Of a stretch of DNA of 64,000 nucleotides, positions 1 to 64,000 are shown piece by piece (the first letter of the stretch is position 1; every line of letters starts with the position of its first letter). A program made the translations under genes and the position numbers. The DNA lies in the NCBI GenBank assembly GCA_019044685.2, contig JAGTXX020000003.1:1178001-1242000 (forward strand), in the 5' to 3' direction. The notes below the pieces were generated by a model. That model saw nothing but the letters and a program-made list of their open reading frames with translations, did not search any database and had not been told where the DNA came from. The DNA comes from Nannochloris sp. 'desiccata'. Taxonomy: Eukaryota; Chlorophyta; Trebouxiophyceae; Chlorellales; Chlorellaceae.

Positions 1-705
1 AACCACCGTCAGGGTTTTGATGATTGCGGAGGTACCTGATCATTTCTGCTTGATGTGGTGGCGTAAGTACAGAATCTAAGACGCCACAAGTATACAAAGC
101 AATCACCATACCGGGCATAAGGAACATGGGGCCGCCGTAATCGCCAGGCCAATGGCCATCCTCGCATTGTAAAGTTTCGTAGAATGAAATGCCATTGCGG
201 AGAGTGGCGTTTACATTTTCTGGAGTGGGGGAAGCGCCTTCTGGGATGGATGTGTCTACGGAAAAGGGACCAGAGGTACGTTTATGGGCAGCTTGCATCC
301 TGTATTATTCAGAAATTTAGAGGGAAAGGTGGTAAGAAAGTTGAGAGCGAGGAAGAGGCGGGATTGGTTTTTCTGTTTGAAGAAAAAAAAGCAATCTTTT
401 GAAATTTGAACCCGAGAAAGAGACCCCATAGCGGCGACAATCTCAAGGATATACTTCATTACCGATGTGTAACGTGCATCGTCATTAACAACCCCTAGAA
501 AACCGCACCTGAGAAGCTCATCAGCGCTGTCTTTCTGATGGAATCTATTTGCTCTAAACTTTGTTTGGGCTTCTTCCACTGCTTTCCTTTCTTCAGGCGT
601 TCCTGCATTTTCATCATAAACCCACACTTGTCTTCCAGCATTATTATTCAGACTTCGCAGCAAGGGATGTCCATCGCTATCAGACGCAGGAGCGAACTTC
701 CACAT
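1..705 (-). CDS. CAS1: Oxidosqualene cyclase, cycloartenol-synthase type (5' end, runs off the window)
   Basis: Cyclises 2,3-oxidosqualene to the first sterol (cycloartenol in plants) on the ER membrane. Exon 1 begins with ATG at 705; the protein starts MWKFA and carries NNNAGRQVWVYD, GTPEER and FRANRFHQKDSAD, the conserved N-terminus of plant cycloartenol synthases. Exon 2 (about 1-299, acceptor AG at 300-301) encodes the hallmark DGHWPGDYGGPMFLMPG, then HQAEMIRYLRNHQN, and continues past the window edge. The exon 1 donor is uncertain: GTATAT after 455 gives the right phase, and a GTCTCT at about 425 would also work. Only roughly the first 180 residues are present, so the residues that decide cycloartenol versus lanosterol product lie outside; the cycloartenol assignment rests on N-terminal similarity and the green-lineage context. 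Confidence 0.88.
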
Positions 706-956
706 CGCTTAATTTGATTAATCAACCCTTGAACTAGCCTACAAGTCAGTGGATCTCAACGAAAACCAACTGCTTTAGTAAAAATTATTGATGTTCGACA
801 TAGGCGACGTGTTCCTTTAAAGTTGGTTCAGGAGGCGCTGGGCCCTACTTCTCAAGATTCTTTTGTCCTTTTCAAATTAGATCTTCTATATTTATTCATT
901 CTAGACAGAGTAAAAGTCAGGCATTTTCACAACAAAATCCAAAATCAATTAAAAAT

Positions 957-2075
957 CTAAACATTCGGTGCCTTACGGTCCAAGAGAAGCCAAAGCCCTG
1001 CACAGTCGTCTGCTTCTTCAGATTCCATAACCGCCAAAAAATGAAGTCCATTAGTCGCCAGTTTCGTTTCCTCCCATGCCTGTGCTTCTGAAGTTGTCTC
1101 AAGGGTTCTCCTATATGCTGCATATCTCCATCTGTCATTCACCCCAGTCTCTAAAATTAAGAAAGCTCGGTCAGTGTCGGCAACAACCGCTGCAAGCTCT
1201 AGGCCATTAGTCCACGCTGCCATAGGATTAGCTCTTCTACTATAGACAGCAACCCCAGGAATGAGCGTTTCATCATTTACATCAAGTCCTAAGCGCGCAG
1301 TATCCAAGGTAGAGCCAAAAGCGCGGCCTGCTTCCACTGCTGCCAATTCACCGCGTAGAGCTCCGAGAGGGAGCTGGACAAACGACCAGGATTCTCCTCG
1401 CAGCGCGTCAGGAAGTTCATTAGGAGCACCTAAATCGAGGGTGAAGAGTGTAGATGCCTTTTCTGAGTAACCAGGGTGGACTTTGTAGACATTTTCAATT
1501 CGATCTTCCAGCCAGGCAGTGAGGGCAAAACAGCGACGAGAAGGGGTCGGCGTGACGTCAAGCTCTGTTAAGGCACGAGTAATAATAGTTTGCATCTGGC
1601 CACGGAAAAAACGGACCTTTTCGGGACGGAATGCGCCTTGCTGTGTAAGAACTTGCTCTAATGCGCGTTTAAGCTCGCTGCTGTTAATTTTATTGTTAGG
1701 AAAATACTGAGCGTACTCGAAATTGCGTTCAGGATCACAAATGAGCAGTTCCCAGATCTTCTTGCCGCGTTCATCTACAAGAGGTCTAGAGCAAAAATCT
1801 AATTCCCATTCAGTAGAGGTTGGTGCGCCCTTTTGGGTCGTAGTAAAGGGAGTGGCAGCCTCCATTGCATTTGAAGCACCATCTGCGCGGCAGAGGAACA
1901 ATGAACGTCTACTTCTTTGATGCGTAGATGCTACAGTTTTTATACTATGGGCAAATGTCGGCAATGAAGTGCTGCGAACAACTGTGGGAGCTGCAATGGG
2001 TCCTGATATCTTGAACTTGGCATGGTGTAAAGCAGAGGGTGCCACACAGGGCATAAGGCTACAAATGATCTCCAT
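957..2075 (-). CDS. TAB2: TAB2-like chloroplast RNA-binding translation factor
   Basis: Single-exon, 372 residues. In Chlamydomonas and Arabidopsis TAB2 binds the psaB leader and is needed for photosystem I reaction-centre translation. The N-terminal ~80 residues are rich in Ser, Arg and Ala and lack acidic residues at first, as in a chloroplast transit peptide. The family core opens with WELDFCSRPLVDERGKKIWE (from residue 90) and closes with TNGLELAAVVADTDRAFLIL and GVNDRWRYAAYR, then GLHFLAVMES and LWLLLDRK, all TAB2 signatures. Length fits the family once the transit peptide is removed. ATG at 2075 is the first in frame. The 3' end lies about 250 bases from the start of the neighbouring cyclase gene on the same strand. 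Confidence 0.92.
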   Translation of the reverse strand: MEIICSLMPCVAPSALHHAKFKISGPIAAPTVVRSTSLPTFAHSIKTVASTHQRSRRSLFLCRADGASNAMEAATPFTTTQKGAPTSTEWELDFCSRPLVDERGKKIWELLICDPERNFEYAQYFPNNKINSSELKRALEQVLTQQGAFRPEKVRFFRGQMQTIITRALTELDVTPTPSRRCFALTAWLEDRIENVYKVHPGYSEKASTLFTLDLGAPNELPDALRGESWSFVQLPLGALRGELAAVEAGRAFGSTLDTARLGLDVNDETLIPGVAVYSRRANPMAAWTNGLELAAVVADTDRAFLILETGVNDRWRYAAYRRTLETTSEAQAWEETKLATNGLHFLAVMESEEADDCAGLWLLLDRKAPNV

Positions 2076-2525
2076 TAGAAATTATTCCTGTCTATGATAT
2101 TAAGTTTTTTGAAGTAGCGCACTATAAATTAAAAGATAAAATATTTTATTTCTGATCAGAGCATGAGCAAAGGATGGATCTCAGCGTGACCGCCGCAGAA
2201 ATCTCTCCAGCAGAAATGCATCTATTAACTCACCCTCAAACACCCACAACAAGATTATGCCCGGTATTTCAATCCAAATTAGACAATTTGAACACAAGTC
2301 AAGTATAGCCTTTACATAAACTTAGTTTACAGTGCATTCATTCATGCCAAAATTCATTTTAAATTTCATCAAAAAAACAACTTTTAAGATAGCAAAATCA
2401 ATACAAAAAGATTATTTAGAAAAATACTACTGCAGGGAGCAAAAAATATATAAAAATACCTTAATTCGAACGAGCCAAAGCCTAACTATTTTGTGTTCCC
2501 ATATTTTTGCTCCCCTAACTGTACC
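2076..2525. other. Intergenic: TAB2 upstream region and PAP2 3' region
   Basis: AT-rich 450 bases holding the presumed promoter of the minus-strand TAB2 gene and the 3' untranslated region of the PAP2 phosphatase gene. A plus-strand open frame starting at 2332 has no recognisable features and overlaps the end of the PAP2 gene. I see no RNA gene or repeat. Confidence 0.5.
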
Positions 2526-3638
2526 TCATCGCCTCGCCTCTCTTTCTTTTTGACCAACAAGTACATCAGATAATCCACACGCAAGGACTGTCACTGCAAC
2601 CAGCCCCATCCCTAAACACGCCCCGGCCATCACATCTGTGCTCCAGTGAACGTCAGCTACGACTCTGCCAGAAGCGGTAGTAGCAACACAGAAAATCCAA
2701 AGTAAAATTCTATTTTGTTGCAAAATTTCTAGAGCACTCCTCCCTGAGTGTTCTAGCTTACCATCACTCTCTATTGATTTAATAGAATCCGTACTACTTC
2801 TAATCGTACTCTTTCTACTAGCATGTGCAACCCCAGTGCCATTGGCCTGTTTCATTGAGTATGCTTCTAGCATTGCAGGTAAAATAATAAACAGCAGGGT
2901 GCCAATCACAAATGTGGCAGACGTTGTGTGTCCACTCGGAAATGAGTATGTAGAAGAAAGTTCAGTAGGTCTGCTGCGTTGAAAGACTTCTTTAATGATC
3001 TTGACAAGCCAAGGATCCCCGTGAAGGATTGTCCCGCCACCGAGGAGGTACATCGCAATAGATAGGAGGAAATGCCGGACCCCCGTAGAAACGGAAGAAT
3101 CCTCATTGCTTGCTTTAATGTTGCTATTATATACGAGTGCTGTTGCAGCTGCAGCCCAGCCACACCAGCCTAGAACAATAGGGGTATTAGACATAGTATG
3201 CCGAGCAAAATCGTGGAGTTCCACCGAAACGTGATTCCTAATAAAAAGATGAACGCCAATATCAAGCCAACGAAGGCTGTGCCAGAAAATTACATCGCCG
3301 GCAAGGAAGGAAAAACCTAGAGTAGCTGCTGAAATGAGAATAACAGCATCCTGTTGGGACATTCGCTGCAATATTAATGGACCTGGCGAGCTTGATTCTT
3401 CTATTAACGGGGTCGAAGCGGTAGTAATTCTAGAAACAGAAGAAGAAGGTGTTTTCAAGGGATTGGCGTTGGTGATCGTCTTTTGTGGTGGTAGTGGACT
3501 TAAAGAACGCTCTTCTCTGGCCTGTGCACAGCGGACTACTCTACCCCTCTTCTTTTCGATGCTGTTATTTCTTCCGCTGGAGGGGATTTTGATTGGCAAG
3601 CGTGAAGTGACCGCAATTGTCGAGATTGCAAAGCGCAT
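2526..3638 (-). CDS. Plastid-type PAP2 lipid phosphate phosphatase
   Basis: Single exon, 370 residues. The three PAP2 superfamily motifs are intact: KxxxxxxRP (K216 to P224), PSGH (234-237) and R-x5-H-x3-D (R325, H331, D335), so phosphatidic acid or a related lipid phosphate phosphatase activity is expected. Several hydrophobic segments lie between residues 100 and 350. The N-terminus (MRFAISTIAVTSRLPIKIPS) is basic and hydroxylated like a plastid transit peptide, which points to the plastid LPP-gamma/epsilon group that makes diacylglycerol for galactolipids; the localisation is inference. A serine-rich loop of about 40 residues (265-305) interrupts the region between motifs 2 and 3 and looks lineage-specific. 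Confidence 0.85.
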   Translation of the reverse strand: MRFAISTIAVTSRLPIKIPSSGRNNSIEKKRGRVVRCAQAREERSLSPLPPQKTITNANPLKTPSSSVSRITTASTPLIEESSSPGPLILQRMSQQDAVILISAATLGFSFLAGDVIFWHSLRWLDIGVHLFIRNHVSVELHDFARHTMSNTPIVLGWCGWAAAATALVYNSNIKASNEDSSVSTGVRHFLLSIAMYLLGGGTILHGDPWLVKIIKEVFQRSRPTELSSTYSFPSGHTTSATFVIGTLLFIILPAMLEAYSMKQANGTGVAHASRKSTIRSSTDSIKSIESDGKLEHSGRSALEILQQNRILLWIFCVATTASGRVVADVHWSTDVMAGACLGMGLVAVTVLACGLSDVLVGQKEREARR

Positions 3639-3918
3639 TTTGAATCGATAACTTCCTCGCGTCTTTCAAATCTCTCGCATTATTGCTAAGTATAAGTTAA
3701 ATATTTTTATACAAAATATGCAACAAATAACTCAAATAAACTTAGGAATCAAATTATTCTAGTCAAAACAAGCAAGAATCTCTTCAACTATTTTTCAAAT
3801 CACCGTCTATTTTTCGAATGCAAAACCGACCAATGCACCGTCTTTAAAGAAACCTCAACTGAGCATATAGACCTCACTCGCCCAAAATTGCTGGATTGCG
3901 TCTCTTAAAAAACGGCAA

Positions 3919-6593
3919 CTACTCAATCGGGCCAGATCTGGGAAATAATGTTTCCAAAGATGCTGCGCCTATTGCCGGAGGTGTCGGCTCTTCTTTTTCT
4001 TGAAAGAAAGGAGCAAGCAGTGCCTGGCCAGCAGTTGTCCCGGAGTTGTAAGGGAAAAAATGAGCTTTCAATCTGATATGTACCCTCCTAAACCACGATC
4101 CCCAAGCTTCTTTTGAACCGTATTTCTTGCTCTTCCCCTGTAATTTGCGACGAGCACCCCACAATCCAGCAGCAGCAGGCTCCCCCTCTGAAGCAAACGA
4201 GGCCTTCAGTTTAACTCCAGTGACATGGTACACAAGAGAAATAAACAACTGAACTTCTTCTTTATCTTCACGAGGCCAGAGACGGTCATCTAACGCGATT
4301 GCAAGAGATAAAAGCAGGTGAAATACGTCGCCTTTACGGCGCCAAAAGTGGCGATAGAGGATTTCAATGATGTTTGATGTTGGAGAAGGTGGAGCCAACG
4401 GAGTTTCTTCTTTACCTTTTACCTCTGCAGCTGTTATATCTTCAGATAACGTACGAAGATGTTGTCTCTTCCAAGAGTGCTCATGGTGTACTCGTCCTCG
4501 AGCTTCCCGTGCACTAGTGGCAGCTCCAGGGCTAGCAGGAGCAGAAGTAGTCTCGGTAGAAGGAGGGTTTTCAGAAGGAGGGACATCAGCAAATGGCGAC
4601 TCCAATCTAAAACTGTGCAAACGCACTGGTGCCGCAAGGCGAGAATCTTCTTCTTGAAGATTAGCAGAGTCCTCCGGAGGTAAAATGGTCGCTGCTGGGC
4701 GAGCGTCTATACTAGTAATAGTACTGTTACCATTAGTAGAAGTACTAAAAGTAGAAGTACCATTAGTAGAAGTGTCATTAGCATCAGCCTCTTTCATGGC
4801 TTTCAAGTGGAACTACAGAGGAAGAAGAGGAAATGCGGAATTTCAGCAACTTGCAATTCAGCAAGGTACTACCTCTAGTAAAACGAACAGCACCACTTTA
4901 TTTTACGAATAATTGCTTATTGCCTCTACGTCCGAGGATAAACTGTGATAATTGACTGATTAATTGAATGAAGGAGGCAGTTGAAAAGAAAAGAAAATCA
5001 AAACCTACCCGCTGTCTGATTTTTCCAGCGCTTGGCATTAAACGCCACTTCTTCTCAGGTTTTCCAGGCGCAGTACCAGCTTTTCCATTAGACGTCTCCA
5101 CTTCAACTAAAGTTTGACGTGTAGGAGACCTAAATGCCACTTGCTTAGATTCAAACAATCTGGTCAAGCGTTGGTAATTATGCCGAGCTCGGAACCCACC
5201 AGTGGCCTGCGCCAGCGTTTCAGAGAAGTAACTACTACCATAATCGATAATTTTAAATTCTACTTGAGGACCTAAAGGCATGCGAGAGCCATCACCATTG
5301 CATGTATATCCTGGGCGTGGCCTTACTCTAAATGCAGAGCTGGTTGGAGCAGCAGTGGCAGGGGTGCCAGCAGGAGGAGGAGGAGGGGGAGAACCACCGC
5401 CATCAGGCAATTCGGTTAAAGCAGGAACTGAAGCGTTGGCAGAAACGTTTAAATCTGCAATTTCAGTAGGAATTCTTGCTGCATCTACTCGTTCCCCACT
5501 CAAGACCACATTTCCTCCCGTGGCCCTTGTACGAGGAGTACTAATATAGGTATTAAGATCACTGTTGTCGGTATCCACGTTATCAAAAGTGCTAGTAGTG
5601 GTTTCTGCTACAGAAGGTGCTGTATCGGGCCGTGTAGGCAACGACCCAGTCATTATTTCATAACCAGGACCAATATCGTCACCGGCCGGCCCTTGTTTTG
5701 AAGGGCCGCCTTGCTCAGCAACTAAATTTTTCCTTCTTTGTTCTGCCTGAGGTTCGCGATAAAGCTGAGGATAGTGCTCCATCACGTTGCGCATACCTAG
5801 GTCTGCGTGGAAGAGGCCACATTCCCGTTCTGCTCGGTCTAAAGCATTGAACACTTGCCGCAACATCTCTCGTACGTAATGTATGTTGTGGAATTCTGTG
5901 AAGTGGAAACATCAGGACCTTTGTTAAAAACGAAGATAGATAATAAGGAGAAAATAGGTTTTGAAAAATATGGAAAAAAAGAACAACCAAAACCTTACCG
6001 TGCATATCAATTCTCTTATATATCTCCCAGCCGTTGAGTTTTTCTAAGACCATGCCTGCAAAGCGCGCCTTTCTCCGTTGACCTGGTGTACTTGCGTTAG
6101 TGGCCGTATCTGGGTCAGATCCAGAAACTAAAGCATCACAAACTCTCATGAAACCAGGCAGCTTGCCGGTGTCTGGATCTTGCAACGCAACTCGAAGCTT
6201 AAGCCCTAGCTCCCACTCGCGTTCCATTCCGATCCAGACAGCGTTTAAAGCTTTGTGACCTATATCTTGATGGGATATTTTGACGACTTTGCCTACTGGG
6301 GTGCCATCTTTGAAAGTGAGTTCATGCACTCGAGCTTGCAGCCCCTGCCCGAGCAGTCGACCAATTTTTATTTGGCCAACAAGAGAGCTTCCTTCGCGCA
6401 GAGCTTGCACATTCGGAACGAATATTACGCACGGGGAATCCAGCGGTCTATCCATTTCCGCCATAAGACAACATCCTTCAGCTTCAGAGGACACTGAAGC
6501 TTGAGGAGAAAGAGAAGGCTGTGGGGTAGGTGGAGAGATAGTTGGAGAGCTTGTATTGCCCATTTTGAACTCTTTAGCACTATTGTTATCCAT
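3919..6593 (-). CDS. Atypical protein kinase-like protein with large insertion
   Basis: Three exons, 5999-6593, 5009-5895 and 3919-4812, joined through GTAAGG and GTAGGT donors in compatible phase, give 791 residues. The N-lobe has a glycine loop (GQGLQARV) and a VVK lysine; the catalytic loop reads HADLGMRN (H228, D230, N235, where HRDLxxxN is usual) and the DFG motif is DYG (416-418). About 175 low-complexity residues rich in Pro, Thr and Gly separate the catalytic loop from DYG. The C-terminal exon carries a conserved-looking segment around IIEILYRHFWRRKGDVFHLL, then unknown sequence. Catalytic residues are present, so it may be active, but I cannot assign a family or substrate. A second in-frame ATG gives MGNTSS, a possible N-myristoylation start. 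Confidence 0.75.
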
Positions 6594-6811
6594 TGTTTAA
6601 TACAAAAATTGAATATATGTATTTAATTCCCGAAATGATCACCTAATTGGGTGTAAATTTGGATTTTCGGCTGCGCGTGGCACGAGGAAACTTGCTGAGT
6701 CAGCAGAAAATAAATTCTTAAATGTTGCCTCGTTATTGTAAATAATCTTCTATTGGGAGGAAAATGCATCTTGTAATTCTTAATGTATCTATTATTTGTT
6801 AGTGGTGTAAG

Positions 6812-7431
6812 ATGTCGTGGTGGAAGTAAGTCAATATCGTGCATGCATGCGTTCAAAAAACACAATATTTTACCATGTCTTTCTTACAATTTATTTTCTT
6901 TGCATTTTCACTTCCAGCAATTCTGCAAGCCCAAGATCTATCCCCCGAGATAGCCCAGATTTAGCATTCCTCATGTCCTTTGTGACAAGCGTCGGAGGCG
7001 TTTCAGCTTACAGTATGAGGCGGTCAGTTCCTGGGCTTGCTGCCGGCCTTGGGGTGGGTTCGCTTTTTCTTCTAGGTGGCTTGCAAATAATGGAAACTCC
7101 CAGACAGGCAGATCCAAGTACAACCCTCTCTACTGGTAGAGGAGCTACGCCAAGCCACGAAATGGCGCATCAGATGTGTCTTATAGGGTCTCTTATGTTT
7201 ACCGGCGCCATGTCATATCGGGCGTCCAGTAACCCATATACTGGACCAGGCGGCGCGATGTTGGCTGCATTAGGGGCAGTTTCGACAATATATCATGTTG
7301 ATAAAATGCTGGAATGGAGGAGATGGGAGGAGGCGAGGGTGGCTGAAGCGGAAAAGTTGTTGCGGCACCATCAAGCGTTGATTTCGAAACAAAGTGCTGG
7401 AGAGGAAAGTGGGCCTGTACAGGTTCGGTAG
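6812..7431 (+). CDS. TMEM14/FAX-family small membrane protein
   Basis: A 14-nt first exon (6812-6825, ATG plus MSWW) ends at a GTAAGT donor and joins exon 2 at 6918 (acceptor CTTCCAG), giving 175 residues. The family core is VTSVGGVSAYSMRRSVPGLA followed by GLGVGSLFLLGG, then GSLMFTGAMSYR and GPGGAMLAALGAVSTIYH, matching the four short helices of the Tmemb_14 fold. Relatives include the plastid fatty acid exporter FAX1 and mitochondrial TMEM14C; the N-terminus here is too short to be a clear plastid transit peptide, so the compartment is open. It is divergently transcribed from the kinase-like gene across 218 bases. Between two of the hydrophobic segments there is a polar insertion of about 25 residues. 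Confidence 0.8.
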
Positions 7432-7798
7432 ATGGCATTAGAGGGGAAAATGCGTAAATTTGGCAGTTGGGGGCCGCACTCTCCAGACAAGGGCCCAGCA
7501 TGATACGCAATAGGATCTCTCTACACAGCAGAACTGGCGGCGGCAAAGAGCAGCAGCAAGGTTTGATAAGCTGGCCCTACTATTATCGTATCATCCAAAA
7601 TTTCATATATAAATAGAAATGTTTTTAAAGAAAGTTGAAATGCAAACACTTGAGATGCTGACATAGTTGGGAAGGGTCTCTCTTTTAAAATGAAGTGATC
7701 ACTTATTTTGAATTGGCAAGCCTTTTGGCTGCATTAAACTTGCATGCAGCCTTTCCAATGAACCAAAGATAATTGTGCAAAATATATAAACTAGATAA
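7432..7798. other. Intergenic: TMEM14 3' region and FEX promoter
   Basis: AT-rich 367 bases between two plus-strand genes. No open frame, repeat or RNA gene that I can support. An in-frame TAA directly precedes the FEX start codon at 7799. Confidence 0.5.
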
Positions 7799-9283
7799 AT
7801 GCGGAAACAGACCCTCGTTACCCTCTTGCATTTGGCAATGTGGTCTCAATTAGGTGTACTCACTCGAACGTTTGTAGGTAAATTCTTCCAACTAGGCTGC
7901 AATGGACAGTGGGGACCTTGTGTTCAAGGTGAGAACCTTCAAATTGGCGTAAGCTTTTCCTTCTTTGCATCAAACAAAGAGACTCTCTCTGCTCCCTCCA
8001 TCATTCTCTGCCGCATATATATATATATATATATGTTTTAATCAGCATTTCTCCTCTTCTACATCCCCACAGGTGGCATCTATTTTTACGATCTCCCTGC
8101 CAACATGCTTGGCAGCTTTATCATCGGCCTCTTCGCTGCATCGTCCACCGTAGGTCTTGTAAACCAAAAAGCAATTGCCGTCCTCCCAAAATCCCATCCG
8201 TGGCAGAATAATTTTCCAGTACAGATAGGTATTCGTACGGGGTATTGTGGTTCTTTGACCACTTTTAGCACCTGGGTAAAAGAATTAGTTGTGAATGCTA
8301 TTAGTTTAAATGCGTATATGAATGCTATTCTAGGTATTATAGTCGGTTTATATGCTGCAATCCTCTCATATACGATTGGCGTTCATGCCGCTCTCTATTT
8401 AGATCGATGGCTGCCTGCAAATAACGAAGATGTTTTATTAGAAGAAAGTGATTATAGAAAAAACGTCGTTGACGCCTATCGTGCTGCAAGTAGAGAGCTA
8501 CCGGAGAATACTAAACAAGTAGGTGTCGGCGGTGTAGATGCTGTATATGGCGGTACAACTGGAGTTGTCGTGACAGAAGCTGCAGGTTTCGAAGCATTAT
8601 CCGAGCAACAAGCGGAGTTAATGGTAGCTGAAGATGATTTACCTCGTATAATGATTAGTCACCCCAGTCAACCTATAAGGACAGCAACTACGGCAGCAGC
8701 GGCAGCAGCAGCAGCAGCTGGGCTAGAAGTGGAACAGGGCCTGGAGACGGCAGCAATGCCACCGCTACCACCATCAAAAATTAATATGAATACAGAAAGT
8801 GTAGTAAAGACTGATATTATAGCATTAATTACGCTTATAGGTCTTACCGCATGGTGTATAATAGGCGCTATAATAGAAGACAACCATGCCTGGCTCCGTA
8901 CTGCCTGGTTATCCCTCCTATTGGCTCCCTTTGGCTGCACTCTTCGTTGGCTTCTTGCTCGTCTGAATTATAAACTAAAAGGAAAGTTGGCCTGGGCACC
9001 CCTCGGTACATTTTTGGCGAATATGCTGGGTGCTGCTATCTCCACTGCACTCTTTGTGGTAAACGTCAAAGTAGAATTGACGTCTTGGGAGTCATCGGTT
9101 GTTTCGGCTGGTATGAGTGGTTTTTGTGGTGCTTTGTCCACCGTCTCTACGTTTGTTACGGAGATAGTACAGTACCTGGAGGTATTCCCTGAGAGTGGGC
9201 AGGCATATACGTATGCAATAGGGACACTGGTGAGTGGAGTGGTAGTTGTTATTGCTGTTTATGGATGGACTGTATGGGCTTGA
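7799..9283 (+). CDS. FEX: FEX fluoride export channel (fused CrcB-like domains)
   Basis: Exons 7799-7928 and 8073-9283 (donor GTGAGA, acceptor CCCACAG) give 446 residues. FEX proteins expel fluoride across the plasma membrane and are the fused two-repeat eukaryotic form of bacterial CrcB/Fluc. Both pseudo-symmetric halves are visible: first half GSFIIGL then TGYCGSLTTFSTW, second half LGTFLANMLGAAIS then GMSGFCGALSTVSTFV, the same spacing as in yeast FEX. The halves are joined by an acidic and alanine-rich loop (CAG/GCA triplet run near 8690-8720) followed by hydrophobic segments. The first exon supplies the initial helix of repeat one. The intron contains (AT)10. Confidence 0.93.
8015..8034. 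repeat. (AT)10 microsatellite in FEX intron
   Basis: Twenty bases of alternating A and T inside the single FEX intron, upstream of the pyrimidine-rich acceptor. Confidence 0.9.
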
Positions 9284-9415
9284 GGTTGAGATTTTATATT
9301 ATTAATTTTCCAGCCTTGAGTCAAGTATAAAGAATGGAGTTTTTTTAATTAAATTCAGGCTGGTCAGCAGAGAATGAGCTGTATTCATTAATTTTCTTTT
9401 TTTCGAGTTATCTGT

Positions 9416-10192
9416 TTATATATGGTCCAAGTTATAAAGGGCAATAGCAGTCACAACCGTTGCAGAAAACAAAAATGTGCCTCCCATTAACCAGAAAATC
9501 AGCGGTATCCAACAATACAGGAATCTGAACCCAAGCGACATGAATGTTTGAGCTCGTAAACAACTCTTGCAAGAATCAGCAAACATGCTTTCCTTCGTGT
9601 CTTCTCCGTAGTAGTCTGGGTGGTCAGCACAGAATCGAGCTGCCCTTATGAAAAATGAAAAATGAATAAAGAGTCTTAGCGATTGCGCCAAACTGAAAAA
9701 AGATAAAAACAGCACACTGACTGCACAAGCGAGTTTTGTTTCTGGGGAAAATAAAGTTGACGTGCCGGTGAGGGGGTCCGCAGCACCCAAGGCACGAACT
9801 TGGTTCATCTTTTCTGAGTCTAATAATATCCCCACGAGTGTTGTAGCGCCTACCGTGGTTCCAGTAGCCAGGATACTAACTGCTGTGATTGGATTTCTAG
9901 CAGCCTGCAAAGCGATATTAGTCGCAGCGTCAGCGCTGCTGGCCACATCGCCGGGAAGAGCAAGTATAGAGCGTACGAAGATTTCTCTGGCTCTTTGGCC
10001 AGTTAAGTCTACTCTGTGATATCCTCGAGCTTCTACTAAATTCGAAAACCGCCAGGAATAATACCATATGTGATAGAGTGCTAAAGTTAAGATCGAGACA
10101 ATCAGTAAAAGTAAATCCCAAGCTCGCCCTGAAACCTCATCTTGAAGGCCTTCCTGTGCAAAAAGAGGTGTAGTTGGCTTGTGAAAATGCAT
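9416..10192 (-). CDS. DUF599 family multi-pass membrane protein
   Basis: Single exon, 258 residues starting at ATG 10192. It has about five hydrophobic stretches: WDLLLLIVSILTLALYHIWY, ITAVSILATGTTVGATTLVG, AVSVLFLSFFSLAQSLRLF, SLGFRFLYCWIPLIFWLMGG and FLFSATVVTAIAL. The segment NIALQAARNPITAVSILATG matches the conserved core of plant and algal DUF599 proteins. Function is not known. It converges with FEX (132 bases between stop codons), and its start is 165 bases from the VPS33 stop codon on the same strand. Confidence 0.75.
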   Translation of the reverse strand: MHFHKPTTPLFAQEGLQDEVSGRAWDLLLLIVSILTLALYHIWYYSWRFSNLVEARGYHRVDLTGQRAREIFVRSILALPGDVASSADAATNIALQAARNPITAVSILATGTTVGATTLVGILLDSEKMNQVRALGAADPLTGTSTLFSPETKLACAVSVLFLSFFSLAQSLRLFIHFSFFIRAARFCADHPDYYGEDTKESMFADSCKSCLRAQTFMSLGFRFLYCWIPLIFWLMGGTFLFSATVVTAIALYNLDHI

Positions 10193-10357
10193 TGGAGTTA
10201 CAAGTGATACGTGAAAGTAAAGGTTTTAAAGGAAATTGTGAATGTTTGTTTTTTCCCGACACCTCGACTGATTTGAAAAAAGCTTCCGAGGCTATTTCAA
10301 GTTGTTTTCTAGTAGAATGTAGACGGCTGAGAATTACGCCGCGCCACCTAGTCCTTT

Positions 10358-12616
10358 TCATAGAAGAGACCCCAACAACGAGCTTCCATTCACAATCTTC
10401 GTCGTTGCAACAACAAATTCACAATCAACCATCTTTTTCCTACTTAAAAATCGCAACGCAGATATTTCGGCCAACGTCACACCGCCAATGAACATCACCA
10501 TCACTGTCCGCTTCTTTTTTGCTGCTGTTGTAGAAGAACTACCAACACCACTATTAATACTACCTCCATGACTCATATTATTTCTTTCCCGCTTTTCAAT
10601 GGGCCGTCCCTTATCATCTACAGTCTGTAAAAGCTCAAATTGTGGGCCTGGCAAGGCCGCCACCACCGCCTCCACAGCTGGACCTCCACTTCCAGCTCCG
10701 CTCCATCCACCTGGACTTAATGCCTGCTGTACCAACCGTATACTTAAAGGAGCATACCCAGCATACGTGAAATGTATATCTTTTGGGTCTTCTTCATCCA
10801 CAGTCTCTCCTTCCTGCATCAGCAGCTTCAAAGCAGGCTTGGCGGCAGCAAAAGATCCGTTTTTTTTGCCGTCACGTCTCTGCAACAGCCCTGCCTTCCC
10901 CAATGCTCTCAAGGTAATGAGCTGTCCATGACCATACGTATTCACTAAGTCGCGGCGTAAGCTATCCCAATGTTTTTTGGGAATACCTCCATGAACGGTA
11001 CAGTACAAGCACAGCAGGCGCAGCAGAGGAAGTAAATCTTCACCTTGTGCAATCACATCTTCAATTGCCGCAAAATCATCTTGCTCGTCCAGCAACGCTG
11101 CTTCTATACGTTGCCTGACGGCAAACGATGGCGCACGTAATGCTTCACCGAGCTGTTCAGTCAAAGACGTGTGTAGAGGAATTCTAGCAAACTTATCTTT
11201 CAGTTCAGCGACGAATCCTTTTAATTGAGAAATATCCGCCCCCGCCATCCCGACATCTTTAAACTGTTGAATAGAGCGTAACGTCTCATTTAGCCATTTT
11301 CGAGCACCCACGTAGAATAGATCTCGTGTTGCGTGGAATACAGGGTCAGCAGAAGTTAACCCCGAGACCTTTTTATCGGGATTTTTTGAAGACGAAGCGG
11401 TAGAAGGAGAGGGCAATGCCCCGGCTCCTGCCCCCCCTCCTCCTATACTACTTGATTGATCTATTGTTGACCGTATTTGACCGTAGTTTAACCCAAGGAT
11501 CTCATCTAACAACCCTTCATATGTCAACTGTGTACACATGGGTGTCACCATATCTACGCTTCTATCCAATAAAAGTAATGTATCGATACCCCCGTCGCTC
11601 CCGCCAGGTGCCGGTGCTGCCCCCCCTAGTTCATTTCTCATTCGATTCATTATTTTCTGCACCCTAGAAGCCCATATCCCTTTGCCCTTGATATGAGGAA
11701 TGGCTCCCCGGGAAGATTGCAGGGCTGTAAGGGCGTGGGCGATGTCCCAAAGGCAGCTCGTATCTCCTTCAACTGCTAGTTCTTTAAAAGCCTCAGGCGC
11801 TTCCAAGGAAATAATATCTTCCTCTAATGGGATCCAATTTAAAGGGCAGCCACGGACTGAAACGTCACCCAACAAGCCTGCATTGTCTAATAGCAGCTCG
11901 CATGTTTTCATTTTGCGTGGCATTATTAAAGAGGTGTAATCAAAATTTGCACCGAGATCTCTACACATGGTGATGTGTGTTACCGCTGCCTGAACAGCTT
12001 CGATTCTAGAATGGAATAGATAGACAAGATGCCGAACACCGCGTTCGACTAGAGCAGAGATTACACCTGGGTGGCTCTCGAGCACACAAAACCTGTCGAG
12101 AAGGTGGAAAAGGGAGGGAAATATATGTATATATACAAAAGTTAGGTAGGCAGCGGTAGGGCAATAAATTCTGACATCCAAAAAGGAAGCCAGTAAATCT
12201 CTATGAACCTACATTTCTACACCATGTTCTTTAAGTGTCAGAGCATCTACAATGAAACCTAGAGGTTGCACAAAATGCGGCTCTAACACAAGTGCCTTTT
12301 TGCCACGAACCTGCGGAAATGAGAGCAAAGATTGTTTAATACCAATAGTGCAGGGGAAGGAGCTTCCGAAGGTATGATCGTTGCTTTTAGGGACAATCTT
12401 ACTGTGTCTAAGAGGTCCAATAGTTGCCTTCTAGCATCGTTTCTACAGAGAACGGGAAAACCAAACTGTATAAAATTAAGTGATCCAGAAATTAAGGTGC
12501 CACTGTTGGGGCAATAAAAGAACGATTAGCCAATCTATATACATGCATAATAGAACTTACTGCATTGGTTTCAAAGCAAAGTTGGCTTTGTCTAAAGATG
12601 GACTGAACTTTTGCAT
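10358..12616 (-). CDS. VPS33: VPS33 Sec1/Munc18-like tethering subunit
   Basis: SM-family core subunit of the HOPS/CORVET complexes, which chaperones SNARE assembly at endosomes and the vacuole. Four exons, 12561-12616, 12403-12502, 12213-12310 and 10358-12092, splice in phase to 662 residues. Early exons encode the diagnostic RGKKALVLEPHFVQPLG and LKEHGVEMF. The long exon has IPHIKGKGIWASRV and IDTLLLLDRSVDMVTPMCTQ, and it ends VVATTKIVNGSSLLGSLL as animal and plant VPS33 do. The start at 12616 (MQKFSPSLDKANF) is the first ATG in frame of exon 1. A glycine/serine insert follows the DRSVDM segment. Confidence 0.9.
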
Positions 12617-13156
12617 GGTTACTTGAATTTTTGATGTGATCTCCGTTTTTTTAAAGTTGTTATAATAACCTTACAGCTTGGAAAGCACATTGAATTAATT
12701 TATTCAAAGCATCAGTGCAGCCAAAGGACCATAAAGCGATTGATCTTTGCAGACAAGATGCAGGCAAGATGCAGGCAGGACAATCTGGCTTAGCCTGGGA
12801 GATCAGCGTCTACTCATCAACTACGTGCGCGAATCCCCCCCATTAAAAAGCCCTTCAAGACCAAATCCCCATTCTATTATTCAAGGGCAACCCCAAAACC
12901 TGTAATATCATCTAATTGTTATTTCCGGACACCAGCGGTGAGTTAATTTCGGCAATGCCACATCTTTAGATTGACTTTTTCTGTCTGGAACCCAGAAGCC
13001 CCAGTCTCTTTCCTCGCGACATGGCCAGAATTTCATCTTACATATTGCATTGTTTTGCGCTCGTGATGGACCGGTTATCCACCCAATCTGCCCCAACTTT
13101 GCAGGCAAGACCTCCTACATCTCTGCTTGATCTTGAGCCTTGGCCACCCTTTCCCT
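12617..13156. other. Divergent promoter region between VPS33 and the B3 factor
   Basis: About 540 bases separate the two start codons. Near 12755-12780 an 11-base unit (GCAAGATGCAG) is repeated in tandem. No supported gene is present. A minus-strand open frame at 13115-13549 lies mostly opposite the B3 gene and has no recognisable protein features. Confidence 0.5.
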
Positions 13157-15348
13157 ATGGAGGGCGACGCGGTAAGCATCCACACATTTGCTAGTCACAT
13201 CTATGAGCTGTATATCACAATCTAGGAAGCCCTCACTAGGCCAAACTTCGCTTTTACTGCTATATACTGCCATTTTGTTGAAATTACACTGGATCTCGGT
13301 GTTGCTCAATATGCTGAACTTTTTTCTCTCTATACTGTCCTTTGCAGGTACATCCTGGCATGTCCAGGGTGCTTTACCCTGGAATGCCAGTGTCTTACAG
13401 CAATTTCGCCCCTCAGATGCCCCATGCACAGCATTTGAATCAGACTTGTAGTGGACACTACTTGCATGTATCGCCTTTTCAACACCCGATGCCTCCTCCT
13501 TTCCCCTTCTTTCATGCACCCCCACTCCCTGCTGCCACGCCGTCTTCAAGCTTAACCCAAGTTATAGTCGACAAGTATGCTCCCATGGCAAGAAGACAGC
13601 TCTCTTTTCACACCTCTGAAGCTCCTGTTGACAATTGCTGGCAACACCAGCAGCAGCAGCGCCGACACCTCCCATCAATGTTGCTTCCCCCTCCTCCCCT
13701 TCCTCCTCCTTGTGCTGCTCCAGCGAGTAGAGCTGCAATCGCCCAATGGCCTTCACCTACCAGCTTATCTCCAGCTACCTTGGCTACTTTACTTGGACCT
13801 GGAGATGGTATGTCGACCTCTGAGTTAGATGAACTGCCTGCTTTCTTTTCAGGCCAAGTACTCCAGGAGGGTAGCAACCCTGAAACCCACCGCAGCCGCG
13901 CTGTTGCCACGCCTCCACCCCCTCAACACGACCATCATGAAGGTAAAGCAGAACACCATCAACGTATTGCACCAGGGTCTTGCGACACTCTCTATACCGA
14001 AACGTCTCCTGATCAAGTTGCAGCTGCAGCGGTATCCGTGCAAGTCTGCCCTGCTCCCTTGCTGATTGAAAGCCCTTTTATGCCTATGGCAGGCAGCCTT
14101 GCAGACCTTGATGGGAGAAGCAACCAGCGTCGTCATCTTTCCAGAAAGGTTTCTGATGAAGAGGGTGATCCAGCCCACGGCAGGAGTGGCAAGGTAGATT
14201 GCGATTTGTTGGAAGGCATGGATTTGGAGCAGCTGTTTCAACATTTTGATGGTAATCATCAAATGTGTAAAGGTACGGATGGCAGTGCAGGACCTGGTTC
14301 TTCTGGTGGTGTGTCTGCTGGAACTACTGTCATTGCCGAGGAGGCGATTCTTGGTGGTGTTGCTGGAAAGCGTGAAGAACATGTTGACCGTGTTGAAGAC
14401 GACGACACCATTGAGCAGCATGGTGGAGAGTTCATTGAAAATATAGATTTACAAACTTTGTTCCAATCTTTTGCTGAAGATCTTGAAGCTTTACCTCCTT
14501 TAGATTTGACTGCAATCGGAAAACCTAATAGTATTGCTGCGGATGTTAATCCCGCAGCTCGTGTTCCCTCGCCTGCTCATTACCCTCATTGCGCTGATAG
14601 GGAGGAAATGCGTATGTCTCCGGTAGAGCAGAGCATCAAACGTAGCTTGTCTGAAGAAGGAGAAGAGTTCTCATATGATCCCCATACTCCTGAGAAAAAG
14701 AACTTTCTTTCTGGGGCCCTTGGGCTGGGTCAAAGCCGCCAGCAGCAACAGGTGCCCGAACAAAAGAACTACTGGGCTGTGGAGAGCAAGACCTATTCTC
14801 CTGCCGCTACTTCTGAACATGAATGTGGAACTGGATCAAGACTTCGTATGCAGCATCAAGCTCTTGCTGCAGCTGCATCTTCAGTACGCCATTCTGAGAT
14901 TCTTGCCATGCTGCCTGCTCCTGCCAAACGCCGCCGTCGTGTGAAAACTAAAATTAAAAAGGAAGATGGCGGTGAAGACGACGAGGTTGAAGAATATGGT
15001 ACGTCTCCTTCTTCCCATATGCCTACCCGATGTGTCTACCTGTTTGGTAAGACTATTACGGCATCTGACGCAGGCCGATTGGCTCGTATTGTATTGCCTC
15101 GAGCTGCTGTCGAGCGTTATTTACCCCGTTGTGACAACAAACATGGCATTCCCCTGACCGTTTGGGACATACATGGCAACAATTTCAACGTTGTGTTGAA
15201 GTATTGGATGAATGGAAGGCCTGTTGCGAAGCGTATGTGGTTGTTAGATCAATGTCAGGAGGTAATCGCAGTTTTGGGATTGGAGCCGGGCAAGCAGTTG
15301 GACTTTTATAAAGCCGATGATGGTCGCTTGGTAGTTCAAGCTAAATAG
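13157..15348 (+). CDS. B3-domain transcription factor (LAV/ABI3-VAL-like)
   Basis: A 15-nt first exon (13157-13171, MEGDA) with a GTAAGC donor joins exon 2 at 13348, giving 671 residues. The only folded domain visible is the C-terminal B3 DNA-binding domain (about 568-671): VYLFGKTITASDAGRLARIV, LPRAAVERYLP, then WDIHGNNFNVVLKYW and a closing hydrophobic strand, closest in style to ABI3/VAL proteins. A basic stretch KRRRRVKTKIKKE (around 532) is a likely nuclear signal. The long N-terminal part is low-complexity, rich in Pro, Gln and His, and has two acidic-hydrophobic motifs of the same design, MDLEQLFQHF (296) and IDLQTLFQSF (371), plausible activation motifs. B3 domains are restricted to the green lineage. 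No CW, EAR or PHD-like partner domain was seen. Confidence 0.85.
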
Positions 15349-16748
15349 TTAATTAGAAGAAGCTGCTTCACTTTAGAATTGGGAATTGCTACATAAATTA
15401 CAAGCTAAGTACTACTACCTCAATTAGCCTGTGCGTGCACATAGTCTCTCTCTCTCTACGTGTGTATATAGAGAAATAGTAAATGATTGAGCCAGCTCGC
15501 TCGCTGGCTATCAACCTACTTAAAACTTTGAATAACTACAAACCTTGAAAGGAACCAAACAAATTTCCTTCTCTTAATTTTTTTACCCATCTACCTACCC
15601 ACCCAGCCGTCTTTCCGTCTAGTTAGAAAAAACTAAGTACGTCTTTCTCACATTTGCGATGCCCTACTTGCTCAATCACCCATCTAACGAACCCAACTCG
15701 ACTTCTTGTCAACTTTTCACTCAACTTTTTTGTTTTTAGTAACGTCACCCAGAAAACACATTCCGTCATCTTTCAAGCTACTAACCACCCATTACCACCT
15801 ACTAACCTGGACGGACCTCGTTTTTGTGCTTAACCAACTGGGCTTGACACCTACCTCGACAACCAAATAATCACCAGAAAAACACAAGATATATATAAAT
15901 AAATACTATTGAATAAATAAAACCCTTTCATTAATCCATGCTTATACATACTCCCTTTTTTTTCCATCTTTGATTCCTCGTTCTTAAATATTTCATTTTT
16001 CTCAGCAACGGGCCTTCAGCCCTTAAATTACCTACGATAATAGCACCATAGTGAAATTAGTAGAATTTCGTGTTTGATCTTTGATTGGCTCGCTTCGATT
16101 CGCACTTCTTTCTTTCTTTAAAAAAAGTAGAAAAGTTTTCTATTTTTGATTCTTTTTTCATTCGTTGTTCCTTGCCTAGTCTCGACGTTACTTTTCTCTC
16201 CAACAAGAAGATAACGCAACGAGTTGTCTGTTTTAATTGCTTCTTCGGTCTTGTCCCCTTTTTCTTTTTCGGTCTTGTCTCCCGTCATCTTTGACTTTTT
16301 GAATGGGGGGTTGTTTTTTATATTCATACTGCTGCACTTTGCATCTCTATCTGAAGTATCCTAAATTTTTTTATTGTGGAACTGCCTTAATAAATAATAT
16401 CGCTATGATTGGAATAATATAGGGGCTTTTAAATAATGGCGGAAATACAATATGGATCTTTGCTGGTGGCTGTGGGCGCCTTGTGTTATTTTTTTTCCCT
16501 CCCCCCTGTGTTACGAGAAAGTAACTAGAGCAGCTCGGAGTTGTTTACTTTTATTCCGCCACATTCGGTCTTTTAGCGCTAAGGTTGAGGTTGAGATAGA
16601 TTAGTAACAAATTGTAAAAATTGAAGAAAGTTATTCCGCTGCCTTCCGCGGCAGCAAACCACAGTATCTAATCTCCGTAATTTAATTACTTTCTCAGTCA
16701 TATTACTTACAAAGCAACGTTAAAGTAACAATAACGCTATAAACATGA
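15349..16748. other. 1.4 kb gap between convergent B3 and TrpG genes
   Basis: AT-rich and full of homopolymer and short pyrimidine tracts (TC repeats near 15445, CTACC-type repeats near 15590). It includes both 3' untranslated regions. Two opposing open frames of 69 codons at 16085-16327 are T-rich and not convincing. One clear hairpin is listed separately. I see no RNA gene. Confidence 0.5.
15490..15509. other. Short perfect hairpin
   Basis: AGCCAGC and GCTGGCT, 7-bp arms around a 6-base loop, about 140 bases past the B3 stop codon. It could be a 3'-UTR structure; function unknown. Confidence 0.55.
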
Positions 16749-17645
16749 TCAATCTTCCAGTGTATCTACAAAATTTTTCACAATCAGCATTCCATTTTCA
16801 GTTATGATACTCTCTGGGTGAAACTGCACCCCTTGTACTTTCGGGTACTTTTTATGCCGTACAGCCATAATAGTACCGTCTTCGCACCAAGCAGTCACTT
16901 CCAGATCTTCAGGGCAATTTTCTTTATCAATGACCAAACTGTGGTATCGACCAGCTTGGAAAGGGTTGGCCAAACCGGCAACTAACCCCACATTTGTGTG
17001 CCAAACCGGCGAAGCTTTGCCATGCATAACCCCGGAGGGTGCTCGAATCACGTTGCCCCCAAAGACTTGGCCGATGCATTGATGTCCCATACACACCCCA
17101 AAGATGGGAAATCCTTCTGGACCGAGCTTTTCAATGATTTCTAGAGAGATTCCAGAGTCTTCTGGACGGCCTGGCCCTGGAGAGACCAGGATTCCTCGTG
17201 GGTTCATTGATTTTATTTCCTCGACGGTTTTTGCATCGTTTGGAAGAACGATGTATTCACAGCCCTGGCTGCCCAGATATTGGCAGAGATTGAATGTAAA
17301 GCTATCATAATTGTCAACTACGACTACAGGGCCCTTTTTTGGTCCTGCAGCTGCGAAAACAGCGAGGACTGGCAAGCGGTGCTGGCGGCGGGGTGAAATT
17401 GAGAGTTTTTGAGGTGAGAATTGGTGTGATACGAGCGATGCGTTGTCTCGATCTGTAAAATGATGAAAGGAGAGTCAATTAAAGAGATATTTAATGTACT
17501 TTCGAAGATAACGCAACGTGTTTGTAGGCTAAAGCGTACATTGAAATTGTGTTCTAGGAAGCAGTGTAGATTGAGCGGCACATGATATCAAACAGGGAAG
17601 TATTTGAAGTCGTCGTTGTTGTTTCACATTAATCTGCGTATTCAT
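16749..17645 (-). CDS. TrpG: Anthranilate synthase beta subunit (glutamine amidotransferase), plastid-targeted
   Basis: Supplies ammonia from glutamine to the alpha subunit in the first step of tryptophan synthesis. Exon 1 (17540-17645) joins exon 2 (16749-17452) in phase via GTACGC/TTTTACAG, giving 269 residues. The first ~75 residues are basic, Gln/Ser-rich and uncharged by acids, a typical plastid transit peptide. The mature part begins VVVVDNYDSFTFNLCQYLG. The class I amidotransferase motifs are present: LVSPGPGRPEDSG, the nucleophile elbow GVCMGHQCIGQ, and VQFHPESI with the catalytic His/Glu. In red algae trpG is plastid-encoded; here an intron and transit peptide show a nuclear gene, as in green plants. 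Confidence 0.9.
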
Positions 17646-18883
17646 CTTCTCAAGGGTAGGTTGAATTACTGATAAATTATAGATGGCCAAACTTTAAAAG
17701 TCAAAATTATTATCCAAATTAAGCGATCAGCAATAATCGATATTGTTTGATATAATATAATGGCATAAATATACGCCAAATTGTCAAATCAATGAATAAT
17801 TTTGCATGTTTTAAAGTTTGGCCTGGATTTCAAAGCTCGGCGAGAATCCTACCCAAATTGATGCTGGAGAGCAAGGTGCAGCGACAGCGGAAAAGGAGCG
17901 TATTCCAGCATTTTGGGCATTTGATGCGTTAAATTACCTGATTTGTTGCCATCCAAGGCTTAATCAAGCAGAGCTCGTGTCTCCGACACTGCCCGCCCCG
18001 GCACCGTTGCCAGCAGAAGTTTTGCCCAGAGCCTGGGTTCCCGTGGTTCCCGTGACATTGCAAAGGACCCCAACATCCCTCAAAAACAATGCTAGTTTCA
18101 CTATGAATACTTTAAAGCCGCCGATATGGATAACGACAACCCTTTTGCTGCCTCCTCCAATTTCTATTCCACGTGCTAGAAAGCCTGTGCTAAATATTAA
18201 CCCAAATGGATTTCCCACAATGCTATTAATGGGAAATTTCTCTTTGAAATAACCTGCAACGAAGTTTGAGTTGTTAAAAATATAGATGTCGTGGATAAAC
18301 GCCCTGAACCGTACAATTACATGTGTCGATTGGGTTGGAATTTAAAGGGTACTATCGGCTGGGAGCATTTTTGATGGTAACTCTGGGTTAATGATGAGTC
18401 ATTTTGTACAATACGATCCTGCATTTGATAAGATTTATAACGCAAAAATGAAGTGTATGAATGTCTCTGCCAAAAGAAGTGGATGACCTCTTAGCGCCTT
18501 TGCTTTACTTTTATTTCCCGACACCGGGCTGCTCTGATTTGAATTGATTTTTGCTTTGATTTAGGACAGTGATATATTCAAGCACTGCTGCTTTTATATA
18601 TGTTTTATTGTCTATTGCCGCTACTTAATCAATTTTGATGATATTTTGATTTTGATTTTTAATACGACCAATACTTGTGCTCCCTAGGGTGATAAAATCT
18701 TAGGATTGCACCATCCCCAAGAGAAGAGGCTGAAATAGTGGGCCGCCTAGCCAAGCCTACTCCGAACTGGAATTTTTTTAACTTTACTATTAATTGAGCC
18801 TTGATAAAGCTTATAATATCAGTATCAGTAAAATAATACCCCATGCTATGAGTTAAAGGGTAGATTAGGGAAGCGTTGTACAT
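17646..18883. other. 1.2 kb gap upstream of TrpG and the CCDC40-like gene
   Basis: Apart from the unresolved open frame at about 17964-18345 described separately, this stretch is AT-rich, with no repeat or RNA gene I can support. It must contain the promoters of the two divergent flanking genes. Confidence 0.45.
17964..18345 (-). other. Unresolved minus-strand open frame, possible terminal exon
   Basis: A frame free of stops from about 18345 to the stop at 17964 encodes around 125 residues: a segment with DIYIFNNSNFVAGYFKEKFP and NSIVGNPFGLIFSTGF, a hydrophobic stretch (VFIVKLALFLRDVGVL), and a Gly/Ala/Thr-rich end (TSAGNGAGAGSVGDTSSA). There is no ATG, but splice-acceptor-like GGTTCAG and TTGCAG sequences precede parts of it, so it could be the last exon of a small gene whose first exon I could not locate. 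The opposite strand is also open over 17818-18252, which weakens the case. Confidence 0.25.
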
Positions 18884-21115
18884 ATGTCGCTGGAGCGAAA
18901 CGAAGAGAGGGTGGTTGAGGGCACTGAAGGCCTTCTCCACAAGCCTACAGTAGAGACCTTACTTCAACCTGAAAAGCATTGTCCAGTAGACTTAATTACA
19001 CATCAACATAATATGGATGTAGATACGCTTTTAAAGCCTGCTTGCGATGAAATTAAAGCCCAGTTGCGGAGACTTAAACAACGACTGTTGAATGACTACC
19101 GGGAGGCGGATGCCACTCTCCAGGCAGCAAAGAAGAGAAGAAACGATTTGGGGGACCTTCTTAGCCAACTTCAAGATACAAAATACCACCAAGAGCAGAA
19201 AAATGCTAATTTAGATTGCGCATTGCAAGATTTTGAGACCTTTGAAAATGAAGCGAGCAAGGAGCTGGCAGTGCTGCAACGAGAGGGCGAGGCAGAAGCA
19301 GCTTTGACAGCCCTGAAGCGCGCTAGAATAGAATCTTTGCAGCTGGAATTAGGTAGATTGACATTGAAATTGCATCATTCGGAGGGCTTAAAGGCGCAAG
19401 AAATTTCTGAGCTTGCTACGACGCAACGAGCTGCTTGGTGTGCTGATGACCGAGCACGGAGACAACTTTTACAAAATCGCCAGGGAGATGTTATAATTCA
19501 GCAACTGCGTACAAATATAGAACTAATTAAAAAATGCGCAGCTTCCGATCACGCAGCTGCTGACCTAGACGGAAAGGAACGGCAGGTCAAGCTTTCAGAA
19601 CTCAAAGCGACAGAGGGGGAAATGGCTGGCGTTAAGAAAGAAGCAAAGCTGTTGCACAGTAGATGGGACAACGCTCTACTCAAGCTTCTTAAAGTTGATG
19701 TCGAGCTTGCAGATGTGGTATCAAAGCGTGAAGAAACAGAAAAGAAGATTGCTGTTGCTAAGAGAGAGGCAACAAAGCTGAGAGAAGAGCAATGCATCGA
19801 ATATGAACACAATTGGAAACGTGGTCACGCCGTGAACCAAGCTCTTGATCGCAGTCAAGAAACAGAGAACCGAATATTAATAGCTAAAGAACATTTAGAT
19901 GAGGTTTTAGAAGCTCAGAAAGCTACAGAAGCAGCTACAGCAGAGACGGTGGCCAAGCTGCAGCAGCACGAGGCAGCAAGGAAAGATGCAGAACGCCACA
20001 TTGAAGAGCTGCTGATACAGAAGCAAAGAATCACAGCAGCGTATGATACCCTTGAAACGAAGTTTTCTAATTTATTGGAAGCCGATTGTGAAGTGGAAAG
20101 CAGTCTTCAAGCCACACAACAGGAGCTTCGTACTGCAAAAATAGCTACCGTTGAAAAGACGGCACAAATTGCTGACCTTGAGACTGACATTTTGAAGCTT
20201 CAAGCAGCGCTGCAAGTATGTCAAAGAAAACTGGAAGCAATAAATACCAACGTTGATCAAGCTGAGATAGATGTGCATGCTGATTTGATGCATCTGGAGG
20301 CAATACAGCAGCAAATTGATGGTGTACTTCATACTCTAGAACAGCGCACACGAGAGCTGCAACTGCTCAACATGCGAAAGCAAGAACGTGAAGAAGCTGA
20401 GCAGAAGGACAACTGCACAGATACTCTTAATGCAGAAATACAAAGATTGAGAAAGGAGCTTTCAGCGACTGAAGATGGAAGGAGAGCAGCGCAAGCAAAC
20501 TGGTCTCAAGCTCAAGAACGTTTGTTGGTCAACAGCCAGCGCCACTTTCAGCTTACACAAACGTTAGCAGACGCTGAAAAGAAGTCTAAAGAGACTAGTA
20601 CAACTCACAATAGAGTGTTAGAGTCTATAAAGGAGTCAGAAATGGACATTTTGCAGCTTAAAAAGAAGCTAGAGTCTTTGCAAAAAGAAATTTCCCAGCT
20701 CGACTTCGGGCTGAACGATATGAGCAAGTTAGAGACCATTATAGAGAACGACCTGACTTCTCAGCAAACCCAACATTCTACGAAATTGAATGCCCTCCGA
20801 ATAGCGTGCCGAAGCAAGGAAACCAAAATTGTCACTGCTTTAAACCGATATACCAAGGCGTCCACCGACACCACCACAGTTGATATTCGGTTGAAAGAAA
20901 TCGCAGCGCAAAAGAAAGCACAGAGCATTCAAATTGAAGAAAATAAAAAAGTTTTGAAAGGAGGGAACAAGAAAGCGAATGAATTGCATGGTCAAGCAGC
21001 AGGACTGCGTAGAAAATTGTCAGCTGTTCATAAAAGAAGAAATACGGCAGCTGTATTGCTACAAAAAGCTGCAGTGGCTAGTGCAATCGATAACAGTGAC
21101 AGGTACATTAAATGA
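18884..21115 (+). CDS. Long coiled-coil protein, CCDC40/FAP172-like
   Basis: Single exon, 743 residues, almost wholly coiled coil from residue 50 onward with heptad-rich Leu/Lys/Glu/Gln sequence. Two stretches resemble CCDC40: LLHSRWDNALLKLLKVDVEL aligns with the family's QQW-x-S-L-x-G-M region, and LNAEIQRLRKELSATEDG with the following AQANWSQAQERLLV aligns with the LE-EI-RL ... AQ-x-W-x-x-x-Q segment. CCDC40/FAP172 forms with CCDC39 the 96-nm molecular ruler on ciliary doublets. The protein is shorter than animal CCDC40 (about 1140 residues), mostly at the N-terminus. Coiled coils align easily by chance, so another filament-forming protein remains possible. Confidence 0.55.
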   Translation: MSLERNEERVVEGTEGLLHKPTVETLLQPEKHCPVDLITHQHNMDVDTLLKPACDEIKAQLRRLKQRLLNDYREADATLQAAKKRRNDLGDLLSQLQDTKYHQEQKNANLDCALQDFETFENEASKELAVLQREGEAEAALTALKRARIESLQLELGRLTLKLHHSEGLKAQEISELATTQRAAWCADDRARRQLLQNRQGDVIIQQLRTNIELIKKCAASDHAAADLDGKERQVKLSELKATEGEMAGVKKEAKLLHSRWDNALLKLLKVDVELADVVSKREETEKKIAVAKREATKLREEQCIEYEHNWKRGHAVNQALDRSQETENRILIAKEHLDEVLEAQKATEAATAETVAKLQQHEAARKDAERHIEELLIQKQRITAAYDTLETKFSNLLEADCEVESSLQATQQELRTAKIATVEKTAQIADLETDILKLQAALQVCQRKLEAINTNVDQAEIDVHADLMHLEAIQQQIDGVLHTLEQRTRELQLLNMRKQEREEAEQKDNCTDTLNAEIQRLRKELSATEDGRRAAQANWSQAQERLLVNSQRHFQLTQTLADAEKKSKETSTTHNRVLESIKESEMDILQLKKKLESLQKEISQLDFGLNDMSKLETIIENDLTSQQTQHSTKLNALRIACRSKETKIVTALNRYTKASTDTTTVDIRLKEIAAQKKAQSIQIEENKKVLKGGNKKANELHGQAAGLRRKLSAVHKRRNTAAVLLQKAAVASAIDNSDRYIK

Positions 21116-21473
21116 ATAAAGCATAGAACTTCTACTCAGACTATAGATTGCCGTAAATTTCTGGAAGCATTAAGGCTGGAAAGAAAAAAGGAAAAAAAGT
21201 AAAAAAAGTAGCGGCAGTAGTTCGATCCAGTAGTAGTTGCTAAACTAAGCGAGGTCAAAACTGATCCATTGCCTACCTAGTGACATTTTACATAATAATC
21301 TATGTTTTTATATTAAAAGAAGTCAGTACTGTAGAACTAAAATAGCTTCGGAGGCAAAAGGTCCAAAGTTTCTAAACCCTAAAAAGGATGTGGCGGCAAA
21401 ACCAGAAAACACCGCACACTACTTAAGTTTCATGGCTATTGTTTATTAAATCCGCTAATTCCACAATATATTT
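21116..21473. other. Intergenic between convergent genes
   Basis: Joint 3' regions of the CCDC40-like and ELOF1 genes, 358 bases; A-rich near 21180-21210. Nothing else recognised. Confidence 0.5.
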
Positions 21474-21806
21474 CTAAGCAGCATTCTCTGCTTCGCATGC
21501 ATCTATCCATTCGCTATATACATCAATAGGTTCACTAAGAGCATGAATTTTAGTTTCCCAATGTTCGCTGCACAACGTACATTTAACTTGGCCTACGTTC
21601 CTCTCTCTATCGAGCTCACAGTGCACGCTTTTCTCTGCACGGATGCATAGGAAAGTTGACATTAGACACCGATGGCTTCTTAAAAGGAGAAACAAAATTT
21701 AAAATTATTACTTGCCTGCGTTGCAAAATGGGCATGAAAATGTTGTTTCAAGTTTTGGCCGTTGTTTTTTAGGCGGGGCCTTTGTTGTGCTCTTCTTCTT
21801 GGCCAT
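21474..21806 (-). CDS. ELOF1: Transcription elongation factor 1 homologue (ELOF1/Elf1)
   Basis: Exons 21716-21806 and 21474-21634 encode 83 residues. Elf1 is a small zinc-binding RNA polymerase II elongation factor that also aids transcription-coupled repair. The basic start MAKKKSTTKAPPKKQRPKLE, the first zinc pair CPFC, the joined segment NAEKSVHCELDRERNVG, the second pair CTLC, and the C-terminal LSEPIDVYSEWIDACEAEN reproduce the family from end to end. The correct frame needs a GC-AG intron (donor GCAAGT at 21715-21710, acceptor GTGCAG); the nearby GTAATA donor would put a stop shortly after the junction. It lies 430 bases from AFG1, divergently transcribed. Confidence 0.93.
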
Positions 21807-22236
21807 TGCTATATTATTGGACAAAAATGACTCCAAATGGCAGAACTATATTTGAAAATTAGTGACGATCAAATTTATAAGTTTTGCAGAATCAAAGCCG
21901 ACAGTGACTTGCCTGAATACTCGATATCTTCCAAAATCAACAATTAAAGTTTAGTGACTTCAAATCGAAGCAAAAGGAGTTGAGAAACTAAATCCAAACA
22001 AGTTGGTGAGATATCCCTCTAAATCTGTTTTGGCTAAGCTATATTCAATCGAGATACCATAATTAACTATGTAATTATTTCCGTGGTATTTTTATAAAAC
22101 CATCGGTGCTGTCTGATTGCCAATATGCCACCTAGAAGTCGAATGAATTTAAACTCGCATGTCCCAAAGATATATGTATTTAAAACCAAGACGCATTGAT
22201 CATCTACTGCCGTTTACATGTTGATATGCTCCTAAA
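21807..22236. other. Divergent promoter region ELOF1/AFG1
   Basis: AT-rich 430 bases between two start codons of opposite strand, no open frame or repeat of note. Confidence 0.5.
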
Positions 22237-23850
22237 ATGATTAGAAATAGGCGACATATCTTCAGAGCTCTCTGCGCTGCGGCAAAGGCACACGCCCTAA
22301 ACCATCCACCCTCCTCCGTTCCGCCAGCTGCAGCCAGACTAGTATCACCCACCTCTTGGCCTCTCAGTAGTCTTACTACGGTTCGCTACAAATCTGAACT
22401 AGCACGGGAACCTGAGGACGATTCTGAACCATCATTCTCAGCAACAGAATTGGCAGGTCTCGCAGCAAAACTTGCAGAGACAGCTTATACCACCACAGGC
22501 GGTCAACCAACTTCTGGTACAGGTCCTTTATTAGCGTACAACGAAGGAAAAGAAGAAGGTCTCCTACGTTCAGACCCTCGCCAAGAAGTCACCGTACTCG
22601 CACTACAGCGCCTCTACGACGATCTCGTACAGGCCATCCCGGCACCAAGCCCTCGAGGTAGAAGCGGACTCACACTTATCGATGCTGCAGAGAACAGTGG
22701 TGATGACGTTAATTCTAATAATAAACCGTGGTGGAAGAGCTTATTTGGTACACAGAAGACGGATATAGAGTCCGCTGCAGATGAATATGAACCGGAAGTA
22801 CAGGGGCTCTACATGTTTGGAGGGGTGGGTTGCGGGAAAACTATGCTTATGGATTTATTTGCAGCCTGTGCGCCTCCTCATTTTAAACTAGAACGCACGC
22901 ATTTTCACGATTTTATGCTCGATGTCCATTCCCGCTTAAGGGCGCATCAGTCAACACCAGATCCTCTTTCTCTGGTAGCTACAGAAATCGCATCGTCATG
23001 TCGGGTGCTGTGCTTGGATGAATTTTTCGTCACTGACGTCGCTGACGCTATGATTTTACATAGATTATTTGCTAGATTGTGGGAACAGGATCTTGTTTTG
23101 GTAGCTACCTCGAACAGACACCCAGATGCACTGTACGATGGAGGTCTCCAACGAGCGCTCTTTCTTCCTTTTATTTCAAAATTAAAGCGTGCATGTGTTG
23201 TCCATGATATGGCATCCCCTACAGACTATCGTAAATTAGCACACCATCGTGGAGGTCTCTATTTCACCTCTGAAGACCGAGAAAATGAGCTTCAAGAACG
23301 ATTTCTAGAGTTGGCGAACAACAATTCCATAGTCCCTCAATTAATAGAAGTCGCCATGGGCCGTACCCTAGAGATGCCTCGTACCGGTGGGTGCATTACT
23401 CAGTTTACTTTTAACGAATTATGCAATAGACCATTAGGTGCAGCTGATTATATCGCCTTGGCCAATGCTAAACATACAGTTGCGCTCTCTGGGGTGCCAA
23501 AATTTTCTGGGTCAAATCGTACTGCTGCCTATCGCTTTGTGACGTTGATTGATGTACTGTACGAGCATAGAGTAAGAGTCTTATGTGCTGCGGAGGCGAT
23601 GCCCTTGCAATTGTTTGAAAACATTAAAACAAATCAAGATGCGAAAACTGATGCTCTGGCTGCAGGGGGTAGTGGTACCGCTGCAGAAGAGGTGGTTGTT
23701 GATGACAATCTAGGGTTTTCCAAAGATAGAACTGTGAGTAGACTAACAGAGATGCAGAGTAAAGAGTATTTGAGAGCTCATGCAGAGAGACACGCTCCTG
23801 AGCTGTTGTATGCTTTGGATGAAGCTGAACACAGAGAGTTGCAGAAATAA
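22237..23850 (+). CDS. AFG1: AFG1/LACE1-like mitochondrial AAA+ ATPase
   Basis: Single exon, 537 residues. AFG1 proteins sit at the mitochondrial inner membrane and assist turnover of respiratory subunits. The basic start (MIRNRRHIFRALCAAAKAHA) is a good mitochondrial presequence. Walker A is GGVGCGKTMLMD (about residue 196) and Walker B is VLCLDEFFVTDVADAMIL. Family marks follow: VATSNRHPDALYDGGLQR, LPFISKLKRACVVHD, DYRKLAHH, FNELCNRPLGAADYIALA and the RFVTLIDVLYEHRVRV end segment. About 50 residues between the N-domain and Walker A are low-complexity and longer than usual. Confidence 0.92.
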   Translation: MIRNRRHIFRALCAAAKAHALNHPPSSVPPAAARLVSPTSWPLSSLTTVRYKSELAREPEDDSEPSFSATELAGLAAKLAETAYTTTGGQPTSGTGPLLAYNEGKEEGLLRSDPRQEVTVLALQRLYDDLVQAIPAPSPRGRSGLTLIDAAENSGDDVNSNNKPWWKSLFGTQKTDIESAADEYEPEVQGLYMFGGVGCGKTMLMDLFAACAPPHFKLERTHFHDFMLDVHSRLRAHQSTPDPLSLVATEIASSCRVLCLDEFFVTDVADAMILHRLFARLWEQDLVLVATSNRHPDALYDGGLQRALFLPFISKLKRACVVHDMASPTDYRKLAHHRGGLYFTSEDRENELQERFLELANNNSIVPQLIEVAMGRTLEMPRTGGCITQFTFNELCNRPLGAADYIALANAKHTVALSGVPKFSGSNRTAAYRFVTLIDVLYEHRVRVLCAAEAMPLQLFENIKTNQDAKTDALAAGGSGTAAEEVVVDDNLGFSKDRTVSRLTEMQSKEYLRAHAERHAPELLYALDEAEHRELQK

Positions 23851-24160
23851 ATATTTCTATATCGATATTCAAGATGTCGGTAAAAGTTTTTTTCTTCTGA
23901 TTGTCTCTCTACTTTTGCCCCGTGATCGCAGCTGTTCTTTTGTAATGTTTATTTTTCTAGTTAAATATTGCAATGTTAACAAGAGCGTGTATATGAAGAA
24001 TATCGAAGACAAAGGACGTAGAGGAGCAACGCGGAAGTAATAATGTTTCGTAGTTACCCTAATCAAGTGCATAAGACGGCGGAGAAATTTCCCGAAGCAA
24101 AGAAAGAAAAAAGGGAGTAAATCGCTGTAAATAAATACTGAATATGTCGAATAACTTCTT
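23851..24160. other. Intergenic between convergent genes
   Basis: 310 bases of shared 3' region between AFG1 and the membrane coiled-coil gene. No feature recognised. Confidence 0.5.
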
Positions 24161-25199
24161 CTATATGTTTGCTTTCGTAGCTGCAGCAGCCTCTGCTTTT
24201 GCCTTTGCACGCTGCAAAGACTCTCTCAAGGGGGCATTGTCATCTGAAGCAGCGGTGGTTGCACCTACAACTTTTCTGGCAGGGTTATCAAGGATGATAC
24301 TAGCATCATCGTTATCAATATCAACTTCTGTGCTGTTGAAACCCACTTCTTCTTCTTCTTCAGAAGCTACCAACTTCGCCTGTTCAGCTGCAAATGCCTT
24401 GAGCGTTTCATCTCCGCTGCCATTGCCCGCAGCGTCACCTCCACCGATGCTAGCAGAGTGCAGTGAGACGCTATGTGCATTTTGAATAATGCCAGCTTTC
24501 TTCATACGTCCTCTAAGGATGTCTAATTCTTGTGTGAGATTTGCTATTTGGTGTTTATATTGATCTAAAGCTTTTTTAAGAACGTGGGCTTCTGCTTGCC
24601 GGTTGGACAGTCTGCGTTCGAGTTCAGCGACTCGAGCTTCCGCTGTTTCAAGAAGAGATTTGAGCTCACTCACCTGGCCATCTCTCTGCAAATTAGAGAA
24701 TATATACCATTGTTAGAAAAATAATAGATAGATACGTATATTTATCTACCCAGACAAATTTGAAAATCCCTTGGTCTTCACCTCTCGAAGCGCGTCGGAG
24801 TCAGACTGCTGCTGCTGCTTATAGAAATCTCTCTCGCTTATTAAATCGTTGTTTTTAGTTAAGCTATCCACTGCCTCGACCTTTACTTCAGCCATCGATT
24901 GCTGCATCTTTGTGATTTTGAGCTCTGCGAGGAAAGATATTTTTCAACCAAGTGTCAGTTGGTGCTCGGTGTCGGTGATTGATGAGAGTACACAAAGATG
25001 AAGATAAAAAGGTGCATTAAAAACCAAAGCGCATACCTTGCTCTTGAAGATGTTGCCATAACCGGTTATGAGCTATTTTTGCACCGTAAAGGCTCATTCC
25101 TAAGGCAGCACAGGTTGCAGCTAGGATGAAAACTAAAGTTAGGAGGATTACAGGCTTTTTGCGCTGCCCACCATGGAATTTGCCTCCCTGCCAAGCCAT
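24161..25199 (-). CDS. Single-pass membrane protein with coiled coil, unknown function
   Basis: Exons 25037-25199, 24782-24924 and 24161-24685 splice in phase (GTATGC and GTGAAG donors) to 276 residues. The N-terminus is basic and followed by one membrane helix, VILLTLVFILAATCAALGMS (about residues 17-36), giving a signal-anchor or type II topology. Residues 50-150 form a coiled coil (VSELKSLLETAEARVAELER). The tail is acidic (SEEEEEVGF) and ends in an Ala/Lys-rich helix. The layout recalls Golgi or nuclear-envelope anchor proteins, but I recognise no family. It is divergent from XPA across only 153 bases. Confidence 0.7.
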
Positions 25200-25352
25200 C
25201 TAATCTACGCGTTTCCAGAAATAACAATAATGAATTATCTGATTCTCTTAAGCCCAGGAAAATTCAAATGGATTCAAATTTCGGGGTGATTTAAACACAA
25301 ACTCCCAAGTAACTCCGTAGTTTAAAATATTTGTTGTGTTTAAGAATCATGA

Positions 25353-25955
25353 ATGTCCGCAATGGAAGGTGGATTCATCATTGAGCCAGATACTACTATT
25401 GAGGCTGCAAAACCATCACCATCTCGACGATTTGATCCAAATGAAGACTTGATCCACGCTTCGTCTCAGCATTTCTGGGAACAACAAGGCTCGGATCAAA
25501 TCTCAAATACTGGATGCAGCCTGTGTAACAGCCTATCTTACTCTGACGAGTTTTTTAAAGCTTTCAAAGTCATGTTATGCAACCAATGCCGCCGCAATGA
25601 AAAACTCATTTCCAAGTCTACAGCAAAGCAAACATACCAACTAACAGATGGAGATATCTCGAAACTAGGGAGTATAAAACGGTCCAACCCTCACAGGAAA
25701 GACTGGCAGCCCATGAGGCTTTATTTAGAATCACAAGTTAGGGAGGTGGCTTTCGGCAAGCACGGCGGGGTCGAAGGCATTGAGGCGAGAGCTCGAGCTG
25801 TACTTGATGCAAAGCTACAAACACGTCTAAAGAAACGCCAGGAAGAGAAGCAAAAAGAACACCAAGAAATTGAGAGATTGAAAAGAATACGGAAGAAAAT
25901 TGAAGAGATCGAAGAGGATGTTAGAACGGCAGTTGATGACACAGAAGAAATATAA
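25353..25955 (+). CDS. XPA: XPA-like nucleotide-excision-repair zinc-finger protein
   Basis: Single exon, 200 residues. XPA verifies damage and scaffolds the excision-repair complex. The zinc finger has the exact human spacing, C55-x2-C58-x17-C76-x2-C79, followed by LISKSTAKQTYQLTDGDI and NPHRKDWQPMRLYLESQVRE, which match the XPA KTEAK-x-x-Y-L-L-x-D segment and the NPH-x-x-W-x-x-M-x-LYL segment of its DNA-binding domain. A long basic helix (KLQTRLKKRQEEKQKEHQEI) extends it as in other XPA proteins. The C-terminus has an acidic tail. The start ATG at 25353 is followed by a second in-frame ATG three codons on. Confidence 0.88.
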   Translation: MSAMEGGFIIEPDTTIEAAKPSPSRRFDPNEDLIHASSQHFWEQQGSDQISNTGCSLCNSLSYSDEFFKAFKVMLCNQCRRNEKLISKSTAKQTYQLTDGDISKLGSIKRSNPHRKDWQPMRLYLESQVREVAFGKHGGVEGIEARARAVLDAKLQTRLKKRQEEKQKEHQEIERLKRIRKKIEEIEEDVRTAVDDTEEI

Positions 25956-26397
25956 ACAGAATCGTAAAATTTTCCCTAGTTTACATACATATAAATTAAA
26001 AGGACAGAATGAAACGTCGAATGTGTATGATATATGCGATTAAGTACCTCTTATTCTGTACTACATAGAGTCTTACTTCAAGTACATTTGATTGTGATGA
26101 TCATATTTTCGTTTTTAGCTACCGAGTCTTCAAAATTTTCGTACGGAAAATCAAGGCAGATGATGTGCTCTTAATGCTTCCAATTTTGTTCTGTTGCGGT
26201 AGTTACAATGATAATAATGTGCTCGTATTGTACATTTGCTTGTTTGTCTTGATGCAGGGTTAGGATAATACTATTGTGAAGAGCTATTTAGTCAGGTGCA
26301 GGAAAGGTCGGGAGATCAAATGAGAACATCTAGAGGAGCCGGGGCCACTATTTCAGTGACATGTAACAGCAATTCATTCGATTAATTATACAATTCA
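25956..26397. other. Intergenic between convergent XPA and the Pro-rich gene
   Basis: 442 bases, AT-rich, the joint 3' region. No open frame or repeat of note. Confidence 0.5.
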
Positions 26398-29300
26398 TTA
26401 GAATTTAAAGAACACCTCAGTTCTGTTGATTGCTGGTGGAGTTGCAATGATAGCTAATTTTTCAGATCGAGGGCGCCGGGGTGGCGGCGCTCTTTTTACT
26501 TTTTTTGGAGGTGGCGGTCTCTTTAATTTACCTTTCTGAGGAGGTGGCTTTATTTTGAGAAGAACTGGAGGCGATCGCTTTACCAAGCTTTTGGGAGGTG
26601 GTCGTTTCTTCTTACTAAGTGAAGGCGATGGCCGTTTCTGTGGTGCCGTTGAAGTTGATTTGGGTGGAGGGAGTGCAGGTGATTTCTTCTTTGGTGGCGG
26701 CGCAGATTTGCGTTTCAAACTAGGCGGTGGTCGTTTTAAATGAGAGCCGCTAGCAGGTGATGGGCGTTTCTCCAAAGGAGGAGGAGATCTTCGCACAGGT
26801 GCCGGTCTTTTTATTGGAGGTGGGCTCTTTTTTACAGGGCCTGTAACATTCTTCATAGGAGGGGCTGCCTTTGCCTTGGGAGGAGGTGGACGTTTTCTAG
26901 CTGGGGTACGTACAGGGGGAGGTCGAGGGCTTTTCTTTGAAGCTCCAGCTACAGTTTTTGGTGGGGGAGGCCGACGTTTTAGTGGCGGGGGTGGAGAAGA
27001 ACGACGTTTAGGGGGAGGCGGTTTCTTTGAAGCTCCAGCTACAGTTTTTGGTGGGGGAGGCCGACGTTTTAGTGGCAGGGGTGGAGAAGAACGACGTTTA
27101 GGGGGAGGCGGTTTCTTTGAAGCTCCAGCTACAGTTTTTGGTGGGGGAGGCCGACGTTTTAGTGGCGGGGGTGGAGAAGAACGACGTTTAGGGGGAGGCG
27201 GTTTCTTTGAAGCTCCAGCTACAGTTTTTGGTGGGGGAGGCCGACGTTTTAGTGGCGGGGGTGGAGAAGAACGACGTTTAGGGGGAGGCGGTTTCTTTGA
27301 AGCTCCAGCTACAGTTTTTGGTGGGGGAGGCCGACGTTTTAGTGGCAGGGGTGGAGAAGAACGACGTTTAGGGGGAGGCGGTTTCTTTGAAGCTCCAGCT
27401 ACAGTTTTTGGTGGGGGAGGCCGACGTTTTAGTGGCGGGGGTGGAGAAGAACGACGTTTAGGGGGAGGCGGTTTCTTTGAAGCTCCAGCTACAGTTTTTG
27501 GTGGGGGAGGCCGACGTTTTAGTGGCAGGGGTGGAGAAGAACAACGTTTAGGGGGAGGCGGTTCCTTCCTAGGAGGAGGAGGAGGGGATCGCTTTGGAGA
27601 TAGCGTCGCCGGAGGAGGTGTTCTTCGCCAGCCTTTAGGTGGTGAAGGAGAAGGAGCTCTCTGTGGTTTTGGTGGCGGTGGAGATACACTGTAATCGTAA
27701 TCGTAATCACCTACATATGCCGCGTCTGAAGCACCACCAGCAGCTCCTGAGGTTATACCGTAATCGTAGTCTACAGAAATATAGCCATAATAGTCATAAT
27801 CAAGAGCTTGAGGGGGGGGAGGAGATTTTTTAGGAGGAGGGGGCCGAGACTTTTTGGGTGGGGGAGGAGATTTCTCTGGAGGAATATAATCAGCAAAGTA
27901 ATCATAATCAACGATGATCGTGCCTCCTCCTTCGTCTTCACTTGCTGAATAATCTGAAGGCAAATAATCCGAAGGCAAATAATCCGAAGGCAAATAATCC
28001 GAAGGCAAATAATCTTCTTCATCTGCAAGTGGAGGCGGGCTTGATGGAGGAGGAGGAGGACGAGGAGGCGTAGGCGGAGAGAGCGGCGGAGGAAGCGGCG
28101 GAGGCAGAGGAGGAGGAGGAGGAGGAGAGATAGGCGGGGGTGTGGCTGGAGAAGGCGATGTTGCATCGGGCGGCGGAGAGGGGACTGGAGAGGGAGATGG
28201 GGAAGGCGGGCTAGGAGGAGGAGGGGGAGAAGACGTCTGCGGCGGTGGCGGTGGTGATTCACTCGGTGGCGGAGCGTAGTCTTCAAAGTACACATCCTCA
28301 TAATCACTGGCTCCGCTAGTAGGTGGGGGTGTGGCTGGAGAAGGCGATGTTGCATCGGGCGGCGGAGAGGGGACTGGAGAGGGAGATGGGGAAGGCGGGC
28401 TAGGAGGAGGAGGGGGAGAAGACGTCTGCGGCGGTGGCGGTGGTGATTCACTCGGTGGCGGAGCGTAGTCTTCAAAGTACACATCCTCATAATCACTGGC
28501 TCCGCTAGTAGGTGGGGGTGTGGCTGGAGAAGGCGATGTTGCATCGGGCGGCGGCGAGGGGACTGGAGAGGGAGATGGGGAAGGTGGGCTAGGAGGAGGA
28601 GGGGCAGGAGGGGGAGAAGACGTCTGCGGCGGGGGCGGTGAAGAGTAGTCTTCAAAAAGAATATAGTCATAATCACTGACTCCACTAGTATCTGGAGCAG
28701 CGAAGAAGACTTCTTCATCTTCAGGTGAAGGTGGGATAGGTGAAGGGACCGGTGCTTCTTCTTCTGATGAGGTTGCAATAACCGGCGTTGTGGCACTATA
28801 GAGGTTCATATTCCCAAAATACGACGTATATCCAGTCGTATACCCTGGTGGATTGTGTGTTGTGACAATAATATCGCGTATTGTGTCAGTTTTAGAGACC
28901 AAGCTTGCACCAGAAGGGTCTATAGTACAAATAATACGATGCAGCTGCGGGTTGTTGGAATCGGCAAGAAAGCGTTTACCATTTAATACCCTGCAAGATA
29001 AAGAATTTTGAAGCGAGAAGAAAATTAGAGGTCAACTTAGTATGTCAAATGTGCATAATATAAATACCTGGATTGATTATTAGTTGATTACTTAATGTTA
29101 CGAATCGCTTTTCTTCCTCTTACCATCGCAACCCCATCACTTCTTTGCAGCCTCGATTTACGTATGTTGGAGCAGGGTTCACAGGATCAGTATCTCTGGT
29201 CATGACCTCAAATTGGAAATGATTCCATGCATCTCGTTGTAATTCATTTTCCCAGCCTCCAGTCGCTCTGCCCAGCGGAAAATCAATATAAAGCCCACTG

Positions 29301-30522
29301 GAGGAGTAGGGCCAGTTCGGGTTGTTGGCAGAGTCCTCTGTAATAGGCCCACCGAGAAAGGATGTCGCATAATCAAACCCATTCTGTGTTCCCTTACGAT
29401 TATCAAAACCCATTCGAGCAATAAAAGTAGGTCTAAATGTTCCATCGGGGCCGCCTGTAGCTTCGCCGAGCTCAATTTCAATAAGGGCGACTCGAGAGCA
29501 GGCGGCAGCATCGCTTTCAGTGCAGCCTGGCTGTCCAGGAGCGTTATCAATCCACTGTCCAGGAATATAGATGCTTATAGAAACAGATATTGGGACCCAT
29601 TTCACTAGTTTCTGATTTACATTGTATCTCCGTCCTTGTTTATTGTACTGCTCATCTGATAAGGAGCTGTCGCCAAAGGCGGTGGCACGGGCAGATGGGT
29701 GGCCGCTTGCATTCACACTGACAGCCAAAACCTGCATTAAAATGAGGATTTAATTTATATTTAGTATCTTATACGATATAAAAGCTTTATGTCCTCAAAT
29801 TATGGCTGCAATGAAATGAACACACATTATCGAGGCCGGCGTACTGTCCGTGCGTGCCAAAGCTCTGCGGTGGGAAAAGATCAGCAAACCACAATCCTCC
29901 TTGCCTTGTAGATTGAGCTGTAAGGGAGAGCGAATTGCTTGGAACAGGGTACCGAGCAGTCCGTCCGGGAGGTGTTGCTGTGGCCACTACCGGTACAGAG
30001 GCAGTGCCATCAGGATTTGTTGCTGTGACGGTCAAGGTGTAGCTCAGAGGTCCACTTGCATCTGTATGGAGCGTTCTTACGATAGTCAACAAACCGTTTT
30101 TTTGAACAAATGAATCGTCGATTCGACACCAGCTTGGATTTGCGGGAATAACTGCAGAGAATTAACAGCAAATGCGTATGAGTTTGAGAAAGAACAAGTC
30201 GTTGAGAAGTAGCAGGCTCCATTTCTTTTTCAGCTCTTATTTAGTATACAAGATGAGTTTAATGACATTAGATAGACCTACTGCTATATGTAGTATTAGT
30301 ATCAGTGTACTTAAACCATTTCTTAACATCTATACCAAATGGCTTCTCAATGACCATGTCTTTGCCCATGTTCCAATGATAGCTGGAATACAATGCAACA
30401 GGTGCTGTCGCTCTCGCAACTTTAGGCAAAAGGATTGCAACGATAACGAACAATATGATGCTATCTGAAAGGGTTAGTTTGGTCTTTGCCGTCGCAGACC
30501 ACCGCGAAAGGTGGTCACGCAT
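26398..30522 (-). CDS. Large hydroxyproline-rich (pherophorin/extensin-like) extracellular protein
   Basis: Four exons, 30282-30522, 29826-30151, 29124-29731 and 26398-28990, splice in phase to 1255 residues. The N-terminus has one hydrophobic segment (LSDSIILFVIVAILLPKVAR), a signal peptide or anchor. Exons 2-3 encode an ectodomain of about 330 residues with a few Cys (PSWCRIDDSF, GQPGCTESDAAACSR, NRGCKEV) and Ig-like or beta-sandwich character (SGPLSYTLTVTATNPDGTAS). The last exon is Pro-rich: SP(n)-type modules separated by DYED/DYDY tyrosine motifs, four SDYLP units, then seven 30-residue KRRPPPPKTVAGASKKPPPP repeats and a Lys/Pro tail. Such Ser-Pro(n) tracts are substrates for prolyl hydroxylation and arabinosylation, and Tyr motifs allow cross-linking. 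A wall, scale or matrix role is inferred. Confidence 0.75.
26941..27570 (-). repeat. Seven 90-bp tandem repeats in the Pro-rich gene
   Basis: Copies begin at 26941, 27031, 27121, 27211, 27301, 27391 and 27481, each 90 bp (30 codons), nearly identical. They differ mainly at one site (GGCGGGG or GGCAGGG) in the order G, A, G, G, A, G, A, which alternates Pro and Leu codons; the last copy diverges at its end. The plus strand is G-rich with runs of five G. Confidence 0.95.
27956..28014 (-). repeat. Four 15-bp repeats encoding SDYLP units
   Basis: Unit GAAGGCAAATAATCC on the plus strand, four copies with small variation, encoding a run of SDYLP pentapeptides. Confidence 0.9.
28141..28692 (-). repeat. 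Three 189-bp tandem repeats in the Pro-rich gene
   Basis: Units start at 28141, 28330 and 28519 (period 189 bp, 63 codons). Each encodes a Ser/Pro block plus an acidic tyrosine spacer (SGASDYEDVYFEDYAPPP). The first two are almost identical; the third, nearest the ectodomain, is diverged. Confidence 0.9.
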
Positions 30523-30831
30523 GATTAACTAGAACGCTAATGCTTCTGGCAAGAGCACCGCATTATGCTTCGAAAGGGGCTTTATAGGATCTATAATAGA
30601 ACATTCATATAGTTGAATACTTTTGGTTGCTGTCCAGCAATTTAAATGCGGGAAAGACGCGGCTTTGTGTGCCACCTTGTGACTACTCGCAGTCAAATGC
30701 GCGCCAACCATTTTTGATTTTTGGACGCCTGGCATTTTTCTTTTCTGAATGTGGTACTTTAACTAGAAATCGTGCTTAATCTATTACAGCTTCCCGCTAA
30801 ATCACAAATTCACCTCCAGTAGCGCTTATTA
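30523..30831. other. Upstream region of the Pro-rich gene with a short open frame
   Basis: A minus-strand ATG open frame of 68 codons (30529-30735) ends 6 bases before the Pro-rich gene start. It has no recognisable motif and is in another frame, so it could be an upstream ORF, a tiny gene, or chance. The rest contains the fibrillin 3' region. Confidence 0.35.
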
Positions 30832-31584
30832 TCATTGATGCCTCGTCATCAGAGTTTTACCACCAGTAGCCCTACTATTAACAGCTGCAAGCTCGTCTTC
30901 TGCTAAAAAGAAAGAATATGTTTTTTGCTTGGGTTCCCTTTGACCCTTCCAGGACTTGCCAAAGATTGCTATTTCAGAGGCATTAAACGAAAAATTCATA
31001 TCATAGACGTTGTTTTCAGGCGATGAAATGAAAGACGCGGTTCCAGAGAATGTAAAAGTAGCAGGACCGAGAAAACTTCTGAGCTCAATAGTTTGTTTTG
31101 TGACGTCAATGATGGCATCCTCTATAACAGGGATGTAGGCCCAGACAGGCATAGGAGCAGGGACTGCAAACACGAGGCGCCATGTTCCATTAAGGATTCC
31201 CGGGAAATCTGAAAGAAATAATGGAAACCAACGAGAAGGGAGTTAGTGGATGAAGTAGATGAAGTAAGTTGGGAGCAGTGACAAAAAAGAAAGGGAAATT
31301 AAATATAGAGACGTACTTTGGACTTGGGAAGACGTTTTGCTGGCAGATTCAACTTCTCTAAGGTATTGCAGCACTTGATCGGGTGGTGTTTTTTTTGTGC
31401 GGCAGGCTTCTTTCAACTTTTGCTTCGTGGCAGTCAGGTCGGCCGCTCTGATGCTGCTAGCAGTATGGACTCGAGCACATCTAGCAACTCTTTGGGAAGA
31501 AATAACAAACTGACGATTTACAGAATTGTATTGCAATGTACTGACGGAGAAAGAAGATCGTTGCAACTGCATTTGAAGATACAT
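30832..31584 (-). CDS. PAP/fibrillin-family plastid lipid-associated protein
   Basis: Exons 31317-31584 and 30832-31208 (donor GTACGT, acceptor TTTCAG) give 214 residues. Fibrillins are lipocalin-like proteins of plastoglobules and thylakoids. The N-terminus (MYLQMQLQRSSFSVSTLQYN) is Ser/Arg/Gln-rich, a plausible transit peptide. Helices with LKEACRTKKTPPDQVLQYLR precede the barrel, which opens NGTWRLVFAVPAPMPVWAYI, then ELRSFLGPATFTFSGTASF and FNASEIAIFGKSW, close to a plant PAP subgroup. The conserved C-terminal strand is short. Its start is 414 bases from the 3' end of the HPAT gene on the same strand. Confidence 0.75.
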
Positions 31585-31998
31585 CAGTTGTAATCTTGTT
31601 CAAACACGATTTGTTGCAATGCAGCCTTATTTACTTTCAGAAATTTTGTGCTATTGGGAGCAATTTTATTGCAATTGTATAGTAAATTCTAAGGATGGTA
31701 GAGAAATCCTAGATAGCTTAGTAAAATGGACAGATTTTGTGGAAAGATTATTATGCTGCGGCGGCAAAACATTCCTCAAGCCCTGTGAGCAGCTCTTAGA
31801 AAGCCAGTGCTCCTTCTTCCAAAGGCTCCAACCTCGCGCCTTACTGTCTCTTGATTACAGAATATTCAGGTTTAATATATATCATTAGAATAACAAATTA
31901 AATTAAACGCATAAAAGAAATAACCACTGAACTATCAAAATTCCCTCCCAAGCCTCGCTCAAATTCAAGCACAAAAAACTTGTTCACACAAAAAAAAT
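31585..31998. other. Intergenic with one unsupported plus-strand open frame
   Basis: Between the fibrillin start and the HPAT stop codon. A plus-strand ATG frame of 89 codons (31619-31888) has Cys and aromatic residues (LVKWTDFVERLLCCGG) but no recognised family and may be chance. Nothing else seen. Confidence 0.35.
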
Positions 31999-33965
31999 TT
32001 ACTTCTCTTCTTGTTCTTTTTCCTGCTCACGACCATCATCAAGATTAGTAACGGTACCATTCGCATTCTCAGCCTGCTCTTCTTCTTCTTCATCATCACC
32101 AAAGTATGGCTTGACTTCGTCTGTGCTCTTATAAGCAAGTTTTTTCCAACCAGGTAGATTTTTAGAGGCTTCATTCAAGCAAGAAATAATCTTCTTTACT
32201 GCTTCATTGGTACAACCCTTCGGTGGCATAGGAAAATTCAATGGAGGGTACTTTTCCTGCAAAGAAAACAAAGTAAAAATATGAAAAAGAAATACTAATT
32301 GGAGGAACATAAGAGAAAGAAAATATTGAAAACAGGCGAGCGCGTAAAAAATAAGATAAACTGTTTAGTTCAAGAGTATAAGGCAATAAAGCTTATTCTG
32401 TCTCCTCCTTCTTACCATATAATCTCGTTTATCAAAATGCCATGATCCAATCTTTCCAGGTGTAAACACTCCCTGTTCATTAAAATCATTTCCATACGTA
32501 AAATGAATGATATAGGCCTCCTTCCCATTTTCTGCTGTCAGTTGAGCATCCCATGGTGGCTGCAACATCAACTCTGGAACAAGCTCATACTCTACCACAG
32601 GCTCTACTTGTGTCGATGCAATACTCCATGCAAACATCTCTTGCACCCACCCCCATTTCGCATCTGCCTCTTCATCTTGTTTGATCGAAATAGAAAGATT
32701 TGACCAAATTTCAACCACGGGTTTTAATTGATCTTTATGAATCATCACAGGAGAATTCCCAATGGGAGCGAATTTATGAATCGGGACCTTCTTTTTATTA
32801 AATTTCTGGATAATATCGGAGTTCTCCTTGGATTGGGGTTCGATATAAAAGAACGGAAACGCTGCAGCTTTTGTAGGCGTCGCCCACAATGGTGGCGGTT
32901 TTATAAATATATGATCGGGCTCCGACATCAACACGTACTTTTCTGGGAAAGTATCTAAATATTTCTGCACCCATTGAAGTAACCCATATGGTCTGTTTAG
33001 GACTACGTATCCATTGACGATATCGTCCATTTCTGGGGGCAATGGATCGACTACAACAGTGGGGATCTCGTCCATGTACTCGTCTTCTACACCGCTATGA
33101 AGTAAGCGAGTAAATCCACCCATGGCGCTATCTGGGTTTTGCGCTTTAATTTTCTTGTACCAATAGTAGCACTGTAGAAAGAAATGGGGGGAGAAAATGG
33201 GTAGGTAAGAAAGATGATGGGTTATGAAGCTCATAATGCAGGTTTTGAAACAGGAGAGAAGGAAAGGTTTTTTTCTTTTGGAGAAGAGAAAAATAAAAAT
33301 AAGAGATGGACGGCGGGCGGCAAATGAAAGTTAAAAAATTACTAAATGATGAGATACTTGGCATTTCTTCGTACCATTCGTGCTTGCCATTGTACATACA
33401 TTCCTTCACTGACAGTGACAACGACGTGGTACTTATCAGTGCCATCAGAGGTGTTGTCTGTAGTACCGCTGCTCGACTTTTTATATGCTTTCAGGGACTC
33501 TTCTTGCATTTCTAGATAAACTTGATCATTACTGTCCTCTTCATCGTCACCAGAATGCAGTTCCTCGGTGGTAAGAGTAGCTAATTCATCATTGATTTGC
33601 TCTCTTTGCTCTGCATTTTCCTGTGCTTCTTGTAAAATTTCAGTCTCAGTCTCGTCCAACCGCCGCTCCTCTTCTTCAACAGCAAGCTCAGTTTCAAGTT
33701 GCTCTATTCCATCCTGTTCTGCAGGATCTACTAAGGATGAGAAATCGTGTTCTATTACATCTGCGCCCTGCTCATTTGTATAGGAACTGACAGTTGTTGT
33801 TTCAAACCCTTGATTGGCAGTGCGATATATTGGCAAACCAGAGCTGAAGCTGTCTGGAGATAAATTCAGTGATGCAATTATACTGATGGCGGCAATGAAG
33901 GCGATGGCAAGGCTTTTAGAAGATAGGAGTGAAGGCCGACTCAAGGTTGGCCGTCTGATCTTCAT
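31999..33965 (-). CDS. HPAT: Hydroxyproline O-arabinosyltransferase (HPAT/RDN1 family)
   Basis: Adds the first arabinose to hydroxyproline in extensins and signalling peptides, in the cis-Golgi. Exons 33375-33965, 32416-33171 and 31999-32256 give 534 residues from the ATG at 33965. A basic start and one helix (SLAIAFIAAISIIASLNL) make it type II; an acidic coiled stem of about 120 residues follows. The family core is complete: VTVSEGMYVQWQARM, CYYWYKKIKAQNPDSAMGGF, TRLLHSG, the metal-binding-like SEPDHIFIKPPP, FPFFYIEP, GNSPVMIHKDQL, LQPPWD, HFTYGNDF and IGSWHFDKRDYM. The tail is acidic. The frame stays open upstream of 33965 to a TTGCAG near 34033, so a further 5' exon is possible. Confidence 0.9.
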
Positions 33966-34192
33966 TTTATAAAAACCACAGGTTGCGAAGCCAAGGCACC
34001 AATAATTGGCACCTTGATGCTCTTTCGCGGCCTGCAATTTCAGGAAATTAAGTTGAAATAGGTTTTTGTCGCATAGATGGACCCTTAAAACTGCATTTTT
34101 TTGTTATTCACTTCAAACCAAGTCCACTGATTTTGATAGGTAAAGAATTTTTTAACGCATTTTAAATTCATATCATTATCGGGATTGACCAG

Positions 34193-36886
34193 ATGCATCA
34201 AATGATGTCGGGCATTGGCTCAGGAAGCCTTGTGCTCCGGCCAAGCTATCCCATTTTTAGATTAAAATCCAACTTTAGCACGCTATCGAGTCCAGATTCT
34301 AAGCTCGATGCGAACTCTAGTTTGTTATCGACACCACTAGAGCCGCGCAGAATGTTCATGCACGCTGTACCAATCAGATTACGACATAACATTTCACTGC
34401 AAGCGGCACAGAAAAATTCTGCCGACTACCCTACTGTCCTCGACGTAATTGTTCCTACCAGCCTCGATGCCCTGTGGAATTTTCTTTCAGATACTACACA
34501 TACTGGACTATTCATTCAGTTGCATCAAGCTCTTGAGAGCGAAAATTTCAGTATACAGATCGCCTCGCCGCTTTCGACCCACAAACTGCCTGTTTCACCT
34601 TTGGAGGAAGAAGAGGACATTCATCTAGTGCTTACTTTCACTACCCCGCTACCATTACTCTCACTACGAGCTCAAAATACTGAAAAATTACACATGCAAA
34701 GGGGTAATTCTAGCTTCCATAGCAATTCATTTTCTATATTGAGCACGTGTTCAACGATGGGCGTTCCTCTTGGCAATTGTTTTCTGAATAAATTAGAGTG
34801 GCATGCTGAAGCTATAGGCGTGAATGCAACGCATCTAACGATAAAAGCTCACACGGAGTTTATAGTCCCTGTCTTAGGTGTTTTACGCTCACAAATAGAA
34901 CGTGAATCTTTTAAAGGAATACAGAATTCTTACAAAATATTTGAAAACGTCCTCAAGGAGCAACAGTGGAATGGTTCTACCTCTGCAGCAACAGAAGAGG
35001 CAATTCCAGGGTCACAGCCTTCAGCTGTGGTTAGTAACTTAAAGAAATCAAGCGCGATGAGTACCGCCAGGTTTAGGCAGAAAAAGGCGAAAAATAATAA
35101 CACTCTTGGCAGCACCAGTCCTCTTGCAGCAAATGCTGACGCGCTCCCTCAAGACCGAAAGGACGTTGAAAAAGGAGAAGAAAAAGAAGCTAAATTTGTT
35201 GAAAAAGGAAAAGATGAAGCAGATCAAGACATAGAGGAGGAGGAGGAGGAAGAAGAAGAAGACCAGCCTTTAGAAACAAGCAAACGACCTCATAAACAAG
35301 CTTACTTTCACTTTCGTGGCAAAACGTTTAATGAAATAAAAACGTTAGCGACTGAAAAGTGGCCGACATGGGAAGATAATCGATTTTGGCTATTAAAATC
35401 TGGGTCGCATGGCGGTAGTGAAATGGTATCCTCTTGTCCTACCCCAGATGAAGCTGTGGGTATCATGTGGGCTATTGTTGCATACGTTTCTAGCCGGAAA
35501 CCTGGCACTCCGGTGCCTTCTACAGTATCCAGAGATCCTTTATTTAAAGGACTTATAGAATGTTTACGGGTTGCCAAGGCTAGGACACCTCCACAAGGGA
35601 CTCCAAGGATATTACGTGGTGGTGGTGGTAGAGCAGGGGCTGGAGGTAGGTCGGGTGGGCGTGGAGGTAGGGGTGCTGGTGGTAGGGGTGGAAAAGGTCG
35701 TAAGAACAGTAAGACAGCAGAGAATACGACCACCACCACCACCACCTCCGCCGCCGTCACCGCCACTTCTGAGGCGGCAGCTTGTCCTCCAGTTTTAAGC
35801 AATTCTTCCATCTCCTCCGCCATCTTCTGCATCGGATACATGGAAGCAGAAAGTGAATGGAGCAAAGAAATAGATGCTTTATGTTCTTTGATACCTATTG
35901 CAGAATTCTTCAAAGTAATCGACGTATACAATGTGATTTGGAGCTTGCGATCGAGCAGACATTGGACCCCTCATTTACCTATATTAGAAGCTGCAGTTGT
36001 CGGTTTGCTCAAAGATTTAGAGGATAATGAATGGAGTACACGGCAAATGAGACATGCTTCATATTGCGCCCAAGGACTGGTCCATTTTGGTCACGTCCCC
36101 AAAGAGTTATTAAGTTTGTTGGCACCACGAGTACTTAAAAACTGGGATTGGCGTGCAGCATGCAGCTTAGCATGGGCTTTAACCATATCTAATGAATTAG
36201 ACTCTCCGCTAGTACCGATAGTGTTTAAAGGAATCCAAGAGAATGCTGATGATGCATTGCAAAATGGATTTCACAAGCACGTGGCGCTCAGTAAGATATG
36301 GCAATTGTTGGCCAGTTTGGATCAAATGAGGCCTGGATCTTTATCTAAAAAGACCTGGGATACAAATATGCGTCGAGTAATTGACCTGGCTCAAGCGCAT
36401 TGGCAAGAGTTAGTCCACGAAGAGACGAAAGTCACCTCTGGAGTCCAAAAAGAAGTTTATCGATCGATGATGAGCATGGGGTACACTGCTGATTTAGAGT
36501 GCGCTGTGTGTGGTCTGTCCATTGACGTTGCAGTCCAGAAGATTAAACTCGCTGTCGAAGTGGACGGATTTTCACATTTTGCAAGAAATAGACCCAATCA
36601 AGCTGTGGGCAATAGCTTATGGAAGAAGAGATTTTTGGAAGCGAATGGCTGGTTGGCGGTAAATATCAATGTTAAAGACTGGTACAATAAACGTGGTGCA
36701 GGGGAGAAGAGGGAGTTTCTAAAGGAAGCAATCGCCCATGAAGAGGAGAAGAAAAAGGTGAAGGATGCTGCGAGGTTGAAAAGGAAGAAATATTGGAGGA
36801 CGTCGTTCCCTAGGACGAGAGCAAGACATGCTGCTGCGAAAAAAATGGCCATTGCTGCGAAAAGCAGTACCGTAGCAGCTACGTAA
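34193..36886 (+). CDS. VASt-RGG-RAP fusion protein, probably organellar
   Basis: Single uninterrupted frame of 897 residues. The N-terminus is Ser/Arg/Leu-rich like an organelle presequence. Residues about 80-265 resemble a VASt (START-like) domain: VLDVIVPTSLDALWNFLSDT, a beta-rich middle, MGVPLGNCFLNKLEWHAEAI and a closing helix (SQIERESFKGIQNSYKIFEN). An acidic run (EEEEEEEEDQ) and an Arg-Gly tract (GGRSGGRGGRGAGGRGGKGR, about 485-505) follow. Residues 540-780 are helical, with OPR/FAST-like character (WDWRAACSLAWALTIS). The RAP domain is at about 785-850: LAVEVDGFSHFARN, NSLWKKRFLEANGWLAVNIN, then a basic tail. RAP proteins act on organelle RNAs; VASt domains bind sterols or anionic lipids. 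Confidence 0.8.
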   Translation: MHQMMSGIGSGSLVLRPSYPIFRLKSNFSTLSSPDSKLDANSSLLSTPLEPRRMFMHAVPIRLRHNISLQAAQKNSADYPTVLDVIVPTSLDALWNFLSDTTHTGLFIQLHQALESENFSIQIASPLSTHKLPVSPLEEEEDIHLVLTFTTPLPLLSLRAQNTEKLHMQRGNSSFHSNSFSILSTCSTMGVPLGNCFLNKLEWHAEAIGVNATHLTIKAHTEFIVPVLGVLRSQIERESFKGIQNSYKIFENVLKEQQWNGSTSAATEEAIPGSQPSAVVSNLKKSSAMSTARFRQKKAKNNNTLGSTSPLAANADALPQDRKDVEKGEEKEAKFVEKGKDEADQDIEEEEEEEEEDQPLETSKRPHKQAYFHFRGKTFNEIKTLATEKWPTWEDNRFWLLKSGSHGGSEMVSSCPTPDEAVGIMWAIVAYVSSRKPGTPVPSTVSRDPLFKGLIECLRVAKARTPPQGTPRILRGGGGRAGAGGRSGGRGGRGAGGRGGKGRKNSKTAENTTTTTTTSAAVTATSEAAACPPVLSNSSISSAIFCIGYMEAESEWSKEIDALCSLIPIAEFFKVIDVYNVIWSLRSSRHWTPHLPILEAAVVGLLKDLEDNEWSTRQMRHASYCAQGLVHFGHVPKELLSLLAPRVLKNWDWRAACSLAWALTISNELDSPLVPIVFKGIQENADDALQNGFHKHVALSKIWQLLASLDQMRPGSLSKKTWDTNMRRVIDLAQAHWQELVHEETKVTSGVQKEVYRSMMSMGYTADLECAVCGLSIDVAVQKIKLAVEVDGFSHFARNRPNQAVGNSLWKKRFLEANGWLAVNINVKDWYNKRGAGEKREFLKEAIAHEEEKKKVKDAARLKRKKYWRTSFPRTRARHAAAKKMAIAAKSSTVAAT

Positions 36887-37286
36887 TGCTGCTATTTTAC
36901 AACGAGATGTACATCTTTTGGTATTAATTCTGGTGTATACTATGACTTTTATAACGTATGATTGCATTTTGTTTACGAGAATTCTTTTGTTGTAATAATT
37001 ATGTCACCTTCTACCAAGAGGCACCGCCGACCGTCCGGATTGATTTGAACAAGATGAATGGCCTGTTGCCTTGAAAGATCTGGCATAATTAAAATTTGTT
37101 TGAAACTGTACACCAAAAAACGAACTATTACAGGATGAAGAATCTATGTATATAACGCCCACAAATTCAGTTGATTTACGCTATTAATTAAATTGTGATC
37201 ATCTGAAATTCCAAAGCAGTTGCTCACAAGACGTGCAAAGACCCCTTCATATAAACCCTCATAAATATAAATTTAAGCTAGGAACC
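36887..37286. other. Intergenic, VASt-RAP 3' region and DNAJC17 promoter
   Basis: AT-rich 400 bases between two plus-strand genes; no feature recognised. Confidence 0.5.
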
Positions 37287-38580
37287 ATGTCTAGCGCTGA
37301 AGAAAACGCTTATGAAATTTTAGGCCTTCCTCAAGGCCCCGCTGCCACCGACAATGAAATCAAAAAGGTGAGTCTTATGTCCCAAGCCAACATGACAATA
37401 GAACATCCATTAATGCAGCTCCGAACTCCCCTCTCAGCATTCTTTATCTCCTACATCTTCCTTCAAAACACCTACAGGCCTATCGTAAACTCGCATTGAT
37501 CAAGCATCCAGACAAAAACCCCAACAATACCAATGCTGCTAATGAATTCGCTGCTCTACAAAGAGCCTACGACCTACTCACAGATGAAGAAGGTCGTAAA
37601 GCATTAGATGATTTCTTGAAAGCGCGTGCTGCACGTGCTGAGCGGACAGTCATTCATGATAAGAAAAGGGCGAGGATGGCGGAGGAGCTGAGAAAAAGAG
37701 AGCACGCGGCGGAAAATATGTCTGAAGAGGCCCAAGCAAAGGCTCGACTACAAGCAGAGATTGCACGCATGAGGCAAGCAGCAGTAGAAAAAGAAGCAAA
37801 ACAACGAGCAGCAGCTGCAGCCAATAGATCTGCTGGCGATAAAAAAAAAGAGCGGGAAGCAGCCGCTGTTGCTGTTTCTGGTGTCAGTGCTGATGTTGCT
37901 GAAGCCCTCACCAGGACTCTTAAAGTATCCTGGACTAGGCCAGGTATTGAATATACATCTACAGACTTACGTCGTATATTCTCTGTGCACGGAGAGGTAG
38001 AAGATGTTGTGCTTCGAGAAGGGAAAAAAAGAAAAGGGAGCGCATTGGTAGTGATGGCGACAAAAGAAGGGGCATCAAAAGCAGGAGAGAGTGTTCATGG
38101 AGAACTTAGTAATCCTCTTCTTGCGATACCGCTAACAAAGGTGATAGAAAGTTTGTGTACATGTCGGTTTCTGAGGCTTGCTTTTCACATTTTTTCTTTT
38201 CTTTTCATATTTTCCCTTTTTTTCTCCTCTTACAGGGTGCTTCTGGGCAAAGCAATGGAAGTACTGCAGCTGCACCAATACCATTATCTACGTCTACATC
38301 ATGTCTTACCGAAGCAATGCCACGACCAGCTCTTCCAAGGATGCCATCTCGACCTGCTCTTGGCCCTCGACCAGAAGCTCCTCTGTTCCCTGCCGGAGCA
38401 AAGCCTTCTATGGCTCGTGGTGGTGATACTAGTGGTATTAAGGGTCCAACGGCTCAGTTTGAGTCGTTTTCTTCGTTCCAGCCCAGCTCAAATGCAGCTA
38501 CAGCAGCAACAACAAGACAGGTTCCTGCTGTCGACGCAGCCGAGGTGAGACGACGGCAGGCTGAGAACGCAAAATATTGA
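37287..38580 (+). CDS. DNAJC17: DNAJC17-like J-domain and RRM protein
   Basis: Exons 37287-37367, 37478-38140 and 38236-38580 (GTGAGT and GTGATA donors) give 362 residues. The J-domain starts ENAYEILGLP, crosses the first intron at the KK/AYRKL junction and has the Hsp70-stimulating HPD (IKHPDKNPNN). A charged coiled region follows, then an RRM (LKVSWTRPGIEYTSTDLRRI, VHGEVEDVVLREGKKRKGSA). This order is that of DNAJC17/Cwc23, a nuclear co-chaperone tied to the spliceosome. The Pro/Ser-rich C-terminal exon (ALPRMPSRPALGPRPEAPLF) is typical of the family tail. Confidence 0.9.
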
Positions 38581-38996
38581 TTGCGCAGCTGCAGCAAGAG
38601 GAAGGCGATGAAAAGTTGATTTAATCGATGTTTATATTCGGAGAAAATGTGTAAATTGAATGAAAACTTTCAGATTTGTCATTGGGTAGAGGACTCCACC
38701 GGGCTCAGCTCCACAGGCTGTCCAGGCACACACAAATTGAATGACAAGGAAAGTAAATAAATTGTGTATCTTTTCTCGATCTGCATGTTTAGTAAAATTT
38801 ACAATATAATTTGAGCCACAAAATCCAGCGAAGAGGGTACTTACGGTCTCAACATGGGTGCAAGCAGGAGTTGATAATCGAATTGATTGATCCCCACCAT
38901 AGAGCAACGAAAACTACACGCATTTCGCATGCAGGCCTCCCAAATGGATTATACAATATTTACAAGCGGCAATTGAATCCTAGAATTCAACTCCCA
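38581..38996. other. Intergenic, DNAJC17 3' region and mTERF upstream region
   Basis: 416 bases. The mTERF frame is open upstream to 38811 but without an ATG, so the start is placed at 38997. No other feature seen. Confidence 0.45.
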
Positions 38997-40679
38997 ATGT
39001 TTCCCTGCTTACGCCTGACCTTCACGTCCAATGCCGTTGGCAATCTACCACAGCACCGCTCCTTTGCTCGCAAGGCACTCAAAATGCCCCACGCTACCCG
39101 GCGTGGCAGCACAACTATCGTACCTCTTCTAGAAGGGCAAATAGCTGATCAAAATACCCCTGTTATTGACGGTTCAGGCATGGAGTTCCTCTGCACCTTG
39201 GGCATCGACTCTGCCACAGCAGCAACACTCCTTGGAAAAGCCAACATCCCACTCGATGCCGCCCATCTTGAAGCTCTATGTTTTGTCCTTCATACTGTCG
39301 TACAAATCCCAGTGGCAAAGCTTCCAGAGCTTTTCCTCAATGCTGACGGAGAATTTTTAACTTTATCTTCTGCAGTCGTTGTGGCAAATTATAAAGCAAT
39401 ATGTGGAGCGTGGCCAAATGAACGACAGCTCCGTTACTCCGTAATTTCCTACCCTGCTATCTTAACATCGTCTTTTCCAAAGCAACTGCAACGCTGCCTA
39501 ACTTCCTTGAGGGATATGGGATTTAGCACTGCTCAAACAGCTGCTGCTGTCGTACGATGTCCTGAACTAACTAAATTGCATCGTTATGAGATCACAAGCG
39601 CGTTATCCCAATGCGGTATTATCATTAGTAAAGTAGAAGATTACGAAACGTTTGAAATGCTATCTAAAAATCCAAAGTTTTTGACCCCGAATGGAAGTAA
39701 AAGTTTAAATCTAATTCTCGAGGCGGTAAAGAAAGCAACTGGATTGACTTCGCAGCAGGCGCAGCATATCGTAGCACGCTGCCCTAATACAATTTTTCAG
39801 CAAGAAAAGAAGCATTTTAAAGAAATTGCGAATTTATTGACAGAGTTTGGCTTGACACAAGCTCAGATTGGCCAGGCTGCGCTGCTCTGGCCAAGTTTAT
39901 TATCCCGAAAAATCGAGAAATATCAAAAGGCATTAGAAATTTTGTCAAACTATAAAGTGACTCCAACGCAAGTAGCCGCCTATCCACAAGTATTTACGCA
40001 CGATACCGGCAGAGTTGTAGCCCCTAGACTCGCTTTTTTGAAGAAAACCGCTCCAGAAAAGGTGGCAGTACTCTCTTTAGCATCATTTTTCAGCTGTTCT
40101 GACGAAGTCTTTAGCGCTCAATTTAGTAAAAATGAGACTAAAACGTATCTGAAATATAAAGTGAAAGCTTTTGTGAAGTACCAGATGGTAATGAACAACG
40201 CTGCTGCTGTTGCTACAGAAGATAGTACAAAGCTAGGAGAGGTGTTTAGTGATTTTTCAGACGACGAAGAAGAAAGCAGTGTCGGCGCCCACAGAGGGAA
40301 TGCCAACATCAAAGTTGTAGTTTCTAAAGCTTCTACAGATCTTAAGAAGATTGTGGGTCATAAATCTTTGCCGCAACAGAAGCAAGAGAAAGATAGTAGA
40401 AAAATACCGCCTCTGGTGGTGTCGAAACAGCCTTCTTCTTTGTCAACAGAGGGCACTCAAAAACAAGTGACAGCCGAAGAGAAAAATGGAAGCAATCATG
40501 AAAACCGAAAACGACAGCAGCACCAACAGCCGCAACGACGTTTCATTAAACGTCCTAACAACGCTCCTAAACAGAAGAATAATGGACAACAACAGCAACA
40601 ACAAAAATTACAGCGTCTAACCCCCGAGCAGATTGAAAAATCGAAAGAGAAGATGAAAATAAATAAAACCGATCGATAA
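38997..40679 (+). CDS. mTERF-family organelle transcription/RNA factor
   Basis: 560 residues from the first in-frame ATG. mTERF proteins bind organelle nucleic acids through a superhelix of ~30-residue repeats. At least six repeats are visible by their Pro-x-Leu pattern: SYPAILTSSFPKQLQ, RCPELTKLHRYEI, KNPKFLTPNG, RCPNTIFQQEKKHF, LWPSLLSRKIEKYQKALEIL and AYPQVFTHDTGRVVAPRLAF. The N-terminus (MFPCLRLTFTSNAVGNLPQH) is basic and acid-free, fitting plastid or mitochondrial import. After residue ~400 comes an acidic patch (DFSDDEEESS), then a long Lys/Gln/Asn-rich tail, unusual in length for the family and possibly nucleic-acid binding. Confidence 0.85.
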   Translation: MFPCLRLTFTSNAVGNLPQHRSFARKALKMPHATRRGSTTIVPLLEGQIADQNTPVIDGSGMEFLCTLGIDSATAATLLGKANIPLDAAHLEALCFVLHTVVQIPVAKLPELFLNADGEFLTLSSAVVVANYKAICGAWPNERQLRYSVISYPAILTSSFPKQLQRCLTSLRDMGFSTAQTAAAVVRCPELTKLHRYEITSALSQCGIIISKVEDYETFEMLSKNPKFLTPNGSKSLNLILEAVKKATGLTSQQAQHIVARCPNTIFQQEKKHFKEIANLLTEFGLTQAQIGQAALLWPSLLSRKIEKYQKALEILSNYKVTPTQVAAYPQVFTHDTGRVVAPRLAFLKKTAPEKVAVLSLASFFSCSDEVFSAQFSKNETKTYLKYKVKAFVKYQMVMNNAAAVATEDSTKLGEVFSDFSDDEEESSVGAHRGNANIKVVVSKASTDLKKIVGHKSLPQQKQEKDSRKIPPLVVSKQPSSLSTEGTQKQVTAEEKNGSNHENRKRQQHQQPQRRFIKRPNNAPKQKNNGQQQQQQKLQRLTPEQIEKSKEKMKINKTDR

Positions 40680-40979
40680 ACACCTACCTGCACAGGCAGC
40701 CACAGCAGAGCTTTCAGTTGCGCCCTGATGCTTGTTGCTACTAACTTTATTATTTGTGGAATTGATAATTTTCATTGCAGTATCCATTTTTTACTTATTC
40801 TTTAACATTTGAGTATTCTACACTGAATTATTTGTATTTCTTTAAGCTGCTAAAGCTACCGATTGCTTAATAACAATTTACAAAAATGCCGTGAAGGCGG
40901 CAGCCTGCCTCCTGAGGAGATGAAACAAAAGCCCTTCAGTTATTCTTCTGTGTTATTACTGTTGATTGTATCGCCTTCA
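40680..40979. other. Intergenic between convergent genes
   Basis: 300 bases of shared 3' region between mTERF and serine carboxypeptidase. No feature recognised. Confidence 0.5.
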
Positions 40980-43204
40980 TTACAAGGGCTTCCCATGAAC
41001 CCATTTTGAAAACATATGGAATGCACGTTCAGCTTGTGTGTACGGCACCATATGTCCAGCTCCACGGACGCTTGCGAACGTCAACCCCTCCGAGTACTTT
41101 ACCATCCAGCCAGCCACTTGACCAGTTGCAGATCTCCAGGCTCTCCACTTTTCTTCCACCTCCAATCCAAGCTTCCGTATCCACCTTCTCGTACCTATAA
41201 TAGGCACGATTGCATCGATATCTCCACTGTACACGAGAAACTCAAGCCCAGAGCCAAGTAATTGATCATAGACGGGCAACATGGAGGTCAATACATCCTT
41301 TCGGGAATATTCCACTCGAGGAGTACACGTAACCCACGGGCCTGGTTGTTGATGACCCGAGCTGTTTGCATTAAACGCCATTTGAACATCAGGTCTGTTC
41401 ATGTAAATTTCCACTTCGTTTGAGATGCAGGGGTCGTAACGGGGCTGAGGAGGCTGTTTTAAAAAGAAAGAGAGAAATGCACCGCCATCAGCATCACCAC
41501 CACCACCGCCACCACTGATATTGTTAGAAATAGAAAATTGCTTTTTGTTAATTTGTTGATCTTCATCGAGACAGACATCAGCGTAGATGTCGTATATATT
41601 AATACCCGCCATTTCATCCATTGCTTGAATAATATAAGCCTCACATTTTTGGCGATCATCATCGCCGTTGCTGCCGATCCCATGGTCTGCATCGAAGATT
41701 TCTCTACTGAGCTTCCTATTTGAGCGAACAAAACGAGTGCCTTCTTCCGTTTCTTCATCAAGCTCCTGCAGTAAATAGCGTAAGGTAATAGTAATATCGA
41801 TTCTGGTCTCTTGAAAAGGGAGATAACTTGTCTATTTACTGTTTCTAAAATTTGACTACGCACTGCTACCGCTCCAGCCTTCTCTGCGAATAATTTCAAA
41901 GGCTCGTGTTTTGTCAAATCACAGTTTTCCAAAGCACCGTGGTAACTATCTTCTGAAATAATCCCGTGTGTATACCAAAACCGCAGTGCTCCACGGCTGT
42001 CGATTTCTGGAACCGTCAAAGGATTGCCTTCAAAAATTAAAAAATTAAAAAAAAAGTCAACTCACCAACCTTGATAAAATATTCATGGAACCACTACTAG
42101 TGCTACTGGGTGCTCTCATAAGTGGTCCAACTTCTGAGAAATCGCAGTATGCTTTCATTCCATCCCAAGCAGCGGCACTGACCACTCCGTGAGAAAACCA
42201 AAAGTCAGTAGCGGCCCTGTTGTCGATGCTTGGATCAGTCCAAGGGTTGCCTTTAATTTGATTGGGTGGTTGGATAGGTAGGTAGGTTGGTTGGTTGGTT
42301 ATATATAAACACAAAGCGACAGCTAGTAGTAGTAGTATCTAGTAGACACATACAACAAACTATGCATACTCAAAGAATTTGAATTAAAACTAAAAAAAAA
42401 AGAAAAATACTTACCGAGGAGGAAGCCTTTAAAGTTGAGGTGGTCTTTATCATGCTTCTTATTTTTCAGTCCATCGAGTATTTCTACAGAGAGATTTGGA
42501 AGGTAATGCCCCGCATAACTCTCCCCTGCCAGCCAGAATGGTCTGTCCTGGTACTTTGGAAACCGCGTTAGAAAACGCAACAAAAACTCATAGGTATCTT
42601 TTGCTGTTCGCTCGTCCCCTACTACAGCATCCTCTGACGTGTTTGAATAAGACCACCCAACGAAAGCAGGAGATTCTAAAAATACGACATTTGCCAATTG
42701 ATTCCAAGCATAGTCGTTTTTAACGAGACTGACGCCTTCAGGTGTTGGGTAAAAGGGGCCAAGTTCGGAAAGGAAGCCCCCGCCAATGGATGAGCAGCCA
42801 GGTCCTCCGTTGAGGAAAAGAACCAGAGGGTCTTTGTCAGGTTGGGGAGAGGAAGATTCTGCTAAGGTGTAGAATAAAGCTCGTTCTGCATCCTCGTCTA
42901 CAGTTATGTACCTGGACACAGAGAGAGAAAGGGAGAGAGTTTGGGGGATGAGCGGGAACGCCCTATGAGCGACAAAATTATTATTAGAAAATACTGTCGG
43001 ATCTTATAAAGACATAACTTGCCCAGCAAAAAGCTCAAAATCAAGATCTCCAGCTCCGGGCAAAGACGTTACGCGGTCTTGTTCAGCGTCCGAGGTGTGT
43101 TTATTACTATTTTGCGAAGCAACAAGAATAGACTGATCAATGTGATCTGATATAAGAGCACGCGCTCCAACAGCCAAAGCGGCCAGCAAAGCAAGGGTCC
43201 GCAT
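40980..43204 (-). CDS. Serine carboxypeptidase (S10) with two alternative homologous exons
   Basis: Secretory or vacuolar carboxypeptidase or SCPL acyltransferase. Exons: 43023-43204, 42415-42911, then either 42066-42250 (3A) or 41840-42027 (3B), then 40980-41765, giving 549 or 550 residues. The signal peptide is MRTLALLAALAVGARALIS; family marks are LPGAGDLDFELFAGYITVDE, NGGPGCSSIGGG, the nucleophile GESYAGHYLPNL, catalytic Asp in YSGDIDAIVP and His in GAGHMVPYTQ. 3A begins GNPWTDPSIDNRAATDFWFS and 3B GNPLTVPEIDSRGALRFWYT; both encode the family's G-N-x-x-T ... HG-[IV]-[IV]-S segment in the same phase. The first intron is best read as GC-AG (GCAAGT), which restores the FAGYITVDE junction. 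A Gly run (SGGGGGGDADGG) sits in the insertion loop. Confidence 0.87.
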
Positions 43205-43369
43205 CTTTGCGATTGTTTCTAGATATAGATCAAATGCAGTTTTGAGCAGAGTTGGAGTGCTTTGGCTAAAGTTAACTCGACTCCACGTCATCAGAATGAC
43301 CACAGCTTCAAGCGGTCAAAGCTACCCCCTTACTACACTATTCTTCATGTTTATATAGTTGTTACATCA

Positions 43370-44773
43370 ATGTACACCGCATTAAGACATGCTGGGTTGC
43401 AGGCGGAGCAGGTGTCTTCGCTGATACCTACTGCACCCCCAACAACGATGACATCTCAACCACCTCTCTTAGGTCGCCTTGCCATTGCATACTATTGTGC
43501 TACCTTTGGCCTCTTCACGTGGATTTGGGTCTCTATCATCCTACTCTGCAGATCCTTCCCAGTGCTATTCATACCAGCTATAGCTTAGTAAGTGCAATCT
43601 AGTTGATTTATTCCAGCAAACATTCTATTACTGCCCTTGGACACCTCGCTATCGTTAATCTTAAAACCCAAGAGGTTCTTTCTATTTCTTTTATCTATCT
43701 TTAATTCACTGGCTCAATCTGTGACCCATTTACAGCGCTATATATGCGATTGGACCAGGTGCCGTACCGAGCACCGACGCCAGCTGGCCAAAATCTCTTT
43801 GGAAATGGGGCATGTGGAAGGCCATGGCAACGTATTTTCCACAATGTAAATTGCATAAAACTGCAGACTTACCACCGAATAAGTCCTACATTTTTGGACA
43901 GCATCCTCATGGAGTGTTAGCCTACGGCACATGGCTCGGTTTTGGGACCAGCGCCTTGGGCTTTGATGTATTATTTCCAGGCATCGACGCTCGAGTAACT
44001 ACCTTAAATATTAATTTCAGAGCCCCTTTTCTACGGGAATATCTGCTCTTATTAGGTGTCTGCTCGGTGAGCAAACAGGCAATTTTAAACATACTTGGTA
44101 GCGGGAAATCAGTTTGTATCACTGTTGGGGGTGGCTCTGAAAGCTTATTAGCTGCTCCTGGTACGTTTTTTGGCCAATTATCTGACTTTAAACGTTATAA
44201 TTGTGCTATATAAATAAAAATAATGCCTTGCTCTCTCTGGGCTTTGCAGGCAAATACGACTTAATTTTAAATAGAAGAAAAGGATTTGTACGCTGTGCAT
44301 TACAAACTGGTGCCTCTTTAGTCCCGTGTATTAGTTTTGGAGAGCCGGAGACGTATAATACCATCAATCAGCTCCGCCATTCCCACCCTATTCGCCGGTA
44401 TCAACGATTTTTAGAAAGAACTCTGGGCTTTACGATCCCTCTAGCATTTGGGAGAGGCGTGTTCTTGCCATATGGTTTACTCCCGTATCCAGTTCCTTTA
44501 AACATCGTAGTTGGAGCGCCTATCGAGGTCGAAAAATACAAGGGAAAAGAGGAGGAGGAGAAGGAGGAGGAAGGAGGGCCTGCTTCTATTGGTAGAGTCT
44601 CTAATGGAAGTAGCAGTGTCCGTGGTGACGGTAGAGGGAGAAGCAACGATGCTGTGTTCGAGGCCCTCGTTGATAAGTACCATAGACAGTATGTGACTGC
44701 GCTGCTGGAATTGTTCGACCAGCATAAAGAGAAATATGCCAAACATGCATCTGACATGAGATTACTAGAATAA
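43370..44773 (+). CDS. DGAT2: Type 2 diacylglycerol acyltransferase (DGAT2)
   Basis: Forms triacylglycerol from diacylglycerol and acyl-CoA at the ER and lipid droplets. Exons 43370-43587, 43736-44160 and 44250-44773 (GTAAGT and GTACGT donors) give 388 residues. The first exon supplies the membrane hairpin (TFGLFTWIWVSIILLCRSFP). The active-site HPHG is at about 129-132 (FGQHPHGVLAYG), followed by NFRAPFLREYLLLLGVCSVS, ITVGGGSESLLAAPG, LNRRKGFVRCALQTGASLVP and the C-terminal VVGAPIEVEKYK. Between the last motif and the terminal helix is a variable Glu/Gly/Ser-rich insertion. It shares a 165-base divergent promoter with the carboxypeptidase. Confidence 0.93.
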
Positions 44774-45122
44774 TAAAGATGGTAATACAAATGAATCGAT
44801 TGGTCCTCCTCTCTTGTGTGTTTCAATAGTTTTATTTTTATCCCGTCCTTGGACGTCATTAATTTTAGCTTTAGATTTTGGTCTTGTTTTTCTTTTTCAA
44901 CTAAGATTACGTCATTAATAAACGAAAGAAAGTATAGAAAGATGCTTGTAAATTAGAATGTCTTGTTTCTTTGACTTTGTAAGATTCCATGCATTTATCA
45001 ACTCTTATTAAATAATTCACCAGAGAGAGACGAGCAAATTATAGAAAACAGCAGGAAGAGGAAGAGAAAGTCTGTTGTTTTTCAATCGTTGATCAATTCT
45101 CATAGTACTTTCTAACGCTGCT
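44774..45122. other. Intergenic between convergent genes
   Basis: 349 bases of shared 3' region between DGAT2 and PP2C; no feature recognised. Confidence 0.5.
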
Positions 45123-46264
45123 TTAAACTGTCGCCACTTCTTCCTCTTCCTCTCCTTCTTCTTCAGCGCCTCGTTCACTTACTTTACTCAAAGCGGCATC
45201 CAGTACCGCCACTGGTTTTTTTTCTGGCGCCACTCCATTCGCCGGAATTGGCAGTAAAGTATGTACATCTTCCTTCTCATCAAACTCAAAGAGACAAACA
45301 ACACATGAGATATTATCATAGGACCCTTGTTCATAAGCGTGCGTAGCTAGAGCCTTGGCTGCTGACTCGGAATCCTCGTATTGAGTGACGATGTTGATTG
45401 CTTCCTGATTGTCTACAACGTCCCAAATCCCGTCTGATGCTAGAATAACACATGAAGTCGTAGAATGCATTAGATCTTCCCTAATTTCGGGCTGTGACAC
45501 AACCCATTGTTTTAATTGACGGTTGCCGAATGATCTAGAAACTGCAAGAACACCACCGACACGCCACGTTCCGGCATGGACCACTGTACCTCCAACTTTT
45601 TCAATACGGCTGCGTTCATCTGGTCGGTTTGGCTTGTGATCATTCGTAAGAGGGGTCGCAGTGCCACCTTCACCTATGACCGCGCGGGAGTCTCCTACGT
45701 GCCCAGTCACAAGACGACGGCCAACAAGAATGGCAGTGGTGGCGGTGCAGCCATCATCGTTGTGGTCGATAGCATCCTTTTTAAGGTATGCTTGATCGGT
45801 TTCTTCGTATGCATCACGCATGGCTTTGAATGGGTGGGTGCGAAAATTGGCGTGGTTTAATAATGTTCCAAAGAGGTTGTCCTTGACAAAACTAGAAGCA
45901 TTTGGACCGCCGTGTCCATCGAAGATAGCCAAGCAGGCGACTTGTGAGGTGCTGCCTTCCTTCTCGCCATCAGGAAGTGGTCTAAATTCGCAGAAAACGT
46001 TATCTTCGTTGTAATAACGTCTACCCTTGGTGATCGCCCACCCTAATTTCACTTGGCCATCATCCCTGTGTGATCAAGTCAACGAAAAAAGTCAGCACGC
46101 TGAGTTCAAGGCGATAAAGATAATATGGATGCTTACCTTACTGAGCCTCCAGAGACCAGGCCATATTTTCTGTCCAGTTTTTCTTGCTTTGATACATCCA
46201 CCTCTATCTTTTTACCCCCAAATAAGCTTCCCTTGAGCTTTGTGAGACTGTTCAGCCAGCCCAT
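45123..46264 (-). CDS. PP2C-family protein serine/threonine phosphatase
   Basis: Exons 46137-46264 and 45123-46065 (donor GTAAGC, acceptor CACACAG) give 356 residues. The N-terminus MGWLNS fits N-myristoylation, as in several plant PP2Cs, suggesting membrane association. Metal-binding and family motifs are complete: RRYYNEDNVFCEF, LAIFDGHGGPNAS, TGHVGDSRAVIG, LTNDHKPNRPDERSRIEKVG, VLAVSRSFGNRQLK, ILASDGIWDVVDNQEA and YDNISCVVCLFEF. The C-terminal tail is Glu-rich (ERGAEEEGEEEEEVATV). Substrates cannot be told from sequence. Confidence 0.92.
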
Positions 46265-46483
46265 AGCGATGTATACACCCTCAAAAAATAATGAACTTTA
46301 AACCCAAGCGAGTACGCACTACCAGTAAAAATCCATTTGAACACACGCCCGAAATTCGAAAGACATTTATCTTAAATCATCAGCAACCCCACCAGCCCCA
46401 CTTCTATCCTTCCTTATCTACCATCTTTATCAATTTTACATCAAGCATACTTTTAAACTGTGGGTAAACTTCCTATACATATA

Positions 46484-47332
46484 TCAAGGCGTTCCGATCT
46501 CAGGAAGCCCACTCCTTCTCCTTCCTTCGTCGACCAGCCCCTCTTGTTGGACTGCCGCCGCCGCCAATGCTGTTGCCTCCCATTCTTTCGAATTCAAACC
46601 ATACTTGCCACGTATTCTCGATTGCCAACTTGATGGACCACTCCCAGCGTACGCTTGTTCAGCTGCGCGGCCTAATTCTTGTTGTACTCGGGTCTCTTCT
46701 GCTTCAACGCCATCTATCCAATCCTCGTACGCAGACTGATACATACTATGAAGCCAACATGAGGCTCCTAATCCCGCAAGCTGTGCACCTATCGCTGCCA
46801 ACGCCGCTAATTTTACTACACGTGTATTTTTATCAATACAATTTTCCACCAGAGGCCAGAAACCAGTGAGATCTTCGGGAATTTTTTCCCGCCAGGGGTC
46901 GTCAGTGAAAAGAACAATCAACACTGCAACTTCCGTCAAAATAAGGCCTGTGAGCAGTATAATGTGCATGAAAAGGCGCTGTCGGTTCTCTGGCTGAAGC
47001 CCTACCATGCCAGACGATGCTACAGCAAGGAAAATGGCACCAAAGCTACCGACGAGCCATAAAAACCAAAGGGTATTGCCGTCGTCTATGGAGGCAGGTG
47101 GAGGGGCAGGTTCCATTAATTTTAGATGTTTAAAAGTCTCTGAAGGCGTTGGGGCAGGTGGAAGAAGACCTGTGCGGTGGTAGACTATGTACATGTAGAG
47201 GGTAGAGGCTAGCAAAGAGAGAGAAACGACAGCGAGGGCGGCATTGAAGACACGGAGCGTGCCTCGTAATGGAGCTGCTAAAGGGTTTCGAGTGACGGGT
47301 CCTCCCTCCCTAGCAGGTAAAGGAGTGTACAT
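46484..47332 (-). CDS. Tetraspanin-like four-helix membrane protein (TOM2A-like)
   Basis: Single exon, 282 residues. Four hydrophobic segments are visible: FNAALAVVSLSLLASTLYMY, LWFLWLVGSFGAIFLAVASS, FMHIILLTGLILTEVAVLIV and VVKLAALAAIGAQLAGLGAS. The small loop between helices 1 and 2, the ENRQRLFMHI motif before helix 3 and the loop before helix 4 (one Cys only) resemble plant TOM2A/tetraspanin relatives rather than animal tetraspanins, which carry a CCG motif. The C-terminal 90 residues are cytosolic and Ala/Glu-rich. Role not known; membrane organisation is inferred. Confidence 0.6.
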   Translation of the reverse strand: MYTPLPAREGGPVTRNPLAAPLRGTLRVFNAALAVVSLSLLASTLYMYIVYHRTGLLPPAPTPSETFKHLKLMEPAPPPASIDDGNTLWFLWLVGSFGAIFLAVASSGMVGLQPENRQRLFMHIILLTGLILTEVAVLIVLFTDDPWREKIPEDLTGFWPLVENCIDKNTRVVKLAALAAIGAQLAGLGASCWLHSMYQSAYEDWIDGVEAEETRVQQELGRAAEQAYAGSGPSSWQSRIRGKYGLNSKEWEATALAAAAVQQEGLVDEGRRRSGLPEIGTP

Positions 47333-47403
47333 ATCGCTGGGTATTTATTTGAAGCTGCTTTGCTTCAAAACTAGGTTGTTTTCTGACTTGAAAGATGACA
47401 AAA

Positions 47404-47610
47404 TCACTTGCGTTTGTTACTTTTCTTCTTCTGTGCAGGCTTTTTACGCTGCTTCTCAACCTGAAGCTCGTAAGGATCTTCTCCGGAGATAATTTGGTTG
47501 TTAATCTTGTCTTTAACTTCCAAGTATGACACCGTGATAAACGTGGCAACAGATGCCGCTGCAAAACCGATAATGCTACCGCCCAAGATCAAGGGTTCGG
47601 GCAAAGGCAT
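47404..47610 (-). CDS. Small single-helix membrane protein, hypothetical
   Basis: 68 residues from the ATG at 47610: one hydrophobic helix (LILGGSIIGFAAASVATFIT), then a charged stretch with DPYELQVEKQRKK and a Lys-rich end (AQKKKSNKRK) that could serve as an ER-retention-like or nucleic-acid-contacting tail. It lies 71 bases upstream of the tetraspanin-like gene's 5' end on the same strand. Not recognised; no intron needed. Confidence 0.5.
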   Translation of the reverse strand: MPLPEPLILGGSIIGFAAASVATFITVSYLEVKDKINNQIISGEDPYELQVEKQRKKPAQKKKSNKRK

Positions 47611-47778
47611 TGCTACAATTAATCTTAGTAGGGAAAACTGGCAATGATATGTTTAGACGTCATTTTCAATGATTGCTACCTGCTGAGCTCTGCAACGTCA
47701 GCGTGGCTGGGTTGTCATCTTCTTGAATACTAGCTTCATGGTCAGCAACTCCGATTATCTTACATTCAATGCAATCCA

Positions 47779-48444
47779 CTATTTGAAGTGGACCCTTGTC
47801 CCGCTTGCTTCCTCCCCTCGTTGCCTTCTTCTAAGTTGCAACTCTTGAGCGTCGGCCAGGTCCAGCGTTGCAGCAGCTGCCACCTCACCCTGAAAATCCA
47901 ATTTTATAGCGCGTTCTAATGATTGGACAGCATATTCAGGTTCTCCAAAATTCAACTGTGCCCTCCCTAGCGTAAGAAACGCGGCTGCAAAATTTGGCGC
48001 CAACTCGGTCGCAGCCGTTGAGGACTTTATTGCCTCAAAAGTGCGTCCTAGTTCTATAAGCACTTGGGCTTTGGCCTCTAGTAGTTTTGCTGCCATTTGA
48101 TGTTCAGGACTTAGGCGTAGGGCTGCATCCCAGTGAGTAAGCGCTGTAGACCACTCTTCCCTGCCAGCAGCCAAGTTCCCCAGTTCCTGCGAGCGAAAGG
48201 CGAAAACGCGAAGATCGTTTCAGCGCCGAATGAGCGTAAGCATCGTGCCAAAAACAGAGCGCAAAATGCAAAGTCCAAGTTTGAAAGTTTTATCTGTCAA
48301 AGTCCAGGCTCTTACCTCCAAGTCTTGCACTGAGGGCTGGGGATGTCCGCTGGTTGACGGGATATCTTTATCATCTTCTTCAAATACATTTAGAGCCTGC
48401 CTAATTGGCGCACTAGGCAGTTTGAACGCTTGAAAGTCAGGCAT
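47779..48444 (-). CDS. TPR protein, TTC33-like
   Basis: Exons 48316-48444 and 47779-48186 (donor GTAAGA, acceptor TGCGAG-side CAG) give 178 residues. About three tetratricopeptide repeats are visible: EEWSTALTHWDAALRLSPEH, LGRTFEAIKSSTAATELAPN and FGEPEYAVQSLERAIKLDFQ. The first repeat and the Leu-Gly-Arg-Ala-Gln-Leu-Asn-Phe-Gly-Glu segment of the third follow animal and plant TTC33, a small nuclear protein of uncertain role. The N-terminal exon is acidic (FEEDDKDIP). Confidence 0.7.
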
Positions 48445-48832
48445 CTGTTTTCAAAGATCAATTTGGTTGCGATGAGGCTTTGAAGTTACTTGGCTCCCCT
48501 TCTTCCCCCGATATATTGTGTAGTATTATCTTATACAATATTTAGTGTTTTCAACTTGAAAATATTAACACTAACACTCGCCAGATGTCCAGAATATTGG
48601 TTTTCAGACTTTAACAAAATGGGCGCTCTTGCTTTTATAAGCGTCCCGCTGCCCTGAAGGGCGATTATAATAACTTCAGAAATTGTGTTGCGACAGGGAA
48701 CATGCTGACTTAACGGGCTTAGACTTAAATAACCAAGCCTTTCCCTGTAATTATTGTGAAGAATTGAGTTGGTATTCTCATTAGTCGGCCTTAACATGCT
48801 CCATATCTAAGATAATAATTATAGACAACAAA
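48445..48832. other. Divergent promoter region TTC33-like/BRWD-like
   Basis: 388 bases between start codons of opposite strand. No supported gene; a minus-strand open frame at 48531-48797 has no recognisable features. Confidence 0.5.
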
Positions 48833-51800
48833 ATGGAGGTCGAAGAAGAAGCAGTAATGGTCGTGGATCAAACTTTAGAACAGAATGATCAGGCACAGCC
48901 AGTTGCAGACGATGGCGAGGCAGAGCTTTACTTCCTTATTGCACATGCTTTATCTGGTGGACCTTTTGCGCATATAGGGGAGACGCTCGTTGGGGAAGCA
49001 TCAGCACTTGGCTTACTTCCACCTCGCATTGATTACACGGGACAGCGGCACTCAATGCCTTATGCTCATTTGCGAGACCGCTATTCGCACTTACCGCAAG
49101 GAGCTCTCCGTCAAGGACTGCATGATTTATTGCAGTACCGCCGTGCTGAATTACAAGCTTTATCTGGACGCAGCAATGTCTCTAGTATCCTCGATCCCGC
49201 GGTGCTTCCCGGCCCTTCAGCTTTGAGCTCCAATTCTAACTTTACCACCAAGCCTCCTTTATGGACTTCACCCCCATTCAGCACGAAATGCAATGGGAAA
49301 GGTCTCCCCCGCCCTCATCTCGCTTTGCTACGCGAAACTGGTATTGCAGCTGGAAGCAGCGGTGGTGGCGGAGGTCACGAACTCCTTGCACCCCAGTCCT
49401 ATTCCCAGCTGCTACAACATCATTTCACAGTCCGTGGCCATTCTAGCGTCGCCTATTGCATAATGTTTGATAAAACTGGCTCCTATATCATCACTGGATC
49501 TGACGATAGGCTTGTCAAAGTCTGGGCCGTGACAACAGGACTGCTAAAATGTACTTGCCGAGGACATGATGCTGAGATCTCCGACTTGTCCGTAAGCTGT
49601 GATAATTCTATGTTTGCTTCATCGTCTGTGGATTCAGCTATTCGAGTATGGAAGTTACGTGGTGAAGAAGCGCAACGGCGGAATCAGCAGCTTGGCACGC
49701 CGGTATCTGTCTTACAAGGCCACTCTGAAGCGGTGACAGCGATTGATTTTTCACCCATTCAATCTCATATATTAGTATCGTCTAGTTTCGATGGGACAGT
49801 ACGAGTGTGGGATGCACGGGATGGAGCTATTGCACCGTTAATTTTGTATTCACAGGGGGCTGGAATGGGACCAGGTAGTGGTGGTGGTCTTACTCTGCCT
49901 CATACTTTGCTTGGCGGTGGTGGTGCCGATAATGCTAGGACAACACGTCATTCTGAACGGAGACAAATGGCCACGGCTTTAAATATATCTCGTGGTGCTG
50001 CTGGTGGTGTTGCAGGTGCAAATGGAGCTGGTCCTGGCCAGCAACAAGCGCAACAACAACAACAGCAACAGCATGAAGGGGAAGGTCGGCCCCGCCGCCG
50101 CGGTGCCAATCAGCCAGAGGTGGGCGAAGAGCACGAAGGTAATGACGATGAAGAAGAAGAAGATGTAGGTGTAGCAGCTGCTGCTGCTGCTTCACATGCT
50201 TTTCCAACACACAGTATGCTGACATGCTCCTTCACCAAAGAAGGTAGATACATAGTGTCAGGTAGCGAAGATTGTTGTGTCTACATTTGGCGCTGGCCGC
50301 AAAAGCCTGCAAGTGAAGCAAACGAAGAAGGGACAAAAACAGCTGCTGATGCAGCTGCTATTGTTAAGGTTGATGGAGTCGCTTCGACGAGTAAGGCTGC
50401 TGCAAGTGCAGCTCCCGCAGCGGTAGCAGTAGGAGCAGAAGAGCCTGAAGCTTGGCCAAGAATAGACGTACGTTTTTTTTTCTTCCTGAAGTTTTTGGTC
50501 TCTTGCAGACTAGTTGCAACTAAAAAACCCCTCGCTGAAGCCAATTGCTCTTATAGCTTAACTATATACTATTTTCTTCCCCCTTCCGTCATACTAAACT
50601 TTGTTTTTTTGTTTTTGCAGCCTCCAGCAAAGTTGGAAGGCCATCGTAATGACGCCTGGTTGACCCAACACAGCAACAATGGAGAATTCCTCGCGTCAGG
50701 GTCAAAAGATGGCACAGTCCGTATATGGCGTCGACCTCGCCGCGGCCGCCGTGGCCGTGGCGCTTCTTCCTGGCATCTTGAAGCCACCTGTGCGTGCCCC
50801 ATCGAGGAAGACGCTGCAGCCCTCGCTCGCCGTCGGGGCAGACAACATCCCCCTCCTAGGGTAGATCAAATTGCATGGACCTGTGACGATTCTTATTTAG
50901 TTGCGAGTATGCAAGATACACGTGTGCATATCTTTTCGATGCCAGATGGTAAACTTATCCATAGTTTGAAGGGTCACACGGAAGCAATCCACGTCTTGCT
51001 CGCTCACCCTAGTTACCCTTCAATTGCCATCTCAGCTGCCTATTCTGGGGAAGCTGTGGTATGGGATGTCGTACAGGGCACTGCCTTGCGTACTCTAGAT
51101 AGTAGAGCGACGAGACCAGGGGGTAGATCGTGGCCAGACGGTCTTCCCTTTGTGGATGGGTTGATCGCCAGCGATGGTACTGGTTTTGGGTTGACAGACG
51201 CAGCAGGACAGCTGCATTTGTACGGGTAAGTTATAATATTAGCGGTATTTCTCGCTGTTATAAGGCTTCTTTGGTGCTATTTCTACTGGTTATTTGCTCA
51301 GTATAATAATAAAGACTGATGCTCTCGTCTGATTTCTGATAATAATTACAAACACATATTTAAACCCTGTTCTTCACTTTCTTCCTTTTTCTTCTTCTTT
51401 CTTCTTCAGGCTTGGTCCTCGATGTGAGCTCACATACCGGGCCCCTTATGATCAATTCCTTAGTACAGATTACGAACCGCTGCTACGAGATGTCCACGGC
51501 AATGTTGTTTCTGCTGCAACACAAACCCCGGCTCATATCCGGACCGGCCGTGAGCTTCTTACAGACGCTACAGGTTCCCCTTACCCTCTCCCCTTCCAAG
51601 ATGCATACCGAAACGGTAAATTACTTCAAGTTTCTGAAGCAGAGGCGTCTTATGTAGAAGCTGGCAAACAGCCGGGGTATTTGTTGGCAGCTCCGACCCT
51701 TTCAGCTGCTGTTTGGAGAGCGTATTTATCAGGTGGGAGTGATACTTCAGCTCAAAATGCGATTGCACGTGCAGGCGCGCGGTTAGCTGAACATGACGCT

Positions 51801-54545
51801 GCTTTAGATAGGCTTGAATCTGCTAGAATGCAAAATGCTGCTGCTGCTGCTGCAGGTGGACATCGTGGTGGTACTGGCCGCGGCCGAGGCGGTGCAGGCA
51901 CTGGTGGAGGTGCTGCTCGAACCGCTGCAGGAAATGTTGTTTATTTAGATGATGATTCTGAAGAACCTGATATTCTTAGCTCTGAAGATGAGTATGATGA
52001 AGACTTTGATGAAGAAGAAGCTACTCCTGGTGGTGGAAATCGTCGAGCTCAAAGCACAAGGCTTCGTAGAGAGCAGCAACCTGCCCGTCATTCTACTAGA
52101 ATACTGAGCCAACGCGGTGGTAGTCAACAGACACAAACACAGGTTGGTGCTAGCCGTTCTCGCCGTATGAATGCTCAAGAATTACGAGATCGTCAACGGG
52201 AAGAAAGAGAGGAAAGACATCGACGACGCCACGAAGCTCACATGGCATCTGTAGAACAGCAACGCCGCCGTCGGGAACGCCATGCCCGAGCTGCTGGTGC
52301 AAGTGGTCGTAGTACTCGCGCTGCAGCACGTAATACACGCGCAGGTAATAGAGAAGATGAATTCCTGGTTGGCGATTCAAGTGAGGACGATGGTGGTGGT
52401 GGTCAAGACGATCTTGGTGATGAAGAAGAAGAAGTAGACGTGTATGAAATAGAGGAGGAGGATGAAGATTATTCTCATGATGAGGATTATCTTATGCGTG
52501 GAAACGGTGGCGGTCGCGGTGGGGTTCACTCAGAAGAGGAGGAGGAGTATATAGATACAGAAGACGAGGAAGAAACTGGTGGTGGTGGTGGTGGTAATGC
52601 AAGAAGAAGGAAACGTGGTAGGAGAGGTGGTGGTGAAGCAGCAGCTGGACAGCGTGATTCTAAACGTCTTCGTGGTGAAGGGAACGCTAGAAATAATGGC
52701 GGTGCTGCTTCAGGTGGTGGTGCTGGCTCCTCACGCCCTCGGCCGTCGACGGCGGCCGCTCCCCGTGCCTCCAGTTCCTACGCTTGGCTCGCTGGAGCTG
52801 AATACCGACCTGGTTTCTACGTTCCTCAAGCTGGAGACGACGTCATTTATCTTCGTGAAGGACACGCTGCAGTTCTCACTGCTACAAGCGATAAGAGAGT
52901 ACCTCCATGGCAATCAATGCACCGAGGCCGTCTCATGCGGCCAGCAGAGCCCTGCGCGATCACTTCTGTCCATTACAGCTTAGCGCAAGATGGTACGGAA
53001 GCTACTGCAGTACAGGCATGTCTTGAATTAACCGACCCTGCCTCTCCATTACGTGGCCAGTCATTTACAGTGGATGTATTGCCGCCGTCCTCAGGGCAAG
53101 CTGAATTTGTTATTTTGAAATCCCGTTTTGAGCAAGCGGTAGCCACTCCGTGGGCTTTAGGTGACCGGTGTGTCTCATATTGGCAAACAGGCTCCACTGC
53201 AGGTGCTGATGGAGCTGGCGGGGAGTGGTGGAGCGGTACTATCGTTGCTGATACGCGTGAACAGGGGCCTACAGGCGTGGCTGCTGATACTTATGGATGT
53301 GGCGGTTTGTGGGAGCGTTGGCAGATCAAATGGCAAGGAACTATTGACAGCTCTGGAAATTTAGTTGTTCAAGAAGGAAATACCAATACGGGTAATGATC
53401 CTGGTTATATTGGTGGTGATGGAGGTGAAGGACGAATAGCTGGACCAGGGCCGTCTACTGCTGAGGGTGCTGGTGCTGAACAAGATCCTGAATCCTCCGG
53501 CGCTGCTGCTGCTGCTGCTGCCGCCACGGATGTCGAAGAAGATATCTCCCGGCATTCTCCTTGGGAAATTTTCCTTTGGGAAACAATCCGTGATGCCCCC
53601 ATACCTCCAGGAACACCTTGCCTTGACAATTCTACCTGCACCCGTCTTGCTTCCGCTATAGAAATTGCTGCAGCACAAGATGCATGGACGATTTTCCAAG
53701 CGGCCCCTGAATGGAACGAGGCCTACCGGTCTTTAAGTGGCCGCCAAGAGTACTACAACCGCCGTATTCCTCTCCCTTTAGGCTTAATGGACATCGTCAC
53801 GAGGTTGCATTTGAGGTATTATCGACAGAAAGAAGCTTTACAGCATGATATTAGGACTATCTCGGACAATGCAGCTGTTTTTAATGGAAGTTCAAGCGAT
53901 ATTGCAATGGACGCCAGATCTCTGGCGAGGTATTTGTTGGCTGTGGTGGACGCTGAAGAGGTTGAAGAAGTAAACGTGGAGGAGTATTTAGCACATGAAG
54001 AAGGTGGTGGAGGTGGTGGTGGTGGTACCCGTGGAAATGGCGGCGATGGTGGTGGTCAAGATGGCTGGGATGTTCTGGAAGCGGAAGAAGAAGAAGAAGA
54101 AGAAGAAGAAGAGGATGAGGAAGAAATGGTTTTGGCGAGAGCTCGTAATAGAAGTCGCTCTGGTTCTCGTCGTCCTGCGTGGTATGAAGGCGCTGCTGCA
54201 TTCCATCAACCTGGACCTGACGAGAGAAGAAGAGCTCGTGGTAGTAAGAGACGCGGTGGTAGTCCTGTTGAAAATGTTGCAAGTGGGAGTGGGAGAAGAA
54301 GTGCTAGGGTTCCTCAAAGAGTTAATTATAGAGAGATGCTTGAAGATGGGGGTATACTCGATGAACGACCTGTGCGCGATACTACTGCTGCTGTTCCTCC
54401 TCAGCATATGTACTCAACAAGGCGTGCCCAGGCGGCAGATGAGGCTGCTGCGGTGGCAGCGGTGGAGGAGGCAGAGGCGGCTGATGCAGCTAGGCAGCGG
54501 CAAAGAATGACTATTAGATTAGGTCGCTTGAATGATTTGCAGTAG
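48833..54545 (+). CDS. BRWD/PHIP-type WD40-bromodomain chromatin protein
   Basis: Exons 48833-50467, 50621-51225 and 51410-54545 (GTACGT and GTAAGT donors) give 1791 residues. The N-terminus has the BRWD helical start (YFLIAHALSGGPFAHIGETL). WD40 repeats run through exons 1-2: HSSVAYCIMFDKTGSYIITG, DDRLVKVW, HDAEISDLSV, HSEAVTAIDFSP, GTVRVWDA, GSEDCCVYIW, GSKDGTVRIWRR and HTEAIHVLL. Exon 3 opens with the PHIP-type linker (QFLSTDYEPLLRDVHGNVVS), then acidic, Arg-rich low-complexity tracts, and a bromodomain at about 1455-1590 (IPLPLGLMDIVTRLHLRYYR, then SDNAAVFNGSSSD). Such proteins read acetylated or methylated histones and serve as DCAF substrate receptors. Triplet runs (GAA, GGT, GCT) are frequent. 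Confidence 0.92.
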
Positions 54546-54852
54546 ATAGGTATAAGGTATCTAGTTGTTTTATCTGATTGTAAATACACTCTCTATCCAT
54601 GCTGTAGGCAAGAGCGATTCGAATCTCTCTTAACTTGAAGCTGATGATTTGAAGATGATTTGAATAGGCGGTGGCGCATGCGAGGAGTTCATAGCTTCCG
54701 CAAATTCGGCATTCGGTGATCTCGTTGGCTCTCAAGAATCAAAATTTGAATTCTTATATGATCTCTGCATATGTGTCGTATACTGTATCCAGAAATGAAC
54801 AATATAATGGGCGGCGCTAGTACTTTGTGATCCAAAATTGGTTGAATGAGTA
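54546..54852. other. Intergenic, BRWD 3' region and receptor-kinase promoter
   Basis: 307 bases between two plus-strand genes; no feature recognised. Confidence 0.5.
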
Positions 54853-57800
54853 ATGCGAAATAAAGCAGTATCAGCATCCAGGTGGCGACACTATGGAACC
54901 GTAGTCGTGTGCTTGATTTTTGCTCAAACAGCTGCAGCTCAGGTTGAGTCCAATACGGCGCCTTTCAAGGCTCCTGCCCCACCTAACATTTGGAAGCAAG
55001 ATTCGATTGACGCGGCCCGAACACAATGGCTGGCTCAAGTAGAGTAAGTCTCCCCAACCTAAAGGTCCTTATACAAAGAACTAGATTTGAGCAAGTTGCA
55101 ACCTTTGCATTTAATTCTTCTTAAACACTATTTCAAAAAACATTTCTCTCTCGTCCCGCTTGCTGCAGCACCGCAGGCACCCCTTCTGTTGCTGCTACAG
55201 AGGCCGTCTCGATCCTCCGCATAGTCGGCGCTGATGCGGTTCCATTTACCCAAACGAAGCAGAAGATTGCAGGGCTTGCCTTTGATGATGTCATGCCTCC
55301 AGGTATTATCATGCCGTCTTTCTTGTCCTGTCTTTTGCTGCTGCGTTGATTACCTCTGGTTTTCTATTCTGACGGATTGGCTCGACTTATAAAATCATTA
55401 TATCAAATTCTCCACGATTTAAATTGCAGGTGGCATTGTAGAGTTTATTACTTTTCAAGAAGGGGCTCCAGAGTTTGACAATCCAGATCAGGTCTCTTTC
55501 GGAGAGCCCTACGTGGACATTGCTGCCATTCTATGGCAAATACCTCAAAAGGTCGTACCTGGAAAGCCCGTTCCGTGGGGCACTCAGTCTCAAGCAGTGC
55601 TGCTTTGGGGTGAGGCATTACAGCAACGGGGCTTGAACGTGAAAGTGAAAGTATTGAGTTTAAATGTTGCACAAACGACATTATCCCGTCAAATACAACT
55701 TTTTCCGCTTGAAGTAGTCCAAATATTAGTAGAGCTCGATCTTGAATACAGCAATACCAGTAACGATAAATTAATGACAGCAGCAGAAATAAATGCAACA
55801 ACAAGGACTACTAGTGGATTGACGCCAAATCAAACATGGGCAGTAACAGATGGCGCTGAAAAATATTTAAACGGATTTGCAACCTCGAATATAGAAGTGT
55901 CACAAGCTAATCAAGTAGTTCTAACGACTAAATATCCAGAAGTAGCTGCCAATTTACAGCCAGGCAAGGCTTTATTGGAATTACAGATATCGGTGTATGC
56001 ATGTCAAGAAGATGAATCTACAGGACTCTTAGAAGCGAAGCAACCACCAGAAAATTGTGAACTTGACGTAGCTAAGCGGACTTTAGATGCTTTCTTTAGA
56101 GATCCCAAAACACTAGCATCGTTCTCCCAAGTAGGCCTTGGTTGGGATAACACCATCATTGCCGCACAATATAGACACATCCCTCTTGCCGCCCTAAACC
56201 CTGCAGGGACTGCTAACAGTGGAGTTGTTAGCAGCAGTGAACAGTGGCTGCCATGGCATTTAGATATATTAGATCAACGCTCATTGCCCCTAGATGGAAA
56301 ATTCACCTCCACCGCCGATGGGACAGGCGTGAATATTTACGTCATCTCCTCAGGCATCCAAGCAGATCACCAAGAATTCGCACAAAAGAACTCCGATGGG
56401 ACGTTTAACACCGACATCTCACGTGTCAATGGTCTTTGGGGTGTTGACGGGATTGACCCGAAAACTGATTGCCCAGATGGCAGTTTGTGGTATTATTTTG
56501 GAACTTGGGCCGCTTCCATTATCGCCGGGTCTACCGTGGGGGTTGCTAAAAATGCAACTCTACATTCAGTGCGTATGAGAGAAACGTGTATACTTGATAA
56601 TAGAAACATTTGGAGTCCTGGTGCACTTCCCAGTGCGCTAGATGCTGTGTTGAGTACTTTTAAGAAGCCCGGGATTGTTGCCATTGACACATGGTGGTCG
56701 CCAAGTAGGCTAGCAGATGATGATGATGCTTTCATAGAAACTGAGATCGGTTGGCGATTACAGAAAGCAGCTGAATTGGATATTCCAATTTTTACCACCG
56801 CTGGGGTCGGTGTTACTTCTTCAACGCCTTGTGACAATATCTTTTCACAAGGCAAGTCGGTGATTAGAGTGTCGGGAATTGATTCGAGCCTCGGTGCAAG
56901 TATTACAGGGTCTACAAACTCAAATTGTATTGATATATGGGCACCTGGAGGTGGTCTTACTGCTGCGATTACTGGTGCATCTGCTAATAACAAAGATGAA
57001 TATACTTCTGTGGTGCCACGTGGCTTTGGTGGAGCGTGGCTTGTTGCAGGAATGGCCGCTCAATATTTGCAATTGCACCCAAACGCTACATTTTCTGAAC
57101 TGAAAAAAGCGTTACTAGATGCCAGTACGTTAGATGTTGTACAAAAGGCAGGGCCTGAGTCCAATAATGCATTAGCATTTACAAACTTGATGTCGCCACC
57201 AAATGGTGAGAGCGTTAACAGCGAAAGTAACGGCGGTGCCGTCAATGCTGCTGGTGATAATGAATCAAATGATGGTAACATTTCAACTGGTGCTATTGTT
57301 GGTATTGCTATTGCTGCATTGGTAGCAAGTATCGTAGCCATTGCTCTATTCATGACCTCGTCACGAAAGAAGAAAATGCACATCCTTGATGGAGATATGA
57401 GTGGTTCAGTTGGAAAACTTGGAGCATTCTTACACCAAGGCAATAGCGGCAGTAGTGGAACGAGTAGTATCGGTAAATATAATAAGAATAGTGGTAGTCA
57501 TGGTGGTGAAAATGGAGCAACTGCTGCAACTGCCACAGCCACACCAACCCCCTTGAACGCCCCAGCAAAGATTAAAAAACACGATTGGGAAATTAAGGAA
57601 GATCAAATTGAATACGTCCCTGGCCCCGATGGATCTTCAGAATACTGGGTGTTGGGTAGAGGTCGTTACGGAGAAGTTCGACGTGCACTTAAAGACGGAA
57701 TCCAGGAAGTAGCAGTAAAAACTTTACGACGTGATATTGATGCTCTAGGGGAGCTTCCTCATGATGCCTTTGCGCGAGAAATTGCTGTGATGCAATGGTT

Positions 57801-59151
57801 GAGTAGAGATGCTAACGTAGTACAATTTTTTGGAGCGTGTGTTCGCCCTGGCTCGATGTTGTTGGTTACAGAATTGATGGAAGGCGGCGATTTACGTGCC
57901 CGATTACGCCCTCACGCTTCTTCTTTAAAAAATAGGCAAGGCAGCGATCAAGGCAACAACAACGCAGGTTTCATAGATTCATCAGATTTTAAGTCGTGGG
58001 GATGGTACGGTAGAGGAAAAGGGGTCGCATTGGATGTTGCAAAAGGCCTCCACTTTCTTCATTCTCATGGGGTGGTTCATCGAGATATTAAATCTAAGAA
58101 TATTTTACTAGGTAGAGACGGCCGTGCAAAACTGGGCGACGTCGGCTTAGCCTATATTTCATTTTCGGAGACACCTGAAAATAGCGAGAAGAAAAAGAAG
58201 CGAAGAAATGGTATTAGTAGCAGTCAAGGCAGTAATGAGGATGATGGTTTTGTAGGAACCTTTGCATTTTCAGCTCCAGAGTTGATATTATGCGGTGCAT
58301 GCACCCCAAAAGCTGACGTGTACAGCTTTGGCGTCGTTCTTTGGGAAATTTTAACAGGAGAAGTCGCTCAACGCGGACATTTGCGACCTCCAATTGTCCC
58401 CGAAGAGTGTCCAGAAGGTGTCGTCGATGTGCTAAACGCGTGTCTCTCTGCTGATCCTGATGAAAGACCTTCTGCTAGAGAAGCGTATGAATTTTTACTT
58501 GCATGTCCTCCGTTTGAATCAAGCACTGGGTACGAATATCAGCAGCATTTGCATCAACAGCAATTGCAAGGGCAGGGGGTCTATTCGACGAGATTAAGTA
58601 ATGGGAGTACCACTCGTGGAGATATACTAGGAGGACCAGGAGGGTTTTTAACCTCTCCTCCATTACCCTCGCCACTAGTTTCAGCACTACCACCAGCTCA
58701 GCCAGGAACAACAGCAGGAGCAGCGGGGGGAGCAGCAGGCGCATTACCGCAGAAGCAACAGTGGGGAGGGGGAGATAGTCTTAGCCTTCCCTCCTTGCAC
58801 TCTGATTCTTTACCCAGTATTTCAACTGATTCACACGGCGGTGTAATCCGTAATTTTACTAACGCGCCTTTTGAAACTAAAACTGGTGGTGCTACGTATA
58901 ATGAAAATGAAACAAGCAAGAGTGGTGGTACCACTAGTCGTGGTGGTGGTGGTGGTAGTGTCGAGGATAGCCAAGCGTCGTCGTCTTCAGTTATGCGTTC
59001 TTTGGGGACTTTAACGCCTGGACTACGGTCTGTTGTACATCAAATTCGAAAGAGATTTAGTGGAGATGCTGCAGAAAATCAAGAAATATATAGAAACAGT
59101 GAAACAATTAACAATAATGACAAAATCAATACGTTGGCCACTGAAGTTTAA
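54853..59151 (+). CDS. Receptor-like protein: pseudo-subtilisin ectodomain, membrane helix, TKL-like kinase
   Basis: Exons 54853-55043, 55169-55302 and 55430-59151 splice in phase to 1348 residues. A signal peptide (VVVCLIFAQTAAAQ) and about 350 residues of unknown ectodomain come first. Residues about 385-655 follow proteinase K from end to end, but catalytic positions are changed: VNIYVISSGIQADHQEF (IDTG Asp to Ser, ~415), YYFGTWAASIIAG (GHGTH His to Phe), IFTTAGVGV (AAGN Asn to Val), RGFGGAWLVAGMAAQYL (GTSMA Ser lost). One membrane helix (GAIVGIAIAALVASIVAIAL, ~728-750) leads to an intact kinase domain (846-1136): GRGRYGEV, VAVK, HRDIKSKN, DVG in place of DFG, SAPEL, DVYSFGVVLWEILTG. The tail is Gly/Ser/Pro-rich. 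A pseudoprotease sensing domain signalling through the kinase is inferred. Confidence 0.85.
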
Positions 59152-59475
59152 AAATCTCCCAATTATTTAATCATCTGGGTTTTGCTGAGCCAATGCCCTG
59201 TAACTATTGAAAGTAGTTCCTTGAAGATTGATCAAGTTCTTCTTCTTCTTCATGAACTACTCAGTTAATTCAGCATCAGTGCGTGAACACTGGACCATTA
59301 GTATAGGTGTTTAAGAAGGCTCATTTGACTGAGCTGCTTCCTGAGAAGAAGAATGTTACATGGGTTATAGTTTGCAAGTTCACTCACTCGGCATTGCAAG
59401 AGTCCCGTCATAAATAGCAAGCAGTATGTAAAGCAGATAACAAGTGAAAAGACGGCCCAGAAGTAAGGCAGGATA

Positions 59476-60400
59476 TGACAACAACGGCAAAACAGCAACA
59501 ACATAAATTTCAACAAAGACGGCACAATCAAGTACATAACTTTTCTCACCACTGAAGACAAATATTTTCGAACACAACGGTTTGCAGCACTCGGGTCTAA
59601 AAAGGGCGTTGACTACTTGTCCTCAGATGTACCAGCGATTGAAGATGGGCCTTTAGAGAAACGCCGAGACAAAGCCCACATATTCTCCATCAAGCACCCG
59701 AAATGGCTGAGCTTATTTAGCGATGGCTATATCCACAGATATGGAACTGGTCCAGGCTCTCGGATAAATCCCTCTGAAGCCAGGAAATACGTCGAGTACC
59801 CTTCGCAACATTCTGAAGCCTGGTACTGCCAAATCAGCAAAATGGTTTGCAAGTCATATTTGGGACCAAGGCACAGACAAGAGTGCTCTCCGATTTTTGC
59901 TTGTAGGTTTACATGAAGCTGATGGCGCGTCAGCACCTAGTGGCCAGGAGAGATCGTATCGTCCCCATATATACACATCATGTGTATCGTTCAGAGACCA
60001 GATTCAGCTCCTCGTGCTGCGTACTGAACGAGCAACCAGAGTCCTTCTTATCACGGAAGAAGGCACCGAGAGTACTGTTAACTCAACCGGCCAAACGATC
60101 ACAACGAGACATGACAACTGGACCGTCACCTTCTCCCAGTCTTTGTCAAGTACAGAACCACGAGCACACAAGCTGACGAAATCAAAAAGATTTCTCACAC
60201 TGGTGACATTTACGTTCTTGAAGTGCCTGTAGGACATGGTATCTTTGTGCGCAAGGTTCCAGAAACTGGTGAAGTGACCAAGGCTGGAATGCCTTCTAGT
60301 GTGGGTCCTATTAGTTGCGAGGGTGACGGCCTTGACGAGCTGGTGGCGGTGCCAGGCGAATATGCATTTCAAAGAACTTACACTGGAAGAATTAAAACAG
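59476..60400 (+). pseudogene. Possible decayed or frameshifted gene of unknown family
   Basis: Three coding-looking stretches follow one another in different frames. First, 59476-59916 (INFNKDGTIKYITFLTTEDK, YLSSDVPAIEDGPLEKRRDK, FSIKHPKWLSLFSDGYIHRY). Second, from about 59830 in another frame (AKWFASHIWDQGTDKSALRF, LLVGLHEADGASAPSGQERS). Third, from about 60150 (TSTQADEIKKISHTGDIYVL, EVPVGHGIFVRKVPETGEVT) up to the GC-rich island. Each lacks its own ATG at the expected place, and the changes of frame have no clear splice signals. I do not recognise the family. An intron-rich functional gene is the alternative. Confidence 0.35.
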
Positions 60401-60578
60401 GGGGGCTGGGCCCCGGGATGTACTTGCGATCACTAACATCGAGTGCCCAGCCTCTCCCCTTCCGCGGCGGCCTCGGCGAGGCAAAGGCCCGCTCCGCGGG
60501 CCCCAGAGCAGCAAAGAGCGCCCCTGGGGGGGCCCTGGGGGCCCCGGCGCCGGGGGGCGTCCGCGCGCGTCCGCACGC
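60400..60578. other. GC-rich island
   Basis: About 180 bases of roughly three-quarters G+C, in runs of C and G (GGGGGGCCCTGGGGGCCCCG) with several short self-complementary blocks, in an otherwise AT-leaning window. Edges are sharp, at AAAACAGGGGG and CGCACGCAAAATTTAAG. It looks inserted; no target duplication or terminal repeat was evident by eye. Confidence 0.7.
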
Positions 60579-61536
60579 AAAATTTAAGCATCCGATACGG
60601 TGCACCACGGTGATGATCAATGTTTGCGGTTTAATGGTCAAAGTAGGGTTATTCAAGCGTGTCTGGGGAGTTTTAAACCTCGTATTTAAATACCTAGAAC
60701 GTGGATCCAGTCAAGCAGTCCTTTGTGGAATTTAGGATTCAAACTCACTTTCCTTTAATTTAAACATCCAACACCTGCCTAACAGAGTTGTCGCTAACAT
60801 AAATTATTGGGGGCTGAATATTCCGAGTTATTTACTGCTTCCAGTGTGTATATCTTTTTTCCGAAGCAGTCGATGATACTCATCGCCAGCTGGAGGACAA
60901 GGGTTTTTTTTTTTTGCCTCACCTACAAGGCTTAACAACCCCATTGCACTGGTTTTTTCCTAGTAATAGCTGCCTTAATGGTCAAAAATCGAAAATTATG
61001 GAAGAATTTTCTTGAAATAAACGCTTTATTATCTGCGGTGGTGCTGGTAGAGGGGCGGGCCACGGGACTGGTGGTTTTAGAACAACTGATTTCTATCGAA
61101 GTTGTTGCTGTTCATAGCTGCCAGCCGTGGTCAAGATCTGATTAAGAAATGGCTGGTTGTAATGGCGATGTATCCGGTTTAAGTTATAGCTGGGAGCTTT
61201 GTAGGTTAATAGTTAGAACTGAAGAGGACAAAAAAATGCCTATGCTCCAACTCAGAGATTATGGTGATACCCTTTTTTATTTGATGCTATTTAGTTCCTA
61301 AGCTTGTGGCTCTGGGGTGTTGTCGTAGCATGTATTTAAACGCCCAGTGTGCACTCCAAAAGGTAATCGCGGCCAGGAATGACGCGGTTGTAGCAATAAT
61401 TTCAGCAACAGCGATGTCGGTGGCGGTGGACAAGGTGGATGCAATGGAGGATGTTGTGATGTGATTGGTTATGTTATCTCCTTGCAGGTGGCCATTCGAC
61501 ACTGGCAATGTTTAATGTTTTTTTAATTCTCATCAA

Positions 61537-61602
61537 GGATTTGTGTGCGGCGCTGGCCAGCAAATTCCAGCTGCTGTGCTGGGGACACCAATGCACAAAT
61601 CC
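61537..61602. other. Imperfect 66-nt hairpin
   Basis: GGATTTGTG (61537-61545) pairs with CACAAATCC (61594-61602), and CCAGCA (61557-61562) pairs with TGCTGG (61577-61582), leaving a 14-base loop and an internal bulged region. The size and shape are like a small-RNA precursor or a short inverted-repeat element, but transcription is unknown. Confidence 0.5.
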
Positions 61603-61947
61603 CTGATATCTTTCGTAGTTAATAATGAAATACGCAATCTGGTTTTTTTCTTCTTACTCCTTAAACTGTGTAACAATGGACTCCATCGGATGCAGTAGAC
61701 TTATCGGCACTTAAACGACATGGAGCTCTCAGAGCTGCTGCTGAGTACATTGCAATTGTTTGAGGCACGCGAAGTGGTTGGGAAAGAAGACAAATTAAAT
61801 GATGCCTAGGAATGCCATTCATTTTTTTTAATGGTACCATCTTATGATATGCGTTTGTCCATTGAAGATAAAGAAGCGACAGTATGATTTAATCCTTGAT
61901 AAACTTTTGAAATAAATTCGATCCATTTTTGTAGTTGCCACAACACA

Positions 61948-64000
61948 ATGTCTGGCTTCAATTTTGGAGGATTCGATCTGACATCAGGCTTTAATAGCTT
62001 ATCTGATATCGGTGACAAGCTGCAGAAACTTAAAGAAGATGTAGAGAGCACCATTGACGCGTCTTTTGCAAATGCTGAACAAGAATCAAGTGCTGTCGAA
62101 GAGGGCGAGAATGCTGGCTCTGCTGAAGGTGTGTGCCTGAAAATAAATCTAGGATAATTGTACCATTCCAGTTGTGCACTGTAATATCGGTTTTGTTCCA
62201 CTAGTGTGACAATACTTTTCAAAATATTTAATTCCCTGCAGGCGGTGATGACGGTGACTGGCTAGGTTTCGACGTCCTCCGCAGTTTTGTAGGAGTTGTA
62301 GAAGACGGCACCACTGCCCAGCAAGATTCCGAGAATAAGGAGCATGAACACGATACAGAAGTAGAACCAGAAGGGAAGTTTATTCAGAAATTGGAGCGGC
62401 AGTGGGAAGACATCACACTTGCTTCGACGACAACAGAAAAAAAAGAATCTCCAATGGCTTCTTTTAGCCAGACAGCCCCACCAGATTCTGATAGTGCGCA
62501 TAATAGTGTTGTTCTAGAAGAGCAGACATTCAATGTCCACCAGGAGGAGCCTTCTCCCCTAGAGAAGATGCCAAGAGCAGAAGCCCGGGCAGCAACAGAT
62601 CCAGAGCCTGTATTGGAGCAACCTATTTCTGAAGCAGCAGCAGTTATATCAGTTGTATCAGAGCAAGAAACAACCACGCCAGCACCTGTAGTCGAATGTA
62701 CAGTTCTTGACGAAGAAACACCTCGCAGTGTTAAGGATGAAGCTGCTGCGACTGTAGCAGCAGGTCTAGAGGCAGCAGCTGCGGCAAGTGGCAGTGCCTC
62801 TTTTCCACGGCGAGAAGAAAACCCTTCTAGGACCCCCTCCTCAACCCCTTCTTCTTCCTCTTTACAAATTCTACAAACAAAGGGTGTTAGAAAAGAAGGT
62901 GACCTTGCAGATCCATCCAAAATGGACTCGAAAGGTCTTCTTGCCTTGGTTCTTTCTTTACAGGAATCTTTAACCGCTCGAGAATCTCAATTGGAACGAC
63001 AAGCACAAGAAGCTGCCGACGCAGCTGCAGCGACAATTGCTTTAACTAAGAAAAATGAAGAACTTGTGCTAGCCAAAGCTGCGGTTTCAGAAAAAGATGT
63101 GGAGGAAATGAGGAAAGAATTTGAGAGTAGGTTGACAGCTGCGGAGAAAAAAGTTGTTGCCTTGACAAAAGAACGAGATGCGCTCCGAAGACCTAAAAAG
63201 GAGGTGTCGAATGCTGAAGAATTGCTAAAACAGAAGGATGAAGAAATAAGGCAAATAATGGATGAAGGAGAAGCTCTGAGTAAGAAACAACTTGCTCAGG
63301 AAACGACGATGAAGCAACTCAGAGCGAAAATTAAATCCTTGAAAGAAGAATCTGAATCTTTAATAGGTCGTCTAGAAACAGAGCAAAACCGTACTGCAGT
63401 GCTCGAAAAAGATAAAGAAAATATGGCAGCAGAACTTGCAGCAGCGCAAGAGCGACAGATTGAGCAGCTCGCAGCAGAGCGACAGCAATTTGAAAGACAG
63501 CTTGCTGAAGCAAGGACCGCTGCTGCTGTAGCCGAGAGGAAAGCTGAAGATGCTGTAAAAGCAGGAGCTGCACGTATATATCGTGATGCTGAGATTAAAG
63601 TAGAAGCTTTAGAAGGCACTGTAGAGCAGCTTAGGGAAGAATTAGAAAGAAGGAGAGCAGTAGCTGACCAGAGAGAAGATCTGCTCTCTTCAGAAGTAGC
63701 AGAGCTGCAAAGAAGATGCGCTGAATCAGAAGCACGACAGCAAGAACTACAGTCTAGACTCCCTGAAGCAACAGCGCCGTTGTTACGGCAGTTGGAAGCC
63801 ATGCAAGTGGCTGCTGAGCATGCTGCAACGTCTGCTGAAGAAACTGAAAGAGCTTTACAAAATAAAATCGCTGCAGCTGAAATGGCAGTTCTAGTAGCAA
63901 AGCAAGAGGCTGAAGAATCTAAGATTGTCGTTAGTGATGCTGAATCACGTGTTGCTGCTGCGGAAGAGCGAGTTTTAGCAGCCACAGAGGAGATTATTGC
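61948..64000 (+). CDS. TMF-type golgin (5' part, runs off the window)
   Basis: Exon 1 (61948-62128, donor GTGTGT) joins exon 2 at 62242, which stays open to the window edge; about 645 residues are present. It starts MSGFNFGGFDLTSGFNSLSD, an amphipathic N-terminus like TMF/golgin candidate 5, then a Ser/Glu/Ala-rich region with a DWLGFD motif. From residue ~330 it is coiled coil and carries the TMF signature (LLKQKDEEIRQIMDEGEALS, KKQLAQETTMKQLRAKIKSL, about 390-430). TMF proteins tether vesicles at the Golgi and bind Rab6. The Rab-binding C-terminus lies beyond the window. Confidence 0.85.

Follow-up and report, generated by a model that had tools for sequence, protein, structure and literature searches.

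The closest described counterparts of the ectodomain considered here are the S8 proteases of the proteinase K subfamily, such as the extracellular serine proteinase 8c4z and aqualysin 1, which are homologous to it over its whole length. PCSK9, which appears among the PDB matches of this domain, is an S8 fold that serves binding rather than broad proteolysis; it is secreted and self-cleaving and has no kinase. CspC and CspA of C. difficile are S8-fold pseudoproteases, as the domain described below appears to be, and are not known to share a chain with a membrane helix and a kinase. Among S8 pseudoproteases, the best sensor precedent that came to light is CspC, which is described as soluble. It has no kinase and retains one triad residue, the Asp (G485, T170, D105; PMC6636752). 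Across 91 prokaryotic genomes, a survey classes 42 of 966 serine proteases from five families as putative inactive homologues (PMC2605481), and the word kinase is absent from its main text.

The locus described here lies in a window of 64,000 nucleotides from the alga Nannochloris sp. 'desiccata' (contig JAGTXX020000003.1). Compared with the proteinase K subfamily, its S8 domain carries other residues at the four catalytic positions and in two motifs of the substrate strands, gives no PF00082 match, and belongs to the same polypeptide as a membrane helix and a kinase. This shared chain also separates it from CspC-type sensors, which are proteins of their own with a prodomain and a jelly roll, and CspC and CspA are bacterial, unlike the window's gene. 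With plant receptor-like kinases it has in common an ectodomain, one membrane helix and a cytosolic kinase with an HRD motif, but its ectodomain is an S8 pseudoprotease and its kinase matches a mixture of TKL and tyrosine kinases. No description of this layout was found in the literature searched, in which most subscription papers were outside reach. To our knowledge, pseudoenzymes serving as receptors are few, and environmental sensing by green algae outside the land-plant line is poorly known. With a dead yet conserved protease joined to a kinase, one can ask directly what a pseudo-active site recognises, and homologous recombination works in Auxenochlorella (PMC12636532).

Gene structure and domain layout

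Splice reconstruction gives a gene of three exons on the plus strand, to which all window coordinates refer, encoding 1348 amino acids, with introns of 125 and 127 bp that have GT..AG ends. Exon 1 (54853-55043) contributes the ATG and a possible signal peptide (about residues 1-29), exon 2 spans 55169-55302, and exon 3 (55430-59151) encodes most of the ectodomain, the membrane helix, the kinase, the tail and the stop. The frame at 55432-59151 is stop-free across the S8-like domain, the membrane helix and the kinase, with a length of 1242 residues. The NCBI model Ndes2526A_g01353 from Nannochloris sp. 'desiccata' (P0001 in the comparisons below) has the same length as the 1348-residue product, also in agreement with exon 1, and differs from it at 6 residues; it is probably the version of another haplotype or strain. 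An earlier note on this DNA had placed the gene at 55430..59151 and joined the three parts in one frame. The single frame stands, supported by its freedom from stops and by the equal-length NCBI model, whereas 55430 turns out to be the start of exon 3 rather than of the gene, which has two short 5' exons at 54853-55302. That reading had been made without these 5' exons, without relatives and without a separate N-terminal domain, all three of which are now found.

From the N-terminus, the domain order is a possible signal peptide, an N-terminal domain, the S8-like domain (residues 381-695), a helix, a linker, the kinase and a tail. The N-terminus contains a short hydrophobic core, VVVCLIFAQTA (residues 17-27), with an 11-residue mean hydropathy of 2.33. 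The signal peptide is nevertheless unsure because, by hydropathy alone rather than a signal-peptide program, the 19-residue value never rises above 1.29 in the first 40 residues. The N-terminal ectodomain (residues 75-360; 55200..56184, with intron 2 inside) is delimited by the family alignment, holds two invariant Cys (300 and 318) and has no assigned kind. A Pfam scan of the whole of P0001 gives no match in this domain, its exon 3 part has no second match in the genome, and hhalign finds no relation of its halves to each other or to the S8 domain. Only one 19-residue stretch exceeds a hydropathy of 1.6 (reaching 2.9), which places a single predicted membrane helix, at about residues 729-751 (57289..57357) and followed by RKKK, between ectodomain and kinase.

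Family members

The earlier note had proposed a search for an S8 domain and a kinase in one chain elsewhere, and this search succeeds: seven further proteins (P0002-P0008) carry complete S8 and kinase domains in the same layout as P0001. One of them, P0006, is from Auxenochlorella; the others are presumably green-algal as well. Several of the seven start late at the N-terminus. Two are close to the window protein, and seven independent relatives are a small number. The homologue searches scored the candidates sharing most words (8000, 8000 and 7999), which makes the family range a lower bound. Started from P0008, the most distant member, the search returned that protein alone among 7999 candidates. 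A profile search over 8000 candidates returned none of P0001, P0006, P0007 and P0008; absence from other algae therefore cannot be claimed. Within the genome, the 43 listed matches, obtained by scoring 38 out of 119 candidates, include no second S8 plus kinase locus.

Loss of the catalytic residues

Residues 381-695 (56245..57189) form an S8 proteinase-K-like pseudoprotease domain. A phmmer search of solved structures links it to 8c4z (E 3.8e-23), a family profile built from six sequences reaches E 1.1e-37, and comparing its profile with that of ten S8 proteins gives a probability of 99.93%. The predicted subtilisin-type fold rests on these sequence profiles. The domain has Cys at the aqualysin-type positions, and we take their pairing to be of the aqualysin type as well. 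In Pfam, the window protein has the kinase alone above cutoff and no PF00082 row; PF00082 exceeds its curated cutoff in P0005, P0006 and P0007, falls below it in P0002, P0003 and P0004, and is absent in P0008. Since PF00082 is thus below the Pfam cutoff or absent in five of the eight, including the window protein, such receptors can stay labelled hypothetical.

Alignment places Ser415 (56347..56349) at the catalytic Asp, Phe465 (56497..56499) at the catalytic His, Val568 (56806..56808) at the oxyanion Asn and Phe641 (57025..57027) at the catalytic Ser, the same four losses that had been claimed from the sequence at first reading. Across the family, the Asp position is replaced in 10 of 10 members (Ser in nine, Thr in one; P0001-P0008, P0016 and P0017) and the His position in all nine that reach it (eight Phe, one Ile). 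The oxyanion Asn is likewise replaced in 9/9, by another residue in eight and by a gap in P0008, and the Ser position in each of the eight members reaching that site (Phe in six, His in one, Ala in one). All four residues are missing from each of the eight members whose S8 domain is complete, and the truncated P0016 and P0017 agree wherever letters exist. All 17 comparators shown retain all four; they were chosen by the Asp motif, so their Asp is intact partly by selection, and P0019, in which that motif was not found, was left out of this alignment. The eight members contain no conserved replacement triad, and the sole invariant His of their S8 domain is His422. As 54 of 57 active comparators also have His there, it is not a new catalytic residue. 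A conserved alternative catalytic triad is accordingly rejected, the single invariant His being ancestral.

Conservation and the former cleft

Pairwise identity within the set of eight averages 0.53 for the pseudoprotease and 0.58 for the kinase; elsewhere it drops to 0.30 for stalk plus helix, 0.28 for the N-terminal domain, 0.27 for the linker and 0.26 for the tail (pairs with fewer than 30 shared columns omitted, except for stalk and helix). Invariant columns number 69 of 315 in the pseudoprotease of the eight-protein alignment and 5 of 286 in the N-terminal domain, and six ectodomain Cys are invariant in all eight. The dead S8 domain comes close to the kinase in conservation, which points to constraint; conservation at this level would not be expected under decay. 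The earlier note's preference for selection over decay gains support from eight of eight complete S8 domains that lack all four residues and yet remain this conserved. A binding or interface role would be the simplest cause of this conservation.

In another alignment, which adds 57 active S8 domains, the family has 68 invariant columns, of which 31 are ancestral, 27 new and 10 intermediate. Its comparators were chosen by their Asp and Gly-Thr-Ser/Ala motifs, and their intact Asp and Ser are in part a product of that choice. P0019, P0056, P0062 and P0073 (Asp motif absent), P0049, P0053, P0057, P0058 and P0065 (short or no Ser motif), and the own-genome loci L002, L003, L005, L006 and L008 (no frame picked) were left out, and five of the 27 new columns (445, 495, 544, 624 and 625) have three or fewer comparators aligned. 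Two family-invariant motifs fall on former substrate strands: Ile502-Trp503 (56608..56613) aligns with the Ser-Gly of the S2-S4 strand, and in Thr529-Trp-Trp-Ser532 (56689..56700) the TWW aligns with the Leu-Gly-Gly of the S1-S3 strand. In proteinase K these two strands hold the substrate. Of 26 new positions (Cys495 left out), 6 fall on a set of 20 cleft residues, against 1.7 expected (p 0.003), and without all five sparsely aligned columns it is 6 of 22 against 1.4 (p 0.001); the 20 residues were picked from knowledge of proteinase K after the list of new positions was known, are conserved in active enzymes too, and were tested against a uniform null. An enrichment of new invariant positions in the former cleft is therefore no more than suggested, and the bulky replacements could plug the cleft rather than form a pocket.

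The kinase domain and related kinases

The cytosolic protein kinase domain spans residues 826-1136 (57580..58512; Pfam PF07714, E 8.1e-40) and retains Lys872, Asp994 of HRD and Asp1012 of DVG, just as had been claimed. The Lys, the helix-C Glu, the HRD Asp, the DxG Asp and the APE motif are present in 8/8 members; the glycine loop is complete in seven, and P0008 has Ser for the third Gly. Among the best 60 of 409 PDB matches are TKL kinases (CTR1, TNNI3K, IRAK4, RIPK1 and B-raf), tyrosine kinases and BIK1. The otherwise variable kinase tail contains a conserved C-terminal island, the motif SLGTLTPGLRSVVHQIRKRF (residues 1299-1318; 58999..59058), which stands out clearly in P0002-P0004, is less distinct in P0006 and P0007, and is not seen in P0005 or P0008.

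Ten related kinase loci were picked from the matches in the genome. In the scanned frame only, fasciclin domains are found in four, PAN in one and LRR in one, and four have no such match; a hydrophobic stretch between such a domain and the kinase is visible by eye in several of these fasciclin-, PAN- and LRR-kinases. Their kinase domains are related to that of the window, whereas none of the ten loci matches its ectodomain at E 1e-3. The presence of fasciclin, PAN or LRR domains upstream of these kinases fits a receptor family that swaps binding modules. The fasciclin domains lie upstream of the kinase at L018, L019, L020 and L023, with the kinase of L020 in the next frame. A literature search for fasciclin-kinases turned up an arabinogalactan-protein survey alone.

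A quick tree unites the eight pseudoprotease domains in one group with a long stem (SH-aLRT 100). The kinase tree has 16 rows, among them all the paralogue loci but L025 and L026, eight in number, and the eight pseudoprotease kinases do not fall on one side of a branch in it (2 changes). Only 1 change is needed in 9% of 200 bootstrap trees; P0008 and L021 have long branches, and L021 and L024 lack the HRDxKxxN pattern in the alignment. Without a single group, that tree does not show that kinase and ectodomain descended together; module swapping or tree error may lie behind this.

Proposed role

We consider it likely that these genes form an old family of green-algal receptor kinases whose pseudoprotease ectodomain is a binding module with a candidate role towards a ligand. 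An S8 fold of the proteinase K type would have turned into the non-catalytic ectodomain of a single-pass receptor kinase, probably before the known members diverged. In or close to its former cleft, the pseudoprotease, perhaps together with the N-terminal domain, would bind an extracellular ligand such as a peptide, a protease or a cell-wall glycan. Binding would alter the association state of the receptor, and the kinase would then phosphorylate downstream proteins; the ligand, the pocket and the activation are what we infer. A narrower version is quite possible, if tentative: the fold may have become a ligand-recognition ectodomain before the Nannochloris/Auxenochlorella split, provided the genes are orthologous, with the cleft rebuilt as a conserved aromatic pocket (F/I-G-T, IW and TWWS) that binds one conserved extracellular ligand.

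Alternatively, the pseudoprotease could be a structural or adhesive module for dimerisation or wall anchoring, with nothing in the cleft and the sensing left to the N-terminal domain. New bulky residues that may occupy the cleft would suit this, a dimer interface would be conserved as well, and paralogous kinases bear fasciclin domains, which are usually adhesive. A poorly conserved N-terminal domain beside a highly conserved S8 domain is, however, the opposite of what a mere spacer would leave, and we regard this alternative as unlikely.

Rather improbable is a role in sensing or controlling active extracellular S8 proteases, as a decoy for propeptides, inhibitors or substrates. The genome does encode such a protease candidate, the proteinase-K-like S8 protein L007 with all four residues, and clostridial Csp pseudoproteases act next to an active sibling (PMC6636752), but the peptide-substrate strands are replaced in the pseudoprotease domain. 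That rearranged residues, for example a triad of non-conserved ones, keep the domain active as a protease is very improbable; S8 homology does span the whole domain, yet His422 is ancestral and shared with active enzymes, and the Ser position varies among Phe, His and Ala. There is next to no likelihood that an assembly, annotation or pseudogene artefact has fused two genes, an idea for which no supporting point was found and against which stand the 1242-residue frame without a stop and seven further proteins, of several origins, that have the identical fusion. As relatives carry the same S8 plus kinase fusion, this artefact is rejected.

Other observations in the window and genome

Upstream in the window, adjacent plus-strand frames at 48833-54545 encode a BRWD1_N domain with WD40 repeats and then a bromodomain, and we take them to be a single BRWD/PHIP-type gene with an intron. 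Elsewhere in the genome, the S8 genes near the end of contig G000:C6 recur on the 457 kb contig G000:C13 with near-equal scores, similar spacing and reversed order, as would fit G000:C13 being a haplotig, an alternative version of this stretch of G000:C6. Four kinase matches of near-equal score form a tandem array with a spacing of about 3.56 kb at G000:C6:72017-83217 on the minus strand. On G000:C15, kinase places with identical scores lie on opposite strands at 357790-358569 (minus) and 900408-901187 (plus), and this pair is either an inverted duplication or an assembly feature.
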